Shown here: in pieces, positions 1 through 64,000 of the stretch
Numbering within the stretch: the first letter of the stretch is position 1
Layout of the letters: each line of letters begins with the position of its first letter
DNA from: an uncultured Clostridia bacterium
GTDB lineage: Bacteria; Bacillota; Clostridia; Oscillospirales; Ruminococcaceae
Direction of reading: 5' to 3'
Length of the DNA: 64,000 bases
Assembly: GCA_946567425.1 (NCBI GenBank)
Contig: CAMNXF010000006.1
Coordinates: 62,001 to 126,000, forward strand
The notes under the pieces: model-generated
The model's input: only the letters and a program-made list of their open reading frames with translations
Database searches by the model: none
What the model was told of the DNA's origin: nothing
Position numbers and translations under genes: made by a program

Positions 1-1
1 G

Positions 2-436
2 GGACTGAAAGTCCATGTTCCGCGTCATTTTGACGAGATCGCACAGGAATACAGGATCGCCGCGAACGAGGCAAAGGGCAAGAAATATACTCCGATGCTT
101 GTGATACTTGAAGACGACGCTTTAATTACCGATCCGCAGGACTTTGCGGATATACTTGAGGACAGTCTCAACCCGTTTTTAGAGCATATCGCGATTGTGA
201 ACATACCCTCACGCAGCACATTTAAATGGGTCGAGGAGAATTTCAACCGCGTTTCTCCCGTAATGCTCCCGACGGACGAGCGTATCACGGAGCTGCAAAG
301 CGCCGCGGCGGAAAAGTTCGGGGCTGCACCTGCCGTGCTTACGTTCACAAATGAAAAATCTACTTTATTTATGCCGATTGGTCGTGGACAGTACACGCGC
401 TTTACCGGCGCAGGGATAATCACCGAAGAAGAATAA
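2..436 (+). CDS. Unknown protein, C-terminal part (cut by window edge)
   Basis: The reading frame is open from the first bases of the window, so this is the last 144 residues of a longer protein whose start lies outside. The fragment is acidic and mixed alpha/beta in look, with an acidic run (ILEDDALI) and a C-terminal EEE. I see no catalytic motif, signal peptide or membrane segment and do not recognise the family. It ends with TAA shortly before a separate promoter, so it is probably the last gene of its transcript. Confidence 0.7.
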   Translation, partial: GLKVHVPRHFDEIAQEYRIAANEAKGKKYTPMLVILEDDALITDPQDFADILEDSLNPFLEHIAIVNIPSRSTFKWVEENFNRVSPVMLPTDERITELQSAAAEKFGAAPAVLTFTNEKSTLFMPIGRGQYTRFTGAGIITEEE

Positions 437-491
437 TTCGCTTCGTTTTCCCATAATAAGACATACCTCGCAGTTAAATTTGTAATTCGTA

Positions 492-520
492 TTGATTTTT
501 GGAAAATATTGGATTATAAT
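492..520 (+). promoter_or_regulatory. Sigma-A-type promoter for the lipoprotein gene
   Basis: TTGATT at 492-497 and TATAAT at 515-520 are separated by 17 bases. The start codon at 552 lies about 30 bases downstream, giving a short leader with a GGAGGTG ribosome binding site. Confidence 0.6.
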
Positions 521-551
521 TACAGTACCATAATTGCGGAGGTGTGTATTT

Positions 552-1385
552 ATGAAAAGAATTATTGTCGGACTTTTTTCGGCGGCAATGCTGCTTGCGG
601 GGATTATCCATTTGTGCGGTTGCAGCGAGGTGGAGGAGAACTACCTCCCCGAAAACTGCACAGAGACCGCCGAGGACGAATTCGGCACATACGAGGCGTT
701 TTCCGTTGAAAACCAACGCCCTACAGCAGAGGGAAATTCCACAAAAAGCGACGGCAGCAAACCCGAAGCGGTACAAACCGCCAACGTCATACCCGAACCT
801 AAAGCCGCTTCCGCAATAAACGGCAGCACTTATACCTTTACGCTGGACAACGTTTACTCTCAGGGCGAATACTACACGGTGAGCGTTACGGGCGAGAAAA
901 GCGGTGATACGTTCGGGGATTTCGGGGTCGTTCTTTCAAATGACGGAACTGAGCTGAGCAGGCTTGAGATCAACGTTCCCGAGGGCGAAAGGTTTATAAT
1001 ACTGGACAGCGTTGCCGAGGGAATATCATACGGCTGCGGAATAATTTCCAATATGCGTGATTTTGCGGCGGAGGACTATCCCGATATTATTCAACTGGAT
1101 TTCTATAAGGCAAACGAACTTGAGATCCCGCAGTACGGACGATATTTCGCCGTGTTCGACGGCGAGCTTACCGAGCTTGACATATACGAAAACGGCACAA
1201 AAACCGAGCCGCGCGGAACTCACCCGGAACTTCGCGGCAAAGGGAGAATGGTGCAGCACCTGTGCGTATACACGCCCTCCGGCAAGTCGCTTATGGTCGA
1301 GAAGTACGAGTATATTTTTGACCTTGAAAACCGGCGGCTTAATAAACGAAAAGTGGAGTTTCTCGGGTGGGGGATTGATAATTAA
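552..1385 (+). CDS. Predicted lipoprotein of unknown function
   Basis: The open frame begins further upstream at a TTG, but ATG 552 has a GGAGGTG site 8 bases before it and starts a proper signal sequence (MKRIIVGLF). A hydrophobic stretch ends in a lipobox-like LCGC, so the protein is probably lipid-anchored outside the membrane. A low-complexity linker of about 60 residues follows, then a beta-rich globular region from about residue 90 (YTFTLDNVYSQGEYYTVSV) to the end. No family was recognised. It is followed closely by a GNAT gene, probably on the same transcript. Confidence 0.75.
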   Translation: MKRIIVGLFSAAMLLAGIIHLCGCSEVEENYLPENCTETAEDEFGTYEAFSVENQRPTAEGNSTKSDGSKPEAVQTANVIPEPKAASAINGSTYTFTLDNVYSQGEYYTVSVTGEKSGDTFGDFGVVLSNDGTELSRLEINVPEGERFIILDSVAEGISYGCGIISNMRDFAAEDYPDIIQLDFYKANELEIPQYGRYFAVFDGELTELDIYENGTKTEPRGTHPELRGKGRMVQHLCVYTPSGKSLMVEKYEYIFDLENRRLNKRKVEFLGWGIDN

Positions 1386-1405
1386 ATTTCTGTGGGGGTA
1401 AAATA

Positions 1406-1849
1406 TTGGACATAAAATTGATAACATCGGAAAGTGCGGAATGGAACAGGGTTATCGAATTTGCTGAGGGCTGTTCGTGGGGCGCGGGAAAAACTCTCGC
1501 GGATAAAATGCGCCAAAATGATTTTCAAGATTGGGAACGCGTGATCATCGCAAAAAATCATGGGGAAATTTCGGGCTATTGTACCGCTGCAAAAACAGAC
1601 TGTATTCCCGATCTTCTATATACGCCTTATATAGGATTTATGTTTGTGAGCGAGGAATTCCGAGGAAACAGGCTGAGTCAGAAGCTGATTCTTTTTGCAA
1701 TGTCTTACCTGAAAAAATTGGGTTTTGATAAGGTTTATATAGTCAGCGATCATATAAACCTGTATGAAAAATACGGGTTTGAGGTGATAGATGAACGGTT
1801 AGCGCCGTGGGGAGAAATTGAAAAAATTTATATGCGGGAATTAAGGTAA
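1406..1849 (+). CDS. GNAT-family N-acetyltransferase
   Basis: A 147-residue single-domain protein with the GNAT plan: an N-terminal strand-helix, a central beta strand (YIGFMFVSEEFRGNRLSQKLI) in which FRGNRLSQ stands at the acetyl-CoA pyrophosphate-binding position, and a C-terminal LYEKYGFEV typical of the last strand. GNATs move an acetyl group from acetyl-CoA to an amine; the substrate cannot be read from sequence. The start is TTG at 1406 with a GGGGGT site upstream; there is no ATG alternative with a site. It lies 20 bases after the lipoprotein gene. Confidence 0.85.
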   Translation: MDIKLITSESAEWNRVIEFAEGCSWGAGKTLADKMRQNDFQDWERVIIAKNHGEISGYCTAAKTDCIPDLLYTPYIGFMFVSEEFRGNRLSQKLILFAMSYLKKLGFDKVYIVSDHINLYEKYGFEVIDERLAPWGEIEKIYMRELR

Positions 1850-1878
1850 ATTCAAGTTTACTCGTCAAAGGAGATATT

Positions 1879-2463
1879 ATGACCGACAAGGAACTTTTTC
1901 TGGACATTTACAGGAAAAACATAACCCGCGAGGGCTCGGACAGACTGCTTGATTTTTTGGAGAATAAAAGCGATTTTTTCACCGCGCCTGCGTCCACGCG
2001 GTACCATAACGCGTTTGAGGGCGGTCTGCTGCGCCACTCACTGAACGTTTACGAGTGCCTTGTGCATTATCTTGAGCGCGAACGCGTTAAAGATACATAT
2101 AAGCTGAACGTTTCCGATGAGACCGCAGCGGTCGTCGCTCTGCTGCACGACGTGTGCAAGGTGAACTTCTACACCGTGTCGTACCGCAACGCCAAGGACG
2201 AAAAGACGGGACAGTGGGAAAAAGTTCCGTACTATACGATAAACGATACGCTGCCCTACGGTCACGGGGAAAAGAGCGTATATATGGTAAGCGGCTTTAT
2301 TCGGCTCTCGCGCGAGGAGGCTATGGCTATACGATGGCACATGGGTTTCTCGGGTATCGAGGACAAGAACACTATCGGCAGAGCGCTCGAAAAGTACCCT
2401 CTGGCGTTCGCGCTGTCGGTAGCGGATATGGAGGCAAGCTATTTTCTGGAGGGCGGCGAATAA
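1879..2463 (+). CDS. HD-domain protein (putative phosphohydrolase)
   Basis: A cytosolic protein of 194 residues carrying the metal-binding residues of HD-superfamily phosphohydrolases: RHSLNVY near residue 52, LLHDVCK near residue 90 (the HD pair), GHGEKSVYM near residue 128 and IRWHMGF near residue 152. This spacing resembles the family of small HD hydrolases seen next to phage and accessory genes in Firmicutes. Substrate (nucleotide, cyclic nucleotide or RNA end) is unknown. AAGGAGA precedes ATG 1879. A strong terminator follows, so this ends the transcript begun at about 520. Confidence 0.85.
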   Translation: MTDKELFLDIYRKNITREGSDRLLDFLENKSDFFTAPASTRYHNAFEGGLLRHSLNVYECLVHYLERERVKDTYKLNVSDETAAVVALLHDVCKVNFYTVSYRNAKDEKTGQWEKVPYYTINDTLPYGHGEKSVYMVSGFIRLSREEAMAIRWHMGFSGIEDKNTIGRALEKYPLAFALSVADMEASYFLEGGE

Positions 2464-2486
2464 GCGTCCGTGCCGCGTTATAATTA

Positions 2487-2520
2487 TGTCGGTTTCCGAT
2501 CTGGAGACCGGCATTTTTTA
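2487..2520 (+). terminator. Intrinsic terminator
   Basis: An 11-bp stem (2487-2497 with 2503-2513, two G-U pairs in RNA) with a 5-base loop is followed directly by TTTTTTA. It closes the 552-2463 gene group. Confidence 0.85.
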
Positions 2521-2594
2521 CATAATTTTCCTTTAAGAATAGCGGCAGCGGCTTTTGGAAAAACTATCTTTTAATAACGTCAAAGGAGAATTTT

Positions 2595-3731
2595 ATGAAA
2601 AAGCTCGTATGTGTTTTATCCTGTTTTACATTATTTGCGGCGGCGCTGTTTATGCCGAGCGAACGCGCTTACGCGGCGTCGGCAAAGGCGGAAATATTGA
2701 TTGAAGCGGAAACGGGACAGGTGCTGTTTTCGCAGAACGCGGACAAAAAACTGCCCATGGCGTCGATAACCAAAACCATGTCGCTGCTTATTTTCGCGGA
2801 GGAAATTGCCGCGGGAGAACTCTCGGTCGAGGATAATGTCAAGGCAAGCTCTTACGCGTCGAGCGCGGAGGGCTCGGTCATCTGGCTGAACGCGGGCGAG
2901 GAAATGACGGCGGCGGAGCTGCTTGAGGCGGTTATCGTAAGCTCCGCGAACGATGCCTGCATCGCGCTTGCCGAGCACGTTTCGGGGAGTGAGGCTGCGT
3001 TCGTCAAGCGCATGAACGAGCGCGCCCGTGAACTCGGAATGACCGATACGCGCTACGCAAACTGCGTCGGGTACGACGACAATCTGCACTACTCGACGGC
3101 GCGTGACATCGCCATAGTCACCGCCGAGCTGATGAAGCACGAGGTTTACCGCGGCTGGATGCTGACGTGGCTGGACTATCTGCGCGGCGGAGAAACTCAG
3201 CTCGTGAACACCAACAAGCTGATACGCACCTACAACGGTATCCTCGGCGGAAAAACCGGCACAACCGACAACGCGGGCTGCTGTCTGACCGTCTGCGCCG
3301 AGCGCGGAGATATGCGGCTGGTCGCGGTAACGCTCGGCTGCGCGGACGACGACGAGCGTTTCTCCTCGGCAAAAGAACTGCTGGATTACGGGTTCGGCGG
3401 CTTTGAAAAATTCACTCCCGAAACGGACTATACGCAGATCAAGCCGATAAAAGTGACGCACGGCACGGAACAGGAGATCGACCCGATAATCGAGACGCAG
3501 GGGGTGGACTGCGTTATCAAAAAGGGACGCTCCGCCGACGTAAAGTATGAGTACACGTTTGTCGAGCAATGCGAAGCACCCGTTGAAAAAGGGCAGTTTC
3601 TCGGGGAATATCTTGTAACACTTGACGGCGCGGAGGTGTTCCGCTCGGAGATGATAGCCGCTCACGATATCCCGAGAATGAACTTCTGGCGGTGCTTGTG
3701 GCTTATCGTTTCGGAAATGGTGGAGTTCTGA
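2595..3731 (+). CDS. D-alanyl-D-alanine carboxypeptidase (PBP5/DacF type)
   Basis: This is a serine D,D-peptidase that trims the terminal D-Ala from peptidoglycan stem peptides outside the membrane. A cleavable signal peptide (MKKLVCVLSCFTLFAAALF) precedes the three penicillin-binding motifs: SITK near residue 57 (nucleophile Ser and Lys), SAND near residue 116, and KTGTTDNA near residue 221. A PBP5-like C-terminal beta domain follows (residues about 275-355), then a hydrophobic tail (FWRCLWLIVSEMVEF) that probably holds it to the membrane. Length, 378 residues, is normal for DacF. AAAGGAG precedes the ATG. A second D,D-peptidase lies at 18.5 kb. Confidence 0.93.
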   Translation: MKKLVCVLSCFTLFAAALFMPSERAYAASAKAEILIEAETGQVLFSQNADKKLPMASITKTMSLLIFAEEIAAGELSVEDNVKASSYASSAEGSVIWLNAGEEMTAAELLEAVIVSSANDACIALAEHVSGSEAAFVKRMNERARELGMTDTRYANCVGYDDNLHYSTARDIAIVTAELMKHEVYRGWMLTWLDYLRGGETQLVNTNKLIRTYNGILGGKTGTTDNAGCCLTVCAERGDMRLVAVTLGCADDDERFSSAKELLDYGFGGFEKFTPETDYTQIKPIKVTHGTEQEIDPIIETQGVDCVIKKGRSADVKYEYTFVEQCEAPVEKGQFLGEYLVTLDGAEVFRSEMIAAHDIPRMNFWRCLWLIVSEMVEF

Positions 3732-3836
3732 TTTTCCGACCTGTTACAGGCAAAAAATTTTCCCGAGACTTGCGGAATATTTTCCCTCAATACCGCAACA
3801 ATATATTTGTTGAATTTAATGAGGGGGCTGATACAG

Positions 3837-4775
3837 ATGAAAAAGGTGATAGCAGTTTTGGGGATAGGGACGGTTCTGGCGGTAATAGCCGGGGCTGTCC
3901 CGCGTGCGGTGGAGAGCGCAACGCCCGTTTCCGAAACGCTCAGAGCAAGCGTGAGGAGCTATAACGAATCCGTAGTCGGAACAGGCGAGCTCGCTTACTT
4001 AGGTCAGCACGAGATAACATCCGCACTTCCGCTGGTTCTTGAAAAAATATTGGTTCGCGAGGGAGACATAGTTGAGGTCGGCGATACCGTTGCGGTCATT
4101 GACAGAGAATCATCCGCCGCGCTTATCGAAAGTCTCGGACAGGTCACGGCGCTGGCTATTTCGGCAAGCAATCTGTCTACGGCAGTCGCATTGCTCCCCG
4201 AGAAGATAACCTCGGACTGCTCGGGACGCGTTATTTCCACGGCTAACAGCGGACAGGCTGTGCAGAGCGGTTACAGTATCGCGACTGTCGCGCAGACGGA
4301 GGAGCTCGCGGTCACTGCGGCGGTAAGCGAGCTTGACATCGCAAAGGTCGCGGTCGGACAGAACGTGATTTTTTACCTTGCGGCGTACCCCGGCGACGTG
4401 TTTTTCGGCAAGGTCTCGGCAATAGCACAGGCGGCGAGAAGTCAATATAATGGGGCTGTTCTCGAAACGGTGGTCGACGTTACAGTAACGCCCGACGATC
4501 CCGACGGGCGTTTGAGATCGGGGCTGTCGGCGGAGGTCGAGATACAGCTTTCCGCGCCCAGACAGATCTGTGTTCTCCCGTATTCGGCGATTGCGCAGGA
4601 CGGCGCAGGCGAGTACGTTTACGTTTATGAGGACGGAAAGGCTGTTCGGCGCGATATTTTCACGGGCGCGGAATTCGCCGACGGCACGGAGATCAGAAAG
4701 GGCGTTTCGACAAGCGATATCGTCTTCGACAACCCGCAGGAGATCGCCGAAAAAAATTATGTACGAATATCATAA
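3837..4775 (+). CDS. HlyD/MacA-like membrane-fusion adaptor protein
   Basis: An ATG at 3837 with GAGGGGG 9 bases upstream is preferred over the in-frame ATG at 3807. An N-terminal membrane anchor (MKKVIAVLGIGTVLAVIAG) is followed by a short lipoyl/barrel-sandwich section (LVLEKILVREGDIVEVGDTVAVID near residue 75), a second half-motif (SGRVISTANSGQAVQSG), and a beta-barrel domain ending in LPYSAIAQDGAGEYVYVYEDG, the usual C-terminal portion of MacA/RND adaptors. The coiled-coil hairpin is almost absent, as in monoderm homologues. It is 21 bases ahead of an FtsX-type permease and must work with it as a tripartite-like exporter or envelope-sensing complex. Confidence 0.85.
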   Translation: MKKVIAVLGIGTVLAVIAGAVPRAVESATPVSETLRASVRSYNESVVGTGELAYLGQHEITSALPLVLEKILVREGDIVEVGDTVAVIDRESSAALIESLGQVTALAISASNLSTAVALLPEKITSDCSGRVISTANSGQAVQSGYSIATVAQTEELAVTAAVSELDIAKVAVGQNVIFYLAAYPGDVFFGKVSAIAQAARSQYNGAVLETVVDVTVTPDDPDGRLRSGLSAEVEIQLSAPRQICVLPYSAIAQDGAGEYVYVYEDGKAVRRDIFTGAEFADGTEIRKGVSTSDIVFDNPQEIAEKNYVRIS

Positions 4776-4796
4776 CGGGGAAGAATTGAGGTAAAA

Positions 4797-5975
4797 ATGA
4801 CAATAACAAGACTGCTTGTAAACATATTCAGAAGCAGAACGCGCTCGCTGCTGACGATGGCGGGCATCGCGGTTGGGGTGTTCTCGGTGGTGCTTATTTC
4901 GACGGTCGGCGCGGTCGGAACTTCAGAGGTGAGCAAAACGTTGGTGACAATGGGGGTCGACACACTGCTGATACAATCCGCGAAAAACTCCGTTTCGGTC
5001 ACGCTGACCGACGGCGATGTTTCCGCAGTTCGTGAGATCGACGGGGTGAGTGACGTAATGCCGCTTATGGCGAGCGTCACCGAAGCGAAGATGATAAACC
5101 GCCGTCTTGACTGCTACGTCTGGGGAGTTGACAAATCGGCGGACAAGCTGATCTCGCTCGAAGCGAAGCATGGCAGACTTATCAATAATTCGGACACCGC
5201 CGCGCGCTCAAAGGTGTGCGTTATTGACGAGCAGTTTGCGCTGGCAAGCTACGGCAGAAGCAACATAGTGGGGAAAACGCTCTCGATGTTTCTTGGCGGA
5301 AAATACTACGATTTTGAGATAATAGGGGTCGCGAAGTCGGGGCTTTCGTCACTGCAAGGTATGCTGACAAATATTATGCCGGGATTTATGTATATTCCGA
5401 TAACGACGATGCAGGGTCTGTGCGGACGGACTACCTACGACAAAATTGCCGTAAAGCTCGTCGATATGAACTCCGACACGGCGATCGTCGATCGTGTTAC
5501 GGACGAGCTTAACCGCAAAAACGGTTTTACGGACGGGTATGTCTGCAATAATCTCCTTTCGCAGAAGGGGCAGCTTGACGACATTCTGGACATCGTCACG
5601 ACCGCGCTGTCAATGGTCGCGGGAATATCGCTGGCGGTTGCGGGAATATCCGTAATGACGACGATGATGATGAGCGTCGGCGAACGCACCCGCGAGATCG
5701 GCATAAAAAAGGCGATCGGCGCGAAAAGCTCCGATATATGGCTGGAGTTCCTCGCCGAGAGCGTGATACTGACCTTGCTCGGCAGTGCCGCAGGAATAGT
5801 GTTCGGGCTGCTGGCGTCGCTTGTCGGGTGCGTTATTATGGCGGTGCCGTTTACAGTCAACGTCGGTTCGCTGATCGTATCGGCATTCGCGGCGGCGGCG
5901 ATAGGCGCGGCGTTCGGTGCGTATCCGGCAGCAAAGGCGGCTAAGCTCCGCCCGGCAGAGGCTTTGAGAATGTAA
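4797..5975 (+). CDS. MacB/FtsX-type ABC transporter permease
   Basis: A 392-residue MacB-type permease: first membrane helix right after the start (SRTRSLLTMAGIAVGVFSVVLISTVG), a large extracytoplasmic MacB_PCD-like domain (about residues 45-240), then three C-terminal helices with the FtsX coupling segment MSVGERTREIGIKKAIGAKSSDI and the terminal PAAKAAKLRPAEALRM. These permeases need a LolD/MacB-type ATPase, normally encoded between or beside adaptor and permease. None is present here: the adaptor ends 21 bases upstream and an IS remnant lies downstream. The ATPase may be encoded elsewhere or lost. Confidence 0.9.
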   Translation: MTITRLLVNIFRSRTRSLLTMAGIAVGVFSVVLISTVGAVGTSEVSKTLVTMGVDTLLIQSAKNSVSVTLTDGDVSAVREIDGVSDVMPLMASVTEAKMINRRLDCYVWGVDKSADKLISLEAKHGRLINNSDTAARSKVCVIDEQFALASYGRSNIVGKTLSMFLGGKYYDFEIIGVAKSGLSSLQGMLTNIMPGFMYIPITTMQGLCGRTTYDKIAVKLVDMNSDTAIVDRVTDELNRKNGFTDGYVCNNLLSQKGQLDDILDIVTTALSMVAGISLAVAGISVMTTMMMSVGERTREIGIKKAIGAKSSDIWLEFLAESVILTLLGSAAGIVFGLLASLVGCVIMAVPFTVNVGSLIVSAFAAAAIGAAFGAYPAAKAAKLRPAEALRM

Positions 5976-6058
5976 CTTAAAACCTATCCAACAATACAAA
6001 TATCAGCAGAAAAATATAAGGGGTGATAAAAATAGAGAAAAGCTATAAATCATGGACA

Positions 6059-6439
6059 ATTTCGGGAGCCAATGTCCACGATACTCAGCTTCTTTAAATA
6101 ACGCTTAATAATATAGTAACTGAACGCCCGGATTTTAACGAATATGTTCAAAAAATATGTCTTGACGCGGGTTATACAGGATATTACGATAAGTGTGCAA
6201 AGTACGGGTATGTTGTCCATATCAAACCGCGCGGCGAAGAGAAAAAAGAAATTGAAATCGAGCCGGACTTTAAAGCTCGCCGCCGGGTTGTGGATGTTGT
6301 GCATTCCCGGATAAACAGGTTCAGAAAACTTCTTATTCGTTTTGAGAAGAAAGCTGACAAATATCCGGGTCTGCTTTGCCTGCGCCGTTTTTGTTTGGCG
6401 CAGATCGCTGCAAGTTCATCCGTAGTTATTGTTGGATAA
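6059..6439 (+). pseudogene. Remnant of an IS5-type DDE transposase (C-terminal part)
   Basis: Read in the frame ending at TAA 6437, the sequence gives SGANVHDTQLL, an in-frame TAA at 6095, then IVTERPDFNEYVQKICLDAGYT, VVHIKPRGEE, RRRVVDVVHSRINRFRKLL and IRFEKKADKYPGLLCL. These are the end blocks of IS5-group transposases: the GAN-HD region, CLDxGY, RGEE and the C-terminal glutamate region, where the usual VVERTHSWLNRFR has become VVDVVHSRINRFR, so the catalytic Glu is changed too. The N-terminal half is missing and no terminal inverted repeats were seen. It is an inactive fossil directly downstream of the orphan permease. Confidence 0.8.
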
Positions 6440-6570
6440 TCTCTTAATAATAGCAGAATCAGAGATTTTTTCACCCCCTTTAGTGTTCGCAGATTTTTTT
6501 ATATGATTTTTCAGGAAATATGTGTTAGAATTAAAACATAACAAAAAGCGAAATGAAAGGAATGAACGTG

Positions 6571-7800
6571 ATGTTTGTACATAAGACCGACGACGGCGCG
6601 CCGATAAAGATATGGCAGTCGGATATGGGAGCAATAGAGGAGAGCTGCTTAAAGCAGGCGGAAAATCTTTCGCGCTTGCCGTTCGTATATAAATGGGTAT
6701 CCCTTATGCCCGACACGCACGCGGGCAAGGGTATGCCGATAGGCGGCGTTATCGCCTGCGACGGCGTAGTCATACCGAACGCGGTCGGCGTGGATATCGG
6801 CTGCGGAATGGCGTTTGTGCAGACGAACGTTCCCGCGGCACTGCTCCGTGAGACTATGACCGGCAGCGGTAATCTCGTACAGGCGATCTGCGGCGATATT
6901 CTCCGCAATATCCCGACGGGATTTAACCGCTACAAAAAAACGCAGCCCTCCGCAGTTCTCGACAAGGCAAAAGAACAGGGCGAAAAATATGAGTTTGACA
7001 AGGAGTTGTTGCCGCAGATAGACGAGGGCTATTTTCAGGTCGGCACACTCGGCGGCGGTAACCACTTTATCGAGCTTCAGGAGGACGAAAACGGTATGTG
7101 CTGCATAATGCTGCATTCGGGAAGCCGTCACTTCGGAAACGTTGTCGGGCAGTACTTCAATAAGATAGCCCGCGCACTCAACGACAAGTGGCACTCAAAA
7201 GTGCCGTCGGAGTGGAATTTGCCGTTCCTGCCCGTCGATACCGACGAGGGGCGGCGCTATCTTGAGTGGATGCAGCTTTCAATGGATTTCGCCTACGAGA
7301 ACCGCGCGGTAATGCTCGCAAAGATCAAGGAAACATTCACGAGATACGCGCTGAAATACCTCAATGTTGAGCCCGAGTATTCCTGTGAGATCAACTGTCA
7401 CCACAACTACGCGGCTATTGAGAACCACTACGGCAAGAACGTTTACGTTCACCGCAAGGGCGCTATACGGGCGCGCGAGGGCGAGCTTGCCATTATCCCG
7501 GGCGCTATGGGGTCGTTCAGCTACATAGTCCGCGGAAAGGGCGAGGAAATGAGCTTTATGTCCAGTTCGCACGGCGCGGGGAGAGCGTACTCGCGGACGG
7601 CGGCAGTCGCCAATTTCTCCGTGGAGAGCGTAATGTGCGACCTCAAGGAGCAGAACGTCGTGCTAGCGAAGCACAACAAAGCCGACGTCGCCGAGGAATC
7701 GCGGTTTGCTTACAAGGACATAGATCAGGTAATGGCAAGTCAGACCGACCTTACCGAACCCGTGAAAAAGCTGTTTACAATAGGGGTGGTCAAGGGATAA
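6571..7800 (+). CDS. rtcB: RtcB-family RNA ligase
   Basis: RtcB joins RNA 2',3'-cyclic phosphate or 3'-phosphate ends to 5'-OH ends, using Mn and GTP, and repairs cleaved RNAs such as tRNAs. Seen here: MPDTHAGKGMPIGGV, NAVGVDIGCGM (metal-binding Cys), GTLGGGNHFIEL, HSGSRHFGN, NCHHNYA, and SSSHGAGRAYSR containing the His that is guanylylated. Length of about 409 residues fits the short RtcB branch. AAAGGA at 6556-6561 sits 9 bases before ATG 6571, so that start is chosen over 6553 and 6562, which are too close to it. It opens a locus with an RNA array and a Ro60-like protein. Confidence 0.95.
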   Translation: MFVHKTDDGAPIKIWQSDMGAIEESCLKQAENLSRLPFVYKWVSLMPDTHAGKGMPIGGVIACDGVVIPNAVGVDIGCGMAFVQTNVPAALLRETMTGSGNLVQAICGDILRNIPTGFNRYKKTQPSAVLDKAKEQGEKYEFDKELLPQIDEGYFQVGTLGGGNHFIELQEDENGMCCIMLHSGSRHFGNVVGQYFNKIARALNDKWHSKVPSEWNLPFLPVDTDEGRRYLEWMQLSMDFAYENRAVMLAKIKETFTRYALKYLNVEPEYSCEINCHHNYAAIENHYGKNVYVHRKGAIRAREGELAIIPGAMGSFSYIVRGKGEEMSFMSSSHGAGRAYSRTAAVANFSVESVMCDLKEQNVVLAKHNKADVAEESRFAYKDIDQVMASQTDLTEPVKKLFTIGVVKG

Positions 7801-7821
7801 ACGGAACGGCTCTGATTTGAT

Positions 7822-7884
7822 ACGGCTCGAACAGCAAAAAAATCCTCCATTATCGGGAAACGGCGGAACGCCCCAACGAGCCGT
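7822..7884 (+). ncRNA. Array element A: structured RNA with ACAGCA box
   Basis: The closing helix is ACGGCTCG (7822-7829) with CGAGCCGT (7877-7884), 8 bp perfect. The ACAGCA box is at 7831-7836, just inside the 5' strand. An inner hairpin GGCG-GAA-CGCC lies at 7862-7872. The 3' strand abuts the GAAAGGA ribosome binding site of the next gene, so it may also act as its leader. It is the only element on the rtcB side of the small ORF. Confidence 0.6.
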
Positions 7885-7898
7885 GAAAGGAAAAACAA

Positions 7899-8330
7899 AT
7901 GGAAAGCATACTGATTACCTCGCACAGGCAGTACTTGACATTGCTTGACGTTCTTGAAAAAAGAACGCGGACGATTGAGATAGTGCAGATATGCGGCGAG
8001 GATTTGGACGAACCGCTTATCAAGGCGGCTGTGCCGTTTCTTATAAAAAAAGAGGCATCCAACAAATGGCATGGCACAAAACAGGGCGGGCGCGGCTCTC
8101 CGAAATTCACGATACGTGCGGACAAAGAGGTTTTCAGGCACTTGCGCAAATATAAATGCTTCTTTTTCGCCGAAACGGATGAGAACGGTTTCAACAGCGT
8201 CTGCGAAACGGACTTCGGACTTGACGATATCGCGTTTCTCGACAGCGGCGGAGCGGCGCTTTTCTACACTACCACGCACGAGGGTTACGCATACATAGCT
8301 CCCGAGCTTTTAAGGGAACTTAACGGATAA
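7899..8330 (+). CDS. Unknown protein encoded between rtcB and the RNA array
   Basis: A soluble protein of 143 residues with a good ribosome binding site (GAAAGGA). It starts with a Rossmann-like MESILITSHRQYLTLLDVL and later has a basic, glycine-rich loop (KWHGTKQGGRGSPKF) followed by an aromatic stretch (KYKCFFFAETDENGF). No family was recognised. The basic loop would suit RNA binding, and the position between an RNA ligase and an RNA array makes an accessory role in the same RNP likely; that is inference. It is embedded between array elements A and B and is co-directional with rtcB. Confidence 0.75.
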   Translation: MESILITSHRQYLTLLDVLEKRTRTIEIVQICGEDLDEPLIKAAVPFLIKKEASNKWHGTKQGGRGSPKFTIRADKEVFRHLRKYKCFFFAETDENGFNSVCETDFGLDDIAFLDSGGAALFYTTTHEGYAYIAPELLRELNG

Positions 8331-8345
8331 CGGAATTACGAAATT

Positions 8346-8399
8346 ACGGCTCGTACAGTAGCAATATTTATTTCCTGCCAAGAAATATCGGTGAGCCGT
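8346..8399 (+). ncRNA. Array element B
   Basis: ACGGCTC (8346-8352) pairs with GAGCCGT (8393-8399). The box is the longer variant ACAGTAGCA (8355-8363), followed by an AT-rich inner hairpin, ATATTT with AAATAT. It is the shortest element, 54 bases, with no tRNA-like part. Confidence 0.6.
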
Positions 8400-8421
8400 G
8401 TACATGATGACATAAGCAAAA

Positions 8422-8507
8422 ACGGTGCATACAGCATTTAAAGAACCCCAAATAGTTCCGAAACGGAACGCTTTCGGGAATACCGGAAGGCTATTTGCGG
8501 GCACCGT
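8422..8507 (+). ncRNA. Array element C: cloverleaf-like RNA
   Basis: ACGGTGC (8422-8428) pairs with GCACCGT (8501-8507), a double compensatory change against element B. The ACAGCA box is at 8431-8436. Inside, CAAATAG (8449-8455) pairs with CTATTTG (8491-8497) and encloses two hairpins: TTCCG-AAA-CGGAA (8456-8468) and CTTTCGG-loop-CCGGAAG (8471-8489). The whole forms a branched fold of 86 bases. Confidence 0.65.
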
Positions 8508-8517
8508 GCATTTTATT

Positions 8518-8574
8518 AAGGCGCGTACAGCAGCGAGTTTAAATTTCATAACTATAATGAATTAAAAGTGCCTT
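8518..8574 (+). ncRNA. Array element D
   Basis: AAGGCGC (8518-8524) pairs with GTGCCTT (8568-8574) with one G-U. The ACAGCA box is at 8527-8532. The inner part is AT-rich with only an imperfect hairpin, so the fold beyond the closing helix is uncertain. Confidence 0.55.
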
Positions 8575-8602
8575 GTACAGAGTTTTTTCGGCGAACGACC
8601 AT

Positions 8603-8679
8603 TCGGCTCGTGCAGCATTATTTTGACGCGGAGTGCTCGTCGGCTTTTGCCGTTGGGTTCCGTATGAAAACCGAGCCGA
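8603..8679 (+). ncRNA. Array element E
   Basis: TCGGCTCG (8603-8610) pairs with CGAGCCGA (8672-8679), 8 bp perfect. The box reads GCAGCA (8612-8617). Inner hairpins are GACG/CGTC (8625-8641) and CGGC-TTTT-GCCG (8641-8652). A following GGTT...AACC (about 8656-8672) could be a decayed T-arm, but the loop is too long to be sure. Confidence 0.6.
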
Positions 8680-8704
8680 GTAACGGTCTGAATTTTATTC
8701 GTGA

Positions 8705-8803
8705 ACGGCGCACACAGCAAATATTTATGAGTGTCGCGGGTTCGATTCCCGCCGAAGCGTTTGCTTCGTAGCTCAGTTGGCAGAGCATCGCCAAATGCGC
8801 CGT
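8705..8803 (+). ncRNA. Array element F: YrlA-like RNA with circularly permuted tRNA module
   Basis: ACGGCGCA (8705-8712) pairs with TGCGCCGT (8796-8803), and ACAGCA is at 8714-8719. Inside is a permuted tRNA. The T-arm is GCGGG (8736-8740), TTCGATT loop (8741-8747), CCCGC (8748-8752). The acceptor helix is CGAAGC (8753-8758), closed by GTTT, with GCTTCG (8763-8768). Then come T-A at the tRNA 8/9 positions (8769-8770) and a D-arm GCTC, loop AGTTGGCA with the GG pair, GAGC (8771-8786). There is no anticodon arm and no free 3' end, so it is not a tRNA. Bacterial YrlA Y RNAs are known to carry such a tRNA mimic; placement beside a Ro-like gene supports that reading. Confidence 0.8.
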
Positions 8804-8827
8804 GTTACGATTTGACGAACACATATT

Positions 8828-8899
8828 TCGGCGTTGACCGCATTATTTCAGGGGAACGGAGATGGGGCTTCGGCTTACCGCCGTTAAAAACGGCGCCGA
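8828..8899 (+). ncRNA. Array element G (least certain)
   Basis: TCGGCG (8828-8833) can pair with CGCCGA (8894-8899). The box is the divergent ACCGCA (8837-8842) followed by TTATTT as in element E. A strong inner hairpin, GCCGTT-AAA-AACGGC (8880-8894), competes for one base of the closing helix. Confidence 0.45.
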
Positions 8900-8905
8900 G
8901 TTTAT

Positions 8906-8991
8906 AAGACAGCAACTGCAATATGAAGATTGGTTACTGCGGGTTCGAATCCCGCCGCTTCGGAGCGATCCGTTGAGGAAAACGCTGTCTT
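8906..8991 (+). ncRNA. Array element H: second RNA with a tRNA-like T-arm
   Basis: AAGACAGC (8906-8913) pairs with GCTGTCTT (8984-8991), and ACAGCA (8909-8914) overlaps the helix. A perfect T-arm, GCGGG-TTCGAAT-CCCGC (8939-8955), runs straight into a 4-bp hairpin CGCT-TCGG-AGCG (8956-8967), in the place of a loop-closed acceptor helix. TCC-GTTGA-GGA (8969-8979) may stand for the D-arm. The 3' strand abuts the AAAGGAG site of the DUF2828 gene. Confidence 0.7.
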
Positions 8992-9006
8992 GAAAGGAGA
9001 ATTGAA

Positions 9007-10470
9007 ATGCTTAATTTTATTAACAACGAAATGAATAAGACTTATACGCTCAACGGTGCGGTAACTAACCGCACAAGCGGCTCGTTCTGCCTTGATCTGT
9101 TCTTCCGCGCGGGCGCGATGCGCTCGGCTTCGGAGGAGGAGATCGCGGCGGCGGTCAGCCGCGCCTACGCGGAGGATCCTGTTAAGACATTGAAGATCGT
9201 TTTTTTCGCGCGTGACGCTAGGGGCGGTCTCGGCGAGCGCCGTTTCTTCCGCGCGGCGGTAAAGGCGCTTGCGTCGTTTGCGCCCGCGGCGGTCGAGAGA
9301 AACGTTCCCTTGTTCGCGGAGTATGGCAGATACGACGACCTCTGCGCGCTGCTCGGCACCCAGTGCGAGAGCAAGGCGGTAGAGGTTATCCGCGAGCGGC
9401 TGAACGGGGACGTAAAGGCAATGGAGAACGGCGGTCAGGTGTCCCTGCTTGCGAAGTGGCTGCCCTCGGTGAACACATCCTCCGCTGCCGCAAGAGCTAA
9501 CGGGAGAACGCTCGCAAAGCGTCTCGGCTACACTGAAAGGGCGTACCGTCAGACGCTGTCCAAGCTGCGCAAGTACTCGGACATTCTCGAAAACCGTTTA
9601 CGCGAGCGCGACTACACGTTCGACTACGAAAAGCAGCCCTCATGCGCGATGTTCAAGTACAGGAAAGCGTTTATGCGCAACGACAACGAGCGGTACACTG
9701 AGTTCCTGAACGCTGTAAACAGCGGCGAGGCAACGCTCCGCGCGGGCGCGCTGTTCCCCTATGACATAGTGCGCGCCTGCCTTGGCGCGGAGATATCCGA
9801 GCAGGAAAAAGCCGCGCTCGATACCACTTGGAGAAATCTTCCTGTTTACGGCGAGGGCGGCAATGCTATCACGGTGATCGACGGCTCGGGTTCAATGACA
9901 TACGCGCCCCGTCAGAGCGTGAGACCCATTGATGCGGCGCTGTCGCTGGGCATCTATTTCGCGGAGCATAATACGGGAGCGTTCGCAAACCACTTCATCA
10001 CGTTCTCGGCAACTCCCCGTCTGGTGGAGATCAAGGGTAAGGATATCGTTGAAAAGACTCGTTTCTGCGCAACGTTCAACGAGATAGCGAACACCAACCT
10101 TGAGGCGACGTTCCGTCTGATACTCTCGGCGGCGGTCAACAACAACGTAAAGCAGAGCGAAATGCCCGAGCGTATGTACATCATCTCCGATATGGAGTTC
10201 GATTATTGCGTAACAGGCGGCAATGACGGTACGCTTTTCGACACGATGAAGGCGCTTTACGCCGAGCACGGCTACAAGCTGCCCGAGGTGGTTTTCTGGA
10301 ACGTAAACAGCATTCAGGAGAACTTCCCCGTGAAGATGTCGGATACAGGCGCGGCGCTGGTTTCGGGCTTCTCCCCCGCGATCTTCGATATGGTCATTGG
10401 CGGCGAGATTTCCCCCGAGATCATAATGAACAAGGTTATCGAGAGTGAGCGTTACGCGGCGGTAAGCTGA
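9007..10470 (+). CDS. DUF2828-family vWA protein (Ro60/TROVE relative)
   Basis: A soluble protein of 487 residues. The N-terminal half is helical and repeat-like with the DUF2828 signatures KIVFFARDARGGLGERRFF, KWLPS, YRQTLSKLRKY and FKYRKAFMRND. The C-terminal half is a von Willebrand A domain with the MIDAS motif DGSGS near residue 292 and a later SDMEFD. DUF2828 is regarded as a relative of TROVE, the Y-RNA-binding ring of Ro60. Ro60 binds misfolded RNA and Y RNAs and works with nucleases in RNA quality control. Next to rtcB and the RNA array it is the best candidate for the array's protein partner. AAAGGAG precedes ATG 9007. A terminator follows. Confidence 0.88.
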   Translation: MLNFINNEMNKTYTLNGAVTNRTSGSFCLDLFFRAGAMRSASEEEIAAAVSRAYAEDPVKTLKIVFFARDARGGLGERRFFRAAVKALASFAPAAVERNVPLFAEYGRYDDLCALLGTQCESKAVEVIRERLNGDVKAMENGGQVSLLAKWLPSVNTSSAAARANGRTLAKRLGYTERAYRQTLSKLRKYSDILENRLRERDYTFDYEKQPSCAMFKYRKAFMRNDNERYTEFLNAVNSGEATLRAGALFPYDIVRACLGAEISEQEKAALDTTWRNLPVYGEGGNAITVIDGSGSMTYAPRQSVRPIDAALSLGIYFAEHNTGAFANHFITFSATPRLVEIKGKDIVEKTRFCATFNEIANTNLEATFRLILSAAVNNNVKQSEMPERMYIISDMEFDYCVTGGNDGTLFDTMKALYAEHGYKLPEVVFWNVNSIQENFPVKMSDTGAALVSGFSPAIFDMVIGGEISPEIIMNKVIESERYAAVS

Positions 10471-10491
10471 ACAAAAGCCGAATGAAAAATA

Positions 10492-10516
10492 ACCTCCCGC
10501 AGTCGGTGCGGGAGGT
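10492..10516 (+). terminator. Terminator of the rtcB-RNA-DUF2828 locus
   Basis: ACCTCCCGC (10492-10500) pairs with GCGGGAGGT (10508-10516) around a 7-base loop, followed by CTTGTGTTTATT. It lies just past the convergent EAL gene's stop and may serve both strands. Confidence 0.7.
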
Positions 10517-10523
10517 CTTGTGT

Positions 10524-13466
10524 TTATTGCAACTGATCGGTAACGTCGGATTGCGTCCGCTCGGTTTCCGCTGCGGCCAGGTCCTTTGCCCAAAGCTCCT
10601 CGAAGTCTTTCATGGGCATAGGTTTCGCGAAGTAGTAGCCCTGAACCATGTGGCAGTCGATGTCCTGTAAAAAATCCACCTGCTCGACGGTCTCAACGCC
10701 CTCGGATATGACCTGCATATCAAGGTTCTTCGCCAGATCGACGACCGTCGAGATTACCGCCCGTCCTTTCTGCGAATTGACCGTGCCGTTGAAGAACTCG
10801 CGGTCTATCTTTACCACGTCGGCCGGAATATCTTTCAGCATATTGAGCGAGGAGTATCCCGAGCCGAAATCGTCGATCGACAGCTTAAAGCCGATCTCGT
10901 GGAGCTTCTGCATTACTTTAAGCATAAGGTCGGCGTTTTCGGTGAACACGCTTTCCGTAAGCTCCAGCTCTATGTACTCGTAGGGTATCTCGTATTTGTC
11001 GACTATCTCGCGCAGACGCCAGATGTAGTCGTCGTTGTTCAGGTGAAGCCTCGACTGGTTGACGGAAATTACCACGGGAGTAAGCCCCTTGTTCAGCCAG
11101 CGGCGCATTGCCTTGCAGACCTCCTCAAGAATAAAGAAGTCCAGCTCCACAACAAATCCGTTCTTTTCGGAGATCGGTATAAACTGGTCGGGGAACACAA
11201 ACCCGAAATCCTTGCTGTCCCAACGGATAAGCGCCTCCGCGCCCTCTATATGCCGCGACTTGGTGCCGTATTTCGGCTGAATGTAGCACATAAATTCGTG
11301 CTCCTTGAGCGCGGCGGGCATTATGTTTTCAAAGTCCTTTTCGCGCAGAGCGTTCTCGCGTATCTTGCCGTCGTAAAACGCTATCGCGTTGCTGTGTCTG
11401 CCCTTTATTGTCTTTTTGGCGATATTGCAGCGGTCTATCGCTACATTGAAATCCACCGCGCCGTATCTGTCAACGCACTGACCAAGCCTGCAAACTCCCG
11501 CGCTGAACAGTACTGGATAGGACACGAACAGCGAATTGCGCCGCTCAAATTCTGCGAACACATTGCTTATGCGGTTTTCAAGCTCGTTGTCCGAGGCGTT
11601 CTTGACCGTACACGCAAAGTTGTCGTTGGAAATACGCGCGTATATCTCATACGGCTCCAGGTGATCGCCTATGGTTTTGTACAGACGCTCCAGCATTCGG
11701 TTGCCCTCTTCGTAGCCGAGACGGTCGTTGATGAATTTAAACTTGTCGATATCGAAAACCACGACAGCCCAACTCTCGGGGTTGGATTTCCTTACGACCT
11801 TTTCGGAGTCGGAGAAAAATCTGTGTTTAGTGCGTCCGCCCGTCAGCGCGTCGATTTCCGCGAGCCGCCGCGTCTTGATGTTGTTCAGCACGATAAATAC
11901 CGTCATTGCCGCCGCGAGTATCACAAACCCGCCTACTATCAGCCATATATGCCAGTCGTGGTTTTCGGCGGCGCTCTCCTGCGAATTGATTATATTGTAG
12001 ATGTCGGCTATGGACTCGTTTCCGTTTATCTGCGCTATCGCCTTTCCCAGAATGCTTTTCAAATCCGCAGAGCGGCGCGTCACGGCAAAGCATTCTGCGC
12101 GGTATATCGGCAGAATGTCCAGTATTCTCAGGTCGGCGTACAGCGTGCTTTTCAGATAATACGCGTCGTGACAATCCATGCACGCCGCTCCCTCTTTGCC
12201 GGACATCACCATTTCGCCCGCGATGACGTTTGTAGAATAGCGCGAAACGGCCGCTTTCGGACGGAAACGCTCCAGATACTTTATAGTATCACTGTGACCC
12301 GCCGCGACCGCAATACCGGTAGTTTCGGAAAGCCCGCTGTCGTTTCTTCCGACAATGGCTATCGGCGAACGCATTACGGGTGCGGAAACGTAGTATCCCG
12401 AATAGCCCGGCACCCCGCCCTCTGGAATGCCGCCGTAAATAACGTCAACCTGTTCCGAGGCAAGCGCGTCCATACATTCGGCGAGCGAGTTGTAGGGTAT
12501 AATTTTGAAATCAAGCCCCGACGACACGGAAATCCGGTCGATTATAGAGCCGATTATTCCGCCGAGCTCCTTCTTTGACGGATCAAACGACTGCATTGTA
12601 TCGTTGGCGATATTGAATCCCATTTTTATTTCTTGGTGCGTTGCGAGATAATTGCGCTCCGAAACGGAATAAGCGTATCTTTGCGAGCCGTAGCAGGCAA
12701 TGTTTTTCTGGTATGTATCTCCCGGAAACGACGGATAACTCATAAAAAGCTTTGACATTCCGTCCGCTATCTGCGCGGGGAACTTGGTGTCCGTGTTCCT
12801 TACCGCGAAATAGCATGAGTCCGTTCCAAACTGATAAACGATTGTCTCGTTATCCCACGGGCGAAAGCAGTTCTTCGCGACCGCGTCCAGCTTTCCCGAA
12901 ACAAAGTCGTCGCGCATTGTGGTCTCGGTGCTGTATTTGACAAACTCCGCGTTCTCCAGCTCGCTGCGGACAAATCGTCCGTTTTCAAAAAACGTCGCTT
13001 CGTCCTCGGGGAGATATCCTATCTTCATTCGTTTGATAGCGTCAACGTCGTTAAAGTTTACGTCCTTATTTTTTCCGAAGTTATAAACGTATATCGCGTT
13101 GAACTTGGTTATCATCGAAAAGCCCGCAGTCTTAAGTTCCCCGCCGCCATACAGATCAAGCTCTTTTTCGGTGACGCACGGTATAGCGTCGATGCTCCCG
13201 TTCCGCAGCATATCAAACAATTCCTTGGGAGAACCTTTCTTATATGTGAAACGGTCGGACGTAAATTTGGAAATATGCTCCAGATAATCGTATGCAAGCC
13301 CCGAGATGCCGGAATTGGTTTCCGTAATTCCGAACTTCTCATTCGCGCCGATAACAAAAGTATGCGCTTGCTCTGCCCTTGCAAATATGAGCGGAAATGC
13401 CGTTGCCAGCATGATCAGCGCCAATATAAGCGCTGCTGTTCTCTTTAAATTTCGCAGCCCGTTCAT
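10524..13466 (-). CDS. Membrane c-di-GMP phosphodiesterase: two SBP_bac_3-like sensors, degenerate GGDEF, EAL
   Basis: A signal/anchor (RTAALILALIMLATAFPLIF) is followed by two extracellular periplasmic-binding-like domains (about residues 35-265 and 275-500, e.g. IKMGFNIANDTMQSFDPSKK), a membrane helix (WLIVGGFVILAAAMTVFIVL), a GGDEF domain and an EAL domain. The GGDEF signature is replaced by RISNDNF, so cyclase activity is unlikely. The EAL domain keeps EALIRW, SVNQS, DDFGSGYSS and ISEGVET, so c-di-GMP hydrolysis is expected. Binding of a small solute (amino acid-like) probably gates it. ATG 13466 with GGGGGG upstream is preferred over the GTG 15 bases earlier. It stands alone, leftward. 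Confidence 0.92.
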   Translation of the reverse strand: MNGLRNLKRTAALILALIMLATAFPLIFARAEQAHTFVIGANEKFGITETNSGISGLAYDYLEHISKFTSDRFTYKKGSPKELFDMLRNGSIDAIPCVTEKELDLYGGGELKTAGFSMITKFNAIYVYNFGKNKDVNFNDVDAIKRMKIGYLPEDEATFFENGRFVRSELENAEFVKYSTETTMRDDFVSGKLDAVAKNCFRPWDNETIVYQFGTDSCYFAVRNTDTKFPAQIADGMSKLFMSYPSFPGDTYQKNIACYGSQRYAYSVSERNYLATHQEIKMGFNIANDTMQSFDPSKKELGGIIGSIIDRISVSSGLDFKIIPYNSLAECMDALASEQVDVIYGGIPEGGVPGYSGYYVSAPVMRSPIAIVGRNDSGLSETTGIAVAAGHSDTIKYLERFRPKAAVSRYSTNVIAGEMVMSGKEGAACMDCHDAYYLKSTLYADLRILDILPIYRAECFAVTRRSADLKSILGKAIAQINGNESIADIYNIINSQESAAENHDWHIWLIVGGFVILAAAMTVFIVLNNIKTRRLAEIDALTGGRTKHRFFSDSEKVVRKSNPESWAVVVFDIDKFKFINDRLGYEEGNRMLERLYKTIGDHLEPYEIYARISNDNFACTVKNASDNELENRISNVFAEFERRNSLFVSYPVLFSAGVCRLGQCVDRYGAVDFNVAIDRCNIAKKTIKGRHSNAIAFYDGKIRENALREKDFENIMPAALKEHEFMCYIQPKYGTKSRHIEGAEALIRWDSKDFGFVFPDQFIPISEKNGFVVELDFFILEEVCKAMRRWLNKGLTPVVISVNQSRLHLNNDDYIWRLREIVDKYEIPYEYIELELTESVFTENADLMLKVMQKLHEIGFKLSIDDFGSGYSSLNMLKDIPADVVKIDREFFNGTVNSQKGRAVISTVVDLAKNLDMQVISEGVETVEQVDFLQDIDCHMVQGYYFAKPMPMKDFEELWAKDLAAAETERTQSDVTDQLQ

Positions 13467-13689
13467 AAACGATCCCCCCAAAAGGCACTCCGGATAGAAA
13501 AAATAAAACCTAAGGTAACACTGTCCAACGGAGGCTGCTGCCTTACAATTCGCTTTTAACTGTCTGTAACAGAGTTTTTTTCACTATTTTATTATAACAG
13601 TTTGAAAATAAATTTTCAATACTTTAGTGTAATTTTTTCAGTTATGCAATAAAACAGATAATTTTTTTAGGCGATTTGCACAAAAAACA

Positions 13690-13718
13690 TTGACAAATCT
13701 GTCACAACATGGTATAAT
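13690..13718 (+). promoter_or_regulatory. Sigma-A promoter for the amylase gene
   Basis: TTGACA (13690-13695) and TATAAT (13713-13718), spacing 17. The rest of the roughly 345-base gap between the EAL gene and the amylase is AT-rich and holds nothing else that I can see apart from the inverted repeat at 13725. Confidence 0.85.
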
Positions 13719-13724
13719 AAAAAA

Positions 13725-13745
13725 TGTAAATTGTTTTGGTTTACA
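13725..13745 (+). promoter_or_regulatory. Inverted repeat at the transcription start (possible operator)
   Basis: TGTAAA (13725-13730) and TTTACA (13740-13745) flank a 9-base centre right after the -10 box. Position and symmetry would suit a LacI-family repressor of a starch gene. No regulator gene is adjacent. Confidence 0.35.
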
Positions 13746-13811
13746 GCTTTAAAACGGCTTATATACAAAATTCCGCCGTAAAAGAAAATCAAAGGAAAAA
13801 GAGGTAATATT

Positions 13812-15134
13812 ATGAAATGGTATGAAAACGCGGTGTTCTATCACATTTATCCAATTGGCTATTTCGGCTGTCCCCGTCAGAACGATCAGTCAAGCGAGCC
13901 GTCGCACAAAATTCTGAAGTTGATCGAAGATATTCCGCACATCAAGGAGCTCGGCTGCAATGCGATCTACTTCGGTCCTGTATTCGAGAGCGTGGCACAC
14001 GGCTATGATACTATTGATTATAAGACGATAGACCGCCGTCTCGGTACAAACGAGGACTTCAAAAAGGTCTGCGGCGCGCTCCGCGAGAACGGCATAAAGG
14101 TCGTGCTCGACGGCGTGTTCAATCATGTCGGACGCGATTTCACCGAGTTCCGCGACGTGCGCGAACACAAGCTCAGCAGCGCCAAAAAGGACTGGTTCCA
14201 CGTCCGCGAGGGCAACTCCTGCTACAACGACGGCTTCTACTACGAGGGCTGGGAGGGGCACTATGAGCTTGTAAAGCTGAACCTGTTCAACCCAGAGGTA
14301 AAGCAGTACATTAAGGACGTTATCACGGGCTGGAAAGAGGAATTCGGCATTGACGGTCTGCGCCTTGACGTTGCATACTGTCTCGATCAGAATTTCCTCC
14401 GCGAGCTGCGCAGTCACTGTAAGTGGCTCAGCGAGGACTTCTTCCTGCTCGGCGAAACTCTCCACGGCGATTACAATATGTGGATGAACGATCAGATGCT
14501 CGACAGCGTTACCAACTACGAGTGCTACAAGGGCTTGTTCTCCAGCTTCAACGATATGAATATGTTTGAGATCGCCCACTCGATAAACCGCCAGTTCGGC
14601 AGCGAAAACTGGTGCTTGTACAGAGGAAAGCACTTGTACACGTTTGTTGATAATCACGACGTAACGCGCGTCGCGACTATTCTCAAGACCAAGGAGCACT
14701 TGCCGCTCGTCTACACACTGATGTTTATGATGCCGGGCATTCCGTCCGTTTATTACGGCAGCGAGTTCGCGGTCGAGGGTGATAAGCGCGGAGGCGGTGA
14801 TGACGCGCTTCGTCCCGAGTTCGACCTCGAAAAGATGAAGAGCGAGGGTCACCGCGACCTCACCGCGCACATCCGCGCGCTCGCCGAGATACAGAAGAAC
14901 CACCCCGCGGCTGCCGAAGGCGACTACAAGCAGCTGCAGCTCACCAACCGACAGTATGCGTTCTCGCGCACTGGCGGCGGAGAGACACTGCTCACCGTTA
15001 TCAACGCGGACGGCGCGCCGTTTACGTTCAATCTCAACATGGGCGGCGAAGCGGAAAATCTCCTCACGGGAGAAAAACAGGAGCTTGGCGGCTTGACGCT
15101 CCCCGCGTTTACGAGCGCAGTATTCAAAATATGA
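13812..15134 (+). CDS. GH13 alpha-amylase family enzyme, intracellular
   Basis: A (beta/alpha)8 glycoside hydrolase of family 13. The conserved regions are present in order: DGVFNHVG (region I), GLRLDVAY with the nucleophile Asp, LLGETLHG with the acid/base Glu, and FVDNHDVTR with the transition-state Asp. A short C-terminal beta domain ends at residue 440. No signal peptide, so it works in the cytoplasm, probably on imported maltodextrins (cyclomaltodextrinase or alpha-glucosidase-like); exact specificity cannot be read. It has its own strong promoter and is not next to a transporter here. AAAGAGGTAA precedes the ATG. Confidence 0.93.
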   Translation: MKWYENAVFYHIYPIGYFGCPRQNDQSSEPSHKILKLIEDIPHIKELGCNAIYFGPVFESVAHGYDTIDYKTIDRRLGTNEDFKKVCGALRENGIKVVLDGVFNHVGRDFTEFRDVREHKLSSAKKDWFHVREGNSCYNDGFYYEGWEGHYELVKLNLFNPEVKQYIKDVITGWKEEFGIDGLRLDVAYCLDQNFLRELRSHCKWLSEDFFLLGETLHGDYNMWMNDQMLDSVTNYECYKGLFSSFNDMNMFEIAHSINRQFGSENWCLYRGKHLYTFVDNHDVTRVATILKTKEHLPLVYTLMFMMPGIPSVYYGSEFAVEGDKRGGGDDALRPEFDLEKMKSEGHRDLTAHIRALAEIQKNHPAAAEGDYKQLQLTNRQYAFSRTGGGETLLTVINADGAPFTFNLNMGGEAENLLTGEKQELGGLTLPAFTSAVFKI

Positions 15135-15146
15135 TGGAGGACGAAT

Positions 15147-15491
15147 ATGTATCAATTAAATCAATTGTATCGATTTGAAATCGAGTTAGTAAATCCGGTT
15201 TTTAGATATGCGGTAGCTACCTTGTGGTTTCAAACAATATTTGCGCAAGCGGTAGACGCTTATAACAACTTCTTTCAGAATCCGAACGCAAGGACTAAAA
15301 ACAGGAAAGCTATCAAAAAATATAAATTTAACAGCCATAGCATAACAATAGTGCTAAGCACGCAATATCCTATTCCCAATCCAAATAGAGTAGGTAATTG
15401 TTTGCGGCAATTGACCGTCTTTATGGAGAACTTTGGCGGTTGGCGGTATCTTAACGCGTCTAAACCCGGAAAATTATTCCGCAGCGCTTGA
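15147..15491 (+). CDS. Doubtful small ORF after the amylase
   Basis: A 114-codon frame starts 12 bases after the amylase stop with GGAGG at the right distance, so translation is possible. The product has no recognisable motif, its codon use is unlike the neighbours (AT-rich, many Asn/Lys/Phe) and the end is basic. It could be a young or decayed gene. The remainder of the 470-base gap up to dprA holds a 7-bp hairpin (TTGCGGC/GCCGCAA, about 15551-15578) and the dprA ribosome binding site. Confidence 0.35.
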   Translation: MYQLNQLYRFEIELVNPVFRYAVATLWFQTIFAQAVDAYNNFFQNPNARTKNRKAIKKYKFNSHSITIVLSTQYPIPNPNRVGNCLRQLTVFMENFGGWRYLNASKPGKLFRSA

Positions 15492-15605
15492 ATATGGCAA
15501 ATTATACCGTCGAGTAATTTCGTAAGGGCTGCAATGCAAATAAAACATTTTGCGGCGTAGTCCGTTTTTGCCGCAAGTGAAATATTGTAAAACGGAGGGA
15601 TAAGT

Positions 15606-16823
15606 ATGGCAAAAAGTCCCGTTGAGGTCTGGCTCTGGCTGTTGCTCGTAATGCAGCCGTACAATTCCAAAACCGTCGAGATACTGGCGCAGTGCGGCGG
15701 CGACGCAACCGTTGCCTCGCGCATGATACGCGACGGGGAATTTCCGTTTCTGAGCGAAAAGGAAAAGCTGCGCGCCAAGGAAGTACGCATGAGCTCCATA
15801 CGACCTATTCTTGAGCTTTGCCGCCAAAACGATATCCGCATAGTGACCCTTGATGACGACGAATATCCCGAACTGCTGCGGAGCATCGCCGATCCTCCGA
15901 TTTTGCTTTTTGTCGCGGGAACGCTTGACGGTCTTCGCGAACGCCCCGCCGTTGCCGCGGTCGGAGCGCGTAATATTTCCGAGTACGGCGTTTTGGCAGC
16001 ACAAGCGGTGATCGCTCCGCTCGCAAGAACGGGAGTGAGCATAGTCAGCGGAGTTGCGGTAGGCGCGGACGCTGCCGCCCACAGAGCCGTGCTGAGCGTC
16101 GGCGGATACACGGCCGGCGTGCTTGGGTGCGGCATAATGGTGAATTATCCTGCCGAAAATGCGCTGCTCAAACGCGAGATAGTGAACAGCGGCGGCGCGC
16201 TGATAAGCGAGCTCCTGCCCGACACGAAAACGTTCGCCCGTTATTTTCACATGAGAAACCGCATTATTTCGGGGCTTTGCCACGGCACGCTCGTTATCGA
16301 AGCGGGCGGACACAGCGGTTCTCTGCTTACGGCTAACCATGCGGCAAGCCAGAACCGCGACGTTTTCTGCATACCGCCGCACGACATTATGTCCGCGCGG
16401 TACGAGGGCGTTGCTCCGCTGATACGCGACGGAGCGACGTGCGTGTTCGCGTATACAGACATCCTGGCACAGCTTATGCAGAGCTATTCGGGCAGAGAGC
16501 TTTTCCGCAAAATGCTGGACGATAATAACGGCGGTTCAGCCGTGACCGTTCCACAAAAGGAGCGGAAAGACGGCGCGTCCGAGTCGCAGGAGCAGCCCGT
16601 CAAGCCGAAAAAAGCCGTTCTCGGCGAGGAGCTTTTCTCCGCGCTCGAACCGAACGACGCGGCAGTTCTGAAGCTCATATCCGAGAAGCCCGCGACCGCC
16701 GACGAGTTAGTCGAAAAAAGCGATCTTGATTTTTCCGCAATATCCGAGGCGCTGACAGATCTGGAGCTGCTGGGGCATATTTCCCGCGAAATGGACGGAA
16801 TTTATTCCGTTTCGGTGAGCTGA
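15606..16823 (+). CDS. dprA: DNA-processing protein DprA (Smf)
   Basis: DprA binds single-stranded DNA and loads RecA during natural transformation. An N-terminal SAM-like segment is followed by the Rossmann-like DNA-binding core: AVAAVGARNISEYG, VSIVSGVAVGADAAAHRAVL, TAGVLGCGIMVNYPAEN, SGGALISELLP and the MRNRIISGL / VIEAGGHSGSLLTANHA block. A C-terminal winged helix (NDAAVLKLISEKPATADELVEKSDL) is present as in many Firmicutes. 405 residues is typical with the extra domain. ATG 15606 has GGAGGG upstream. A ComFB-like gene 1.3 kb away is the only other competence-associated gene in the window. Confidence 0.95.
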   Translation: MAKSPVEVWLWLLLVMQPYNSKTVEILAQCGGDATVASRMIRDGEFPFLSEKEKLRAKEVRMSSIRPILELCRQNDIRIVTLDDDEYPELLRSIADPPILLFVAGTLDGLRERPAVAAVGARNISEYGVLAAQAVIAPLARTGVSIVSGVAVGADAAAHRAVLSVGGYTAGVLGCGIMVNYPAENALLKREIVNSGGALISELLPDTKTFARYFHMRNRIISGLCHGTLVIEAGGHSGSLLTANHAASQNRDVFCIPPHDIMSARYEGVAPLIRDGATCVFAYTDILAQLMQSYSGRELFRKMLDDNNGGSAVTVPQKERKDGASESQEQPVKPKKAVLGEELFSALEPNDAAVLKLISEKPATADELVEKSDLDFSAISEALTDLELLGHISREMDGIYSVSVS

Positions 16824-16841
16824 ACAAATATAAAAATATAT

Positions 16842-16862
16842 CCCGATACGCTCCGTATCGGG
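16842..16862. terminator. Bidirectional terminator
   Basis: CCCGATACG (16842-16850), loop CTC, CGTATCGGG (16854-16862). It is flanked by ATTTTAT on the right and an AT-rich tract on the left, so it can serve convergent dprA and the deacetylase gene. Confidence 0.8.
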
Positions 16863-16872
16863 ATTTTATGTT

Positions 16873-17892
16873 TTACTTTTTGGCTGTCGTGCTGCTTGTT
16901 GACGAGGTGCTTGAGGACGTTCCGGAGCTTGCGTCGTTGTTCACGCGCGCCATTACCTCCTTGGCTAGCGGCTGAAGCTCCTCGGGCAGTGCGCTGAGAT
17001 CGCCGCTCTTTATCGCCGAGACCGCCGCCGCGATCTGTTCGTCAGTTATCCCCGCAGCCGCGAACATATCCGAATATTGAGCCATAACGGCTTCTATCTT
17101 TTCCTCGCTGAGATTTATCGAACTTTGGCTTGTCGGTATCTGTCTGCCGTTTGCGTCGATCGTGTAGTTGTCGGGGTAGATCAGCTCCTTTACGGTGACG
17201 AACTCGAAGCCTTGGGTCTTCAGTGATTTAAGAATATCAGGCAGCGCCTCGGTGGTGTTTTCAAGGTCGTTGTGAAAGAGCAGTATAGACCCCGACTTAA
17301 CGTTTTTCAACACCTTTTTTTTGATCTGCTCCGCAGACGGCTTTTTCCAGTCAACGCTGTCAACGTCCCATTGAATGACCTTCATTCCCATGCCGTCGAG
17401 AGTGGTTATCAGGCTGTCGTCGAACTCGCCGTAGGGCGCGCGGTAAAGCGTTGGTTCTTCGCCCGTGATCATTTTGATCTTCCTGCTGCATTCCTTGGTG
17501 TCGTTGATAAGGTCGTTGACGTTTATTCCCTCGACGTGCGGGTGCTGGTCGGAGTGGTTTTCGATCTCGTGACCTGCGTCGTGAAATGCTTTAACGTCGT
17601 CGGGGTAACGGTCGCACCAATCGCCCGTAATGAAAAACGTAGCTTTCGCGCCGTTTTCGTCCAGAATGTCGATAAGCTCCTGCGTATTGGAGTTCTCCCA
17701 TGCCACGTCGAATGTCAGCGCGATCTTATTGTCGCCGCGTTCCACGCTGTAAATGGGAAGCTGCCGCTGCGCTGCGCGCGTTCCGACAGAGGTCACCGCC
17801 GCCGTTATCCCCACTGCGGCGGTAACAACGGCAAGAGCGCCGACTGCAGCAATGCGTTTGATCTGCTTTTTGGTAAACGTTATAGCTCTCAT
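16873..17892 (-). CDS. Polysaccharide deacetylase (CE4/NodB), membrane-anchored
   Basis: An N-terminal membrane helix (IAAVGALAVVTAAVGITAAV) is followed by a NodB homology domain: LTFDVAWE (motif 1, as in the PdaB sporulation branch), HSDQHPH (metal-binding motif 2), RAPYGE (motif 3), DVDSVDW (motif 4) and ILLFHND (motif 5). Such enzymes remove N-acetyl groups from peptidoglycan or chitin-like sugars outside the cell. After about residue 240 comes a helical region and a Ser/Thr-rich tail (SSGTSSSTSSTSSTT), likely a wall-spanning linker. The second Asp of motif 1 is replaced by Val, as in PdaB-like proteins, so activity needs testing. Confidence 0.9.
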   Translation of the reverse strand: MRAITFTKKQIKRIAAVGALAVVTAAVGITAAVTSVGTRAAQRQLPIYSVERGDNKIALTFDVAWENSNTQELIDILDENGAKATFFITGDWCDRYPDDVKAFHDAGHEIENHSDQHPHVEGINVNDLINDTKECSRKIKMITGEEPTLYRAPYGEFDDSLITTLDGMGMKVIQWDVDSVDWKKPSAEQIKKKVLKNVKSGSILLFHNDLENTTEALPDILKSLKTQGFEFVTVKELIYPDNYTIDANGRQIPTSQSSINLSEEKIEAVMAQYSDMFAAAGITDEQIAAAVSAIKSGDLSALPEELQPLAKEVMARVNNDASSGTSSSTSSTSSTTAKK

Positions 17893-17985
17893 ATATTTTC
17901 CTCCGTATATTGTCGTTATTGCTCTATTGTTATGCGCTTAGGAGGACAAATATGACAAGCCGCTAAAACATTTTCACAAAAACTA

Positions 17986-18014
17986 TTGACAAATCGCATA
18001 TTTTGTTGTACAAT
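17986..18014 (+). promoter_or_regulatory. Sigma-A promoter for the ComFB-like gene
   Basis: TTGACA (17986-17991) and TACAAT (18009-18014) with 17 bases between. The gene starts about 90 bases further on. Confidence 0.8.
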
Positions 18015-18102
18015 ATATTATATAGAGGTATGTATCGCAAATTTTTTTTCCTGCCGCGCGTCAATACGGCAAAGCGGTCGGGATCATCCACAGGAGGATA
18101 TT

Positions 18103-18387
18103 ATGGCACTGGTAAATGTAATGGAAAACATTGTTGAAGAAAAGCTGCACCGTATGCTTGAGGCCGAGGACTGCTGCAAATGCGACCGTTGCTTTGAGGA
18201 TATGAAAGCGAAGGCGCTCAATCAGCTTCCCGCGAGATATGTCAGTACGCATAACGGCGAGTTGTTTTCAAAGCTCGCGGCAACGGTTCGCCAGAGCACC
18301 ATTGATATAAACGTCGCAGTCGCGAACGCCATAGACGTAATTTCGGCTCACCCCTCCCACGATAAAAAGGACGATAATAAGGGCTGA
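18103..18387 (+). CDS. ComFB-like late competence protein
   Basis: 94 residues starting MALVNVMENIVEEKLHRML, with CCKCDRC near residue 25 and the LNQLPARYVSTHNGELFSKL segment typical of ComFB-domain proteins. The clustered cysteines may bind zinc. ComFB proteins accompany competence and type IV pilus genes in Firmicutes, and some ComFB-domain proteins elsewhere bind cyclic dinucleotides; which applies here is unknown. ATG 18103 follows AGGAGG at 18092-18097, so the longer open frame from 17986 (inside the promoter) is rejected. Monocistronic, followed by two terminators. Confidence 0.85.
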   Translation: MALVNVMENIVEEKLHRMLEAEDCCKCDRCFEDMKAKALNQLPARYVSTHNGELFSKLAATVRQSTIDINVAVANAIDVISAHPSHDKKDDNKG

Positions 18388-18424
18388 CTTTAAAAAGCGC
18401 AGTAACGAAATTATACATATTGGT

Positions 18425-18445
18425 AAGCCGTATTAAATGCGGCTT
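18425..18445 (+). terminator. Terminator after the ComFB-like gene
   Basis: AAGCCG (18425-18430) with CGGCTT (18440-18445) and a following ATTTTATT. Confidence 0.65.
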
Positions 18446-18458
18446 ATTTTATTCAAAA

Positions 18459-18489
18459 AACAGTGTCGGAATGTTTTGCCGACACTGTT
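18459..18489. terminator. Strong bidirectional terminator
   Basis: AACAGTGTCGG (18459-18469) pairs with CCGACACTGTT (18479-18489), 11 bp perfect, with A-rich left and T-rich right flanks. It insulates the ComFB-like gene from the convergent carboxypeptidase gene. Confidence 0.9.
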
Positions 18490-18504
18490 TTTTTATTGGT
18501 AATG

Positions 18505-19827
18505 TTACTTTTCCGCAACATCGTTTGCCGCCGTAAGTTCTATCACCGCGAACGTCTTTCCGTCCAACAAAAGCTCCAAATATCCCGCAAGCTGCCCCTT
18601 TTTAACAGGCGCGGCAAGAGCCTCGGGCACGACGATCTTACGCTCTATCAATGAAATTTCGAGCGACTTCGGAATGATCGTGTTATAGCTCTCGGCAGCC
18701 GTAAGCTCCACGGTTTCCGTTTCTCCATTGAGAACGTCTATCTGCGCGAACGCCTTGCCCTTTTCGACGAGCTTGGCAAGCTCGTATTCCCCAAATACCA
18801 GATCGTACAGCATATTGTGGTCGGCAAAATGCATTCCGTGCTCGTCCTCCTCGTTGCTGTACGGGGATTGGAGCGTCACCAGCAGATACGACAAGCCGCC
18901 CTTTTCGGCGCTCGACACCAGTGAAGTGAAACCTAGTATTTCATTGTCGAGATCCCATTCGCCGTCTTTCATCAGGTAGTACGCATAAATGCTGCCTGTC
19001 TTTATGCCCTTTGCTTCCTTGCGGTAGAACTCGCTGTCCTCGCGCATCAGCGCGTTCGACTGTACCAGCGTATAGCCTTCGGGAAACGTCTCGTTCGCGG
19101 GCATTTCGTACTCGTAAGTGCTGCATATCTTCATAAAATTGGGGTGCTTGTCCATTACGTAACGGGTTATCAGATACAGATCGTGCGCGGTGGTGACGTT
19201 ATCCTCTTCGAACAGTCCGTGCGGATTTGTGAAATTCGTGCCGGTGCAGCCGATTTTTTTCGCGGTATCGTTCATCATATTGACGAACTTTTCAATATCT
19301 CCGCCGCCGACGTTGTAGGCAATAACGTTTCCCGCGTCGCAGCCCGACGCAACCATAAGCCCGTACAGGCAGTCGGTGTATGTAAGATTATCCTGCAGCG
19401 GTTCGATTCCCGCGGACGCCGCGTCGTAGAAATTCGGGTCGTCACCGTAAAATTCGTCAAAGCAGTCATATGGACACTCCACCTTGGCGGTGAGGTCTTT
19501 CACATTTTCAAGCGCCACAAGGCAGGTCATTATCTTCGCCGTGGACGCGGGATAGAGCTTTTTATCCGCGTTTTTCGATGCGACTACGGTGTCGGTCTCG
19601 AGATTTACCATGTACACCCCCTCGCTGTAAACGTCGAACTCCGACAGGGGTTTTATCGCCGAATTGAGCGTTATTTCGGGTTTTTCGGGCAGCTTTGTAT
19701 CGGGGAGGTTTTCACCCGTGCCCGTGGACGATACGGGAACGCTCGGCAGCTCGTCCGTTTTATTGCAGGCGGCGAGCGACAGCGCCATTACGCCGCACAG
19801 TATCGCCGCTATGATTTTTCTTTCCAT
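18505..19827 (-). CDS. D-alanyl-D-alanine carboxypeptidase lipoprotein
   Basis: The open frame runs further upstream, but ATG 19827 with GAAAGG before it starts a lipoprotein signal (MERKIIAAILCGVMALSLAAC, lipobox LAAC). The S11 peptidase core has STAKI (SxxK nucleophile) near residue 95 and GIKTGSIYAYY (KTG) near residue 280. The middle motif is SGC in VASGCDAGN rather than SxN, an unusual change at a catalytic-site residue. It cleaves, or binds, terminal D-Ala-D-Ala outside the cell. It is the last member of the decayed van-like locus but has its own promoter. Confidence 0.88.
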   Translation of the reverse strand: MERKIIAAILCGVMALSLAACNKTDELPSVPVSSTGTGENLPDTKLPEKPEITLNSAIKPLSEFDVYSEGVYMVNLETDTVVASKNADKKLYPASTAKIMTCLVALENVKDLTAKVECPYDCFDEFYGDDPNFYDAASAGIEPLQDNLTYTDCLYGLMVASGCDAGNVIAYNVGGGDIEKFVNMMNDTAKKIGCTGTNFTNPHGLFEEDNVTTAHDLYLITRYVMDKHPNFMKICSTYEYEMPANETFPEGYTLVQSNALMREDSEFYRKEAKGIKTGSIYAYYLMKDGEWDLDNEILGFTSLVSSAEKGGLSYLLVTLQSPYSNEEDEHGMHFADHNMLYDLVFGEYELAKLVEKGKAFAQIDVLNGETETVELTAAESYNTIIPKSLEISLIERKIVVPEALAAPVKKGQLAGYLELLLDGKTFAVIELTAANDVAEK

Positions 19828-19870
19828 AAAATAGACCTTTCTTTTGTGAATTTTTCGACTTGCAAATATT

Positions 19871-19899
19871 ATTATACAACATTTTAAAAAGAAAATCAA
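19871..19899 (-). promoter_or_regulatory. Sigma-A promoter for the lipoprotein carboxypeptidase
   Basis: On the minus strand TTGATT (19899-19894) and TATAAT (19876-19871) are 17 bases apart, about 45 bases before the start codon. Confidence 0.75.
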
Positions 19900-19917
19900 G
19901 AGAAAATTGCTGCCATG

Positions 19918-20415
19918 TTACGGCAAGTATATTTTTTTGACGCGTATTCCCAATCTGCTGATTATCTCGTTCGGGATAGTATCGGCAAGCCGCGCCGGAG
20001 CATACCCGTACAACGCCAGCCCCGTCCGCGCATAGTCGGCGGCTGGCTCGGGATAATTCATCACGCCGAGACTTGACTGCAAATGCAGCTTGGGTACGTA
20101 CCCAAGCGTCTTCAGTTTTTCGGCGATCTTGCGGAAACGTCCCGCTTGTCTTTTGGTGAATTCGCGTCCGCGTCCGACGTCGGTATCGTCTGCGGCAAGG
20201 TGAGTAAACATTCCGATGGTGGTAATCCCGTCCATGGCGAAAACAGCCGCGATGTCGCCGCCATGGTAAAACCAATCACCTCCGCGCATTATTCACACGG
20301 GAACGGCGCTGTAACGCTTCGGAAAGTTTACCGGCACGGCAGCCGCCGACTGTATCGACACTCCGTACTCTGAGGACGTTCCCCCGAAAATGACCGCGAT
20401 ATTTTTCCTTTCCAT
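19918..20415 (-). pseudogene. Fused remnant of a D-Ala-D-X ligase and an alanine/serine racemase
   Basis: Reading leftward from ATG 20415 (good AAGGGGAG site) gives the N-terminus of a D-alanine-D-alanine/serine ligase: MERKNIAVIFGGTSSEYGVS, IQSAAAVPVNFPKRY, SAVPV, a TGA stop, then in the same frame IMRGGDWFYHGGDIAAV. After this point the frame runs into alanine-racemase sequence: IGMFTHLAADDTD, KRQAGRFRKIAEKL, KLHLQSSLGVMNYPE and ARTGLALYGYAPARL, then stops, missing the last domain. Thus a deletion joined about 60 residues of a ligase to the central part of a racemase. In vanG-type clusters ligase (vanG) and racemase (vanT) are neighbours. It can make at most a 43-residue peptide. Confidence 0.8.
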
Positions 20416-20437
20416 AAAAAACTCCCCTTAAAATTTT

Positions 20438-20465
20438 CCGTTGTGATAAAATTTTACCACAACGG
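20438..20465 (-). terminator. Hairpin between the vanS-like gene and the remnant
   Basis: CCGTTGTG (20438-20445) pairs with CACAACGG (20458-20465). On the minus strand a GGAAAATTTT tract follows, so it may terminate or attenuate readthrough from vanS. Confidence 0.5.
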
Positions 20466-20559
20466 ACGGAAAAGTTTATTCGGTTTTTATTTCGGGAAAA
20501 TAACGCTTTCCTTAAAAATTCTTACAGAATTATTACAATTATGATTTTTTTATGATATT

Positions 20560-21654
20560 TTAGTTTTGTGGCAAAACTACCGTAAAAATTATGCTTTCGT
20601 TCTCGCTTTCAGCAAAAATTTTTCCGCCGTGAAGATTGACGATCTCTTTGGAGATCGCAAGCCCCAGCCCCGCACCGCCCGAGCCGCTGGAGCGCGAGCT
20701 GTCAAGTCGGAAAAACTGCTCAAATATGCGATTGAGTTTTTCCTTGGGAACGGTCTTTCCGCGGTTGCTGACGATAATTGTCGCGTTGTCGCCGTCGGCG
20801 GTCATGGAGAGCCTTATTTCGCTGTTCGGGTAGCTGTAATTCACGGCGTTGCGGAACAGATTGTCGAACACGCGCGCCAGCTTGTCAGGGTCGCAGAGCA
20901 GCTCTGTATTCGGCTGAATATCGGCTTTGCAGGAGAGGTTTTTCTCGGCGAACACGGGGTAGAACTCGCTTACCGTCTGTTCCATCATAAGACTGAGGTT
21001 GATGCGCTCAGGCTCGAGCGTAAGCGTCGTGAAGCTGAACCGCGTTATGTCGAAAAATTCGTTGATAAGCTGCTCCAGCCGCTCCGCCTTGTCGAGGGCT
21101 ATTCCCGTATAGCGTGCGCGCGTTTCGGCAGATATATCGGGTTCGTTGTTCAGCAGCGCAAGATAGCCGATAACGCTTGTGAGCGGCGTTTTCAGGTCGT
21201 GCGCGAGATAGACGATAAGGTCGTTTTTGCGTTTTTCCGCCTCACGCGCAAGCTCGGCACTGCGCAGAGCCTTTTCGCGCACGACGTTCAATTCGTATTG
21301 CATTTCGTAAAGTGCTCGGCTGAGCGATATTTCCTCCTCGCTCGGAGAGGCAAGCTGTTTAGCCGCAGCCGCTATTTCGTCTATGTAGTTCAGCGGACGG
21401 ATAACAAAGAAGTAGGTTATCACAAGCGAACCCATAAACATCACAAGCGTGCATACCTGAAAAAGATGTTCTCGTATGTAATTCAGGAATTGAAAAAGCG
21501 GGTCGTCCCAATACCAGAAAAAATTCGAGCATATCCATTGGCAGAGTATCACTATGCCGATAAGCAGCACCGCAAAGCAGGCAAGCGCTATTATATACTG
21601 AAAAATTATCCGGCGCGTAATGCGGCTGCGTTTGCCGCGTTTAATCTTTTTCAT
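20560..21654 (-). CDS. vanS-like: VanS-like sensor histidine kinase
   Basis: Two N-terminal membrane helices (IIFQYIIALACFAVLLIGIVI and VCTLVMFMGSLVITYFFVI) frame a short extracellular loop. A HAMP-like linker follows, then the dimerisation helix YLAHDLKTPLTSVIGYL with the phosphorylated His, and the ATP-binding boxes FDNLFRNAVNYS (N), GKTVPKEKLNRIFEQFF and GSGGAGLGLAISKEI (G boxes). The DKAERLEQLINEFFDITRF segment is characteristic of VanS of glycopeptide-resistance systems, especially the G type. Its substrate regulator is encoded 11 bases upstream. Which signal it senses cannot be read. 364 residues is normal. Confidence 0.9.
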   Translation of the reverse strand: MKKIKRGKRSRITRRIIFQYIIALACFAVLLIGIVILCQWICSNFFWYWDDPLFQFLNYIREHLFQVCTLVMFMGSLVITYFFVIRPLNYIDEIAAAAKQLASPSEEEISLSRALYEMQYELNVVREKALRSAELAREAEKRKNDLIVYLAHDLKTPLTSVIGYLALLNNEPDISAETRARYTGIALDKAERLEQLINEFFDITRFSFTTLTLEPERINLSLMMEQTVSEFYPVFAEKNLSCKADIQPNTELLCDPDKLARVFDNLFRNAVNYSYPNSEIRLSMTADGDNATIIVSNRGKTVPKEKLNRIFEQFFRLDSSRSSGSGGAGLGLAISKEIVNLHGGKIFAESENESIIFTVVLPQN

Positions 21655-21665
21655 TTGCTCACTTC

Positions 21666-22373
21666 CTAATCGACGGTATAACCCACGCCCCAGACTGTCT
21701 TTATGTAGCGCGGACGGCGCGGCGGCTCGCCGAGTTTTTCGCGAAGCCGCGCGATATGCGCCATTACGGTGTTGGAGCTGTCAAGGTATTTTTCGCCCCA
21801 GACGGCTTCAAACAGCTCCTCGCCCGAGACCACGCTGCCCTTGCGCGAACAGAGATACCACAGTATGCTGAACTCGATAGGCGTGAGGACGATCTCCTTG
21901 CCGTTGAGCGTGCAGCGGTGACTTTCCGAGTTGATGTTCAGTCCGCGCACATCTATTTCGGTTTGGGGCTTTTTCTTGTCGCCGTCGCTAAGCTCTCCGC
22001 TGTTGTAGCGCGTGTAGCGGCGCAGCTGTGTCTTGACGCGCGCCACGAGCTCTGGCGGACTGAACGGCTTGGTCATATAGTCGTCCGCGCCGAGCATAAG
22101 TCCTGTTATCTTGTCGGAGTCCTCGACCTTGGCGGTAAGCATTATTATCGGGAAAACAAAGCGCTTCCGCAGCCGCTGCACAAGCGTAAAGCCGTCGATA
22201 TCGGGCAGCATAACATCCAGAACTCCGAGCGAAATATCGCCCGTTTCGGCATACTTCAGCGCGTCCGTACCGTTGTAGAACTTGCACACGGAATACCCCT
22301 CGTTCTTCAGACAAACCTCGACCAGATCGGCTATCTCTTTTTCGTCATCAACAACAAGAATTTTTTCGTTCAT
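21666..22373 (-). CDS. vanR-like: VanR-like OmpR-family response regulator
   Basis: The start is ATG 22373 (AAAGGA upstream), which gives MNEKILVVDDEKEIADLVEV; longer forms are artefacts. The receiver domain has the acidic pair, the phospho-acceptor in VLDVMLPDIDGF, Thr in MLTAKVEDSD and Lys in DYMTKPFSPPEL. The C-terminal winged helix (VLTPIEFSILWYLCSRKGSVVSGEELFEAVWGE, VMAHIARLREKL) is of the OmpR/PhoB type. With the adjacent kinase it matches VanR/VanS. The likely targets, the ligase and racemase genes next door, are broken, so its remaining regulon is an open question. Confidence 0.92.
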   Translation of the reverse strand: MNEKILVVDDEKEIADLVEVCLKNEGYSVCKFYNGTDALKYAETGDISLGVLDVMLPDIDGFTLVQRLRKRFVFPIIMLTAKVEDSDKITGLMLGADDYMTKPFSPPELVARVKTQLRRYTRYNSGELSDGDKKKPQTEIDVRGLNINSESHRCTLNGKEIVLTPIEFSILWYLCSRKGSVVSGEELFEAVWGEKYLDSSNTVMAHIARLREKLGEPPRRPRYIKTVWGVGYTVD

Positions 22374-22410
22374 AAAAAAGCAGTCCTTTGTGAGAGATTT
22401 TATATATCCA

Positions 22411-22439
22411 AATATACAATAAAAAACGAAATTTGTCAA
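22411..22439 (-). promoter_or_regulatory. Sigma-A promoter for vanR-vanS-like genes
   Basis: On the minus strand TTGACA (22439-22434) and TATATT (22416-22411), spacing 17, about 40 bases upstream of the vanR-like start. Confidence 0.75.
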
Positions 22440-22460
22440 TAGTCCCCGAACGCGCGCAAA

Positions 22461-22485
22461 GCCCGTGCAGTAATTCCGCACGGGC
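22461..22485 (-). terminator. Terminator after spo0A
   Basis: GCCCGTGC (22461-22468) pairs with GCACGGGC (22478-22485). The T-tract on the minus strand is short (CTTTGC), so strength is uncertain. Confidence 0.5.
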
Positions 22486-22506
22486 CGAATGAATTGTGTA
22501 GGATAA

Positions 22507-23292
22507 TTAACGGTAAGCAGCCGCAAGCGCGTTTTTGTTTGCGTTCTGTTTGAATTTCAGACGGAGGTGATCCGCGATAAGCGCGATGAACTCCGAGTTT
22601 GTGGGTTTGCCCTTGGTGGTGTGTACCGTGTAGCTGAAAATTTTGGTGAGCACGTCGATGTCTCCGCGGTCCCACGCGATCTCGATAGCGTGACGGATAG
22701 CGCGTTCAACGCGCGAGGAGGTGGTGTCGTACTGCTTTGCGACTGTGGGATAGAGCAGCTTTGTAATACTGTTTATCATTTCGTCGTTGTTGACGGAGAG
22801 CATTATTGCGGTTCTGAGATAATGGTAGCCCTTGATATGCGCGGGGATACCGACTTGGTGGATTATCTCCGTAACGGCGCATTCCAAATCGGTCTCGTCG
22901 GGCGTATCGGACGGCTTTTCGGCAACTCCGCAAAGACGGTTTATCTTGTCTACAAGAAACTGCGGGTCGACCGGCTTCAACGTGAACGACGCGCCGAGTG
23001 CGGCAGCCTCGCGTTCCAGAACGGGGTCGGCATTATTGGAAACGATTATCACATTTGGAACGTACTTCTTTTCGACCTTAAGGCGGCGTATCACCTCTAT
23101 CGCGTCGCAGAACGGCATTTTCGCCTCGAGCACCGCCGCGTCGGGAGCCTCGGATTTAATGGAATTCAGCACGGAATTTCCGTCGCAGCGGCGGGTTATC
23201 GCGTACATTCCCGCGTTTTTGAGAGCGCCCGCCCAAGCCATTCCGCAGTCCGCGGCGTCGTTTCCGATAAGTACCTTGATCTGATTTGTCAT
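22507..23292 (-). CDS. spo0A: Spo0A-type sporulation master regulator with Glu at the phosphorylation site
   Basis: The C-terminal domain is unmistakable Spo0A: VGIPAHIKGYHYLRTAIML, KLLYPTVAKQYDTTSSRVERA and IRHAIEIAWDRG. The N-terminal receiver keeps the fold and the Lys (ASFTLKPVD, residue 106), but the phospho-acceptor aspartate (Asp56 in Bacillus) is Glu56 in AVLEAKMP, the acidic pair is reduced to Asn-Asp (LIGNDAAD), and the conserved Thr is Ser (IIVSNNAD). Glu at this place often mimics phosphorylation in response regulators. So this Spo0A may be active without a phosphorelay, or controlled in another way. 261 residues is the normal length. Leftward, monocistronic. Confidence 0.93.
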   Translation of the reverse strand: MTNQIKVLIGNDAADCGMAWAGALKNAGMYAITRRCDGNSVLNSIKSEAPDAAVLEAKMPFCDAIEVIRRLKVEKKYVPNVIIVSNNADPVLEREAAALGASFTLKPVDPQFLVDKINRLCGVAEKPSDTPDETDLECAVTEIIHQVGIPAHIKGYHYLRTAIMLSVNNDEMINSITKLLYPTVAKQYDTTSSRVERAIRHAIEIAWDRGDIDVLTKIFSYTVHTTKGKPTNSEFIALIADHLRLKFKQNANKNALAAAYR

Positions 23293-23553
23293 TTAAAATT
23301 CCTCCAATTGTCATTATACGGCAAGCACAGCTTGTCCGCATTATGTTTTCGTCACCTTTTCTTTTGGTGTGATTTTATTTTACCATATTTTGGAAATTTT
23401 TGCAATAGGTTTTTTGAATTTCTTGGAAAAATTTTCCAAAATTTTGTAAATGCGATAACAATCGGGGTTTTACGCTATTTAAGTGTTAATTTCACCCGAG
23501 CGGGAGGTCGCGTGCTGTCACATAATGTTGAAAATCGGTCGATAATGAACAAT

Positions 23554-23570
23554 CCCCTCGGCGTGAGGGG
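23554..23570 (-). terminator. Possible terminator after the RHH gene
   Basis: CCCCTC (23554-23559) pairs with GAGGGG (23565-23570); a minus-strand ATTGTTCATT follows. Weak. The rest of the 285-base gap to spo0A is AT-rich and probably holds the spo0A promoter, which I could not fix. Confidence 0.4.
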
Positions 23571-23576
23571 AGAGTT

Positions 23577-23780
23577 TCATTTCTTTTTGCCTGTGGCAGC
23601 GCCGCGGCTGTTTGATTGGTTTGCGGAGACCGTGCCGTTGCTCTGTTCGTACTGCTTGACGTATTGCTTTAGTATATACTCGATTTGTTTGTTTTTGCTC
23701 CGACCCTCCTCCTCGGATATTTTTATCAGTTTCTCGTTGAGCGTCTCGTCAATTCTCAGATTGAAGAAAACCGTACTCAT
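23577..23780 (-). CDS. Ribbon-helix-helix (Arc/MetJ-type) small DNA-binding protein
   Basis: 67 residues. The N-terminal strand MSTVFFNLRIDETL and helices LNEKLIKISEEEGRSKNKQIEYILKQY are a classical ribbon-helix-helix dimer motif; the tail is polar and basic (ATGKKK). It resembles the Arc-like proteins common in Clostridia and could be a stand-alone repressor or the antitoxin half of a module, but no toxin gene is adjacent. An inverted repeat overlaps its ribosome binding site, suggesting autoregulation. Confidence 0.8.
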   Translation of the reverse strand: MSTVFFNLRIDETLNEKLIKISEEEGRSKNKQIEYILKQYVKQYEQSNGTVSANQSNSRGAATGKKK

Positions 23781-23783
23781 TTC

Positions 23784-23804
23784 ATTTCACCTCCATACTG
23801 AAAT
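23784..23804 (-). promoter_or_regulatory. Inverted repeat over the RHH gene's ribosome binding site
   Basis: ATTTCA (23784-23789) and TGAAAT (23799-23804) are separated by 9 bases that include the GGAGGT site of the RHH gene. Short inverted repeats of this type are usual operators for ribbon-helix-helix repressors. Function is inferred. Confidence 0.4.
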
Positions 23805-23878
23805 GGTACACGATTCAACCTAAATAATCTAGCTTTATTACGGTACCGTTAAGATGTTGAAATAATGCCGAGAAGCTA

Positions 23879-23907
23879 TTGACATCGTGCCACTTTTGTG
23901 TTATAAT
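23879..23907 (+). promoter_or_regulatory. Sigma-A promoter for the surface protein gene
   Basis: TTGACA (23879-23884) and TATAAT (23902-23907), spacing 17, about 45 bases before the start at 23953. Confidence 0.85.
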
Positions 23908-23952
23908 ATACAACGGAAGTTTTATCCGAAATATTTTGCAGGAGGAGATTTT

Positions 23953-25995
23953 ATGAGATTTAAGAAATTGCTCTCGGCGGCAATGGCGTTTGCCGTCGCG
24001 GTAACATTGGCGGCGACCGCAAGCGCGGAACTTGTCGTTGTGGAGAACCCCGAGCCGGGGCTTAGCAGCGGCACAGCTTCATGGCTGGTTCAGCTTTATA
24101 ATGAGGGAAACGAAGTGGAAAACAAGCTCGTGACAAATTACGACATCGACTACTCAAAGGTCGCAAAATATTCCGCGACCTTTACCGTCACAGAGGAAGA
24201 TCGCGAAATTTGGGACGGTAAAGTCGGCGGCGGGCTTACAATGTCTATAAACGGCGGGGATATTCCGATGTATGAAACCGACGAAAATGGGAATATCATA
24301 TACGAAACCGACGAAAATGGGAATATCATATACGAAACCGACGAAAACGGCGATATAGTTTATGAAACTGATTATGCGACCGATGATTTTTTGCTTGATG
24401 AAAACGGCGAAAAAATACCAAAGAAAAAAACTCACCCGTTACAAGAAAAATACAATTGGTCAACGCAAAACTGGTGGGGAGTAAAGGACGCTGCTCTCGG
24501 CATTGATACGCTTGATAAAGAAAAGGCGGTTATAACCGAAAAGGTCGGAGAATATACATATAAAATCACAAGCAATGTGTATGAAAATCCGCTTGCCAAC
24601 GGTGACGCAAATGAAATCGGTTGCATGCAGATATGTTTTTCCGAATGGAGCGGCAATATTACCCGCTTAGAGGTCACAAATGTTGACGTTATGGACAGCG
24701 AAGACAACGTTCTTATCAGCTTTGACGGCAAAGGCAAAGCAAATATTGAAAAGTCCGAGGAACCGTCCGCTTCCGGGGCATTGGCGGTGGTTGAAGATCC
24801 TGCGTTGCCCTTAGTAGTTACAACGCCGACAATGTGGTACGCGCTCGGATACAGCGAGGGCAATATGACTAATGGGGAAACCGGCGAACCCTATCCCGCT
24901 CTTGAATTTGACATAGACTACTCAAAAGTCGCGCAGTTTGCCGCTACCCTTACAGTAGTGGAAGAGGACAGGGATATCTTCGACGGTCAATGTGCGGGAG
25001 GTCTTACTCTGTCAATAGCGGGCGGAGACATTCACGTCGGAAACACGGAACTATGGAATAAATACATTTGGCAAGGATACGAATGGTGGGGCGTAAAGGA
25101 CGACGCTCTCAATATTGATACGCAGGCTGTCAAAAAGGATATTTTGGCTGAAAAGGTCGGCGATTACACTTATAAGTTAACCACAAAGCTGCTGGATAAT
25201 CCTCTTGCGAACGGCGATACTCAAGAAATCGAGCATATGATGTTTGCTGTTCAGGAATGGGGTGACAACAAAGCGAAAATGAAAGTTATGCAGCTTGACG
25301 TTATGGATAGCTCGGGCAACGTGCTTTTAAGCTACAATGAAAATGGCAAGGCGACTGTTCCGACCGCCTCTAATCCGTCAACGCCGTCAGAGCCTTCGAG
25401 ACCGTCCTCTCCATCAACCCCGTCCGCTCCCGATGATACAACGGGCAGTACGGCCGATAAGACAGTGGAATTCGTTCCCGTGACAGGCGTCGACGAGACG
25501 ATTGACGAGGAAACCGCAAAGGTTATTGCCGAGATAAAGGTTTCCGCTCCCGAAGCGGCTTTTGAAGCGGGCACAGCGCTTACCGTTAAAAAGGACGATT
25601 CCGTTGACGGCGGAAACGTATTTGCGCTCGATATCACCTTTACGCTCAACGGCAAGGCAGTTCAGCCCAAAGACGGCGCGACTGTTACGGTATCCGTTCC
25701 CGTACCGCCGAAATTCAAGGACGTGAACGAAGACCTTCTCAAGGTTTTCCACTACCTTAACGGAAAATACACAAGAGTTGAAGCGACCGTAAAAAACGGC
25801 GTGGTAACTTTTGATACGACGCATTTCAGTACCTATGTGATCTCGCCCGACGATCTTGCGGCAAACAACCAGCCCGAGAGTAGCTTCGTCACCCCCGAAA
25901 CATCCAATCCCTCGACGGGCTTTGCTGCCGTATCAGCAATTCCTGTCGCGGCATTGATTTGCGCTGTCGCGTTCATTGCCAAGAATAAAAAGTAA
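23953..25995 (+). CDS. Cell-surface protein with duplicated domain and NPxTG-type wall anchor
   Basis: ATG 23953 follows GGAGGAG. A signal peptide (MRFKKLLSAAMAFAVAVTLAATASA) is followed by two copies of a roughly 200-residue beta-rich domain; each has FDIDYSKVA or YDIDYSKVA, then KFSATFTV-like strands, WWGVKD, and a closing LDVMDSSGNVLLSY-type line. The first copy holds a run of ten-residue repeats (YETDENGNII). A Ser/Pro/Thr linker (PSTPSEPSRPSSPSTPSAP) leads to a third beta domain (about residues 500-620). The end, SNPSTG, hydrophobic helix, KNKK, is a sortase sorting signal of the NPxTG class. Function, perhaps carbohydrate binding, is not proven. No sortase is in the window. Confidence 0.85.
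   Translation: MRFKKLLSAAMAFAVAVTLAATASAELVVVENPEPGLSSGTASWLVQLYNEGNEVENKLVTNYDIDYSKVAKYSATFTVTEEDREIWDGKVGGGLTMSINGGDIPMYETDENGNIIYETDENGNIIYETDENGDIVYETDYATDDFLLDENGEKIPKKKTHPLQEKYNWSTQNWWGVKDAALGIDTLDKEKAVITEKVGEYTYKITSNVYENPLANGDANEIGCMQICFSEWSGNITRLEVTNVDVMDSEDNVLISFDGKGKANIEKSEEPSASGALAVVEDPALPLVVTTPTMWYALGYSEGNMTNGETGEPYPALEFDIDYSKVAQFAATLTVVEEDRDIFDGQCAGGLTLSIAGGDIHVGNTELWNKYIWQGYEWWGVKDDALNIDTQAVKKDILAEKVGDYTYKLTTKLLDNPLANGDTQEIEHMMFAVQEWGDNKAKMKVMQLDVMDSSGNVLLSYNENGKATVPTASNPSTPSEPSRPSSPSTPSAPDDTTGSTADKTVEFVPVTGVDETIDEETAKVIAEIKVSAPEAAFEAGTALTVKKDDSVDGGNVFALDITFTLNGKAVQPKDGATVTVSVPVPPKFKDVNEDLLKVFHYLNGKYTRVEATVKNGVVTFDTTHFSTYVISPDDLAANNQPESSFVTPETSNPSTGFAAVSAIPVAALICAVAFIAKNKK
24271..24360 (+). 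repeat. Three 30-base in-frame tandem repeats
   Basis: Three direct copies of 30 bases (24271-24300, 24301-24330, 24331-24360) encode YETDENG(N/D)I(I/V). The first two differ by one base; the third has several changes. A fourth begins (YETD) and diverges. Such a run can change copy number by slippage and gives a calcium-loop-like DENG/DxNG pattern. Confidence 0.9.
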
Positions 25996-26089
25996 TTTTC
26001 TCCAATATTTCAAATGCGCCTTGTGCAAACAGGGCGCATTATCTTTAACAAAAAATTAACAAAAATTTTCGCTTTGCCCCTTTTTTGTC

Positions 26090-26118
26090 TTGACATATCG
26101 CGCAAAATGTCATATAAT
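26090..26118 (+). promoter_or_regulatory. Sigma-A promoter for serC
   Basis: TTGACA (26090-26095), 17 bases, TATAAT (26113-26118). The start codon at 26178 is 60 bases downstream. Confidence 0.85.
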
Positions 26119-26177
26119 AGAAACAGTGGGCTGTTATGTCCGAAATAATTTGGAAAATTTTTACAGGAGGAATTCCA

Positions 26178-27257
26178 ATGAGAGTTTACAATTTCAGCGC
26201 GGGACCTGCGGTTCTGCCCGAAGAAGTATTGAAAGAGGCTGCCGACGAGATGCTCGACTACAACGGCACGGGTATGTCCGTTATGGAAATGTCGCACCGT
26301 TCCAAGGCATACGACGACATCATCAAGACCGCCGAGAAAGATATCCGCGAATTGATGAACATTCCCGACAACTACAAGGTGCTGTTTTTGCAGGGCGGCG
26401 CTTCGCAGCAGTTCGCGGCTGTTCCGATGAACCTGATGAAGAACAAGAAGGCTGCATACATCATTACGGGTCAGTGGGCGAAAAAGGCTTTCCAAGAAGC
26501 GAAAATCTACGGCGAGGCTGTTGACGTTGCGTCTTCCGCAGACAAGACTTTCTCGTATATCCCCGACTGCTCCGACCTCGACATTCCCGAGGACGCTGAT
26601 TACGTTTATATCTGCGAGAACAACACTATCTACGGCACAAAGTTCCACACATTGCCGAACACCAAGGGCAAAACTCTCGTTGCCGACGTTTCCTCCTGCT
26701 TTTTGAGCGAACCCGTTGACGTTACCAAGTACGGCGTTATCTACGGCGGCGTTCAGAAGAACGTTGGTCCCGCGGGCGTTGTTATCGCTATTATCCGCGA
26801 GGATCTTATTACTGACGACGTTCTTCCCGGCACTCCCACTATGCTTAAGTGGAAAACTCAGGCGGACAACGACAGCCTCTACAACACTCCCCCCTGCTAC
26901 GGTATTTACATCTGTGGCAAGGTGTTCAAGTGGATAAAGAAAATGGGCGGTCTCGAGGCGATGAAAGCTCACAACGAGAAGAAAGCCAAGATACTGTATG
27001 ACTTCCTCGATCAGTCCAAGCTGTTCAAGGGTACGGTTCGCCCCGAGGATCGTTCGCTGATGAACGTGCCGTTCGTTACGGGCAACGAGGAGTTGGATGC
27101 AAAGTTCGTCAAGGAGGCAAAGGCTGCGGGCTTTGAGAACCTCAAGGGTCACAGAACCGTCGGCGGTATGAGAGCGTCTATCTACAACGCTATGCCAATT
27201 GAGGGCGTTGAGAAGCTGGTTGTCTTCATGAAGAAGTTTGAAGAGGAGAACGGCTGA
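26178..27257 (+). CDS. serC: Phosphoserine aminotransferase
   Basis: SerC converts 3-phosphohydroxypyruvate and glutamate to phosphoserine and 2-oxoglutarate (PLP enzyme, second step of serine synthesis). Marker segments: YNFSAGPAVLPEEVL at the N-terminus, GTGMSVMEMSHRSKAYDDII, FLQGGASQQFAAVPMNL, ADVSSCFLSEPVDVTKYGVIYGG, then QKNVGPAGV with the PLP lysine, and the C-terminal EGHRTVGGMRAS-like GHRTVGGMRASIYNAMP. ATG 26178 has AGGAGG upstream; the longer frame from 26136 is rejected. First gene of a serC-small ORF-serA operon. Confidence 0.96.
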   Translation: MRVYNFSAGPAVLPEEVLKEAADEMLDYNGTGMSVMEMSHRSKAYDDIIKTAEKDIRELMNIPDNYKVLFLQGGASQQFAAVPMNLMKNKKAAYIITGQWAKKAFQEAKIYGEAVDVASSADKTFSYIPDCSDLDIPEDADYVYICENNTIYGTKFHTLPNTKGKTLVADVSSCFLSEPVDVTKYGVIYGGVQKNVGPAGVVIAIIREDLITDDVLPGTPTMLKWKTQADNDSLYNTPPCYGIYICGKVFKWIKKMGGLEAMKAHNEKKAKILYDFLDQSKLFKGTVRPEDRSLMNVPFVTGNEELDAKFVKEAKAAGFENLKGHRTVGGMRASIYNAMPIEGVEKLVVFMKKFEEENG

Positions 27258-27272
27258 TTATCGGAGGAACAA

Positions 27273-27455
27273 ATGGCAAACAAGGAAAGATTTGTTAAGG
27301 TCTATTCACAGGGCATTTCAAATGTTACCGAGATCTGGGTCGACACCGAAACGGGCGTGAATTACATTTATCATGTATCCGGATATTCGGGCGGTCTTAC
27401 ACCATTGCTCGACAAGGACGGAAAGCCTGTTGTTACTCCTGTTGAAAACAAATAA
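27273..27455 (+). CDS. DUF6440-like small protein
   Basis: 60 residues with the pattern RFVKVYSQGISNVTEIWVDTETGVNYIYH and GYSGGLTPLLDKDGKP, typical of small proteins of the DUF6440 type: a single beta-rich unit that looks like a curled sheet. Function unknown. It lies 15 bases after serC with GGAGGA before its ATG, so it is translated from the same message. Confidence 0.75.
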   Translation: MANKERFVKVYSQGISNVTEIWVDTETGVNYIYHVSGYSGGLTPLLDKDGKPVVTPVENK

Positions 27456-27508
27456 ATATTTTGTTAATGCGCAAAATAAAGGGCTGATGCTACTTTAAGG
27501 TGGAAATA

Positions 27509-27638
27509 ATGCCTAACAAGGCGGAAATGATTGCAAAGCTTGCGGCGCAGCCTGAACAAACTGAAAGCCTGCCAAACCCTTGATGATTTTTAAAAACTCA
27601 TCGAGAAGTACGAGGCAATTTGCGAGAAACAAAACTAA
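27509..27638 (+). pseudogene. Probable decayed small ORF between DUF6440 and serA
   Basis: An ATG at 27509 with AAGGTGG upstream opens a 24-codon frame (MPNKAEMIAKLAAQPEQTES...). It stops at TGA 27581. A different frame then continues with TLDDF, a TAA, and KLIEKYEAICEKQN, stopping at 27638. The joined text looks like one helical protein of about 47 residues broken by a frameshift and a stop. Alternatively it is a short leader peptide for serA. Confidence 0.4.
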
Positions 27639-27663
27639 AATTTACCGAAAGGGAATGATTACA

Positions 27664-28827
27664 ATGTACAATATACAAACATTAAACAAAATTGCCACTT
27701 GCGGTACCGATTTGCTCGACAAGAGCAAGTATGCGTTCGCGGACGACATGGCAAACCCCGACGCTATTCTTGTGCGTTCGGCGGCTATGCACGATATGGA
27801 GCTTGGCGATAACCTGCTCGCTATCGCGAGAGCGGGCGCGGGTGTAAACAATATCCCGATCGACAAGTGCTCCGAAAAGGGTATCGTGGTGTTCAACACC
27901 CCCGGTGCCAACGCTAACGCCGTTAAGGAGCTTGTTATCTGCGGATTGCTGTTAAGCTCCCGCAAGATACCCGCTTCCATGGATTGGATAAAGACCCTCA
28001 AGGGCAAGGGTGACGAGGTCGGAAAGCTCGTTGAAAAGGGCAAGAGCCAGTTCGTAGGTCCCGAGATAATGGGCAAGAAGCTCGGCGTTATCGGTCTGGG
28101 CGCTATCGGAGTGCTCGTGGCAAACGCTGCTGCGGCTCTCGGTATGGAGGTTTACGGCGCTGACCCGTTTCTCAACGTTGAGCACGCGCTGAAGCTCTCG
28201 GGCAAGGTTCACTATGTGAAGTCCAATAAGGAAATTTTCGAGCAGTGCGATTACATCACGCTGCATGTTCCCGCTACTGCTGAGACTAAGGGAATGATAA
28301 ACGCGGAGGCTATCGCGCAGATGAAGAAATCCGTGCGTTTGCTGAACTTCTCACGTGACGCTCTCGTTGATGAGGCGGCTGTTATCAACGCGCTTGACAA
28401 CGGCGGCATGGCTTGCTATGTTACCGATTTCGCGACTGACGCGCTTATCGGTCACGAGGGCGTTATTACGCTGCCGCACCTCGGCGCTTCCACTCCCGAG
28501 AGTGAGGACAACTGTGCGGTTATGGCGTGCAACGAAATCAGAGACTACATCGAACGCGGCGACATCAAGAATTCCGTAAATCTGCCGAATATGGAAATGG
28601 CGATTACTGGCAGCGCGAAGATCTGCGTTATCCACAAAAACGTAGAGGGCGTTATCAACAACATCACCGCGCCTATCTCGGCGGCGGGTATGAACATCGA
28701 AAATATGCAGAGCAAGTCCAAGAAGGACTATGCGTACACCTGTCTCGACGTTAAGGGAGATCCCTCGGGTATTGAGGATAAGCTCAAGGCTGTTGAGAAT
28801 GTCGTCGGCGTTCGCGTTATCAAGTGA
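27664..28827 (+). CDS. serA: D-3-phosphoglycerate dehydrogenase
   Basis: The first step of serine synthesis: oxidises 3-phosphoglycerate to 3-phosphohydroxypyruvate with NAD. Seen: RAGAGVNNIPIDKCSEKGIVVFNTPGANANAVKE, the NAD-binding GVIGLGAIGVLVANAA, the catalytic Arg/Glu/His set around LLNFSRDALVDEAAV and TLPHLGASTPESEDN, and a C-terminal ACT domain (KICVIHKNVEGVINNITAPIS) that usually gives feedback control by serine. The ATG at 27664 (GAAAGGGA upstream) is chosen; the longer frame from 27580 overlaps the decayed ORF. 387 residues, the short ACT form. A terminator follows. Confidence 0.96.
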   Translation: MYNIQTLNKIATCGTDLLDKSKYAFADDMANPDAILVRSAAMHDMELGDNLLAIARAGAGVNNIPIDKCSEKGIVVFNTPGANANAVKELVICGLLLSSRKIPASMDWIKTLKGKGDEVGKLVEKGKSQFVGPEIMGKKLGVIGLGAIGVLVANAAAALGMEVYGADPFLNVEHALKLSGKVHYVKSNKEIFEQCDYITLHVPATAETKGMINAEAIAQMKKSVRLLNFSRDALVDEAAVINALDNGGMACYVTDFATDALIGHEGVITLPHLGASTPESEDNCAVMACNEIRDYIERGDIKNSVNLPNMEMAITGSAKICVIHKNVEGVINNITAPISAAGMNIENMQSKSKKDYAYTCLDVKGDPSGIEDKLKAVENVVGVRVIK

Positions 28828-28851
28828 TCCGTATAAATGCAAAAAATTTAT

Positions 28852-28872
28852 CCCCCATCGTTCTGATGGGGG
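28852..28872. terminator. Terminator between serA and dapL
   Basis: CCCCCATC (28852-28859), 5-base loop, GATGGGGG (28865-28872), then ATTTTT. An A-rich left flank lets it serve convergent dapL as well. Confidence 0.9.
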
Positions 28873-28889
28873 ATTTTTCGTACGGTAAA

Positions 28890-30098
28890 TTATTTCAGCA
28901 GATCTTTCAGTCTCTCCATAGCTTCCTTTGTAGCCTCGTGAGTGCCAAACGCAGTAAGTCTGAACCAGCCGTCTCCATTCTTTCCAAAGCCCGCGCCGGG
29001 AGTGCCGACCACCTGAATCTTCGTCAGGAGCATATCGAAGAAATCCCACGATCCCATGCCGTTCGGGCATTTCAGCCAGATGTACGGTGAGTTCACACCG
29101 CCCGTGTACTTAATGCCCAGATCGTCGCAGGTCTCGGCGATAACGCGCGCGTTATCCTGATAATACGCGATATTCTCCTTGCATTGCTTCTGCCCCTCGT
29201 CGGTGAACACAGCCTCCGCGCCGCGCTGAACGGGATAAGATACGCCGTTGAACTTGCTGCCTTGACGGCGCGCCCAGATCTCGCAGAGCTTAACGTCATT
29301 GCCCGCGCTGTCTTTCTGAATAAGATCGTTCGGCACGACCGTGTAGCCGCAGCGTGTTCCGGTAAAGCCCGCCGTCTTGGAGAGCGAGCAAATTTCGATA
29401 GCGCACTTTTTCGCGCCCTCAATGCAGTAAATAGAACGCGGAACGTCGTTCTCGGTGATGAACGCCTCGTAAGCCGCATCGTAGATGATCACCGCGTTGT
29501 TTGCCAGCGCATAGTCCACCCACTCCTTAAGCTGAGCCGTGTTGTAGACCGAGCCTGTGGGGTTGTTCGGCGAGCAGAGGTAGATAAGATCCGCCTTTAC
29601 GGACTTGTCGGGCATAGCGGCAAAGCCGTTTTCCTCGGTGGAATCCGCGTAGACGACATCGTTTCCGTTCATAATGTTGGAATCGACATAAACGGGATAA
29701 GCGGGGTCGGTGACAAGCACGGCGTTGCCGCTGCCGAATATGTCGATAATGTTTCCGCAGTCGGATTTCGCGCCGTCGGAAATGCGTATCTCGTCAGCGG
29801 AAACGTCCGCGCCAAAGCTCTTGTAATAATTGGAGACAGCGTTCCGCAGGAAGTCGTAGCCCGCGCCCGAATCCTCGTAGCCGCGGAACGTTTCGCGAAC
29901 GCCCATCTCGTCGGCAGCCTTTTTCATAGCGTCCACAATAACGGGCGCGAGCGGGCGCGTAACGTCGCCGATGCCCATTCTGATAAGCCGCTTCGCCTCC
30001 TCGGGGTGCTCCTCGGAGTACGCGCGGATACGCTTTGCTATCTCAATGAAGAGGTAGTTCTTTTTCAGCTTTGAAAAGTTTTCGTTTAATTTCGCCAT
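28890..30098 (-). CDS. dapL: LL-diaminopimelate aminotransferase
   Basis: DapL makes LL-diaminopimelate from tetrahydrodipicolinate in one PLP-dependent step, the short lysine/peptidoglycan route used by many Clostridia. Seen: RLIRMGIGDVTRPLAPVIVDAMKKA, the ETFRGYEDSGAGYDFLRNAVS block, DGAKSDCGNIIDIFG, VTDPAYPVYVDSNIM, IYLCSPNNPTGSVY, and SLSKTAGFTGTRCGY with the PLP lysine. 402 residues is normal. It stands alone with its own promoter, leftward. Confidence 0.96.
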   Translation of the reverse strand: MAKLNENFSKLKKNYLFIEIAKRIRAYSEEHPEEAKRLIRMGIGDVTRPLAPVIVDAMKKAADEMGVRETFRGYEDSGAGYDFLRNAVSNYYKSFGADVSADEIRISDGAKSDCGNIIDIFGSGNAVLVTDPAYPVYVDSNIMNGNDVVYADSTEENGFAAMPDKSVKADLIYLCSPNNPTGSVYNTAQLKEWVDYALANNAVIIYDAAYEAFITENDVPRSIYCIEGAKKCAIEICSLSKTAGFTGTRCGYTVVPNDLIQKDSAGNDVKLCEIWARRQGSKFNGVSYPVQRGAEAVFTDEGQKQCKENIAYYQDNARVIAETCDDLGIKYTGGVNSPYIWLKCPNGMGSWDFFDMLLTKIQVVGTPGAGFGKNGDGWFRLTAFGTHEATKEAMERLKDLLK

Positions 30099-30139
30099 TT
30101 ATCGTCGTTTCCTTTCATAAAAAATTATCATACACTATA

Positions 30140-30168
30140 ATTAAATCACAATTTTGTCGATTTGTCAA
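30140..30168 (-). promoter_or_regulatory. Sigma-A promoter for dapL
   Basis: On the minus strand TTGACA (30168-30163) and TTTAAT (30145-30140), spacing 17, about 40 bases before the dapL start. Confidence 0.65.
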
Positions 30169-30327
30169 GGTTAAAAAGCGATTTTTCGTCAATAATATTT
30201 TTGCAGCCTATTTTGTAAAAGTTCTAAAATGTTTTAAATTTACCTCGCTTTTTAGTCATTTGTAACAAAAAATCAAAAGAACGGAATTTTTTTTGGTTTG
30301 GGGCTTTAAAAAAAATGTAAAGTATGC

Positions 30328-30333
30328 TATAAT
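30328..30333 (+). promoter_or_regulatory. -10 box of a probable murA promoter
   Basis: A perfect TATAAT lies 170 bases before murA; the -35 region is poor (TTTAAA in an A-rich tract). The position gives murA a long leader. Confidence 0.5.
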
Positions 30334-30425
30334 GTAGAAGTATGAGTGCGCGTTTTTTTGAGCGCATGATGTGTCATTAGATCGCAAAACTGTTTAGTTT
30401 GATACATATATAAATTTATGAGAAT

Positions 30426-30485
30426 GTCTGCCCGGGGAAAGCTGTACGGCTTGCCGCACGGTTTCCGTGCGTACCGTAAGCGGAC
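30426..30485 (+). promoter_or_regulatory. Structured leader hairpin before murA
   Basis: GTCTGC (30426-30431) pairs with GCGGAC (30480-30485), TACGG (30445-30449) with CCGTA (30474-30478), and CACGG (30457-30461) with CCGTG (30465-30469) around TTT. This nested, 60-base hairpin ends just ahead of the murA ribosome binding site (GGGGGAAG), where it could modulate translation. I recognise no known riboswitch class. Confidence 0.5.
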
Positions 30486-30501
30486 AGGGGGAAGTGCTGT
30501 T

Positions 30502-31794
30502 TTGGAGAAATATGTAATTAAGGGCGGCGGAAAGCTCTCGGGAGAGGTTGTTGTAAGCGGCGCTAAAAACGCTGTTGTCGCAATTCTTCCCGCGACTATT
30601 CTTTCCGATGAGCCTTGTATCATTGAAAATATACCGAATATAAGCGACGTTACCATTACCTTACAAATTATGCAGGAAATGGGAGCAAAGATCCGTATGC
30701 TGAATAAAACAACGGTGGAGATAGATCCCCGTCCGCTGAAAAATATGTCGATCCCGTATGAAAAAGCGAAACTCATGCGCGCGACGACCTATTTCCTCGG
30801 CACGCTGCTGGGAAGATTTCACTCGGCACACGTTTCCATGCCGGGCGGCTGTAATCTCGGCGACCGTCCTATCGACCAGCACTTGAAGTGCTTTTCGGCG
30901 CTCGGAGCGCAGTGCGAGATAGACGGCGGCATGATCAACCTCCACGCGGATAAACTGGTGGGCAATCAGATATTCTTTGACAAGAACTCCGTGGGAGCGA
31001 CCATAAACGGCGTTATGGCGGCGGTAAAAGCCGAAGGACTTACCATAATCGAAAACGCGGCGAAAGAGCCGCACGTTGTCGATCTGGCGAACTGTCTGAA
31101 TTCCATGGGCGCGGATATTATCGGAGCGGGCACGGACGTTATTAAAATACGCGGAGTGCGCGAGCTGCACGGAACGACGTACAGCGTTATTCCCGATCAG
31201 ATCGAGGCGGGAACGTTTATGGCGGCGGCAGCGGCAACGCGCAGCAACATTCTGATAAAGAACGTCATACCCAAGCACCTTGAGCCCATCACCAACAAGC
31301 TGCTGAAAATAGGCGTTCAGGTGGAGCAGTTTGACGACTCAATACGCGTTATCGGCGGCGATAATTACGTCGGCACGACAATAAAGACCCAACCGCATCC
31401 CGGTTTCCCGACCGATATGCAGCCGCAGATGTCCGCTGTGCTGACTTGCGCAAAGGGCGCGTCTATGGTCACGGAGAGCATTTTTGACAACCGCTTCCGT
31501 TATGTCGACGAGCTGCGCAGAATGGGTGCGAACATTTCGGTGGAGGGCAGAGTTGCCGTTATCGAGGGCGTTGAGCGGTTGAAGGGCGCACCCGTAAAGA
31601 CGACCGATCTGCGTGCGGGTGCGGCGCTTATTGTTGCTGCATTGAGCGCGGAGGGCACATCCGAGATATACGACATCTTCCACGTTGAACGCGGTTATGA
31701 AAATATGGAAATAAAGTTGCGCGGTTTGGGCGCGGATATCCGCAAGGTATACGAACCCGATCCTTCTGACGCGTCGGTAAAGGCGGCAATTTAA
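30502..31794 (+). CDS. murA: UDP-N-acetylglucosamine 1-carboxyvinyltransferase
   Basis: MurA transfers enolpyruvate from PEP to UDP-GlcNAc, the first committed step of peptidoglycan synthesis, in the cytoplasm. The TTG start at 30502 gives MEKYVIKGGGKLSGEV, the usual MurA N-terminus, and has GGGGGAAG about 9 bases before it; the longer frame runs through the leader hairpin and is rejected. Seen: SGAKNAVVAILPATIL, SMPGGCNLGDRPIDQHLK with the catalytic (fosfomycin-target) Cys, IPDQIEAGTFMAAAAATR, HPGFPTDMQPQMSAVLTCA and RAGAALIVAAL. 430 residues fits. WalJ-like and a membrane gene follow at short spacing. Confidence 0.96.
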   Translation: MEKYVIKGGGKLSGEVVVSGAKNAVVAILPATILSDEPCIIENIPNISDVTITLQIMQEMGAKIRMLNKTTVEIDPRPLKNMSIPYEKAKLMRATTYFLGTLLGRFHSAHVSMPGGCNLGDRPIDQHLKCFSALGAQCEIDGGMINLHADKLVGNQIFFDKNSVGATINGVMAAVKAEGLTIIENAAKEPHVVDLANCLNSMGADIIGAGTDVIKIRGVRELHGTTYSVIPDQIEAGTFMAAAAATRSNILIKNVIPKHLEPITNKLLKIGVQVEQFDDSIRVIGGDNYVGTTIKTQPHPGFPTDMQPQMSAVLTCAKGASMVTESIFDNRFRYVDELRRMGANISVEGRVAVIEGVERLKGAPVKTTDLRAGAALIVAALSAEGTSEIYDIFHVERGYENMEIKLRGLGADIRKVYEPDPSDASVKAAI

Positions 31795-31805
31795 CGGAGA
31801 GCGAA

Positions 31806-32594
31806 ATGGCAAGAATTTTTCCGATATGTTCCTCAAGCGAGGGAAACTCAACGTTTATCGGCACCCGCGGTCACGGAATCCTCGTGGACGCGGGCTGTTC
31901 GTTTCGCGCGCTGAACAATTCGCTGGCGCTGATAGACACCGATATGAGCGGCATCGAGGCGATATTTATCACCCACGAGCACACCGACCATGTAAAAGGT
32001 CTGGAGCAGATCGTCAAGCATACGAAGATACCGCTGTTTGCGACCCCCGCGACCGCCGAGGCGCTGCGCGCAAACGGAAAGGTACCGCGTGACGCGGTGA
32101 TCTACGACGCTTACGACGGCTATAAAAGCGCGTCGTTCGAGGTGTGCGCGTTCGGTACTTCTCACGACGCGGCAGACAGCGTAGGCTATAAGGTGCGTTA
32201 CGGCGGTGAATATTACGGCGTATGCACAGACACGGGTCACGTTACCGGGGAGGCGGAAAAGGCGCTTATCGGCTGCGTTGCGGTGTTGCTCGAGAGCAAC
32301 TACGATGAGGATATGCTGCGGCGAAACCCCAATTATCACGCGGAATTGAAGCGTCGCATAATGAGCGGACACGGTCATCTGTCAAACACGGACAGCGCGG
32401 AATTCGCCGAAAAACTTGTACGCGGAGGAACGCGGCACCTTATACTCGGTCATCTGTCGCGCGAGAACAACACCCCCGCCACTGCAAGGGGCTGCGCAAA
32501 ACGGCTGTTGGAGGGGCGCGGACTGATTGAGGAGCACGATTTTACATTAAACGTTGCGCCCGTGATGACGACGGGCGAATACATAAGCTGTTAG
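31806..32594 (+). CDS. Metallo-beta-lactamase-fold hydrolase (WalJ/YycJ-like)
   Basis: 262 residues beginning SSSEGNSTFIG and ILVDAGCSFRAL, with the metal-binding THEHTDHVKGL (HxHxDH) near residue 57, a later TSHDAADSVGYKV, TDTGHVT, ESNYDEDML and GHGHLSNTD / LGHLSRENNTP. This order is that of YycJ/WalJ, a probable 5'-to-3' exonuclease-like enzyme linked in Bacilli to cell-wall stress and mutation avoidance. Here it follows murA by 11 bases, not a WalKR system, so a wall link is by position only. Confidence 0.88.
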   Translation: MARIFPICSSSEGNSTFIGTRGHGILVDAGCSFRALNNSLALIDTDMSGIEAIFITHEHTDHVKGLEQIVKHTKIPLFATPATAEALRANGKVPRDAVIYDAYDGYKSASFEVCAFGTSHDAADSVGYKVRYGGEYYGVCTDTGHVTGEAEKALIGCVAVLLESNYDEDMLRRNPNYHAELKRRIMSGHGHLSNTDSAEFAEKLVRGGTRHLILGHLSRENNTPATARGCAKRLLEGRGLIEEHDFTLNVAPVMTTGEYISC

Positions 32595-32604
32595 AGGTGA
32601 TTTT

Positions 32605-33363
32605 GTGGGCGGACGTATTAACGATACAAAGGTCAACGGTCTGAAATTTATTTTTCTGGCGCTGTATTTTCTGATATTGACGACCGAGAGAGTGATAAGT
32701 CTTGTGGTGTGCTTTTCGGGAGATATGTCGGAGCTGGACGGACTGGACTATTACATGATAGCGCTGACGATATTCGCGATCTTCGGCGCGTATATCATGG
32801 CTGTGATGAAATGCACCGACGCGTCAAAGCGTCAGGACGACGAGGATTTCGAGCCGAACGGTGACGTTTTCGGTAATCTCGCGATCGCGGCGGGAATACT
32901 CCTGCTCGGCGGTATGGTGCACACAAACGGTTCGATACCCGTTATGCAGTTCATTTCATACGGAATGATACTGATCTCCATGGCGATACACACTATACAG
33001 AACGTCAAGCTTCATCATGGTGCGGACAAAAAATGGCTTTCGTTCGCGTACATCGTGGCGTACTCAATGGCGATACCCGTTGTGTATCATACGAATATCG
33101 AACTCGCGGCGGTGTTTGTTCCGTTGGAATCCGTGGTCTCGGCGGGAATGGTCGCGCTGTTCACGATAATGCTCTCTAAGTTTTACGACGGCGACGGCGA
33201 GAGCGATTTTTCGCTTATGCCGTTTCTTATCGCAATATTCGGCGATTTTCTGGTGCTAGCTATGCGCTGGCACGAGGAGGTTAACGTGTTCGTGCTGATA
33301 TTCATCTGCGTGACCGCCGTGCTTTGGTTCGCGGGGAATATACTTTGTATCAAGAGAAAATAG
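32605..33363 (+). CDS. Polytopic membrane protein of unknown function
   Basis: 252 residues with about seven or eight membrane spans (for example FIFLALYFLILTTERVISLVV, LAIAAGILLLGGMV and VFVLIFICVTAVLWFAGNIL), short loops and one acidic cytoplasmic loop (KRQDDEDFEPNGD). GTG start with GAGGTGA upstream, 10 bases after the hydrolase gene, so it is the third gene of the murA transcript. Family not recognised. Confidence 0.7.
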   Translation: MGGRINDTKVNGLKFIFLALYFLILTTERVISLVVCFSGDMSELDGLDYYMIALTIFAIFGAYIMAVMKCTDASKRQDDEDFEPNGDVFGNLAIAAGILLLGGMVHTNGSIPVMQFISYGMILISMAIHTIQNVKLHHGADKKWLSFAYIVAYSMAIPVVYHTNIELAAVFVPLESVVSAGMVALFTIMLSKFYDGDGESDFSLMPFLIAIFGDFLVLAMRWHEEVNVFVLIFICVTAVLWFAGNILCIKRK

Positions 33364-33396
33364 ACTGTACCCGCGTTTCGCTGAATGAAATGCGGG

Positions 33397-33756
33397 TCAT
33401 TTGTCGGCTAATTCACAGAACATCACCGCGCTGCCGCCTGCGGTCGTTACGGAGGTGAGCAGCGTATACCCCAAGACAGACAGAGATTGAGTTATAAGAA
33501 CGCTTTCAAGCGGTATCTCGCGACGTGACTTTATCAGAACACCCTTGCATATTATTATACTGCCGTTCTCGAGCGCGTAATCCAGCGAGCGGAAATGCAG
33601 CCAATATGCCGTCATGCCGACAATTCCCGAAACACCCGCGAGCACGGAAAACGCATAATGTACTTTTAAAAGCGCCAAAGCCGCAGCCGACACCCCCGCC
33701 AACAAAACAGATTGGGTTATCCAAAACGCTCCCCAATGCTTTTTCAAGAATTTCAC
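33397..33756 (-). CDS. Small membrane protein with bacterial PH domain (YdbS/bPH2-like)
   Basis: 119 residues. Two N-terminal membrane helices (FWITQSVLLAGVSAAALALL and AFSVLAGVSGIVGMTAYW) are followed by a bPH2-type segment: DYALENGSIIICKGVLIKSRREIPLESVLITQ. Members of this family are often paired as YdbS/YdbT; only one is present here. Role unknown. It is convergent with the murA transcript. Confidence 0.75.
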   Translation of the reverse strand: MKFLKKHWGAFWITQSVLLAGVSAAALALLKVHYAFSVLAGVSGIVGMTAYWLHFRSLDYALENGSIIICKGVLIKSRREIPLESVLITQSLSVLGYTLLTSVTTAGGSAVMFCELADK

Positions 33757-33837
33757 CGAACTTTCATTTTATGATAATAAAATAGTGTTAGCTGATTTAA
33801 TTATTTTATGCAATTTGACGAAATTCGCTTGCCGCTA

Positions 33838-33866
33838 TTGACAAAATTGCTTAACAGATGTAAAAT
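33838..33866 (+). promoter_or_regulatory. Sigma-A promoter for the marR-ABC operon
   Basis: TTGACA (33838-33843), 17 bases, TAAAAT (33861-33866). ATG 33898 follows after GAGGGTG. The MarR protein itself is the natural candidate to repress here; no clear palindrome was fixed. Confidence 0.75.
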
Positions 33867-33897
33867 AATAACAGCCGTTAATTAAGAGGGTGATTTA

Positions 33898-34398
33898 ATG
33901 AAATATATCCAAAGTCTGCTGCCGCCGTGTGACAGGCTTGCAGGAGACGGATTTGAGACATTTCTCGGAAATTTGCAGAGGTTTATGAACCTGAACCCGA
34001 TGGCTCATTCGGGAACGGACTTATCAAATTCCGAGGCAATGCTGCTGTATACGGCGTTGGATTTTCACAGTGAAACGGGCGAAAACATTTGCGTCGCGCC
34101 TGCCGCAAAGCGCTTGGGAGTTTCCGCTCCCGCGATTTCCAGAACGCTGAGGGGCTTGTCAAGAAAGGGTTACATTGAACGTTTTTCCGACGCCGCCGAC
34201 CGCAGAAACGTTCGTATAGCGGTCACGGAAGCGGGAGAGCGTGAATTTTCGCGGACGCTGAAGTATGTCTTCTCCGTGCTCGACAACGCGATGAGGGCTT
34301 TTTCGAACGAGGAGCTTTCACAAATGGTCGAACTGCACGGACGGTTTGTCGACGCGGTACTCAAGGAGATAACGGAAAGGAGAACAGATAAATGTTAG
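33898..34398 (+). CDS. MarR-family transcriptional regulator
   Basis: 166 residues. A winged helix is visible in SNSEAMLLYTALDFHSE, the recognition part AAKRLGVSAPAISRTLRGLSRKGYIERFSDAADRRNVRIAVTEAG, and a C-terminal dimerisation helix. MarR proteins usually repress their own operon until a small toxic or phenolic ligand binds. The last bases overlap the start of the ABC transporter gene (ATG at 34392), so translation is coupled and the exporter is its evident target. Confidence 0.9.
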   Translation: MKYIQSLLPPCDRLAGDGFETFLGNLQRFMNLNPMAHSGTDLSNSEAMLLYTALDFHSETGENICVAPAAKRLGVSAPAISRTLRGLSRKGYIERFSDAADRRNVRIAVTEAGEREFSRTLKYVFSVLDNAMRAFSNEELSQMVELHGRFVDAVLKEITERRTDKC

Positions 34399-37175
34399 AG
34401 ATAAGAAATATAACAAAGGACTATGACACGGGCGGGGATAAAGTGCACGCTTTGCGTGACGTGTCAATCAGCTTCCGCGACTGCGAGCTTGTCGCGATAC
34501 TCGGACACTCGGGCTGCGGAAAGACCACGCTGCTGAATATTATCGGCGGTCTTGACCAGTACACCACGGGCGACCTCATCATCAACGGACGTTCCACCAA
34601 GCAGTACAAGGACAGGGATTGGGATACTTACCGAAACCATTCGGTCGGCTTTATTTTCCAGAGCTACAATCTGATACCGCACCAGACAGTTTTGTCGAAC
34701 GTCGAGCTTGCGCTTACGCTTTCGGGAGTATCAAAAGCGGAGCGCCGCCAGCGCGCTAAAGAGGCTCTTGAAAAGGTGGGCTTGGGAGATCAGCTTAACA
34801 AACGTCCGAACCAGATGTCGGGAGGACAAATGCAGCGCGTCGCCATTGCAAGAGCGCTTGTAAACGACCCCGAGATACTTCTCGCCGACGAGCCTACGGG
34901 CGCGCTCGACAGCGAGACCTCGGTGCAGATTATGGAGCTTGTAAAGGAGATCGCCAAGGATCGCCTTGTAATAATGGTAACGCACAATCCCGACCTCGCG
35001 AACGACTACGCAACGCGCATTGTCCGTCTTGTCGACGGCAAGATAAAGAGCGACTCTAATCCGTTCGAATCCGCCGCAAGCAAGTCCGAGCCGAAAAAGA
35101 GCGGAAAAAAGCCCTCAATGTCGTTCGGCACGGCACTGGCGCTCTCACGCAATAATCTGCTCACAAAAAAGGGCAGAACGTTCCTCACATCGTTTGCGGG
35201 GAGTATCGGGATTATCGGTATCGCGCTGATACTGTCGCTGTCGCACGGCGTTCAGGCGTACATAGACGGCGTTGAGCGCTCTACGCTCGCGTCCTACCCC
35301 GTTGAACTGGAGCGCGAGACGGTCAACTATTCGGGGCTTATGTCGTCAATGATGGATATCCATGATGACGCGCTCGACGAAGAACGCGAGCCGGACCGCG
35401 TCTACACAAACGATATGTCGACCGAGATGATGAAGTCTCTGCTCTCTGAGATACAGGAGAACAATCTTACCGATTTTATGGAGTATGTCAACAGCAACCC
35501 CGATAATATCAAGGACAGTATTAGCGAGATAAAGTACACCTTCAACTCCAATCTGTACATATACACGCGTGGCGTTGAAGATAAAATAGTCCGTGCAAAT
35601 CCGTCCACGACAATGCAGGCAATGTTCGGCGAGGGCATGGCTTCGGGCATGGAGGATATGATGGGTATGGCGTCAACGTTTATGGGCGGCAGCGATATGG
35701 CTTCGCGCGGAAACGTTTTTGAGGAGCTTCTCTCCAATGAAATGACCGCCAATCAGTATGACGTAGTCGCGGGTCGTTTGCCCGAGAACTACGACGAGCT
35801 TGTAGTTATCATCAGCGAACACAATGAACTGTCGAACCTTACATTGTATGCTCTCGGTCTGCGCGATCAGGCAGAGTTGGGAGAAATGATGAGCCACGTT
35901 ATGGCCGGCGAAACGTTTGATCTGGATACGGGCAATCTCAGCTTTACATACGACGAGCTTATGGACTTGAGCTTCACGCTTGTGACCGCTCCCGAGCTGT
36001 TCAAGGAGAACGAGGACGGCGGATACGATAATATGAGCGCGGACGAGGAATTTATGAACGAAACGCTCAAAAACGGCGAGGAGCTTAAGGTAGTCGGCGT
36101 AATCCGTCCGAACGGAGACAGCCTTATCTCGACAGCGTCCACGGGCGGTATCGGCTACACTCACGATCTTATGGAGCACATGATCTCCAAGACAAACGAG
36201 AGCGCTCTCGTGAAAAAGCAGCAGGATAATCCCGAGGTCGACATCTTCACGGGCATTGAGTTTCCGAAAAAGGACGAAAAGCCCGTAGAGCCTATGACCC
36301 GCGAGGAAGCAATGCAGCAGCTTATGAGTTTCATGACCGAAGATCAGGTGATGCAGATGTCGCAAAGCATTATCGCGACGCTCACTCCCGAGCAGCAGGC
36401 GGAGCTTATGCAGCTCCCTCCCGAACAGCAGCAAGGCGCAATTTTTGAAATGGCGGAGCAGACCAAGATAACAGCGGCGTTTATGAGCGTTATCACCGCC
36501 GAGCAAATGCAGAAGCTGGAGGAAATGACCAAAGCTCCCGAGACCACCGAAGCGACATACGACGGCAATTTGCAGATACTCGGCGTTGCCGATCTTCAGA
36601 TACCGAGCAAGGTCTCGATATATGCAAAGGATTTCGACAGCAAGGAGCGCATAACCGATCTCATTTCCGATTACAACAGCAAGAAAGCCGCGGAGGGCAA
36701 AGAAGCGGACGTTATCAACTACACCGACTATGTGGGAATGATGATCTCCTCCGTGTCTACGACGATAGACGCTATCTCGTATATTCTGATCGCGTTTGTG
36801 GCGATCTCGCTTGTTGTTTCATCGATAATGATCGGTATTATCACCTACATTTCCGTTCTCGAGCGCACTAAGGAGATAGGTATTCTCCGCGCTATGGGAG
36901 CTTCAAAACACGACGTTTCCAATGTATTTAACGCCGAAACGCTTATTGTCGGATTTGCGGCGGGAGTTATCGGAATAGGCGTTACACTGTTGCTTAATAT
37001 TCCGATCAACATTATAATCGAGAACATCACCGATATTCCGAATGTGGCGCTGCTGCCGTGGCAAGGCGGCGTGATACTTATTTTTATAAGTATGCTGCTC
37101 ACGCTTATTGCGGGATTGTTTCCGGCCGGTGTTGCGGCAAAGAAAGACCCCGTTGAGGCGCTGCGCACCGAATAA
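34392..37175 (+). CDS. ABC transporter, fused ATPase and FtsX-type permease (MacB-like)
   Basis: 927 residues. The N-terminal ATPase (about 1-225) has Walker [11 protein letters not shown]-loop [14 protein letters not shown], signature [15 protein letters not shown], Walker [11 protein letters not shown] and switch His VTHNPDLA. After a linker comes a membrane helix ([17 protein letters not shown]), a very large extracytoplasmic domain (about 290-780) rich in Met/Glu/Gln ([19 protein letters not shown]), and three helices with [21 protein letters not shown] and PVEALRTE. Likely exports or extracts a peptide, antibiotic or envelope component. The large domain is unusual in size for MacB permeases. 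Confidence 0.93.
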
Positions 37176-37179
37176 CTTT

Positions 37180-37208
37180 TATCGCCGTCCGTTTTGGGCG
37201 GCGATAAT
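37180..37208 (+). terminator. Terminator of the marR-ABC operon
   Basis: TTATCGCCG (37180-37188) pairs with CGGCGATAA (37200-37208), then TTTTTAT. Confidence 0.9.
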
Positions 37209-37272
37209 TTTTATATAAATCTTATATAAAATATTGTCTCGGGACGTAAAAGGTTAAATGTAATTTGTTATT

Positions 37273-37336
37273 GTTTAGTTTCTTTTATTTCCTGTGTTGC
37301 GGCACATGGAGCAAGAGGAAATAAAAGAAACTAAAC
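37273..37336 (+). repeat. Long perfect hairpin element, copy 1
   Basis: Arms of 21 bp (37273-37293 and 37316-37336) are perfectly complementary and enclose 22 bases. The part from 37294 to 37319 (GTGTTGCGGCACATGGAGCA and the next six bases) recurs in diverged form at 54091-54116, where it is also flanked by GTTTCTTTT/AAAAGAAAC arms. So this is a small dispersed palindromic element rather than a plain terminator. Confidence 0.7.
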
Positions 37337-37381
37337 CACAACAGTACACTCACAACAATAACACGGCCAAAAAACCGAAAC

Positions 37382-37440
37382 GTGTTCACATTAACGCTCA
37401 ACGCCCGTCTTTCGGTTAATGTGAACACTAATGCGTTGAG
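37382..37440 (+). repeat. Two interlaced inverted repeats
   Basis: Arm pair 1: GTGTTCACATTAAC (37382-37395) and GTTAATGTGAACAC (37415-37428), 14 bp perfect. Arm pair 2: CTCAACGC (37397-37404), inside the loop of pair 1, and GCGTTGAG (37433-37440), outside it. The order A-B-A'-B' is that of an H-type pseudoknot or of two alternative hairpins. It lies 84 bases ahead of the DUF3343 gene and may belong to its leader. Confidence 0.6.
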
Positions 37441-37523
37441 TGCGGCACAAAATTGTCATAATTTGCCCGTCTGCATATAATGTTGTAGGCGGTTTACGCC
37501 GAATAATTTTAGGAGATGTTTTT

Positions 37524-37727
37524 ATGACAATTATATATATACAATCCTTTACACAAGCGCAAAAAGCGCTCTCTTATCTGCAAAAGCACGGGATACGCTG
37601 TATTGTCGAGCGCAGTTTCGGCAGATCGGGGTGCGGCTTCGCACTGAAAGTAACGGACAAGAACGCAAGTCGGGCGGAGGTTTGCGCGTTGCTCGGCTCG
37701 ATCGGAGTAAGCTGTGATCTATCTTGA
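37524..37727 (+). CDS. DUF3343 protein (putative Se/S carrier-like)
   Basis: 67 residues: IYIQSFTQAQKALSYLQKHGIRCIVERSFGRSGCGFALKV, the compact fold and GCGF-type loop of DUF3343, proposed to carry activated sulfur or selenium on the Cys. AGGAGA precedes ATG 37524. It overlaps the following cysteine desulfurase gene by 14 bases, a pairing seen often in Clostridia and the main reason for the carrier idea. Confidence 0.8.
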   Translation: MTIIYIQSFTQAQKALSYLQKHGIRCIVERSFGRSGCGFALKVTDKNASRAEVCALLGSIGVSCDLS

Positions 37728-38859
37728 TAACGCGGCGACCACATTCCCCAAGCCGCAGACGGTGTACCGAAAATGGGCGTATGCCATGAGCGCTTACGGC
37801 GCAAACCCCGGGCGCTCGGGTCATAAGTTCTCACAGTCAACTGCCGAAGCAGTCTACAAAAGCCGTGCGAAATGCGCAGAGTTTTTTGGCGCCCAGCCCG
37901 AAAACACCATCTTCACGATGAACTGCACACACGCACTGAACTTCGCGATAAAAGGGATAGCCGAAAACGGCTGCCATTTTGTGACAAGCGATATGGAGCA
38001 TAACGCCGCAATTCGCCCCGTATACGCCGCGGCTAAAAATTTCGGCGGCTCGTGTACCATGTTTGAGGCAAGCGCTGACGAGGAACAAACGGTCTACAAC
38101 GCAGAGCGCGCTATTCGAAGCGAGACTGTGGCGCTCGTATGCACCGCCGCAAGCAACGTTATCGGACTGCGCACTCCGCTGAGGGAATTGGCCGCGCTCT
38201 GCCGCCGCAAAAAGATATGCTTTATTGTTGACGCGGCGCAGGGCGCGGGAACGCTCCCGATAACGCTTAAAGACGGTGCAAACATCATCTGCGCGGCGGG
38301 GCATAAGGGGCTTTACGGTCCTATGGGTACCGGGCTTTTGATAACAGACGGGAAATTCCCGCTGAACACTATAATCGAGGGCGGCACGGGCAGTGCTTCG
38401 GAAAGTATCGTCCAGCCTGATTTCACCCCCGACCGCTTTGAGAGCGGAACGATAAACACTGCGGGAGTTATCGCGTTAGGGGAGGGCGTGGAGTTTGTAC
38501 TGCAGCATACTCCCGAAAAAATTCTCGCCCACGAGCTTGCCCTCTGCCGACGTTTTTGTGACGGCACGAAAAAAATACGCGGAATTTATCTGTATAATGA
38601 TATTACTCCGCAAAATTCGGAACAATACGCGCCCGTGGTTTCGTTCAATATTGGGAACGTACCCTCCGCCGAGGGTGCGGCAATGCTCAGCACGAACGGT
38701 TTTTATATGCGCGGCGGACTGCACTGCGCTCCGCTCGCTCACAAAAAAATAGGGACGATAAACGGCGGCACGATACGCTTTTCGCCCTCCGTTTTCAACA
38801 CTGCGGACGAGGTGGAACGGTTGCTGAAAACTCTGGAAAGAATATCTGTGAAACTGTAA
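37714..38859 (+). CDS. Cysteine desulfurase-like class V aminotransferase
   Basis: PLP enzyme of the NifS/SufS superfamily. Seen: MIYLDNAATTFPKPQTV, NPGRSGHKFS, the PLP-stacking SDMEHNAAIRPV, DAAQGAGTLPI, AAGHKGLYGPMGTGLL with the PLP lysine, FESGTINTAGVIAL, and a catalytic-loop Cys in RGGLHCAPLAH. It would release sulfur (or selenium) from cysteine (or selenocysteine) to an acceptor, presumably the DUF3343 protein encoded just upstream. The start is GTG 37714, within the upstream gene, so translation is coupled. 381 residues fits the family. Confidence 0.9.
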   Translation: MIYLDNAATTFPKPQTVYRKWAYAMSAYGANPGRSGHKFSQSTAEAVYKSRAKCAEFFGAQPENTIFTMNCTHALNFAIKGIAENGCHFVTSDMEHNAAIRPVYAAAKNFGGSCTMFEASADEEQTVYNAERAIRSETVALVCTAASNVIGLRTPLRELAALCRRKKICFIVDAAQGAGTLPITLKDGANIICAAGHKGLYGPMGTGLLITDGKFPLNTIIEGGTGSASESIVQPDFTPDRFESGTINTAGVIALGEGVEFVLQHTPEKILAHELALCRRFCDGTKKIRGIYLYNDITPQNSEQYAPVVSFNIGNVPSAEGAAMLSTNGFYMRGGLHCAPLAHKKIGTINGGTIRFSPSVFNTADEVERLLKTLERISVKL

Positions 38860-38861
38860 AT

Positions 38862-38891
38862 AAACCGCGCTTTCAACAGAAAGCGCGGTTT
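38862..38891 (+). terminator. Terminator after the desulfurase gene
   Basis: AAACCGCGCTTTC (38862-38874), loop AACA, GAAAGCGCGGTTT (38879-38891), then TT. Confidence 0.9.
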
Positions 38892-38899
38892 TTACAAAA

Positions 38900-38923
38900 A
38901 ATCCCCCGCCAAAACGGGGGATT
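38900..38923 (-). terminator. Terminator of the FliD-like gene
   Basis: AATCCCCCG (38900-38908) pairs with CGGGGGATT (38915-38923); on the minus strand the stem is followed by TTTTTTGT. Confidence 0.85.
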
Positions 38924-38934
38924 AAAATTTTTAA

Positions 38935-40179
38935 TTAAGCGTAAACGCTGTACAATGCGCCCGTGTTATAAGCGTATGTAGAGGTCTTGTTCGCGTTGTA
39001 GCCCATTGCACTGGCGCTGCTTACGAGAGACTTGACCTGATCCGCCTTATCGTTAACCTTGTCTAAGAAACCGCCGTTCGCGAACGAATACTTGATGTCC
39101 TTGTCGGTGAGTTTTGCAAGTTTATCCTGATCCGCGAGAGAAAGTCTGCCGTTCTTGTCAACGTTGATGCCCGCGCGCTGGAGCGAGTACTTATATGCAT
39201 TAGCGCTGCTTGCGAGTGTAACGCCCTTGTTGCGAACCGCACTCTTGTCGCTCTTTGCCGCTTCGTCAACAAAGCTGTTGTAGCTGTCGACAAAATCCTT
39301 GGCAACCTTGGTGTAATCCTCGGGCTTGTATGAGCTGTCTGCCGAGCCGAGACCCTGTGCATACGATTTTACAGCGGTCGCAAGCTCCTTTACCTTTGCG
39401 GTAAGCTCCTTCATCGTTCCCGAATTATCGGTGTAATCGGAAGAAACGGACGAAGAACCCGTACCCTTTATAGCGCTTGCCGTAAACACGCCCGAGCCGC
39501 CGGTCAGCGAATTGATCTGACCCGCTTTCTGTATAACCTTATCCGAGAAACCGTTCGAGCCGAAAAGCGACTTTACGTCCGTAGCGTCAACCTTGGAAAG
39601 ATCGCTGTTCAAAGACAGTTTGTTGTCCGCGCCGACGGTGATACCCGCACGCTTTAAAGCGCTGGAATAAACCTTGCCGGTATTGACCATAAGGACACCC
39701 TTCTGGAGAACGCGGCTGTTGTCAGAATTGCCGACCTTGTCTATCATAGAGTTGTAGCTGTCGATAAAACTCTGCGCCTGCGCCTTATAAGAATCAACGT
39801 CAAGCTCTCCGCCGAACTTCAAACCGTTGGCGTAGTTCTTGATGCTCTCGGCCGCGCCGCCCGCGCTTGCGGAAGCTACCTTTACGGACTGCGCCGAGCT
39901 AACGGAGGAATCGTCCTCGCTGTCGTCGCCCGCACCGTAAATGCTCTTATACAGGTCGCTGAACTGACTGCGGTAGTTTTCGTCCTTGTTCTTGAGCGAA
40001 CGGCTCTTGAGCAGCTCTTCCAGCGTCTGAGTAGCCTTAGTATTCTTAATGCCGTATCTGTTGAACTTATTCCCCATAAGATACGACATATTCAGACTGT
40101 CAAGCTGACTTCCGTACTTTGTCTGAGCCTGTGCCATATTCAACTGTAATCTTGCGGTGTTACCTACTGTCATAACCAT
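38935..40179 (-). CDS. Protein with two FliD-C-like repeats, unknown role
   Basis: About 414 residues without signal peptide or membrane span. Residues about 110-230 and 290-400 are two copies of one unit: FIDSYNSMIDKVGNSDNSRV then ALKRAGITVGADNKLSL, and FVDSYNSFVDEAAKSDKSAV then SLQRAGINVDKNGRLSL. This strand-helix pattern is what FliD (flagellar cap) C-termini look like (AGI..(D/N)G.LSLD), but the usual FliD N-terminus is absent and no flagellar gene is near. A Ser-rich linker joins an N-terminal helix pair. Two ATGs are possible (40179, 40173); 40179 follows AAGGA closely. Confidence 0.6.
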   Translation of the reverse strand: MVMTVGNTARLQLNMAQAQTKYGSQLDSLNMSYLMGNKFNRYGIKNTKATQTLEELLKSRSLKNKDENYRSQFSDLYKSIYGAGDDSEDDSSVSSAQSVKVASASAGGAAESIKNYANGLKFGGELDVDSYKAQAQSFIDSYNSMIDKVGNSDNSRVLQKGVLMVNTGKVYSSALKRAGITVGADNKLSLNSDLSKVDATDVKSLFGSNGFSDKVIQKAGQINSLTGGSGVFTASAIKGTGSSSVSSDYTDNSGTMKELTAKVKELATAVKSYAQGLGSADSSYKPEDYTKVAKDFVDSYNSFVDEAAKSDKSAVRNKGVTLASSANAYKYSLQRAGINVDKNGRLSLADQDKLAKLTDKDIKYSFANGGFLDKVNDKADQVKSLVSSASAMGYNANKTSTYAYNTGALYSVYA

Positions 40180-40201
40180 CAATCCTTTCTTGATTTATGT
40201 A

Positions 40202-40220
40202 ATCGGTCATCATGACCGAT
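40202..40220. promoter_or_regulatory. 19-base perfect palindrome between pyrE and the FliD-like gene
   Basis: ATCGGTCAT (40202-40210), a single C, ATGACCGAT (40212-40220). A 1-base centre is too tight for an RNA hairpin loop, so a DNA operator is more likely. It lies 23 bases upstream of the FliD-like start on the minus strand. Confidence 0.5.
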
Positions 40221-40235
40221 CTGTGCAAAACCCTG

Positions 40236-40889
40236 TTATACTCCGTACTGTATGCGGTATTCCTTCATCTTATCGACATACTCTGCGCCCGGAATAATTC
40301 CGTTTTCAAGCGCCTCGATAATATCGTTGATATTCACGATCGAGTAAACCTTTACGCCGAACTCTTCATAGACCTCCTGTACCGCCGACTTGTTGGATGC
40401 GAGACCCTTTTCGGCTCTGTCCACGGTGATGACCATGCCCTCGATATCCACCTTTGCCGCACCCTGCAGCTTCGGGAGGACTTCGCGCAATGCCTTTCCG
40501 CTCGTCATAACGTCCTCTATGATAACGACCTTTTCGCCGTCCTCAAGCGTTTTCCCGACGAACATTCCGCCCTCGCCGTGATCCTTGACTTCCTTGCGGT
40601 CAAAGCAGTAATTGCAGTCCATACCGAACTTGTTGTAAAGCGCGGTACAAGCGGCAACGGAAAGCGGGATACCCTTGTATGCCGGACCGAACAGCGTATC
40701 GGGCTTAAGACCGTGATCGTTTACGCACTCTGCGTAATACTCGCCGAGTTTTGCAAGCTGCGCGCCCGTCTTATAGTTTCCGCAGTTTATGAAATAGGGG
40801 GCTATTCTGCCGCTTTTCAGCGTAAACTCGCCGAACTTCAGCACGCCGCTGTCCACCATAAACTTGATAAAGCTTTCCTTATAGGTCAT
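40236..40889 (-). CDS. pyrE: Orotate phosphoribosyltransferase
   Basis: PyrE converts orotate and PRPP to OMP in UMP synthesis. Seen: FGEFTLKSGRIAPYFINCG (the N-terminal substrate loop), FGPAYKGIPLSVA, FDRKEVKDHGEGG (flexible catalytic loop with Lys/Asp/His) and the PRPP motif VVIIEDVMTSGKAL. 217 residues is typical. No other pyrimidine genes are close; it has its own promoter. Confidence 0.96.
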   Translation of the reverse strand: MTYKESFIKFMVDSGVLKFGEFTLKSGRIAPYFINCGNYKTGAQLAKLGEYYAECVNDHGLKPDTLFGPAYKGIPLSVAACTALYNKFGMDCNYCFDRKEVKDHGEGGMFVGKTLEDGEKVVIIEDVMTSGKALREVLPKLQGAAKVDIEGMVITVDRAEKGLASNKSAVQEVYEEFGVKVYSIVNINDIIEALENGIIPGAEYVDKMKEYRIQYGV

Positions 40890-40923
40890 AAGTTTCTCCT
40901 CGCAAATATAACTTCACACATAC

Positions 40924-40952
40924 ATTATAACACATACTTTCCGATTTTTCAA
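40924..40952 (-). promoter_or_regulatory. Sigma-A promoter for pyrE
   Basis: On the minus strand TTGAAA (40952-40947), 17 bases, TATAAT (40929-40924), 35 bases before the start. No pyrimidine attenuator was seen. Confidence 0.7.
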
Positions 40953-41387
40953 GATGTTAGGGAAAAAAATTTCTTATTTTTTAATTTTTAACTTGGTATC
41001 TGCTGTATCAATTGGTAATATATGGCAAAAAATAAAGAGATTTTATTTTGCAAATTCGCATTTACGGCAATAAAAATACGGTCTGTATAATGTTGCTTCC
41101 GATTAAAGACAGGCATTATACAAACCGAGCTCATAAAAAATAAATCCTCCTTATTTTGGACAGTTTTATTACTATGTTCCAAGGGCAAATTAAGAAAAAA
41201 TAAGGAGCATCCTTATTTTTATAAATCTACAACCACCATAAAATACTACTTTCATTATGATTGTGATTTGTTTCTTTGTATTCGTTCTTATTTTCTAGAA
41301 CTACTTCTTTTTATTTTTTAATCCTTATATTTTTTGTCTACCTGATTTACTTTTATATATCATTATCATTTATCTATCCTTTGTCTT

Positions 41388-41573
41388 TTACTTGTTATTC
41401 TTTCGTATTTTTCTACAGTATTTGCACCTACAAGGGTAGGTGAAACCCTTACTCTTATAGAACTTCTGTTCTCCTACAGAAAATACAAAGTTAGAACCAC
41501 AATCTTGACATCTTAAAACTAAATCAGATTGACCTGTCGAAGCAACAGGAGCTTGCTGATTTATTACAACCAC
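41388..41573 (-). CDS. Small zinc-ribbon protein
   Basis: 61 residues from a GTG start. CQDCGS and CRCKYC flank SNFVFSVGEQKFYKSKGFTYP, which is the zinc-ribbon pattern of the short 'probable zinc-binding domain' (zinc_trcl-like) proteins; these are common in Firmicutes and have no settled function. The N-terminus is disordered (MVVINQQAPVASTG). It follows a 35-codon ORF by a short out-of-frame overlap and lies in the AT-rich patch. Confidence 0.65.
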   Translation of the reverse strand: MVVINQQAPVASTGQSDLVLRCQDCGSNFVFSVGEQKFYKSKGFTYPCRCKYCRKIRKNNK

Positions 41574-41580
41574 TTCTGGT

Positions 41581-41688
41581 TTATGATATTTTTGCTTTAA
41601 TAGTTTCGTCTCGTTCTAAACATCTTACATGTTCTTTTTCATAGAAACTCATAGCTATCGCTGTTGGACCAGCTATATATCTACTCAT
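41581..41688 (-). CDS. 35-residue ORF upstream of the zinc-ribbon gene
   Basis: ATG 41688 has a strong GGAGGG 8-10 bases upstream. The product begins MSRYIAGPTAIAMSF and continues YEKEHVRCLERDETI. It ends 8 bases before the GTG of the zinc-ribbon gene, in another frame, so the two may be parts of one broken gene or a small translationally coupled pair. Confidence 0.45.
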   Translation of the reverse strand: MSRYIAGPTAIAMSFYEKEHVRCLERDETIKAKIS

Positions 41689-41877
41689 AGTATAAACCCT
41701 CCATAAAATAAAATTTAATAAGCTGTTTATATACAGCTAACTTAATAGTGGTGGAGATGATTTATACTTCCTAAGATATGCTCCCTATCTCATTTATATA
41801 ATATATAATTGTAGATATATTTAAAAAGGGTTATCCTCAACAATAGAGTAATTCTATCGTATAAGGGAGGTTTATAT

Positions 41878-41934
41878 ATGTCCTTTGTAAAAGGAAATAA
41901 AGCGACTTTAAGAGGCGGTAGTCCTCTTGTATAA
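41878..41934 (+). CDS. Possible 18-residue peptide
   Basis: ATG 41878 is preceded by AAGGGAGG, one of the best ribosome binding sites in the patch, and encodes MSFVKGNKATLRGGSPLV before TAA. A peptide or leader function is possible; the short length makes chance occurrence a real alternative. Confidence 0.3.
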   Translation: MSFVKGNKATLRGGSPLV

Positions 41935-42090
41935 ATCTATCTCTTTCGCCATTATAGCACATACGTTATGATTTTTTAAGATGTTTAGAGAAATTCTTCC
42001 GGTTTTTTGTGAATTTCTTGTGGTAATCTGCCAAAAACTGCAGAAATCACATATTTACAATGCATATTGAACAAAAATTATATGTATATC

Positions 42091-42119
42091 TTGACAAATG
42101 TGCATTTATCGACTATAAT
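42091..42119 (+). promoter_or_regulatory. Sigma-A promoter for the chemoreceptor gene
   Basis: TTGACA (42091-42096), 17 bases, TATAAT (42114-42119). Confidence 0.85.
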
Positions 42120-42153
42120 TGATTTATGACAAAAATTTAAGGAGTGACTGTAC

Positions 42154-44115
42154 TTGAAAATCAGATCCATACGCAGCCGTATAATGCAACTTACGCTGCT
42201 GCTGTCGCTTATACCGCTGCTGGTCGTAATGCTTTTCTGTATCTTTTCGAGCTATTTTTCCGCGATAAATACTTCGAAAAAGGACATGGGAATTATGGCG
42301 GAGCTTGCCGCCGAGTATGTCGAGTGGGAATTCAACACCTATATCGCCTATGCCGAATCTGCGGGATCGAACCTTACACTGTCCAATCCGTCATCAAGCG
42401 ACGAAAGAAAGCTGGAGGTCATAAATCAGCTTGCCGCGCAAAACGGACTGAAACGCGGAAACCTGATCAAAGCCGACGGCACGGAGATAACCGACGGCAA
42501 TGATTTCTCCGACCGCGGATATTTTAAGGAGGCAATGAACGGCAAAACGTGCGTTTACAACCCGACTATTTCCAGACTCACAAACGAGATAATTCAGATA
42601 GTTGCCGCGCCCCTTTGGGAGGGCGGCGAATACGGCTCAACGCCGATAGGCTGCGCATATTTCATTGCCAATGACGATTTTATGAACGAGATCATGCGCA
42701 AGATCAACATAAGCGACAATTGCTACGCTTTTTTGGTTGACAGCGACGGAAATATTGCCGCGCACGTCAATTCCGAAAACGTTCTCAATGACGAGGTCAA
42801 GGAAACGATAATCGGCAATCTCGGCGATACATACACCGCTATGCGGGAGGGAAAAACAGGACTGGATACCCGTACCAAGAACGGCGTAACCATGCTTGTT
42901 GCCTATACTCCGATTGACAATGTCAAAGGCTGGTCGCTGGCGATCGTTGCGCCGCAGGGAGACTTCCTCCGCACAACCGATCTGACCATAGCCGTTGTCG
43001 TATTCCTGTTTCTGCTTGCGGCAGTCATTGCGGTACTGCGTTCTATGGTCGTTGCGAAACGTATTGTCAAGCCAATTCAGCTTTGTGCGGACAGGCTGAC
43101 AAGTCTTTCTCAGGGCGACTTGTCCTCGCCCGTTCCCGATATCCGCACAAAGGACGAGACGATTATCCTCGCCAACGCGACAAACACGCTTGTCACAAGT
43201 ATGAGCAGCATAATCGGCGACACGAATTATCTGCTTTCGGAAATGGCAGCGGGGAATTTCGCGATAGAGTCAAAGGCGGGAGTGGACGCATACAAGGGAG
43301 ATTTTGGCGAGCTTATTACGGCTATACGGACGATCCACGACGAACTACGCAGCGTTCTGCGGCAAATAATAGGCTCCGCAAAAGAGGTCTCCAACAGCGC
43401 AGATCAGGTATCTAACGGCGCGCAGACGCTCTCGCAAAGCTCCGTGCAGCAGGCGGCGTCCATTGAGGAACTTAACGCGACCATTCACAACATTTCGGAC
43501 AAGGTCACCGAGACTACCGGAAGCTGCGAAGAGGGAAGCGGTCTCGTCGCGAAAACGGCTGAGCACGTTGAGACGGCGGTTTCGGAAATGGAAAATCTCC
43601 GTTCCGCTATGGACGATATTTCTGCCGCGTCAAACGAGATTGACAATATTATAAAGACGATAGAGGACATTGCGTTCCAAACGAATATCCTCGCGCTCAA
43701 CGCGGCTATCGAGGCGGCGCGCGCGGGCGCTGCGGGCAAGGGCTTCGCGGTCGTCGCGGACGAGGTCCGCAATCTCGCGACTAAATCCGCCGAGGCAGCT
43801 CACGATACAACGGAGCTTATCGGGCGCACGATCGCCGCCGTCGACAACGGCAACATGATTGCCGAAAAGACCTATGCCTCCGTTAAGGGCGTATCGGAGC
43901 TTACCGAAAACGTCGAGCAGATCGTTTCAAAGATCGCTGCCGCTTCCGAGGAACAAGCGGGTATGATAAAGGATATAACAGCGGGATTTGATGAGATCTC
44001 CGCTGCTATAAACACAGGCTCCTCCACTGCCGAGGAAAACACGCAGACTTCCGCGTCGCTGAACGAGGAGGCAAGAACGCTCAATGAAATGGTGAGCCGT
44101 TTCAGACTGGAGTGA
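42154..44115 (+). CDS. Methyl-accepting chemotaxis protein with Cache sensor
   Basis: 653 residues. A first membrane helix ([19 protein letters not shown]), an extracellular double-Cache sensor (about 40-285; [25 protein letters not shown] is typical), a second helix ([19 protein letters not shown]), a HAMP region, then the signalling coiled coil with the invariant tip [20 protein letters not shown] and [15 protein letters not shown]. Ligands of such sensors are mostly amino acids or organic acids. TTG start with AAGGAG. No che or flagellar genes are in the window, so it may feed a non-motility pathway or a distant cluster. Confidence 0.95.
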
Positions 44116-44127
44116 TATCGCATATTT

Positions 44128-44147
44128 GCCGCGCCGCTTGGCGCGGC
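44128..44147 (+). terminator. Terminator of the chemoreceptor gene
   Basis: GCCGCGCC (44128-44135), GCTT, GGCGCGGC (44140-44147), TTTTT. Confidence 0.9.
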
Positions 44148-44187
44148 TTTTTGTCGGAAAAAAATTTACTGTTTTTTAAAATACCTA

Positions 44188-44216
44188 TTGACAAAAGAGG
44201 AGTTGTGATGTATAAT
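44188..44216 (+). promoter_or_regulatory. Sigma-A promoter for the glycosyltransferase gene
   Basis: TTGACA (44188-44193), 17 bases, TATAAT (44211-44216). Confidence 0.85.
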
Positions 44217-44316
44217 AATTGTACTATTTGAAATGGTACAATCGGACTGTTTGATTTTTTTATTTACGACATTAAAGTATGTGGCTAATTTTTTAACATT
44301 CGGGTGGATAAAATTT

Positions 44317-45294
44317 ATGAAATTTCAAAACAGCATTCCCGACGTGAGCATTATCGTTCCCGTCTATAACGTCGAAAAGTATGTGGAAAAGTGCCTGTTA
44401 TCGCTATTGGCTCAGAACTGCGGCTGTTCTTACGAGATTATTGTCGTTGACGACGGCTCAGAGGACGGCTCGTCGGCGATAGTTGACCGTATAGCGGAAG
44501 GCTCGGATATTATCCGCGTTTTCCGCCGGCCGAACGCGGGGCTGTCCGCGGCGCGTAACATGGGGCTTTCTTATGCGCGGGGAAAGTATGTTATCTTTGT
44601 AGATTCCGACGATTACGTTGAAACGAATTACATTTCCGCGCTGTATCATGCCGCAGAGGATAACGATGTGCAAATCGCCTGCTGCAATTACCGCCGCGTA
44701 AACGATGAGGGAACGGTCAGCGTCGGCTGTTTCCTTAAGCACAGAAGCGGCGTTTTTTCCTCGGAGCTGATGCTAGGCGACCTGCTGGAGGATATTACCG
44801 TGCGCGGATATGTGTGGAACAAGATATTTTTGCGTTCGCTGTTTATGGATAACGGCATCGAGTTTCCCGTCGGAATGACATTCGAGGATGTTTCCGTAAT
44901 GCCGAAGCTGTTTCGGCGCGCGGAGAAGATCGCCGTTATTAAGGACGAGCTGTACAATTACGTCAGCCACAAGGGGAGCATTACAGGATCTATAAAGTCC
45001 GCGAGCGTCGAGGACTATGTCCGCGCTTACGGCGAGATAAGGCGCTTTCTAGAGGAGGAGAACATTTATAAGGACTACAAAAATATCTTCAAGGGTCTGG
45101 GGAGAAAGACCGCCGCAACGATATTCGTAATGCTGCTGCGCTGCAAGTCCAACGAGCCGCGGCTTGACGTTCTCAAAACCTACGGGCGGTTGTCGGGGCG
45201 CCTCAAATTCTATTCGGGAAACGGATTTTATGTTCTTCGTCCCGATCTGTTAAAGGGCGCAAAACGTTACGTCACCAAGAGTAACCGCATTTAA
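44317..45294 (+). CDS. Family 2 glycosyltransferase
   Basis: A GT-A fold enzyme: VSIIVPVYNVEKYVEKCLLSL at the N-terminus, EIIVVDDGSEDGS (nucleotide-sugar Asp), RRPNAGLSAARNMGLSYARG, and IFVDSDDYVE (DxD metal site). The C-terminal third is helical, as in capsule and wall-glycan transferases of the WcaA/EpsJ kind. No membrane span, so it acts at the cytoplasmic face. ATG 44317 lines up with the family start; an earlier in-frame ATG (44233) would add an unusual hydrophobic leader. Single gene, donor and acceptor unknown. Confidence 0.9.
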   Translation: MKFQNSIPDVSIIVPVYNVEKYVEKCLLSLLAQNCGCSYEIIVVDDGSEDGSSAIVDRIAEGSDIIRVFRRPNAGLSAARNMGLSYARGKYVIFVDSDDYVETNYISALYHAAEDNDVQIACCNYRRVNDEGTVSVGCFLKHRSGVFSSELMLGDLLEDITVRGYVWNKIFLRSLFMDNGIEFPVGMTFEDVSVMPKLFRRAEKIAVIKDELYNYVSHKGSITGSIKSASVEDYVRAYGEIRRFLEEENIYKDYKNIFKGLGRKTAATIFVMLLRCKSNEPRLDVLKTYGRLSGRLKFYSGNGFYVLRPDLLKGAKRYVTKSNRI

Positions 45295-45383
45295 AGTCCG
45301 CTTATCTTGATTTAACCGGACAGAAAATGTCGGGAAAATAATTGCCGTTTGTGATAGAATATTCACAGACGGGAGGGAACGTA

Positions 45384-46250
45384 ATGGATTGGACAAGGAG
45401 CTTTCAGCGCTCGATAGACTACATCGAGAAAAATATCACAGAACCGCTCGATATCAATGATATAGCGCGTCTGATGAATATTTCCCCGTTCTACTATCAG
45501 AAGATATTCTCTATAATATGCGGCTTTTCGGTCGGCGAGTATATCCGCAGCCGCCGGCTCGCGCTTGCGGGCGGCGAGCTGGCTCGTTCGGACGGGAAAG
45601 TCATCGAGATCGCGCTGAAATACGGCTACGACACACCCGAGGGCTTTGCGCGCGCGTTCGTGAAATTTCACGGAGTTTCACCCTCGGCGGCGAAAAAGGG
45701 CGCTCCGATACGATCCTACGCACGTCTTTCCGTCGCTATTACAATGAAAGGCGGTAGTGTTATGGACTACAAAGTGGTAAAAAAAGAGGCTTTCAAGGTC
45801 ATTGAGAAAAAGATCGTCTGCTCGGTAAACGGCGACAGCAACAATGAGATCCCCGCGTTCTGGGATCGCTGTCACGCGGACGGCACGGTCAAAAGGCTGT
45901 TGGAGCTGACCTCCGATAAGACGGATATTTTCGGTATCTGCTATGCGCACACGCAGGAGAAAGCTCAGACGTTCGATTACTCGATAGCTGCGAAAGTCGA
46001 CGGAAGCGCCGACGTGCCCGAGGGCTTTTCGGCGAACGTTATTCCCGCACGGACGTGGGTGGTATTTGAGTGCAAGGGAGCGATGCCCGACGCTGTTCAG
46101 CGGCTCTGGCACAGAATATGCACGGAGTTTTTCCCGTCGTCGCAGTACGAGCCGACGTATGAAATGGATATTGAGGCGTACAAGGACGGCGACATGACTT
46201 CGCCCGATTACCGCAGCGAGATATGGGTTCCCGTAAAGGATAAAACGTAA
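45384..46250 (+). CDS. AraC-type regulator with GyrI-like effector domain
   Basis: ATG 45384 has GGGAGGG upstream. Residues 1-110 are an AraC DNA-binding pair of helix-turn-helices: SFQRSIDYIEKNITEPLDINDIARLMNISPFYYQKIF and IEIALKYGYDTPEGFARAFVKFHGVSPSAAKK. From about residue 125 (MDYKVVKKEAFKVIEKK) to the end is a GyrI-like/BacTR effector-binding domain, ending YEMDIEAYKDGD and SEIWVPVK. Such fused proteins (Rob/SoxS-like order) respond to amphipathic compounds. The target is not evident. Confidence 0.9.
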   Translation: MDWTRSFQRSIDYIEKNITEPLDINDIARLMNISPFYYQKIFSIICGFSVGEYIRSRRLALAGGELARSDGKVIEIALKYGYDTPEGFARAFVKFHGVSPSAAKKGAPIRSYARLSVAITMKGGSVMDYKVVKKEAFKVIEKKIVCSVNGDSNNEIPAFWDRCHADGTVKRLLELTSDKTDIFGICYAHTQEKAQTFDYSIAAKVDGSADVPEGFSANVIPARTWVVFECKGAMPDAVQRLWHRICTEFFPSSQYEPTYEMDIEAYKDGDMTSPDYRSEIWVPVKDKT

Positions 46251-46254
46251 CTAA

Positions 46255-46281
46255 AAAGCGCGTCTCAAAAAGACGCGCTTT
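46255..46281. terminator. Bidirectional terminator between the AraC gene and thiW
   Basis: AAAGCGCGTCT (46255-46265), CAAAA, AGACGCGCTTT (46271-46281). Confidence 0.85.
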
Positions 46282-46285
46282 AAAT

Positions 46286-46834
46286 TTATACCTTTGACGG
46301 ACTTTTCTTCTCTGTGTCGAACAGCTTGTCAAGTGTCTTAACGCGTTTCAGCGCGGTAACGAGCACCGCCGCGACCGCCGTGCCGACAACACACGAAACG
46401 AAAAACGGAAACACGAACCCGAACAGCGTCGCCTGTTCGTTACCCATTATCAGGAACGCTATCGGGTAGGCGAGCATACCGCCGAGCACCGACGTTCCGA
46501 AAAGCTCCCCGAGATACGCGCACGGCAGGCGGACGTACTGCGGTCTGCCCTTAAGTATCCAATGGTACATAGCGCCTGACAAAAACGCTCCGACCATTGA
46601 CCCCGGGAACGCCAGCGGCGAGCCGAGCGCCGTAATGTTGCGTATCAGCGCCGCGCAGAAGCCTGCGCCCATAGCCCACCACGGTCCCAAGTACACGCCC
46701 GCGATGATGTTCACCATGTGCTGTATGGGTGAGCATTTCGCTCCCAGAAACGGGAACGAAAACAGCGACCCCACGACCGCCAGCGCCGTAAGAAACGCTG
46801 CCATACAGAGCTTTCGTACATTTGTGTTTTTCAT
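46286..46834 (-). CDS. thiW: ThiW, ECF transporter substrate-binding subunit for a thiamine precursor
   Basis: 182 residues, several membrane helices: KLCMAAFLTALAVVGSLFSFPFLGAKCSPIQHMVNIIAGVYLGPWWAMGAGFC and later AYPIAFLIMG. The PIQHMVN and GPWWAMGAGF stretches are ThiW hallmarks. ThiW is the S-component of an energy-coupling-factor importer for the thiazole moiety (hydroxyethylthiazole); it needs EcfAA'T encoded elsewhere. ATG 46834 with AGGAGGT is preferred to the long open extension upstream. It is the last gene of the leftward thiamine-linked set but is separated from the rest by a 330-base structured leader. Confidence 0.88.
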   Translation of the reverse strand: MKNTNVRKLCMAAFLTALAVVGSLFSFPFLGAKCSPIQHMVNIIAGVYLGPWWAMGAGFCAALIRNITALGSPLAFPGSMVGAFLSGAMYHWILKGRPQYVRLPCAYLGELFGTSVLGGMLAYPIAFLIMGNEQATLFGFVFPFFVSCVVGTAVAAVLVTALKRVKTLDKLFDTEKKSPSKV

Positions 46835-46855
46835 AATGATACCTCCTATTTTAAA

Positions 46856-47160
46856 GCAAGTTGCGAAACGGCTCTGATACTTAGTTGCGTTTTGTATCAG
46901 CGCTGCAAATGGCTTTCGCAGCTTGCTCCGCGCGGCAATATTTTCAGCCGCGCACTGCGTTACGTACAGAGTTATCCCCGTCCGTCGGTCGATACTCAGA
47001 AGTATCCTCTCACCGTAAAACATACGTTCCCTCGCTGAAAATATCACCGCTGCGGCGCTCCCCGCGCGGCGTGTATCATATCGGAGCATTGCTCCGCTGT
47101 TACCTTGTTAAACCGACTTCCGCTTATTTCGGCGGCATTATCGGTTTTTGGATTTTTCAA
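46856..47160 (-). promoter_or_regulatory. Structured leader before thiW
   Basis: This 330-base gap carries no gene but much structure. The arms 46856-46868 and 46914-46926 are complementary over 13 positions (one G-U in RNA) and enclose a second stem, CTGATAC (46874-46880) with GTATCAG (46894-46900): a 71-base hairpin ending about 9 bases before the thiW ribosome binding site. Further hairpins are GCGCGGC/GCCGCGC (46930-46953) and GATACT/AGTATC (46991-47006). It does not match the TPP riboswitch seen at 53.9 kb. It may control thiW translation or stability. Confidence 0.5.
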
Positions 47161-47164
47161 GTGC

Positions 47165-47776
47165 TCATTGTTTTTTTCCGCTGTTAAAATGTATAAACGA
47201 CAATATACCTATCGGCAGAAAATATATACACCACAACACAAGCGCAATTACACCGCCGATGCTTGTGCCGCCGTCGGACATTCCTCTGAAAATGCTCGTC
47301 ATAGGCATTATAAAGCAACCGATGAAAAATGCCCCGTGTATTATCATAAGAGACTTCAGCCATTTGTCCGCCTTGCTTTTCACCTTGACTGTCAAGCCGA
47401 TGAAAAATGTGGAAAGCGACATCATTCCGTATCCGAGCAGATCATAGCTGAAAATCAGTCCGCCGCGTTTGAAATCAAGTATCTTTAACGCCTGTTCGTT
47501 CAGACCGTCCAGTCGGACGCTTGTCGTCTGCGCAAAATATACAAGAAAGATCAGCACGGCGTATATTGCGGAAAAGATCATTCCGACGTTTGCCGCGACT
47601 TTATGATCTTCGCCGCTTTCGTGGTGAAATCCCGCCGTCATCATAATATATCCGATCGCCAAAAACATACATACAACGTATGAGCCGAAGCTGAGATCGG
47701 TTATTAAGCACACTGCAAAAAGAAAAACAGAAACGGTAACGACAGCCGCGCCGATCTTTGATATTTTACGATTCAT
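47165..47776 (-). CDS. Six-helix membrane protein of unknown function
   Basis: 203 residues with about six membrane spans (AAVVTVSVFLFAVCLI, VVCMFLAIGYIMMTA, VGMIFSAIYAVLIFLVYFA and others) and few charged loops. No recognised motif. ATG 47776 has GGAGA upstream and lies 17 bases after thiC, so it is co-transcribed. A link to thiamine uptake is possible by position only. Confidence 0.65.
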   Translation of the reverse strand: MNRKISKIGAAVVTVSVFLFAVCLITDLSFGSYVVCMFLAIGYIMMTAGFHHESGEDHKVAANVGMIFSAIYAVLIFLVYFAQTTSVRLDGLNEQALKILDFKRGGLIFSYDLLGYGMMSLSTFFIGLTVKVKSKADKWLKSLMIIHGAFFIGCFIMPMTSIFRGMSDGGTSIGGVIALVLWCIYFLPIGILSFIHFNSGKKQ

Positions 47777-47792
47777 CAACGTTTCTCCTGTC

Positions 47793-49106
47793 TTACTTCT
47801 CGGAGCAGAATTTGACCTCCTTGCCCTCGAGTATCATGTTTGTGGTGCGGACCGCGCACATCTTGCCGCACATGGAGCAGGTGTGACGGTCGGCGGGGGG
47901 GGTGCTCTCGAAATAGGCGCGCGCCTTTTCGGGGTCTATGGCTATCTCGAACATACGCTCCCAGTCTACCGCGTGACGAGCCTCCGCCATTTTGTTGTCG
48001 ATGTCGCGCGCGTGAGGAACGCCCTTTGCGATATCGGCGGCGTGAGCGGCTATCTTGCTCGCGATAATGCCCTCTTTAACGTCCGAAAGATCGGGCAGTC
48101 GCAAATGCTCGGCGGGAGTGACGTAGCAAAGGAAGTCAGCGCCAGAGGCTGCCGCGATAGCGCCGCCGATAGCCGAAGTGATATGATCGTACCCGGGGGC
48201 GATATCTGTGACCAGCGGACCGAGAACGTAGAACGGCGCGTTGTGGCAGATACGCTTCTGGAGCTGCATATTCGCGGCGATCTCGTTCATCGCCATGTGC
48301 CCGGGACCCTCGACCATTACTTGAACGTCCCTTGCCCAAGCGCGTTCGGTGAGCGCTCCAAGCTCGATAAGCTCCGAAATCTGCCCCGAGTCGGTGCTGT
48401 CGTCAATACAGCCGGGGCGCAGCGCGTCGCCGAGCGAGATAGTCACGTCGTATTCGCGGAGAATTTCAAGCACCTCGTCGTAATGCTCGTAGAACGGGTT
48501 CTCGTTGCCCGTCATCATCATCCAAGCGAACAGCAGCGAGCCGCCGCGCGACACGATATTCATCTTGCGCGGATCGCGGCGGAAAGCCTCAACGGCGCGG
48601 CGGTTTATTCCCGCGTGGATCGTCATAAAATCCACACCCTCCTCCGCGTGAGCGCGGACAACCTTCAGGAAATCCTCGGCGGTAATTTCAAGCAGATCCT
48701 TTTCGAGATAGCCGATAGCGTCGTACATGGGAACAGTGCCTATCATAGCGGGCGATCTCGCGATAAGCTCACTGCGGAACGTGTTGGTTTTGCCGTAGTT
48801 AGACAAATCCATAATTGCCTCCGCGCCAAATTTTATCGACATATCGACCTTCTGCATTTCGAGGCCGTAATCCTTTGCGTCGCCCGAAATGCCTAGGTTG
48901 ACGTTTATTTTCGTGCGCAGTCCGCTGCCGATGCCCTCCGCCGAAAGCTCGGTGTGGTTAACGTTCGCGGGTATGCAGACGCAGCCCTCCGCAACCCTGG
49001 AGCGGATATTCTCCGCGTCCGTATATTCCTTTTCGGCGACGGTTTTCATTTCGGGGGTGATTATTCCTTTTTTCGCCGCTTCCATTTGGGTCTTGTATTC
49101 TCTCAT
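47793..49106 (-). CDS. thiC: Phosphomethylpyrimidine synthase
   Basis: ThiC rearranges aminoimidazole ribotide to HMP phosphate, the pyrimidine half of thiamine, by radical SAM chemistry. The C-terminal cluster motif [11 protein letters not shown] (CxxCxxxxC) binds the 4Fe-4S. Also seen: [23 protein letters not shown]-like [59 protein letters not shown] and [14 protein letters not shown]. 437 residues is the short anaerobe form. It is the tenth gene of the riboswitch operon starting with thiD. Confidence 0.97.
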
Positions 49107-49121
49107 GATTCTTCCTCCGAC

Positions 49122-49499
49122 TTATTCAATGCAAAGCTCCGCATACTGCCCGTTCTGCTTTTCGTATGCGTGCTTTCCGATGAGCGCCGCGCGCAGCTCC
49201 TGCAAGTCCTCGATATCGCCGCTCGCGAATTCCTGATAGCATGCTTGAGAATCTGCGGTATTCAGTTCGGGATAGAAATCGGAGATATAGCACATAAAAT
49301 TGTCGAGTATCTCCTCAAGCGGGTACTGCGAGATTTCCGCGGCGTTCGCGCCCTCTCCGTACTCGGGCTCCTGAACGAACGACAGTGAGGTCACGTAAAC
49401 CGCTTCGCCGTTTTCCTCGGTCTTGTAAATACCCTCCTCGACAAGCGTGTAGTCCTCTCCGCCGTACTTCGGCGCTTCAAAATTCTTAATGTCTTTCAT
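49122..49499 (-). CDS. Unknown acidic protein in the thi operon
   Basis: 125 residues, strongly acidic, soluble: VSYVTSLSF-like VYVTSLSFVQEPEYGEG, then EEILDNFMCYISDFYPELNT. No known motif. It is 16 bases before thiC and 5 bases after a GNAT gene, so it is a true operon member. Confidence 0.7.
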   Translation of the reverse strand: MKDIKNFEAPKYGGEDYTLVEEGIYKTEENGEAVYVTSLSFVQEPEYGEGANAAEISQYPLEEILDNFMCYISDFYPELNTADSQACYQEFASGDIEDLQELRAALIGKHAYEKQNGQYAELCIE

Positions 49500-49503
49500 A
49501 ATG

Positions 49504-49932
49504 TTATCCTTTCAAATTCTTTTTCAAGTAATATCTGCAATGCCCCTCAGGGCAGTTTTCCAATGTGCCGAACACCTCAAAGCCGTGCTTGATATAAAAA
49601 TCCTTTGCCTGAAAATCGAACGTACTAAGATGTACAAGCGTGCAGCCGTTCTCTGCGGCGGCGCATTCGACCTCTTTCAGCAGCCTTGAGCCGAGACCGC
49701 GCCGCTGATAGTCCTCGCTTACCCAAAGCGCGTCAATATGCAGTGCGTTCCATTGATTGACCTCGGCTACACAGCCCGCTACGACTTTGCCGCTCTCGTC
49801 AGCGATCTTCTTATTTATCTCGTAATACCTGCCGTTTCGCAGCTCGGGAACCTTACGGCAGTTGCTCTCGGTCAGCCCCGAGTATATCGCGTCGATATCA
49901 CCGTCGGCGCAATCTGTTATTTTATGCCCCAT
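49504..49932 (-). CDS. GNAT-family N-acetyltransferase
   Basis: 142 residues. Core strand and acetyl-CoA loop are in HIDALWVSEDYQRRGLGSRLLKEVE (RRGLGS = Q/RxxGxG/A), with FDFQAKDFYIKHGFEVFGTLENCPEGHCRYYLKK at the end, a pattern seen in small-molecule and antibiotic-like acetyltransferases. Substrate unknown. It starts 3 bases after the PARG-like gene. Confidence 0.88.
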   Translation of the reverse strand: MGHKITDCADGDIDAIYSGLTESNCRKVPELRNGRYYEINKKIADESGKVVAGCVAEVNQWNALHIDALWVSEDYQRRGLGSRLLKEVECAAAENGCTLVHLSTFDFQAKDFYIKHGFEVFGTLENCPEGHCRYYLKKNLKG

Positions 49933-49934
49933 GG

Positions 49935-50678
49935 TTATCCTCCGTTAAACCGCCTTTCAAATTCCGTGTAGTTTCTGTTCTGCCCGGGGATCGCGAATAC
50001 CGCGAGCCTGAGCGTGCTTTTCTCCAGACGCGCTCCAAACAGCTCCGCAACCTCGGCGGGGTCCTGCCCGAACACTCCGCAGCCCCACGCGCCCAAAACG
50101 GCGGTGTCGTACTCCTGTTCCTCGGCAATGCTTATCACGAAATCTATTCGGCTCGCCAGCGCCGTCCTGTTCTCGGCACGGGTAACACCCTTTAACTTCG
50201 CAGAGCCGTAATTTGGAGCGGCACAGGTTATCACTCCGCACTCCGCGGACGCTCCACCACGCTCAAAAACTATCCTCGGTGAATAGATCGCCCTGTCCGT
50301 ATAAAGCGACCTGTTAAGACTCTTTTCGTTCTCGGCGTAAAAAGCCTCAAAGCGGCACAGCACGTTATAAAGCGTGGAATCGTGACATACAGCTTCCTCC
50401 TGCGCCCACGCGCCCGTGACAAACCCGCCGCCTGCGTGTCTGTATGAAGCGAAATTCAGCAAAACCGCTCCGGGATATTTCAGCACCGCCGCTGCGGAAT
50501 CAACGTTTATTACAACGCACTCCGCGCCGCTGCCGTTCGCACCGCCCGCGGGGTGTTTGCCGCTGCCGCCGTAGAAAACGCTGTTCTCGATCGAATACCT
50601 TATCTTTTCGCCGAAACGCTTGTCCATTTCCGCAATATGTGCTTCTGCACGTGTTATATTATCGTCTCTTTTTGACAT
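49935..50678 (-). CDS. Bacterial-type poly(ADP-ribose) glycohydrolase (TIGR02452/DUF2263)
   Basis: A macrodomain-fold protein of 247 residues with the PARG signature GGGFVTGAWAQEEAVC, containing the GGG loop and the catalytic Glu pair of QEE. Other family marks are VLLNFASYRHAGGGF, DRAIYSPRIVF, ITCAAPNYG and AVLGAWGCGVFGQDPAEVAELF. It would remove ADP-ribose chains or related modifications from proteins or nucleic acids. Why it sits in a thiamine operon is unclear; no ADP-ribosyltransferase is in the window. Confidence 0.9.
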   Translation of the reverse strand: MSKRDDNITRAEAHIAEMDKRFGEKIRYSIENSVFYGGSGKHPAGGANGSGAECVVINVDSAAAVLKYPGAVLLNFASYRHAGGGFVTGAWAQEEAVCHDSTLYNVLCRFEAFYAENEKSLNRSLYTDRAIYSPRIVFERGGASAECGVITCAAPNYGSAKLKGVTRAENRTALASRIDFVISIAEEQEYDTAVLGAWGCGVFGQDPAEVAELFGARLEKSTLRLAVFAIPGQNRNYTEFERRFNGG

Positions 50679-50690
50679 TTAAGTTCCCCT

Positions 50691-51134
50691 TCATTCAACA
50701 GTCTGTCCGCTCGGAAGTTCCATTTTGACGTGAACCACGCCCTCCTCAAGAAACTCCCCCGAGGTCGTGACAAAACCGAGTTTTCGGTAAAATCCCTCGG
50801 CATGCTTTTGCGCGTCCATTACGACCGCGCGCGAACCGAATTTTTCACGCGCCGCCTCAACGCTCCGCGCCATAAGCAGCCTGCCGTGACCCTGTCCGCG
50901 CGTTACGGTAAGCACTCTGCCGACGCGTATTTTCCCGTTGTCGGGAAAGGCGCGCAGATAAGCTATCACGCACCCGTTTTCCTCGAAAAAGCAGTGCAGG
51001 CTGTCATAGTCGACGTCGTCCTCATCAAGATAGCGTATTCCCTGTTCAAGCTGGAACACCCTCGAACGCGCTTTCAGTATTTCATATATTTCGGCGACAG
51101 TCAGCTCGTGAAAGAGCTTTGCGGCAAACGTCAT
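50691..51134 (-). CDS. ElaA-like GNAT acetyltransferase
   Basis: 147 residues with the ElaA-like N-terminus LTVAEIYEILKARSRVFQLEQGIRYLDEDDVDY and the GNAT loop RVLTVTRGQGHGRLLMARSVEAA (RGQGHG), then DAQKHAEGFYRKLGF. Cytoplasmic; substrate unknown. Spacing to neighbours is 11-13 bases. Confidence 0.88.
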   Translation of the reverse strand: MTFAAKLFHELTVAEIYEILKARSRVFQLEQGIRYLDEDDVDYDSLHCFFEENGCVIAYLRAFPDNGKIRVGRVLTVTRGQGHGRLLMARSVEAAREKFGSRAVVMDAQKHAEGFYRKLGFVTTSGEFLEEGVVHVKMELPSGQTVE

Positions 51135-51144
51135 ATTTCCTGCC

Positions 51145-51684
51145 TCAAATGCTCTCCAGAGCGGTCATGAACCCGTTCAGATCGGGAAACTGCTTGACGA
51201 GCTTCTGCATATTCCGCAGCAGAACGGTATACCAATCGTCCTTGGTGCGGACATAGTATTGAGTGATCCTGTCAAGCAGCGCAAGGCAGTCCTGCCGTCT
51301 GTACTGCGATTGCGAGATAAGCGCTATCGAATAAGAAAAACCGATAGTGTCAAAGCTGTACTTGAACGCGGGGTCCGGGTAATAGCCGTCGCAAGCCTTG
51401 AGCAGCACGTCGATAAGTCCCGTTTCGGTCAGCCATTTCTCCATGCGCTTGTACTCGGCGGGAGATATGGGCGCGTGTGAGAACTTTGTCAATTCCTTGC
51501 AGAATTTCCACGCCGTAAGCTTGACGTCGTCGGCCATCTCGACCGCGAAAATTCGCTGTGTCATTTCCTTGTGCATAGCGGCGTGATCCGCGTCGTTTAT
51601 TTGATTATGGATAGGGTCTGCCTTAAACGATTTCAAGTATTCCCGTATTTCCTCCAATGTCGGTACTTTAACTGCTTTTGCCAT
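51145..51684 (-). CDS. Unknown helical protein in the thi operon
   Basis: ATG 51684 with CGGAGG upstream is chosen; the longer frame overlaps the PhzF gene. About 179 residues, mostly helical, ending LLRNMQKLVKQFPDLNGFMTALESI, with WKFCKELTKFSHAPISPAEYKRME in the middle. No metal site or membrane helix. Family not recognised. Confidence 0.7.
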   Translation of the reverse strand: MAKAVKVPTLEEIREYLKSFKADPIHNQINDADHAAMHKEMTQRIFAVEMADDVKLTAWKFCKELTKFSHAPISPAEYKRMEKWLTETGLIDVLLKACDGYYPDPAFKYSFDTIGFSYSIALISQSQYRRQDCLALLDRITQYYVRTKDDWYTVLLRNMQKLVKQFPDLNGFMTALESI

Positions 51685-51709
51685 TTTTAATTCCTCCGTT
51701 TGATCGTCT

Positions 51710-52486
51710 TTATTTTCCGAGAATTTCGGAAACGCCGAACAGGACTGCACTGCCTGATATCTTAACGCGTCCGCCGCAGACCTCCGCGTACAGCACGCCC
51801 GTCCGCTCCGAAGCCTGAAACGCGGTTAACGTATTTTTCCCAAGCCGTTCCGACCAATACGGCGCTATCATACAGTGAGTTGAACCCGTAACGGGGTCCT
51901 CGGGTATACTGAGCTCGGGCGCGAATACTCTCGAAACACAGTCGTACTCCGTTCCCTTTGCGGTCACGGCGATACAAACCCCGTCAAGCTCGCTCATTGC
52001 CTCCATATCGGGCTTTAACCCGAAAATGTCATTCTCGGAGTTAAGGATCATAAGCAGATCTCTGTCAATAAAGGCGGCTGCGGGTCTTACTCCGAGCGCT
52101 TTTTCCATGGTATCCGTGACCTCGACGGGATTAAGGGCGTAACGAGGAAAATCCATAACGAACAAGCCTTTGTCGACCTTAACGCCCATATCTCCCGAAA
52201 GTGTGTGATACTTTATCGTTTTGCAGTTCGGCTCAATAAAATTCGCGATAATGAATGAAGCGCCGAGCGTAGCGTGACCGCAAAAGTCGATCTCGCTTTT
52301 CGGAGTGAACCACCTCAGCCGATAGCCGTCTCCCTCTTTGACCGCGAACGCCGTTTCGGAGAGATTATTTTCCTGTGCTATATTCCGCATAAGCTCGTCG
52401 CTTATCCATTCGTCCATAATGCACACCGCCGCGGGATTGCCCTTAAAAAGTTCGTCTGTGAACGCGTCTGCTATGTATTGCTTCAT
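51710..52486 (-). CDS. PhzF-family isomerase/epimerase-like protein
   Basis: 258 residues of the diaminopimelate-epimerase fold in its PhzF branch: YIADAFTDELFKGNPAAVC, the catalytic-Glu region NNLSETAFAV, RWFTPKSEIDFCGHATLG, and the second half VFAPELSIPEDPVTGSTHCMIAPYWSERLGK. The enzyme class does cofactor-free isomerisation; the substrate in this organism is unknown. 22 bases from the tautomerase gene. Confidence 0.92.
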   Translation of the reverse strand: MKQYIADAFTDELFKGNPAAVCIMDEWISDELMRNIAQENNLSETAFAVKEGDGYRLRWFTPKSEIDFCGHATLGASFIIANFIEPNCKTIKYHTLSGDMGVKVDKGLFVMDFPRYALNPVEVTDTMEKALGVRPAAAFIDRDLLMILNSENDIFGLKPDMEAMSELDGVCIAVTAKGTEYDCVSRVFAPELSIPEDPVTGSTHCMIAPYWSERLGKNTLTAFQASERTGVLYAEVCGGRVKISGSAVLFGVSEILGK

Positions 52487-52507
52487 TTTTCTCCTTTATC
52501 GGTAAAA

Positions 52508-52717
52508 TTATTTATGCTCCCGCATATATTCTGCTTTCACAATATCAATAGTCTTGCCGCCGATACCGAAATTCTTGTCCGGCAATTCCTTGATAGTCAC
52601 CACAAAAAACTCCTGCGGAACTTTCATTATCTCGGAGGAAACCTCTGTCAGCCGCTTTATCAGCTGCTCCTTTTGCTCGTCCGAGAGCGCTCCGCTCTCA
52701 ACTGTAATATACGGCAT
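52508..52717 (-). CDS. 4-oxalocrotonate tautomerase-like protein
   Basis: 69 residues: MPYITVESGALSDEQKEQLIKRLTEVSSEIMKVPQEFFVVTIKEL and DKNFGIGGK. Pro2 of the precursor becomes the catalytic N-terminal proline after Met removal, as in 4-OT/DmpI-type tautomerases; the residue at the usual Arg position is not obvious. Its ATG comes one base after the stop of the broken acetyltransferase gene. Confidence 0.9.
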   Translation of the reverse strand: MPYITVESGALSDEQKEQLIKRLTEVSSEIMKVPQEFFVVTIKELPDKNFGIGGKTIDIVKAEYMREHK

Positions 52718-52718
52718 T

Positions 52719-53041
52719 TCAAGCTCCTTTCAGTTCGACAGACATTATAAACTCCTGTTCGTTTTCGTCGACGACCTCAAACCCGACCTTTTTGTACATC
52801 TTTACGGCATAATTCTCTTTCTGCACCGCCGCCGACGCGCGTTTATAACCTTTATTCGCGAGCAGCTCAAGCATTTTCCGCATAAGCTCCGCGCCTGTGC
52901 CATGTCCTCGGTATTCCTCATAAAGCGAGATCGCAAACGACGGCTTTCCGCGCCCTTGGAAATAAATATCGCCTCATACAGAAAATCCTCAAGCAGCGGA
53001 TATTCCTCGGTGGAGTGATCCGCGCTTGACCTTACGACCAT
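52719..53041 (-). pseudogene. Broken GNAT acetyltransferase
   Basis: From ATG 53041 the frame gives MVVRSSADHSTEEYPLLEDF then LYEAIFISKGAE, a normal start of a GNAT of this type. Within about 25 bases the acetyltransferase sense passes to another frame: PSFAISLYEEYRGHGTGAEL, MRKMLELLANKGYKRAS, QKENYAVKMYKKVGFEV, ending at TGA 52719. The middle of the protein (about 60 residues before the PSFAISL strand) is missing, so an internal deletion with frameshift destroyed it. The uninterrupted 79-codon frame alone makes no sense. Confidence 0.75.
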
Positions 53042-53826
53042 AATTTGTAAAAATGGTGCACGGGGCTGTGTCCTTTGCCAACCGTATAGGAATTTTCGAT
53101 AGCCTCGGTAACGTACTCCTTTGCATGCCGAACGGCGTTTTTAAGGTCGTTCCCGAGCGCCAGATTTGCGGCTATCGCCGAGGACAGCGTGCAGCCCGTT
53201 CCGTGCGTGTTCGGCGAATTTACGCGCTTTGCGGAAAATTTAACGTATTCCTTGCCGTCGAACAGCATATCCGTTGAGTTTTCCCCGTCGATATCACCAC
53301 CCTTGACAAGCACGGCTTTTGCGCCGTATTCGCAAAGGATCCGCGCCGATTCCTCCATGTCGGGAACGCCGTCGATATAACCGCCGAGGAACGTTTCCGT
53401 TTCTACGATATTCGGCGTTATCAAATCGGCAAGTGGGAACAGGTGCTCAATAAACGCACCCGCAACGTTGTTTTCGCTGAGCGCGTCACCGCTTGTGGCG
53501 ATCATCACGGGGTCGCAGACAATAAATTTCGGCTTGTATTTTTGCAGCTTCGCGGCGACTGCGCGTATTATTCCCGAGGTAGGGAGCATACCGAGCTTTA
53601 CGCTGTCAATCTCGATATCCTCAAACACCGCGTCGATCTGCGCTTCGATCTCCTCCACGGGAACGTTATGCACCGAAATAACGCGGCTCGTGTTCTCCGC
53701 GACCACCGAGGTGATAACGCTCGCGCCATAACAGCCGAACGCCGAAAAGGTCTTTAAGTCCGCCTGTATCCCCGCGCCGCCCGAGCAGTCCGAGCCCGCG
53801 ATCGTAAGGCACTTTTTAACGCTCAT
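53032..53826 (-). CDS. thiD: Hydroxymethylpyrimidine/phosphomethylpyrimidine kinase
   Basis: ThiD phosphorylates HMP and HMP-P to HMP-PP. Ribokinase-fold marks: LTIAGSDCSGGAGIQADLKTF at the N-terminus, GCYGASVITSVVAENT, KLGMLPTSGII, VCDPVMIATSGDAL, LITPNIVETETFLGG, and the anion-hole NTHGTGCTLSSAIAANLALG with the catalytic Asp region. 264 residues fits. It is the first gene after a TPP riboswitch and overlaps the next (broken) gene by 10 bases. Confidence 0.96.
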   Translation of the reverse strand: MSVKKCLTIAGSDCSGGAGIQADLKTFSAFGCYGASVITSVVAENTSRVISVHNVPVEEIEAQIDAVFEDIEIDSVKLGMLPTSGIIRAVAAKLQKYKPKFIVCDPVMIATSGDALSENNVAGAFIEHLFPLADLITPNIVETETFLGGYIDGVPDMEESARILCEYGAKAVLVKGGDIDGENSTDMLFDGKEYVKFSAKRVNSPNTHGTGCTLSSAIAANLALGNDLKNAVRHAKEYVTEAIENSYTVGKGHSPVHHFYKLWS

Positions 53827-53850
53827 AAAAACACTCCTTAAAATAAGAAC

Positions 53851-53870
53851 GCCCCTCGCGGCGAGGGGCG
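53851..53870 (-). terminator. Terminator stem of the TPP riboswitch
   Basis: GCCCCTCGC (53851-53859) pairs with GCGAGGGGC (53861-53869) on either strand; on the minus strand TTCTTATTTT follows. It lies between the aptamer and thiD and is the expression platform. Confidence 0.75.
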
Positions 53871-53883
53871 AAAAATTTCATTT

Positions 53884-53962
53884 CCGCTTTCCCTACGACG
53901 GTATTGACCGACAGGTTCAAAGGGTTGGACAGCGTCCTCTCAACTCCCATGGAGTACCCCCA
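53884..53962 (-). promoter_or_regulatory. TPP riboswitch (THI box)
   Basis: Read on the minus strand it has GGGGGTACTCC, then GAGTTGAGAGGA, ACCCTTTGAACCTG and GTCGTAGGGAAAGCGG, which are the conserved helices and loops of the thiamine pyrophosphate aptamer. With TPP bound, the terminator stem next to it should form and shut off the operon. This puts not only thiD and thiC but every gene between under thiamine control. Confidence 0.95.
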
Positions 53963-53971
53963 GCAATATAT

Positions 53972-54000
53972 ATTCTACCACTTTTTTTTGTGAATGTCAA
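53972..54000 (-). promoter_or_regulatory. Sigma-A promoter of the thi operon
   Basis: On the minus strand TTGACA (54000-53995), 17 bases, TAGAAT (53977-53972), directly before the riboswitch. Confidence 0.8.
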
Positions 54001-54074
54001 GAGATTATTGATATAAACTTATAATTAAACGCCGTGCTTGGCTTATTGTTTTCTCTGTTGTCACCTGTGGTTTC

Positions 54075-54134
54075 GTTTCTTTTGATTTTTGTGTTGACGC
54101 ACACGGGGTGAGAGGACATAAAGAAAAAAGAAAC
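54075..54134 (+). repeat. Palindromic element, copy 2
   Basis: GTTTCTTTT (54075-54083) and AAAAGAAAC (54126-54134) enclose GTGTTGACGCACACGGGGTG and the following AGAGGA (54091-54116). This core matches the core of the element at 37273-37336 at most positions, with the same AT-rich arms. The arms here are less perfect. Confidence 0.6.
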
Positions 54135-54160
54135 ATAAAAATATTTTCTCAGAAAATCCC

Positions 54161-54189
54161 TTGACAAACAGTAAAAAAAGTGTCATAAT
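54161..54189 (+). promoter_or_regulatory. Sigma-A promoter for the SGNH lipoprotein gene
   Basis: TTGACA (54161-54166), 17 bases, CATAAT (54184-54189); start at 54239. Confidence 0.75.
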
Positions 54190-54238
54190 ATTAATTGGTT
54201 TTCCATTAACGCAGTATATTTTTAAAGGAGAAATTTGT

Positions 54239-55597
54239 ATGAAGAAAATTTCCGCTATAGCGCTGTGTGCAGCGCTTATGTTTACTATGACCGCTTGCGG
54301 CGGCACGAGTAATTCTGGCGAGAGCTCCGAAAGCAGTTCGGGAAGTCAGAGTACCGCTGATAACAGCACGAGCACAGACAGCAGCTCGGGAACTTCTTCC
54401 GACGATAATAGCACTTCCGATAACAAAAGCACCGAGAACAGTTCGAGCACGCCCGAGATCGAGGAGGTTGCATATACGCTCGGCGGCGAGCTTACTCCTA
54501 CAATGATCGCCAATTCGCGTTACAACGTCGGAAATCGGGTGCGTCTCGCAAACGTTATTAAAAAGCTGCAGGCGGGCGAGGACGTAACGGTCGCTTATCT
54601 CGGCGGCTCAATAACACAGGGCACTTCCGCGGGCAACGATCTGTGCTACGCGCGGCTTACCACAAACTGGCTTCAGGAGAAATTCCCCGACGCGAAGATC
54701 ACATATGTAAACGCGGGTATAGGCGCTACGGGTTCGTATATAGGCGTTCACCGCGCGGATAACGATGTGCTTTCCAAGAACCCCGATCTCATTTTCATCG
54801 ACTTCTCGGTAAACGACACCACCGAGCGCACCGAGATAAACAAGGAAACCTACGCGAGCCTGTTGAGAAAGCTGTGGAACTATTCGACAAATCCCGCGAT
54901 CGTTACTATCGCGATGACGCAGGATAACGGCACGAGCTTTATTGAATACCACGGTGAGGTCGTAAAGAAGTTCGATATTCCGATGATATCCTACAAGGAC
55001 GCGATCCTTGATATTATCGACAAGGGCTATATCAAGTGGACGGATATTTCGGACGACAACATCCACCCGAACGTTCCCGGACACGCGCTGCTTACTGATC
55101 TTATAACCAATTATCTCCAGTCTGTAATTGACGATCTGGACAATATATCGGGCGAGGAGAGCGATTTTGCTTCGGTTACCGATATCGGAAACACCTATGT
55201 TGACGCAAAGCTGCTTATGAGCGGAAGCGTCGAGCCGACAAAACTCGGAGTATTTACGGCAACTACAACAAATTTCGGAAACTTTCAGAATCCATGGCTC
55301 GTGAGATCGACCGACGGGCAGTTCGGAGACGACGCGGGTATTGAGTTCGAGTTTGAAGGAACAAATGTTGGCATTCTTTACGGCAAACTCACCTCCAACA
55401 GCTGCCTTGCCGACGTTGCCATAGACGGCGAGGTGGTAAGCACAATTAACCCTGCGTTCCCGGGCGGCTGGGGCAATTATGTCGAGTTCGAGCAGATTGC
55501 CACAGGGCTTTCCGAGGGCAAGCATACCATAACAATTACGCCGAAATCGCAGGACGGTCCCGCAATGTTCTACCTTTCCGCTATCGCTGTCAGCTGA
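54239..55597 (+). CDS. SGNH/GDSL-hydrolase lipoprotein with C-terminal beta domain
   Basis: ATG 54239 follows AAAGGAG. A lipoprotein signal ends in TMTACGG (lipobox). A Ser-rich linker of about 60 residues follows, then an SGNH esterase domain: AYLGGSITQGTSAG (block I, catalytic Ser), NAGIGATGS (Gly block II), FIDFSVNDTTE (Asn block III) and DNIHPNVPGHALL (Asp-x-x-His block V). From about residue 330 a beta-sandwich (GIEFEFEGTNVGILYGK) suits carbohydrate binding. It most likely removes acetyl groups from plant polysaccharides at the cell surface. Single gene. Confidence 0.9.
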   Translation: MKKISAIALCAALMFTMTACGGTSNSGESSESSSGSQSTADNSTSTDSSSGTSSDDNSTSDNKSTENSSSTPEIEEVAYTLGGELTPTMIANSRYNVGNRVRLANVIKKLQAGEDVTVAYLGGSITQGTSAGNDLCYARLTTNWLQEKFPDAKITYVNAGIGATGSYIGVHRADNDVLSKNPDLIFIDFSVNDTTERTEINKETYASLLRKLWNYSTNPAIVTIAMTQDNGTSFIEYHGEVVKKFDIPMISYKDAILDIIDKGYIKWTDISDDNIHPNVPGHALLTDLITNYLQSVIDDLDNISGEESDFASVTDIGNTYVDAKLLMSGSVEPTKLGVFTATTTNFGNFQNPWLVRSTDGQFGDDAGIEFEFEGTNVGILYGKLTSNSCLADVAIDGEVVSTINPAFPGGWGNYVEFEQIATGLSEGKHTITITPKSQDGPAMFYLSAIAVS

Positions 55598-55665
55598 TTT
55601 TTTTCAATAAACCACGCCGCTGCTAGTGTGATGTCTTAAACGGTCACTGCAGCCTGACAGAAATT

Positions 55666-55687
55666 CGCCCCCGAACTATCGGGGGCG
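55666..55687. terminator. Terminator after the SGNH gene
   Basis: CGCCCCCGA (55666-55674), ACTA, TCGGGGGCG (55679-55687), TTTTTGTT. Confidence 0.9.
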
Positions 55688-55711
55688 TTTTTGTTGGGAT
55701 TGCTAGATGCC

Positions 55712-56614
55712 TCAGGCATTAGGAGGCGTTTTTGGGGTCTGCGGTTCGCGTATTATCCTTTTCTCCATATCGTTTATCGCGCGTTCGTAAAGCTCCGTCC
55801 AGTTGTTGTTCTCCACAGTCATGGGAACGACCTCGGCGTTCATAAGCCGCAGCAGATCGAGCTTTGCATTGTTGCTCGCGTCGGGCGGGTTAAGCTCATA
55901 AAAAACCGTGCTGCCCGTACCCGCCCGCTTTTTTCGGTTAAGCAGCCACCACATATCGCTCTCCGCGAACCCGAAACCGAACCCGAGTATATACACGTCT
56001 CCGAGAATAAACGCGTCCGTCCAGCTTAAAATTTTGAACGGCTTTACGGCAGAATAGCGTCGGTCATGTTCCAGCATTTTCCCGAGCAGCCGTCCGTAAT
56101 AATAATGCCCCAGCACCATTGAATCGGGCTTCCGTGCTTCGCCGTGAATATGCCAGATCTTCCGCTCGCCGTCAAATTCCACGCGGTTATAGGTATGCAG
56201 CATAAGACTTGCCTCGCAGCGTCTTGCTGCGGAGGTGTGGCGCTGTATTCTTTTCAGCGCGTTTTCGTTGATCTTATCCTCGCCGAGCGCGGCGGTTTCC
56301 AGTTCGTAGCTGTAGTTTGTCGTCAATATGTGATCGAAGCGTATCGAAAGCAGCCGCCTTAACAGCTCAAGCTGCTTTTCGGGCTTTTTAGTTCCGAGGT
56401 TGCCGAGGTCGTTCATTTTTCGCTCGAGAGCCTTGTCGACATTATCCTCCGTTACCAGAACGGCCTTGAGAGTTTCCGGGCAATGAAATTTCCCAAGGTC
56501 GTATTTGTTGGCGCGGCAGTCGATAGAGTTCAGCAGCATATCCCAAGAATCGCTGTTGAACGCTCTGTTTATGCCGTTCCCCAACAGAAGCACCTGCAGT
56601 TTGCTGTTTTTCAT
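55712..56614 (-). CDS. SIR2-like domain protein
   Basis: 300 residues, soluble. NAD-pocket marks of the SIR2_2-type family: LLLGNGINRAF near the start, DHILTTNYSYELE, IWHIHGEARKPDSMVLGHYYYG and VYILGFGFGFAESDMWWLL. Proteins of this kind are NAD-degrading effectors in several phage-defence systems, but stand-alone ones of unknown role are also common. ATG 56614 (GGGGTGAG upstream) is chosen over the longer frame. Neighbours (SGNH esterase, AraC regulator) offer no obvious partner gene. Confidence 0.8.
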   Translation of the reverse strand: MKNSKLQVLLLGNGINRAFNSDSWDMLLNSIDCRANKYDLGKFHCPETLKAVLVTEDNVDKALERKMNDLGNLGTKKPEKQLELLRRLLSIRFDHILTTNYSYELETAALGEDKINENALKRIQRHTSAARRCEASLMLHTYNRVEFDGERKIWHIHGEARKPDSMVLGHYYYGRLLGKMLEHDRRYSAVKPFKILSWTDAFILGDVYILGFGFGFAESDMWWLLNRKKRAGTGSTVFYELNPPDASNNAKLDLLRLMNAEVVPMTVENNNWTELYERAINDMEKRIIREPQTPKTPPNA

Positions 56615-56717
56615 TTCACTCACCCCTTTGTTAGATATTACCACAACGCGGTGCTGTTGTCAAGCAAAGCGAAAATGACGGCGTTCGCCCAAAGGCATGG
56701 AAAAATGCCGAATGTTA

Positions 56718-57497
56718 TTATTCGCCGTCGGTTTTTTCATCGTCCGCCGTTTTTTTGTGCTGCATTTTCATTGCGTAATTTTTCGGGGAGCAGCCGAAAT
56801 TCTTTTTGAACACCCGAGAAAAATACAGCGGCTCGGCAAACCCGCAGACATAGGCTATCTGAGAGATATTCTGCTCGTCGCCGCCCGTGGTGACAAGCAG
56901 CTTTTCCGCCATCTGCATTCGCAGACTTACAAGGTAGTTGTGCGGGGTCATGCCCATTTCGCTCTTGAACAGCTTTCTCAGATAGTCGTAGCTGAACGGG
57001 ATAGTTTTCAAATAAGTGTCAAGCTCGTAGTCGCAGTCGGTGAAATTCTGCATAATGTTGCTCTTTATCGCGCCGATAACGTTGCGCAGCGGCTTTGTGC
57101 TCTGGAACGCGATAACGTAGTTCACGATGAGATTTCCAAACGCCGCGATAATAAGCTGCTTGTTGTTTATCTTACTGTTGAAGTAGTAGAACGCGTCGTT
57201 GAACGCGGTCAGAATGTGGTTGTCGCTGTCGTCGGAAATAACTATCGGCGTCTTGAACGGCAGAGTGGCGTCCGTGATGTTCATGTGAACGTTTGTGAAG
57301 CCCTGTTCGCTGTTGTTCGTGTGCGGGATCTCGGGCGGGATAATAACGATATCTCCCACGTTGTATTTCATTGAGGAATCGTTGAACACGAATTCCCCGC
57401 AACCGCCCGTACAGTAGATTAGCTCCCAGTTTTCGTGGGAGTGAAGATGCATTGAAAAGGTGATCAGATTTTTGCCAACGTATGTGATATTGTTCAT
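56718..57497 (-). CDS. AraC-family regulator with cupin-like sensor
   Basis: 259 residues. The N-terminal cupin (residues 10-90; HLHSHENWELIYCTGGCGEFVF, VGDIVIIPPEIPHTNN) usually binds a sugar. The C-terminal AraC domain has LKTIPFSYDYLRKLFKSEMGMTPHNYLVSLRMQMAEKLL and ISQIAYVCGFAEPLYFSRVFKKNFGCSPKNYA. It lies beside the pectinesterase gene, which it may control. Transcribed leftward as a single gene. Confidence 0.92.
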   Translation of the reverse strand: MNNITYVGKNLITFSMHLHSHENWELIYCTGGCGEFVFNDSSMKYNVGDIVIIPPEIPHTNNSEQGFTNVHMNITDATLPFKTPIVISDDSDNHILTAFNDAFYYFNSKINNKQLIIAAFGNLIVNYVIAFQSTKPLRNVIGAIKSNIMQNFTDCDYELDTYLKTIPFSYDYLRKLFKSEMGMTPHNYLVSLRMQMAEKLLVTTGGDEQNISQIAYVCGFAEPLYFSRVFKKNFGCSPKNYAMKMQHKKTADDEKTDGE

Positions 57498-57659
57498 AAA
57501 TAACCGCCTTTCTCCTGTAAACTTGTTACATTCCCGGGATAGTAATATATCCTAATTATTAACGGTGGAATTTGTTGCTTCTCAACAATTTTATTAAAAA
57601 CCGGTTGAAAAATGAAATGTTATATGATATAATCCAAATTAGTGAAAAGGATTACATCG

Positions 57660-58571
57660 TCAGCGCCCGGCAAAAAAATTCAGCAGGGCGTCTTTTTTGG
57701 AAGATGAAAGCTCCGTGCTCCACGGCACTCTGCCGCTACGGTCCGAGCCGAACTCCGAAAAACGCGCGGTCTTGTCGCGGTCGGTGTCGTTCCATTTGTC
57801 GAAGCCCTCCGACGCGATATGAGTGTCATAGGTGCAGTCGATAAAGGACGCTTTTCCATAATCGCGCCACGGTCTGGCAAGAAATACCGAGCCGTCGGCG
57901 GTGCGCTCGTCGCGGGTGAAGCGGCAGCGGTCAAACACGAAGCCGATTTCCTGTTCCAAAGCGTGGGCGGGTGCGGCAACATAACCGTGACCTCTTACCT
58001 CGTACAGCGATCTTATCTCGCAGTTCTCGAACAGTGCGTCGGCGCAGCCAAAGATAAAGTCTACGGTGCCCGCTATATAGCAGCGGCGGAAGATCTGCCG
58101 CGTGTATCCCTCAGCGCGGAGCTCGTCCTTGAGAAAACCGTCGTACCTTGTTATAAGGTCGGGCGGCAGCGGACCGCAGAATATCGTGTCTTGAGTGGAG
58201 ACGAAACGGCAGTCCTCGGCGGTGAAATCGTCCGCGTATACGGTAAGCGCGACCTCCTGCCCCTTATCCTCGGGTCTCAGCGAGTCGTTCTCGACCGTGA
58301 GATGCTTGAAGCTTACATGCGGCGCGGTAACGGCAGCGGTGTAGGTGCGGAAAGTATTGTACTCCTTGCCGTCCTCGTGAATTTTGTTGGCGTAGTCGTC
58401 ATAGACGATAACGGTTTTGTCGGCACCTGCTCCGACCAGTTCCAGATACGGCACTCCTATCTCAAGCTTGAGGCGGAAAACGCCCTCCGTTAAATTTATG
58501 CGGGTGTGCGGTTTCGCAGTGCGGATCATCTTTTCAAGTTCAGCGGAAGACGCGGCTGTTATTTCTTTCAC
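57660..58571 (-). CDS. Pectinesterase (CE8), no signal peptide
   Basis: A right-handed beta-helix pectin methylesterase: DFTAEDCRFVSTQDTIF (catalytic Gln/Asp region), GTVDFIFGCADALFENCEI (nucleophile Asp) and VFLARPWRDYGKASFIDC (Arg and Trp of the active site). 303 residues covers the catalytic domain alone. No signal peptide is visible, so it should act in the cytoplasm on imported methylated oligogalacturonides. It is divergent from the sugar-import genes that follow, which suggests one pectin- or oligosaccharide-use locus. Confidence 0.93.
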   Translation of the reverse strand: MKEITAASSAELEKMIRTAKPHTRINLTEGVFRLKLEIGVPYLELVGAGADKTVIVYDDYANKIHEDGKEYNTFRTYTAAVTAPHVSFKHLTVENDSLRPEDKGQEVALTVYADDFTAEDCRFVSTQDTIFCGPLPPDLITRYDGFLKDELRAEGYTRQIFRRCYIAGTVDFIFGCADALFENCEIRSLYEVRGHGYVAAPAHALEQEIGFVFDRCRFTRDERTADGSVFLARPWRDYGKASFIDCTYDTHIASEGFDKWNDTDRDKTARFSEFGSDRSGRVPWSTELSSSKKDALLNFFAGR

Positions 58572-58799
58572 AATGTTAACCCCCTTTTATGACCGAAAAA
58601 GTAATGTTTTCCTCTGATTTTGATTATACTATGTTATGAGGTCTTTTTTCAATAAGTATTAACAAAATTTGTTGAAATCAGACAAATAACGCGTTGTTTT
58701 TTGTAAAATATTGTCAAATATTGTTGAAACAAAGAACAAATCAGAAATTCAAAAAAATGACGAATGTCCGAAATGTGCATAAATAGTCTTGTATTTTCA

Positions 58800-58829
58800 T
58801 TGTACTTTTTGGTTTATTTAGGTTAAAAT
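58800..58829 (+). promoter_or_regulatory. Probable promoter for the sugar-import genes
   Basis: TTGTAC (58800-58805), 18 bases, TAAAAT (58824-58829), 85 bases ahead of the first gene. The remainder of the 340-base gap is AT-rich with several TTGTTGAAA-like copies (about 58668, 58716), which could be regulator sites. Confidence 0.45.
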
Positions 58830-58913
58830 AGTTTGTAGATAACAGACAAAAAGTTGTAACTTTCAGGAATATTGTTTGTTATTTTGTCGCAAGCGGAAGG
58901 AAGCGTGTAACGG

Positions 58914-59534
58914 ATGAATAAAATATCCTTCGGGCAATACAGGGCGATCGACCTCGGAATAATGGCGGTTATACTGTTTGCCGTGGAAACGCTTATCGCA
59001 AAGGCGGCGGGAACGTGGTTTCAGGGTCAGATGTATATGCTGTCACCCACGATAGCGATAGTGTGCATAGTTATGATGCGTTGGGGCGGATTTGCCGCGA
59101 TACACGCACTTGTCGGCGGGTTGGCGTACTGTATAGCGTTGGGAGCGTCCGGGCAGCAGTTCGCGATATATTGTGTCGGAAATCTGTTCGCGCTCGTTTC
59201 GCTACTGCTTATAAAGAAGTTCGGCAAGCAGAAGATCAAGGACGGCGTTTTGCTTTCGATAGTGTTCACGGCGGTCGCGTTCGCGGCGGTGCAAATCGGA
59301 AGATGGTTGGTCAGTCTGATATTCGGAGGAACGCCTGACGCGCTGCTTCGCTTTATAACGACAGATTCGCTCACACTCGCTTTTTCGGTGCTTGTGGTGC
59401 TGATATCGCGCAGAGTGGACGGTTTATTTGAGGATCAGAAATCGTACCTCATACGGACGGCTGAGGAAAGACGGCGCGCGGAACTCGCAAAACTTACCGA
59501 CGAGCCGAACAGCGATCCCGATAATTACGAATAA
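58914..59534 (+). CDS. Membrane protein at the head of the sugar ABC operon
   Basis: 206 residues with about six membrane spans (GIMAVILFAVETLIA, AIVCIVMMRWGGFAAIHALVGGLAYCIA and others) and a charged C-tail (RTAEERRRAELAKL). The GGFAAIHALVGGLAYC-type stretch recalls ECF S-components, but a substrate cannot be named. It is 52 bases before the permease genes and probably co-transcribed. Confidence 0.7.
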   Translation: MNKISFGQYRAIDLGIMAVILFAVETLIAKAAGTWFQGQMYMLSPTIAIVCIVMMRWGGFAAIHALVGGLAYCIALGASGQQFAIYCVGNLFALVSLLLIKKFGKQKIKDGVLLSIVFTAVAFAAVQIGRWLVSLIFGGTPDALLRFITTDSLTLAFSVLVVLISRRVDGLFEDQKSYLIRTAEERRRAELAKLTDEPNSDPDNYE

Positions 59535-59586
59535 GAAAACTTTATAATATAGCTCGAAAATATCTTAAATTAGGAGGTTTTCAAAG

Positions 59587-60645
59587 ATGCAAATGAGCGT
59601 ATCCGATTATTTGATTTTCGATGAGGAAAGCGGCACTTATATCGAAAATCCGGAACAGGCGGTTCGCGATGATGTTGAAAAACATTATTGGCTGCACGTT
59701 CTGAAAACGGTACTCAAGGATTGGCGTCTGTACCTGATGCTCATTCCGATGCTGCTGGTGTTCCTGTTCTGGCGCTACTTCCCGATGTATGAGCTGCTCG
59801 GGTGCTTCAAGGTAACGGATGACACACTGCCCGTAGCAGATCAGCTGTTTTCCGGATTTTCCTACTTCAAGAGGCTGCTCGTCGGAGGGGATACATTGTC
59901 GACCGAGTTCTGGAGGGCGTTCAGAAACACGTTTCTGCTGAGCTTCTACGGATTGTGCTTCGGTTTCCCGATGCCGATCATCATCGCGCTGTTCTTCAAC
60001 GAAATCCGTTCGAACATCATGCGCAGCTTTTACCAGGTAGTTACATATCTTCCCAAGTTTATGTCGACGGTCGTTATGACGTCGCTGGTAATGATGCTTG
60101 TAAAGCAGGGTTCGCTTACCTCCGGCAGCGGTATTCTTTCGCAGCTTATGGAGAATATCGGCTGGATCGACCACGAAACGGCATTCACGGTAGGACTTCT
60201 GAATAACCCGAGCTTCTTCCGAGCCATCTATCAGATAAGCGGTATCTGGGAGACGGCGGGTTATGACAGTATCGTATTCTTCGCAGCGATCATTGCGATC
60301 TCCCCGACGAGCTACGAGGCGGCGCAGATCGACGGTGCGGGCAAGATGGCCCAGATGAAATACGTGGTGCTGCCCAGTATTCTGTCCACGATAGTAATTA
60401 TGCTTATCACGAGAATAGGTTCGTTGCTCAATATAGGCTACGAGAAGGTTCTCCTTTTGTATAACCCCAACACCTACGTTACCGCGGATGTTGTTTCGAC
60501 GTTCTCGCAAAGATACGGTATTGCGGGCACGGGTATGAAAGGTCTGGCATCCGCTGCCGAAATGATGAACAACGTTATCGGAATGCTGTTGGTTATCGGC
60601 GCTAACACGATCTCCCGCAAGGCGTCCGATGTATCACTCTATTAA
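59587..60645 (+). CDS. Sugar ABC importer permease (LplB/YteP type)
   Basis: 352 residues. After a hydrophilic N-terminus comes the first helix (LYLMLIPMLLVFLFWRYFPMYELLG) and five further ones. The cytoplasmic EAA loop SPTSYEAAQIDGAGKMAQMKYVVLPSIL meets the ATPase. The end (YGIAGTGMKGLASAAEMMNNVIGMLLVIGANTISRK) is typical of the Lpl/Ytc group that imports complex sugars. The shared MsmX-type ATPase is usually encoded elsewhere and is absent here. AGGAGG precedes the ATG at 59587. Confidence 0.94.
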   Translation: MQMSVSDYLIFDEESGTYIENPEQAVRDDVEKHYWLHVLKTVLKDWRLYLMLIPMLLVFLFWRYFPMYELLGCFKVTDDTLPVADQLFSGFSYFKRLLVGGDTLSTEFWRAFRNTFLLSFYGLCFGFPMPIIIALFFNEIRSNIMRSFYQVVTYLPKFMSTVVMTSLVMMLVKQGSLTSGSGILSQLMENIGWIDHETAFTVGLLNNPSFFRAIYQISGIWETAGYDSIVFFAAIIAISPTSYEAAQIDGAGKMAQMKYVVLPSILSTIVIMLITRIGSLLNIGYEKVLLLYNPNTYVTADVVSTFSQRYGIAGTGMKGLASAAEMMNNVIGMLLVIGANTISRKASDVSLY

Positions 60646-60656
60646 AGAGGTATGCT

Positions 60657-61547
60657 ATGAAAAGACGACTTGAAATTTCAGAGCTTATATTCAAAATTAT
60701 AAGCTATACTCTGCTTACGATATTCGCGCTGGCATGTCTGTATCCTTTTTTGTACACGATATCCGCGTCGATAAGCGGCAGACATGCGGTTGATTACAGC
60801 GAAATTGTTTTGTTCCCGAAGGACATTCAGTTTGACGCGTTTGCGGCGATGTTCGGCAACAATATGTTCTGGAACGCATATACAAACACACTGTTCCTTA
60901 CACTCTACGGAACTATCTGGGAGCTCTTCCTCTCGGTTCTCGGCGCTTACGCGCTGTCTAAAAAGAGGTTGCTCTTCCGCAGAGGTTTCAACTTCTTCCT
61001 GGTATTCACCATGTGGTTCAGCGCGGGTCTTGTTCCCCAGTATCTGAACTACATAGCTACGAAGAAAGTTTTCAATTCCGTGGGAATTATGGACGATAAA
61101 TGGCTGGTCGTTATTGCAATGGGTATGGCGGCGATGAACATCATTCTGCTGCGTAACTCGTTTGAGGGCGTGCCGAGTGAGATAGAAGAGGCTGCCATTG
61201 TCGATGGCGCAACGGAAATGCAGGTTCTCTGGAAAGTATACTTGCCGATGAGCAAGTCGATAATTGCGACAGTAACGCTGTTTTTCGCGATATCACGCTG
61301 GAACGGATACTTCTGGGCGAGACAGATGATCACTAACGGCAACGAGCACCCGCTCATGGTATTTATCCGTCTGCAGCTTGAGACTTATCAGGACCCCGAT
61401 CAGATGACGGGCTGGGATTACCCCTACTCCTCGGACTCGATGATCTATTCGCTCATCATCTGTTCTATCATTCCCATTCTTGTTATTTATCCCTTTATCC
61501 AGAAATATTTCGCAAAGGGCGTAAATGTTGGCGGCGTAAAGGAATAA
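60657..61547 (+). CDS. Sugar ABC importer permease (LplC/YtcP type)
   Basis: 296 residues, six helices, with FSAGLVPQYLNYIATKKVFNSVGIMDD and the EAA loop PSEIEEAAIVDGATEMQVLWKVYLPMSKSII. The end reads FIQKYFAKGVNVGGVKE, the standard terminus of this group. It starts 11 bases after the first permease gene. Confidence 0.95.
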   Translation: MKRRLEISELIFKIISYTLLTIFALACLYPFLYTISASISGRHAVDYSEIVLFPKDIQFDAFAAMFGNNMFWNAYTNTLFLTLYGTIWELFLSVLGAYALSKKRLLFRRGFNFFLVFTMWFSAGLVPQYLNYIATKKVFNSVGIMDDKWLVVIAMGMAAMNIILLRNSFEGVPSEIEEAAIVDGATEMQVLWKVYLPMSKSIIATVTLFFAISRWNGYFWARQMITNGNEHPLMVFIRLQLETYQDPDQMTGWDYPYSSDSMIYSLIICSIIPILVIYPFIQKYFAKGVNVGGVKE

Positions 61548-61569
61548 ATCATTATTATTACTTTGTTAA

Positions 61570-61619
61570 TCAGCCGCACTCCGCGGTTGATATATACAAG
61601 CAGGCGGCATTCCGCTTGC
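61570..61619 (+). promoter_or_regulatory. Two intercistronic hairpins before the binding-protein gene
   Basis: TCAGCCGC (61570-61577) with GCGGTTGA (61583-61590), and GCAGGCGG (61600-61607) with CCGCTTGC (61612-61619), each 8 bp with one G-U and no T-run after it. Such stems commonly protect the downstream message or block exonucleases, so that the binding protein is made in excess over the permeases. Confidence 0.6.
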
Positions 61620-61644
61620 GACAATCCTAAAGGAGGAACAACAA

Positions 61645-63884
61645 ATGAAGAAATCAAAAATTGCGGCGTCAGTGCTTGCGGTTTCCGTCGCAGTTTCAAC
61701 ACTGTTGACAGGTTGTACACAGGTTCCGAGTGATTCGGACAGCTCAGGCGGCAGCTCGAACAATACCAGCTCGGGCGGCAACAGTTCTGCGGGCGGTGAC
61801 AGCAGCACAGGCAGCAGCTCTACCGGCGAAAGCTCCGGCGGCGAAAGCTCCACGGACAACAAACCCGCTGTAGATCCCGCTGAAAGTCTTGCGTTTGCGT
61901 CCGGCACGGTTCTGAGAATGGCTACAGGTTATAACAACTCCAAGACCGGTCTGTTCTTTGATCCCGACGTTGCTAAGGACGGCGTTACACTCGCGGACGG
62001 CAAGACCTACAACTCGGGCGACCTTAAGCCCACATGGGTAGCTGTTGAAGAGAAACTCGGAATGAAGTTCGAGAACAAGTATCAGGGCAAGAGCGCAAGT
62101 GAAGAGTATGACTACTGGGATCCGCAGCTCGGTGAGGTCGATATGGTGAGCGGTACCGCTTCCAAGTTGACCGAGAACGGCGTTGCGGGCAAGCTCGTAA
62201 ATATCGCAGAGTACCTCGACAAGATGCCCAACTTCAGCAAGTATCTTGATGAGAACCCCATTGTTCGTCTCTCTATCACGGGTGACACGGCTGACGGTTC
62301 GATCTACTTCTCGCCGTACTTCGACGGTGTTGATGATATCGAGCGTATGCCTTTGATGAGAGTTGACTGGGTTCAGAAGCTGCTTGACGGCGAGGGCGAG
62401 TTCAAGGCAGAGGCGAGCGGCAACACTGCTACTCCCGAATATCAGCCTTATATGCCTACCGAAGGTTCTGTTGACGTTGACGTTGTAGAGAAAGACGGCA
62501 AGACCGTTAAGACGATCAAGAAAACTATGACAAGGGCAACAACATCATCAAGCTGATGAACGATAAGGGCTCTATGACAGGTGTTGAAGCGGTAAATATG
62601 CTCCGCAAGTACATCGACGATACCTATGAGGGTTACTACGGTACTACACGTTCCGACTTGTTCTGCGGTCAGAACGCTGCTTGGGACGCAGACGAACTTG
62701 TTGCTCTGCTCCGTTGCGTAGTTGCTAACGCACAGACGCTCAACGGCACAGACACTATTCAGGGTCTGTTCTCTCGTGAAGATAACAACAACCAGAGACG
62801 TGTTGATATGTTCCGTTTCGCGGGTACTCTGTTCGGCGTTCGCGGTCTCGAGTCCAGACAGGATTATCTGTATGTAGGCAACGACGGTGTGCTCCACGAT
62901 GCTCGCCAGGAGGTTGATACTTACAAGGCAATTGAAAAGATGAATGCCCTTGTTAAGGAAGGTCTTATCTCCAAGTCCTTTATTGACAACTCTGAGGAAA
63001 AATCTGAGACAATGCTCGAGAACGACCTCGGCTTTATGCACTACGACTACAACCAGACCCAGACCCTCTACAATGAGACCAAGCTCCAGGAGGGCGAAAA
63101 GTACATGGCTGCTATGGTTCCCGTTGCTCGTTGGAACGACGGTACAGGTGAGCAGTTCATGAGATTTACCGAGTCTTGGCGTTCTGTTAAGACCGACGGT
63201 TGGGGAATATCCAAGGCAGGCGTCGGCGACGACGAGAATAAGCTCAATGCGGCTCTCAGACTTATCGACTTCGCATACAGCGAGGAAGGTCAGATTCTTA
63301 TGTCCTACGGTCCCGACGCGTTCATCAAGACCAACGCAGACGGTTCTTATGTTACATTCGACTTCAACGGCAAGGCAATGCCTGTTATTGCAGATGAAAC
63401 ATACAAGGAGCTTTGGGATAAGGCGAATGGCAACTACACTAACTACGCGCGTCAGTACCTTGGTTCTACTCTGAGCTTTGCAAAGAGCCAGGCATTTGAG
63501 TATCAGTGCACACACGAAGTCGGCAAGGAGGGCGCAGGCTACATCTCCAACGCTATCGCTGCCGGCACTATCAAGCACCCGCTGCTTGCACTCGCAGAGA
63601 ATCCATGGTACACCTCTGTTCCTACCGTTCTTCCGAACACAAAGGCTGAGAACGACCAGATCGCTGGCTACACTGAGCTGTCCACAAAGGGCAGATTCAA
63701 CCAGTCCAAGGACGGCAACGCAAATATGCTTGTTGATATGATCGTAAAGGGCTACTCCGAGGACGGCATGTCCAATGCCGAAGAGACCGTTAAGATGGTC
63801 TCTGAGACTTGGAACGGCAAACAGTACCTTAAGCTCAAGGAGCAGGCATGGCAGGATCTCGTTGATTACTTCAACAGCCTGTAA
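61645..63884 (+). CDS. Sugar ABC importer solute-binding lipoprotein, frameshifted
   Basis: A lipoprotein signal (LTGCTQ) and Ser/Gly linker are followed by an extracellular-solute-binding protein of the Lpl/YtcQ kind (VLRMATGYNNSK ... YDYWDPQLGEVDMVSGTA). At about 62508-62526 the frame is lost: the first frame ends at 62556, and the second continues the same protein as YDKGNNIIKLMNDKGS to 63884 without further damage. One extra A in the run at 62521-62524 (giving KKNYDKG) would restore a 746-residue protein. A sequencing error, a recent mutation or slippage are all possible. AAAGGAGG precedes the ATG. Confidence 0.85.
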
Positions 63885-63967
63885 TTCAATCAAGCAAATA
63901 CCCTATTCGTTAAATTTACGCGGTGCCGCGTAAAAACGGCATCGCTCTAATCCACATTATGTTCTTG

Positions 63968-63990
63968 GGGGAAGGGTAGTTCCCTTCCCC
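63968..63990 (+). terminator. Hairpin after the importer operon
   Basis: GGGGAAGGG (63968-63976), 5-base loop, CCCTTCCCC (63982-63990). The following TTCAACAT is a weak tail; more of the downstream is outside the window. Confidence 0.55.
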
Positions 63991-64000
63991 TTCAACATAA

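What the first reader, a model, noticed from the sequence alone, without database searches (positions are those of the whole stretch)
6571..10470. RtcB - structured RNA array - DUF2828/vWA: a candidate multi-RNA Ro-type RNP locus
Seen: an RNA ligase gene, an unknown small gene, eight RNA-like elements in a row and a DUF2828/vWA gene, all on one strand, with one strong terminator at the end. Known: Ro60 (TROVE plus vWA) binds Y RNAs, bacterial Ro genes can sit with RtcB, and DUF2828 is regarded as a TROVE relative. Inferred: the DUF2828 protein is the scaffold for a set of different Y-like RNAs, each perhaps guiding it to another partner or substrate. Bacterial Ro loci usually have one or two Y RNAs; eight in tandem would be new to me.
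Basis: partly seen in the sequence, partly recalled or inferred. Interest (0 to 1): 0.95.

Follow-up and report, generated by a model that had tools for sequence, protein, structure and literature searches.

The report
Ro-like protein with tRNA-mimic RNA array
Next to an RNA-repair gene this bacterium carries a row of eight small RNAs that share one handle but show different parts, some of them imitating pieces of tRNA, beside the gene for a protein predicted to be shaped like the human Ro60 autoantigen; related bacteria and phages carry the same kit, which looks like an undescribed system of RNA adaptors or decoys.

The parts
6485..6531 (+). conserved promoter/operator-like motif GTTCGCA-N-TTTTTTT, ending in a TTAGAAT box (the box read by eye)
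   Evidence: Motif 45 times on the + and 0 times on the - strand of 1,054,009 b of 90 loci; in 42 of 86 loci with at least 700 b upstream. Of 40 motif-to-next-element distances, 18 are 55-65 nt; here rtcB comes first. The generic promoter scan did not list it
6553..7800 (+). rtcB, RNA ligase
   Evidence: PF01139 E 5.4e-111; rtcB in 46 of 90 related loci
7822..7885 (+). RNA element A
   Evidence: ACGGCTC/GAGCCGT closing stem + ACAGCA; at this place kin L012 shows a tRNA-Phe-like anticodon arm (read by eye)
7899..8330 (+). small ORF of unknown function, accessory insert in the array
   Evidence: no family match in four libraries; 74% identical copy in L014, no match in L012
8346..8400 (+). RNA element B (core ACAGTA); insert holds an anticodon-arm-like hairpin ATTTC-CTGCCAA-GAAAT (anticodon GCC)
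   Evidence: single-sequence folding not significant (z -1.3); kin L014 has CTGTCAC (Asp GTC) on the same five stem bases
8422..8508 (+). RNA element C, branched insert
   Evidence: z -3.8
8518..8575 (+). RNA element D
   Evidence: related insert in five loci
8603..8680 (+). RNA element E (core GCAGCA)
   Evidence: z -3.7; insert related to those of L013 and L014
8705..8804 (+). RNA element F, YrlA-type permuted tRNA module (T arm, acceptor-like hairpin, D arm)
   Evidence: Rfam YrlA 56.8 bits, E 6.5e-12, gathering score 69; changes on both sides in 14 of 22 pairs over nine sequences
8828..8900 (+). RNA element G (core ACCGCA)
   Evidence: insert related to those of L012, L013, L014
8906..8992 (+). 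RNA element H (core ACTGCA), T-arm-bearing insert
   Evidence: located by hand; similar inserts form a cluster of 18 loci
9007..10470 (+). DUF2828/DUF7788 protein, predicted Ro60 fold (helical ring + vWA with MIDAS)
   Evidence: PHROG 850 'RNA-binding protein' E 2.7e-134
10492..10516 (+). terminator-like hairpin at the end of the operon
   Evidence: 10 pairs, 7 G-C

Best explanation
The locus makes a Ro-type ribonucleoprotein with many interchangeable RNAs. The DUF2828 protein (Ro60 fold) binds the common handle, the closing stem plus ACAGCA (inferred). The insert of each RNA then presents something different, in many cases a tRNA part: an anticodon arm, a T arm, a whole tRNA body or a permuted tRNA. 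Most likely these are baits or decoys that engage enzymes which cut or attack tRNAs (anticodon nucleases of rivals, phages or the cell's own defence). RtcB, an RNA ligase, would rejoin cut tRNAs or cut decoys, and a pair of WYL-type regulators found in many bacterial loci would sense the damage and switch the operon on. Phages carry the same kit, in several cases beside tRNA genes, which would suit counter-defence. Shown: arrays, handle, tRNA mimicry, covariation, association with DUF2828, predicted Ro60 fold. Inferred: expression, binding, decoy role, sensing.
Against: No expression or binding data. 246 of 344 inserts hold no strict T or anticodon arm, so mimicry is not shown for most. Salmonella YrlA was not cleaved by the nuclease studied (PMC7790460, passages). 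Of 44 loci without rtcB, 25 have good flanks on both sides. Two of 80 bacterial loci, 46 of 77 viral contigs and four of ten named phages show no clear element by the scanner; viral flanks hold 73 hits on two strands of 650,890 b. In this window's genome the WYL pair lies on another contig. The anticodons are diverse, with no single nuclease specificity.
Confidence: 0.55

Rival explanations
1. Adaptor model: the RNAs are tethers in the sense of Ro60/Y RNA. Each insert recruits a different RNA- or tRNA-binding enzyme (PNPase, modification enzymes, RtcB, CCA-adding enzyme) to the DUF2828 ring for decay or repair of damaged RNA. No decoy role.
For: YrlA is described as tethering PNPase to Rsr (PMC8394870, passages); element F is YrlA-like; same fold of the protein; most inserts have no strict tRNA arm.
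Against: It does not by itself explain why anticodon loops of different tRNAs are kept exactly while stems change, or switch identity on one stem.
Confidence: 0.3
2. Regulatory leader: the array is an untranslated region that controls DUF2828 or rtcB expression (T-box-like or attenuator), not free RNAs.
For: The array lies directly before the DUF2828 start in most bacterial loci; the last element often ends 15-60 nt before it.
Against: Number and inserts differ freely (0-10 elements per locus; 222 of 344 inserts are singletons by BLAST, which can miss kinship of short inserts); in a mycobacteriophage and an Escherichia phage the elements lie downstream of the gene; in L095 and L104 rtcB lies between array and gene.
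Confidence: 0.05
3. Relics: degenerate tRNA genes or repeats with no function.
For: tRNA-like pieces; tRNA genes called by ARAGORN stand between elements in some arrays (L103, L105, L099).
Against: Changes on both sides in 14 of 22 pairs, strand bias of 300 to 3 and 74 to 0, association with DUF2828.
Confidence: 0.02

Closest known systems
Ro60/Rsr with YrlA Y RNA in rtcBA RNA-repair operons (Salmonella)
   Same: Ring + vWA protein fold; modular RNA whose paired ends form a handle and whose middle mimics tRNA; RtcB next door in about half of the loci (46 of 90)
   Different: Other protein family (DUF2828/DUF7788, no TROVE match); other handle (ACAGCA, against a GGGTTACTTCG-type core in the Bacillota TROVE loci read here); up to 10 RNAs per locus; anticodon arms present, whereas YrlA's tRNA-like domain is described as like D, T and acceptor arms (PMC8394870, passages); WYL-type regulators next door in place of the RtcR described for rtcBA (PMC7790460, passages)
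Phage PHROG 850, 'Ro-like RNA binding protein' in mycobacteriophage records
   Same: Same protein family: window protein E 2.7e-134; 682 of 50,697 phage records hold a relative of the viral-contig protein L022
   Different: No non-tRNA RNA partner is annotated in the ten stretches read; elements as described here occur in six of the ten
ROT/TROVE proteins of jumbo phages (PMC7824862, passages)
   Same: Phage-borne Ro-type protein considered with RNA repair and a tRNA-like partner
   Different: The passages speak of TROVE and of one tRNA-like partner known from cells, not of DUF2828 or of arrays
Phage tRNAs that evade tRNA-cutting defences (T5 tRNA-Tyr against retron-Eco7; PMC11555353, passages)
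   Same: tRNA-type RNA against a tRNA-targeting defence; tRNA-rich phage region
   Different: Those are complete tRNAs thought to replace the lost ones; here mostly partial mimics with a shared handle

Membership tests
Ro60/TROVE protein family (PF05731) | Match to the TROVE profile | tested here: not met
   Window protein matches DUF2828 and DUF7788 only at E up to 0.1; no TROVE match in the genome, which is about 92% complete
Ro60/TROVE protein family (PF05731) | Fold: helical-repeat ring closed by a vWA domain with a MIDAS | tested here: met
Ro60/TROVE protein family (PF05731) | Binds Y RNA | not testable with these tools
   Needs biochemistry
YrlA (RF02553) | Covariance-model score at or above the gathering score (69 bits) | tested here: not met
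   Element F 56.8 bits; kin 43.9-53.8
YrlA (RF02553) | Permuted tRNA-like module: T arm, acceptor-like stem, D arm | tested here: met
   Element F only: full-length alignment and covariation. No other element of the window matched YrlA over its length
Y RNA (general) | Paired 5' and 3' ends as a common handle with a variable inner module | tested here: met
   Pairing and variability; protein binding not tested
rtcBA RNA repair operon | RtcB with RtcA and RtcR | tested here: inconclusive
   RtcB present; among the recurrent neighbour clusters whose examples were scanned, none was RtcA or RtcR; the two were not searched for in the whole genome

The most novel reading that the evidence does not exclude
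A new kind of RNA-based immunity or counter-immunity: a diversified library of anticodon and tRNA decoys on a common protein-binding handle, swapped and re-lettered element by element in an arms race with anticodon nucleases, held by a Ro60-fold protein and kept in repair by RtcB, used by both bacteria and phages.
Probability: 0.4. Interest if true: 0.97.

Novelty: new variant of a known kind. Interest (0 to 1): 0.92.

Why it matters
Phages with this protein are common: 682 of 50,697 phage records hold a relative, in the rows listed mostly filed as hypothetical or RNA-binding protein. Its RNA partners were not annotated in the ten stretches read and not described in the papers looked at. If the reading is right, it links Ro60 RNPs, RNA repair and tRNA-targeting immunity, and suggests what the tRNA-like part of Y RNAs is for. 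It is testable in laboratory phages (Bacillus subtilis phage FADO, Escherichia phage skuden, both with elements) and in cultured Ruminococcus (five elements each in R. flavefaciens FD-1, L039, and R. albus AR67, L038).

Tried and rejected
Rfam at gathering score on the window gave only a TPP riboswitch, and ARAGORN gave no tRNA in the window. The profile of DUF2828 found nothing in PDB sequences; only the fold comparison showed Ro60. PADLOC and NCBIfam had no match for the DUF2828 protein. A generic promoter and terminator scan was near its shuffle averages. The antisense strand is not a valid control for generic U33/R37 loops, because that pattern is nearly symmetric (151 sense against 146 antisense at 4 or more pairs, 95 against 90 at 5 pairs); I therefore rely on exact tRNA loops and on shuffles. 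A loose D-arm pattern was weak (29 inserts, shuffle 4.6) and is not used. The scanner also yields chance and overlapping hits (flanking rate about 12 per 187 kb; overlaps visible). Inserts over 130 nt were left out of the loop-size tally. Of 80 viral loci, 77 were scanned (L177, L182, L189 left out). The tRNA reference is 27 kinds read from 30 of the 36 tRNA matches of the window's genome. Of nine phylum genomes with TROVE, eight loci were fetched; the broken DUF7788 copy of G418 was not fetched.

Paper searches made on this subject: RtcB/Y RNA/DUF2828, DUF2828 alone (four papers in all, on plants), YrlA/Y RNA/Ro60, tRNA/anticodon nuclease/RtcB/WYL, bacterial Y RNA arrays, Y RNA with anticodon, phage decoys, Ro-like phage protein. 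By title and start of abstract, no listed paper is on a DUF2828 RNA array; most lists were cut at 20 rows. The library holds open-licence papers only; the main YrlA paper (PMC4201824) is not held. Papers seen in passages only: PMC7790460, PMC8394870, PMC7824862, PMC11555353.
Full report
What is there. The + strand holds rtcB (6553-7800), a small ORF without any family match (7899-8330) and a DUF2828/DUF7788 gene (9007-10470). Between them lie RNA elements with one plan: a 7-base stem, two bases, ACAGCA (or ACCGCA, GCAGCA, ACAGTA), an insert, the complementary stem, and G. Seven are found by a strict scanner; the eighth, 8906-8992, has ACTGCA and was located by hand. One lies before the small ORF, seven after it. 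The seven cover 538 of the 676 bases of the second spacer.

More than chance. The motif was read off the window and ten related loci. It was then applied to 80 loci fetched afterwards: 300 sense elements in 187,657 b upstream of DUF2828, 3 antisense, and 40 + 46 on the two strands of 685,474 b of flanking DNA; 78 of 80 loci have at least one. One of the 80 (L026) appears to be the same contig as one of the ten (L015). Over 90 loci (L015 dropped) the median is 4 elements and the maximum 10; 73 have three or more, two have none. The pairing is specific: the own stem finds a partner at 322 of 402 cores, stems taken from other loci at 57 on average, 71 at most. For the YrlA-type elements of seven bacterial loci and two phages, 14 of 22 pairs change on both sides and 94.3% of cells pair; 0 of 500 shuffles and none of six slid versions come near. 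Most of these elements were found by a scanner that requires the handle to pair, so the 100% pairing of the handle there is partly by selection. The T-arm helix was not part of that rule and covaries too (3 of 5 pairs). The D-arm helix shows no change on both sides.

Association. DUF2828 occurs in 11 of 120 relatives. An element pattern hits 7 of these 120 genomes, all among the 11, with all 9 matches at the DUF2828 locus and none for the reversed pattern. Over 398 genomes of the phylum a similar pattern hits 2, both among the 8 with DUF7788. Seven further DUF7788 loci from the phylum were read; six have elements upstream. Of nine phylum genomes with TROVE, eight loci were read: none has such an array, only scattered single hits. 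Six of the eight show one to three Y-type RNAs with another core (GGGTTACTTCG type), a seventh shows two by eye (L164), and in the last (L166) none was seen. rtcB is in 46 of 90 loci, upstream (34 copies) or downstream (14), in two types about 26-29% identical to each other where compared. WYL-type regulators are in 61 of 90 loci, both members in 52; their families were read from one example of each cluster (Pfam WYL above, WCX just below its cut-off; PADLOC WYL for both). In this genome the pair exists on another contig. A motif GTTCGCA..TTTTTTT lies before the operon: 45 times on the + strand, never on the - strand of 1.05 Mb, in 42 of 86 loci; at 6485 here. In 18 of 40 distances it lies 55-65 nt before the next element.

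The inserts hold tRNA parts. Hairpin loops in inserts are most often of 7 nt (137; next 89 of 4 nt), and 116 of these 137 have U at the second place; 38 are T loops. With the anticodon loops of the window genome's tRNAs as reference (27 kinds, 28 loops), 26 of 344 inserts have an exact loop on five Watson-Crick pairs; shuffles give 0.07 (maximum 2), the antisense strand 1, and flanking DNA 0.0106 per kb against 1.38 per kb (a few of the flanking hits lie in ordinary tRNA genes). Strict T arms: 51 of 344 (shuffle 0.2); strict anticodon arms: 51 (shuffle 0.95, maximum 3); together 98. The other 246 have no strict arm. Anticodons: GTC 12, GAA 9, TTC 4, GCC, TGA, TAA, TTT, CAT 3 each, and others. 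Loops are kept while stems change: CTGAAAA on 7 stems; CTGTCAA on 5 and CTGTCAC on 4, 8 different stems together. The same stem carries Asp in L044 and Glu in L033 and L042. Some inserts are whole tRNA bodies (L084, L092, L095, L096, L099), which by eye have a short acceptor stem and no CCA end. By BLAST 222 of 344 inserts are singletons, an upper bound because short inserts can be missed.

Viruses. Relatives of the DUF2828 protein of viral contig L022 occur in 682 of 50,697 phage records. In 77 IMG/VR loci there are 74 sense elements in 152,656 b, 0 antisense, and 73 on the two strands of 650,890 b of flanking DNA; 31 loci have at least one. Twelve of 74 have anticodon arms (shuffle 0.66, maximum 3), seven with a loop identical to one of the reference loops (shuffle 0, antisense 0): Lys-TTT three times, Ser twice, Arg twice. 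Of ten named phage loci, six have elements: Bacillus FADO 4, Listeria P100 3, Enterococcus VRE9_3 2 (one long and doubtful), Mycobacterium Clautastrophe 3, Escherichia skuden 4 plus one long distant hit, Bacillus BcoS-136 8. Fusobacterium Fnu1, Aeromonas Ah1 and Enterococcus EF1 have none, and Vibrio R10Z only an antisense hit that looks like chance. In VRE9_3, skuden and BcoS-136 they lie among annotated tRNA genes. P100 also has a tRNA splicing ligase nearby.

How it works. Shown: modular RNAs with a common handle, tRNA parts in many inserts, co-occurrence with a protein of predicted Ro60 fold, frequent RtcB and WYL-type neighbours. Inferred: the protein binds the handle, and the inserts act outward. 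Two readings remain. As decoys or baits for tRNA-cutting enzymes (my choice, 0.55 for the whole statement; the RNP part alone I hold at about 0.9): this explains the exact anticodon loops, their variety and switching, RtcB, and the presence in phages next to tRNA genes. As adaptors that bring enzymes to the ring (0.3): this is how YrlA is described to work (PMC8394870, passages). Hughes et al. mention competitive inhibition of the nuclease by YrlA's tRNA-like domain as a possibility but found YrlA itself uncut (PMC7790460, passages).

Novelty. The eight paper searches on the subject listed no paper on a DUF2828 RNA array, judged by title and start of abstract; most lists were cut at 20 rows and the library holds open-licence papers only. 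It works like a Ro/Y RNA system; it is not a member of TROVE by profile or of YrlA by score. I file it as a new variant of a known kind, with a bolder reading stated apart.

Noticed in passing
   Followed up: partly
L103:5794-5869 and L105:471-543: tRNA-type genes stand between elements at corresponding places of two related loci: anticodon GAA (with CCA end) in one, TAA in the other.
   Followed up: no
window 7899-8330: Small ORF inside the array: 74% identical copy in L014, apparently only its two ends left in L013 (by eye), no match in L012.
   Followed up: partly
window 6000-6470: Stretch upstream of rtcB without a recognised gene; many kin loci have the WYL-type pair upstream, which in this genome lies on another contig.
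   Followed up: partly
L167, L168, L169: A tRNA-Ser(GGA) gene follows DUF2828 closely in three related genomes; perhaps an integration site.
   Followed up: no
window 53872-53971, - strand: TPP riboswitch, 64.1 bits.
   Followed up: no
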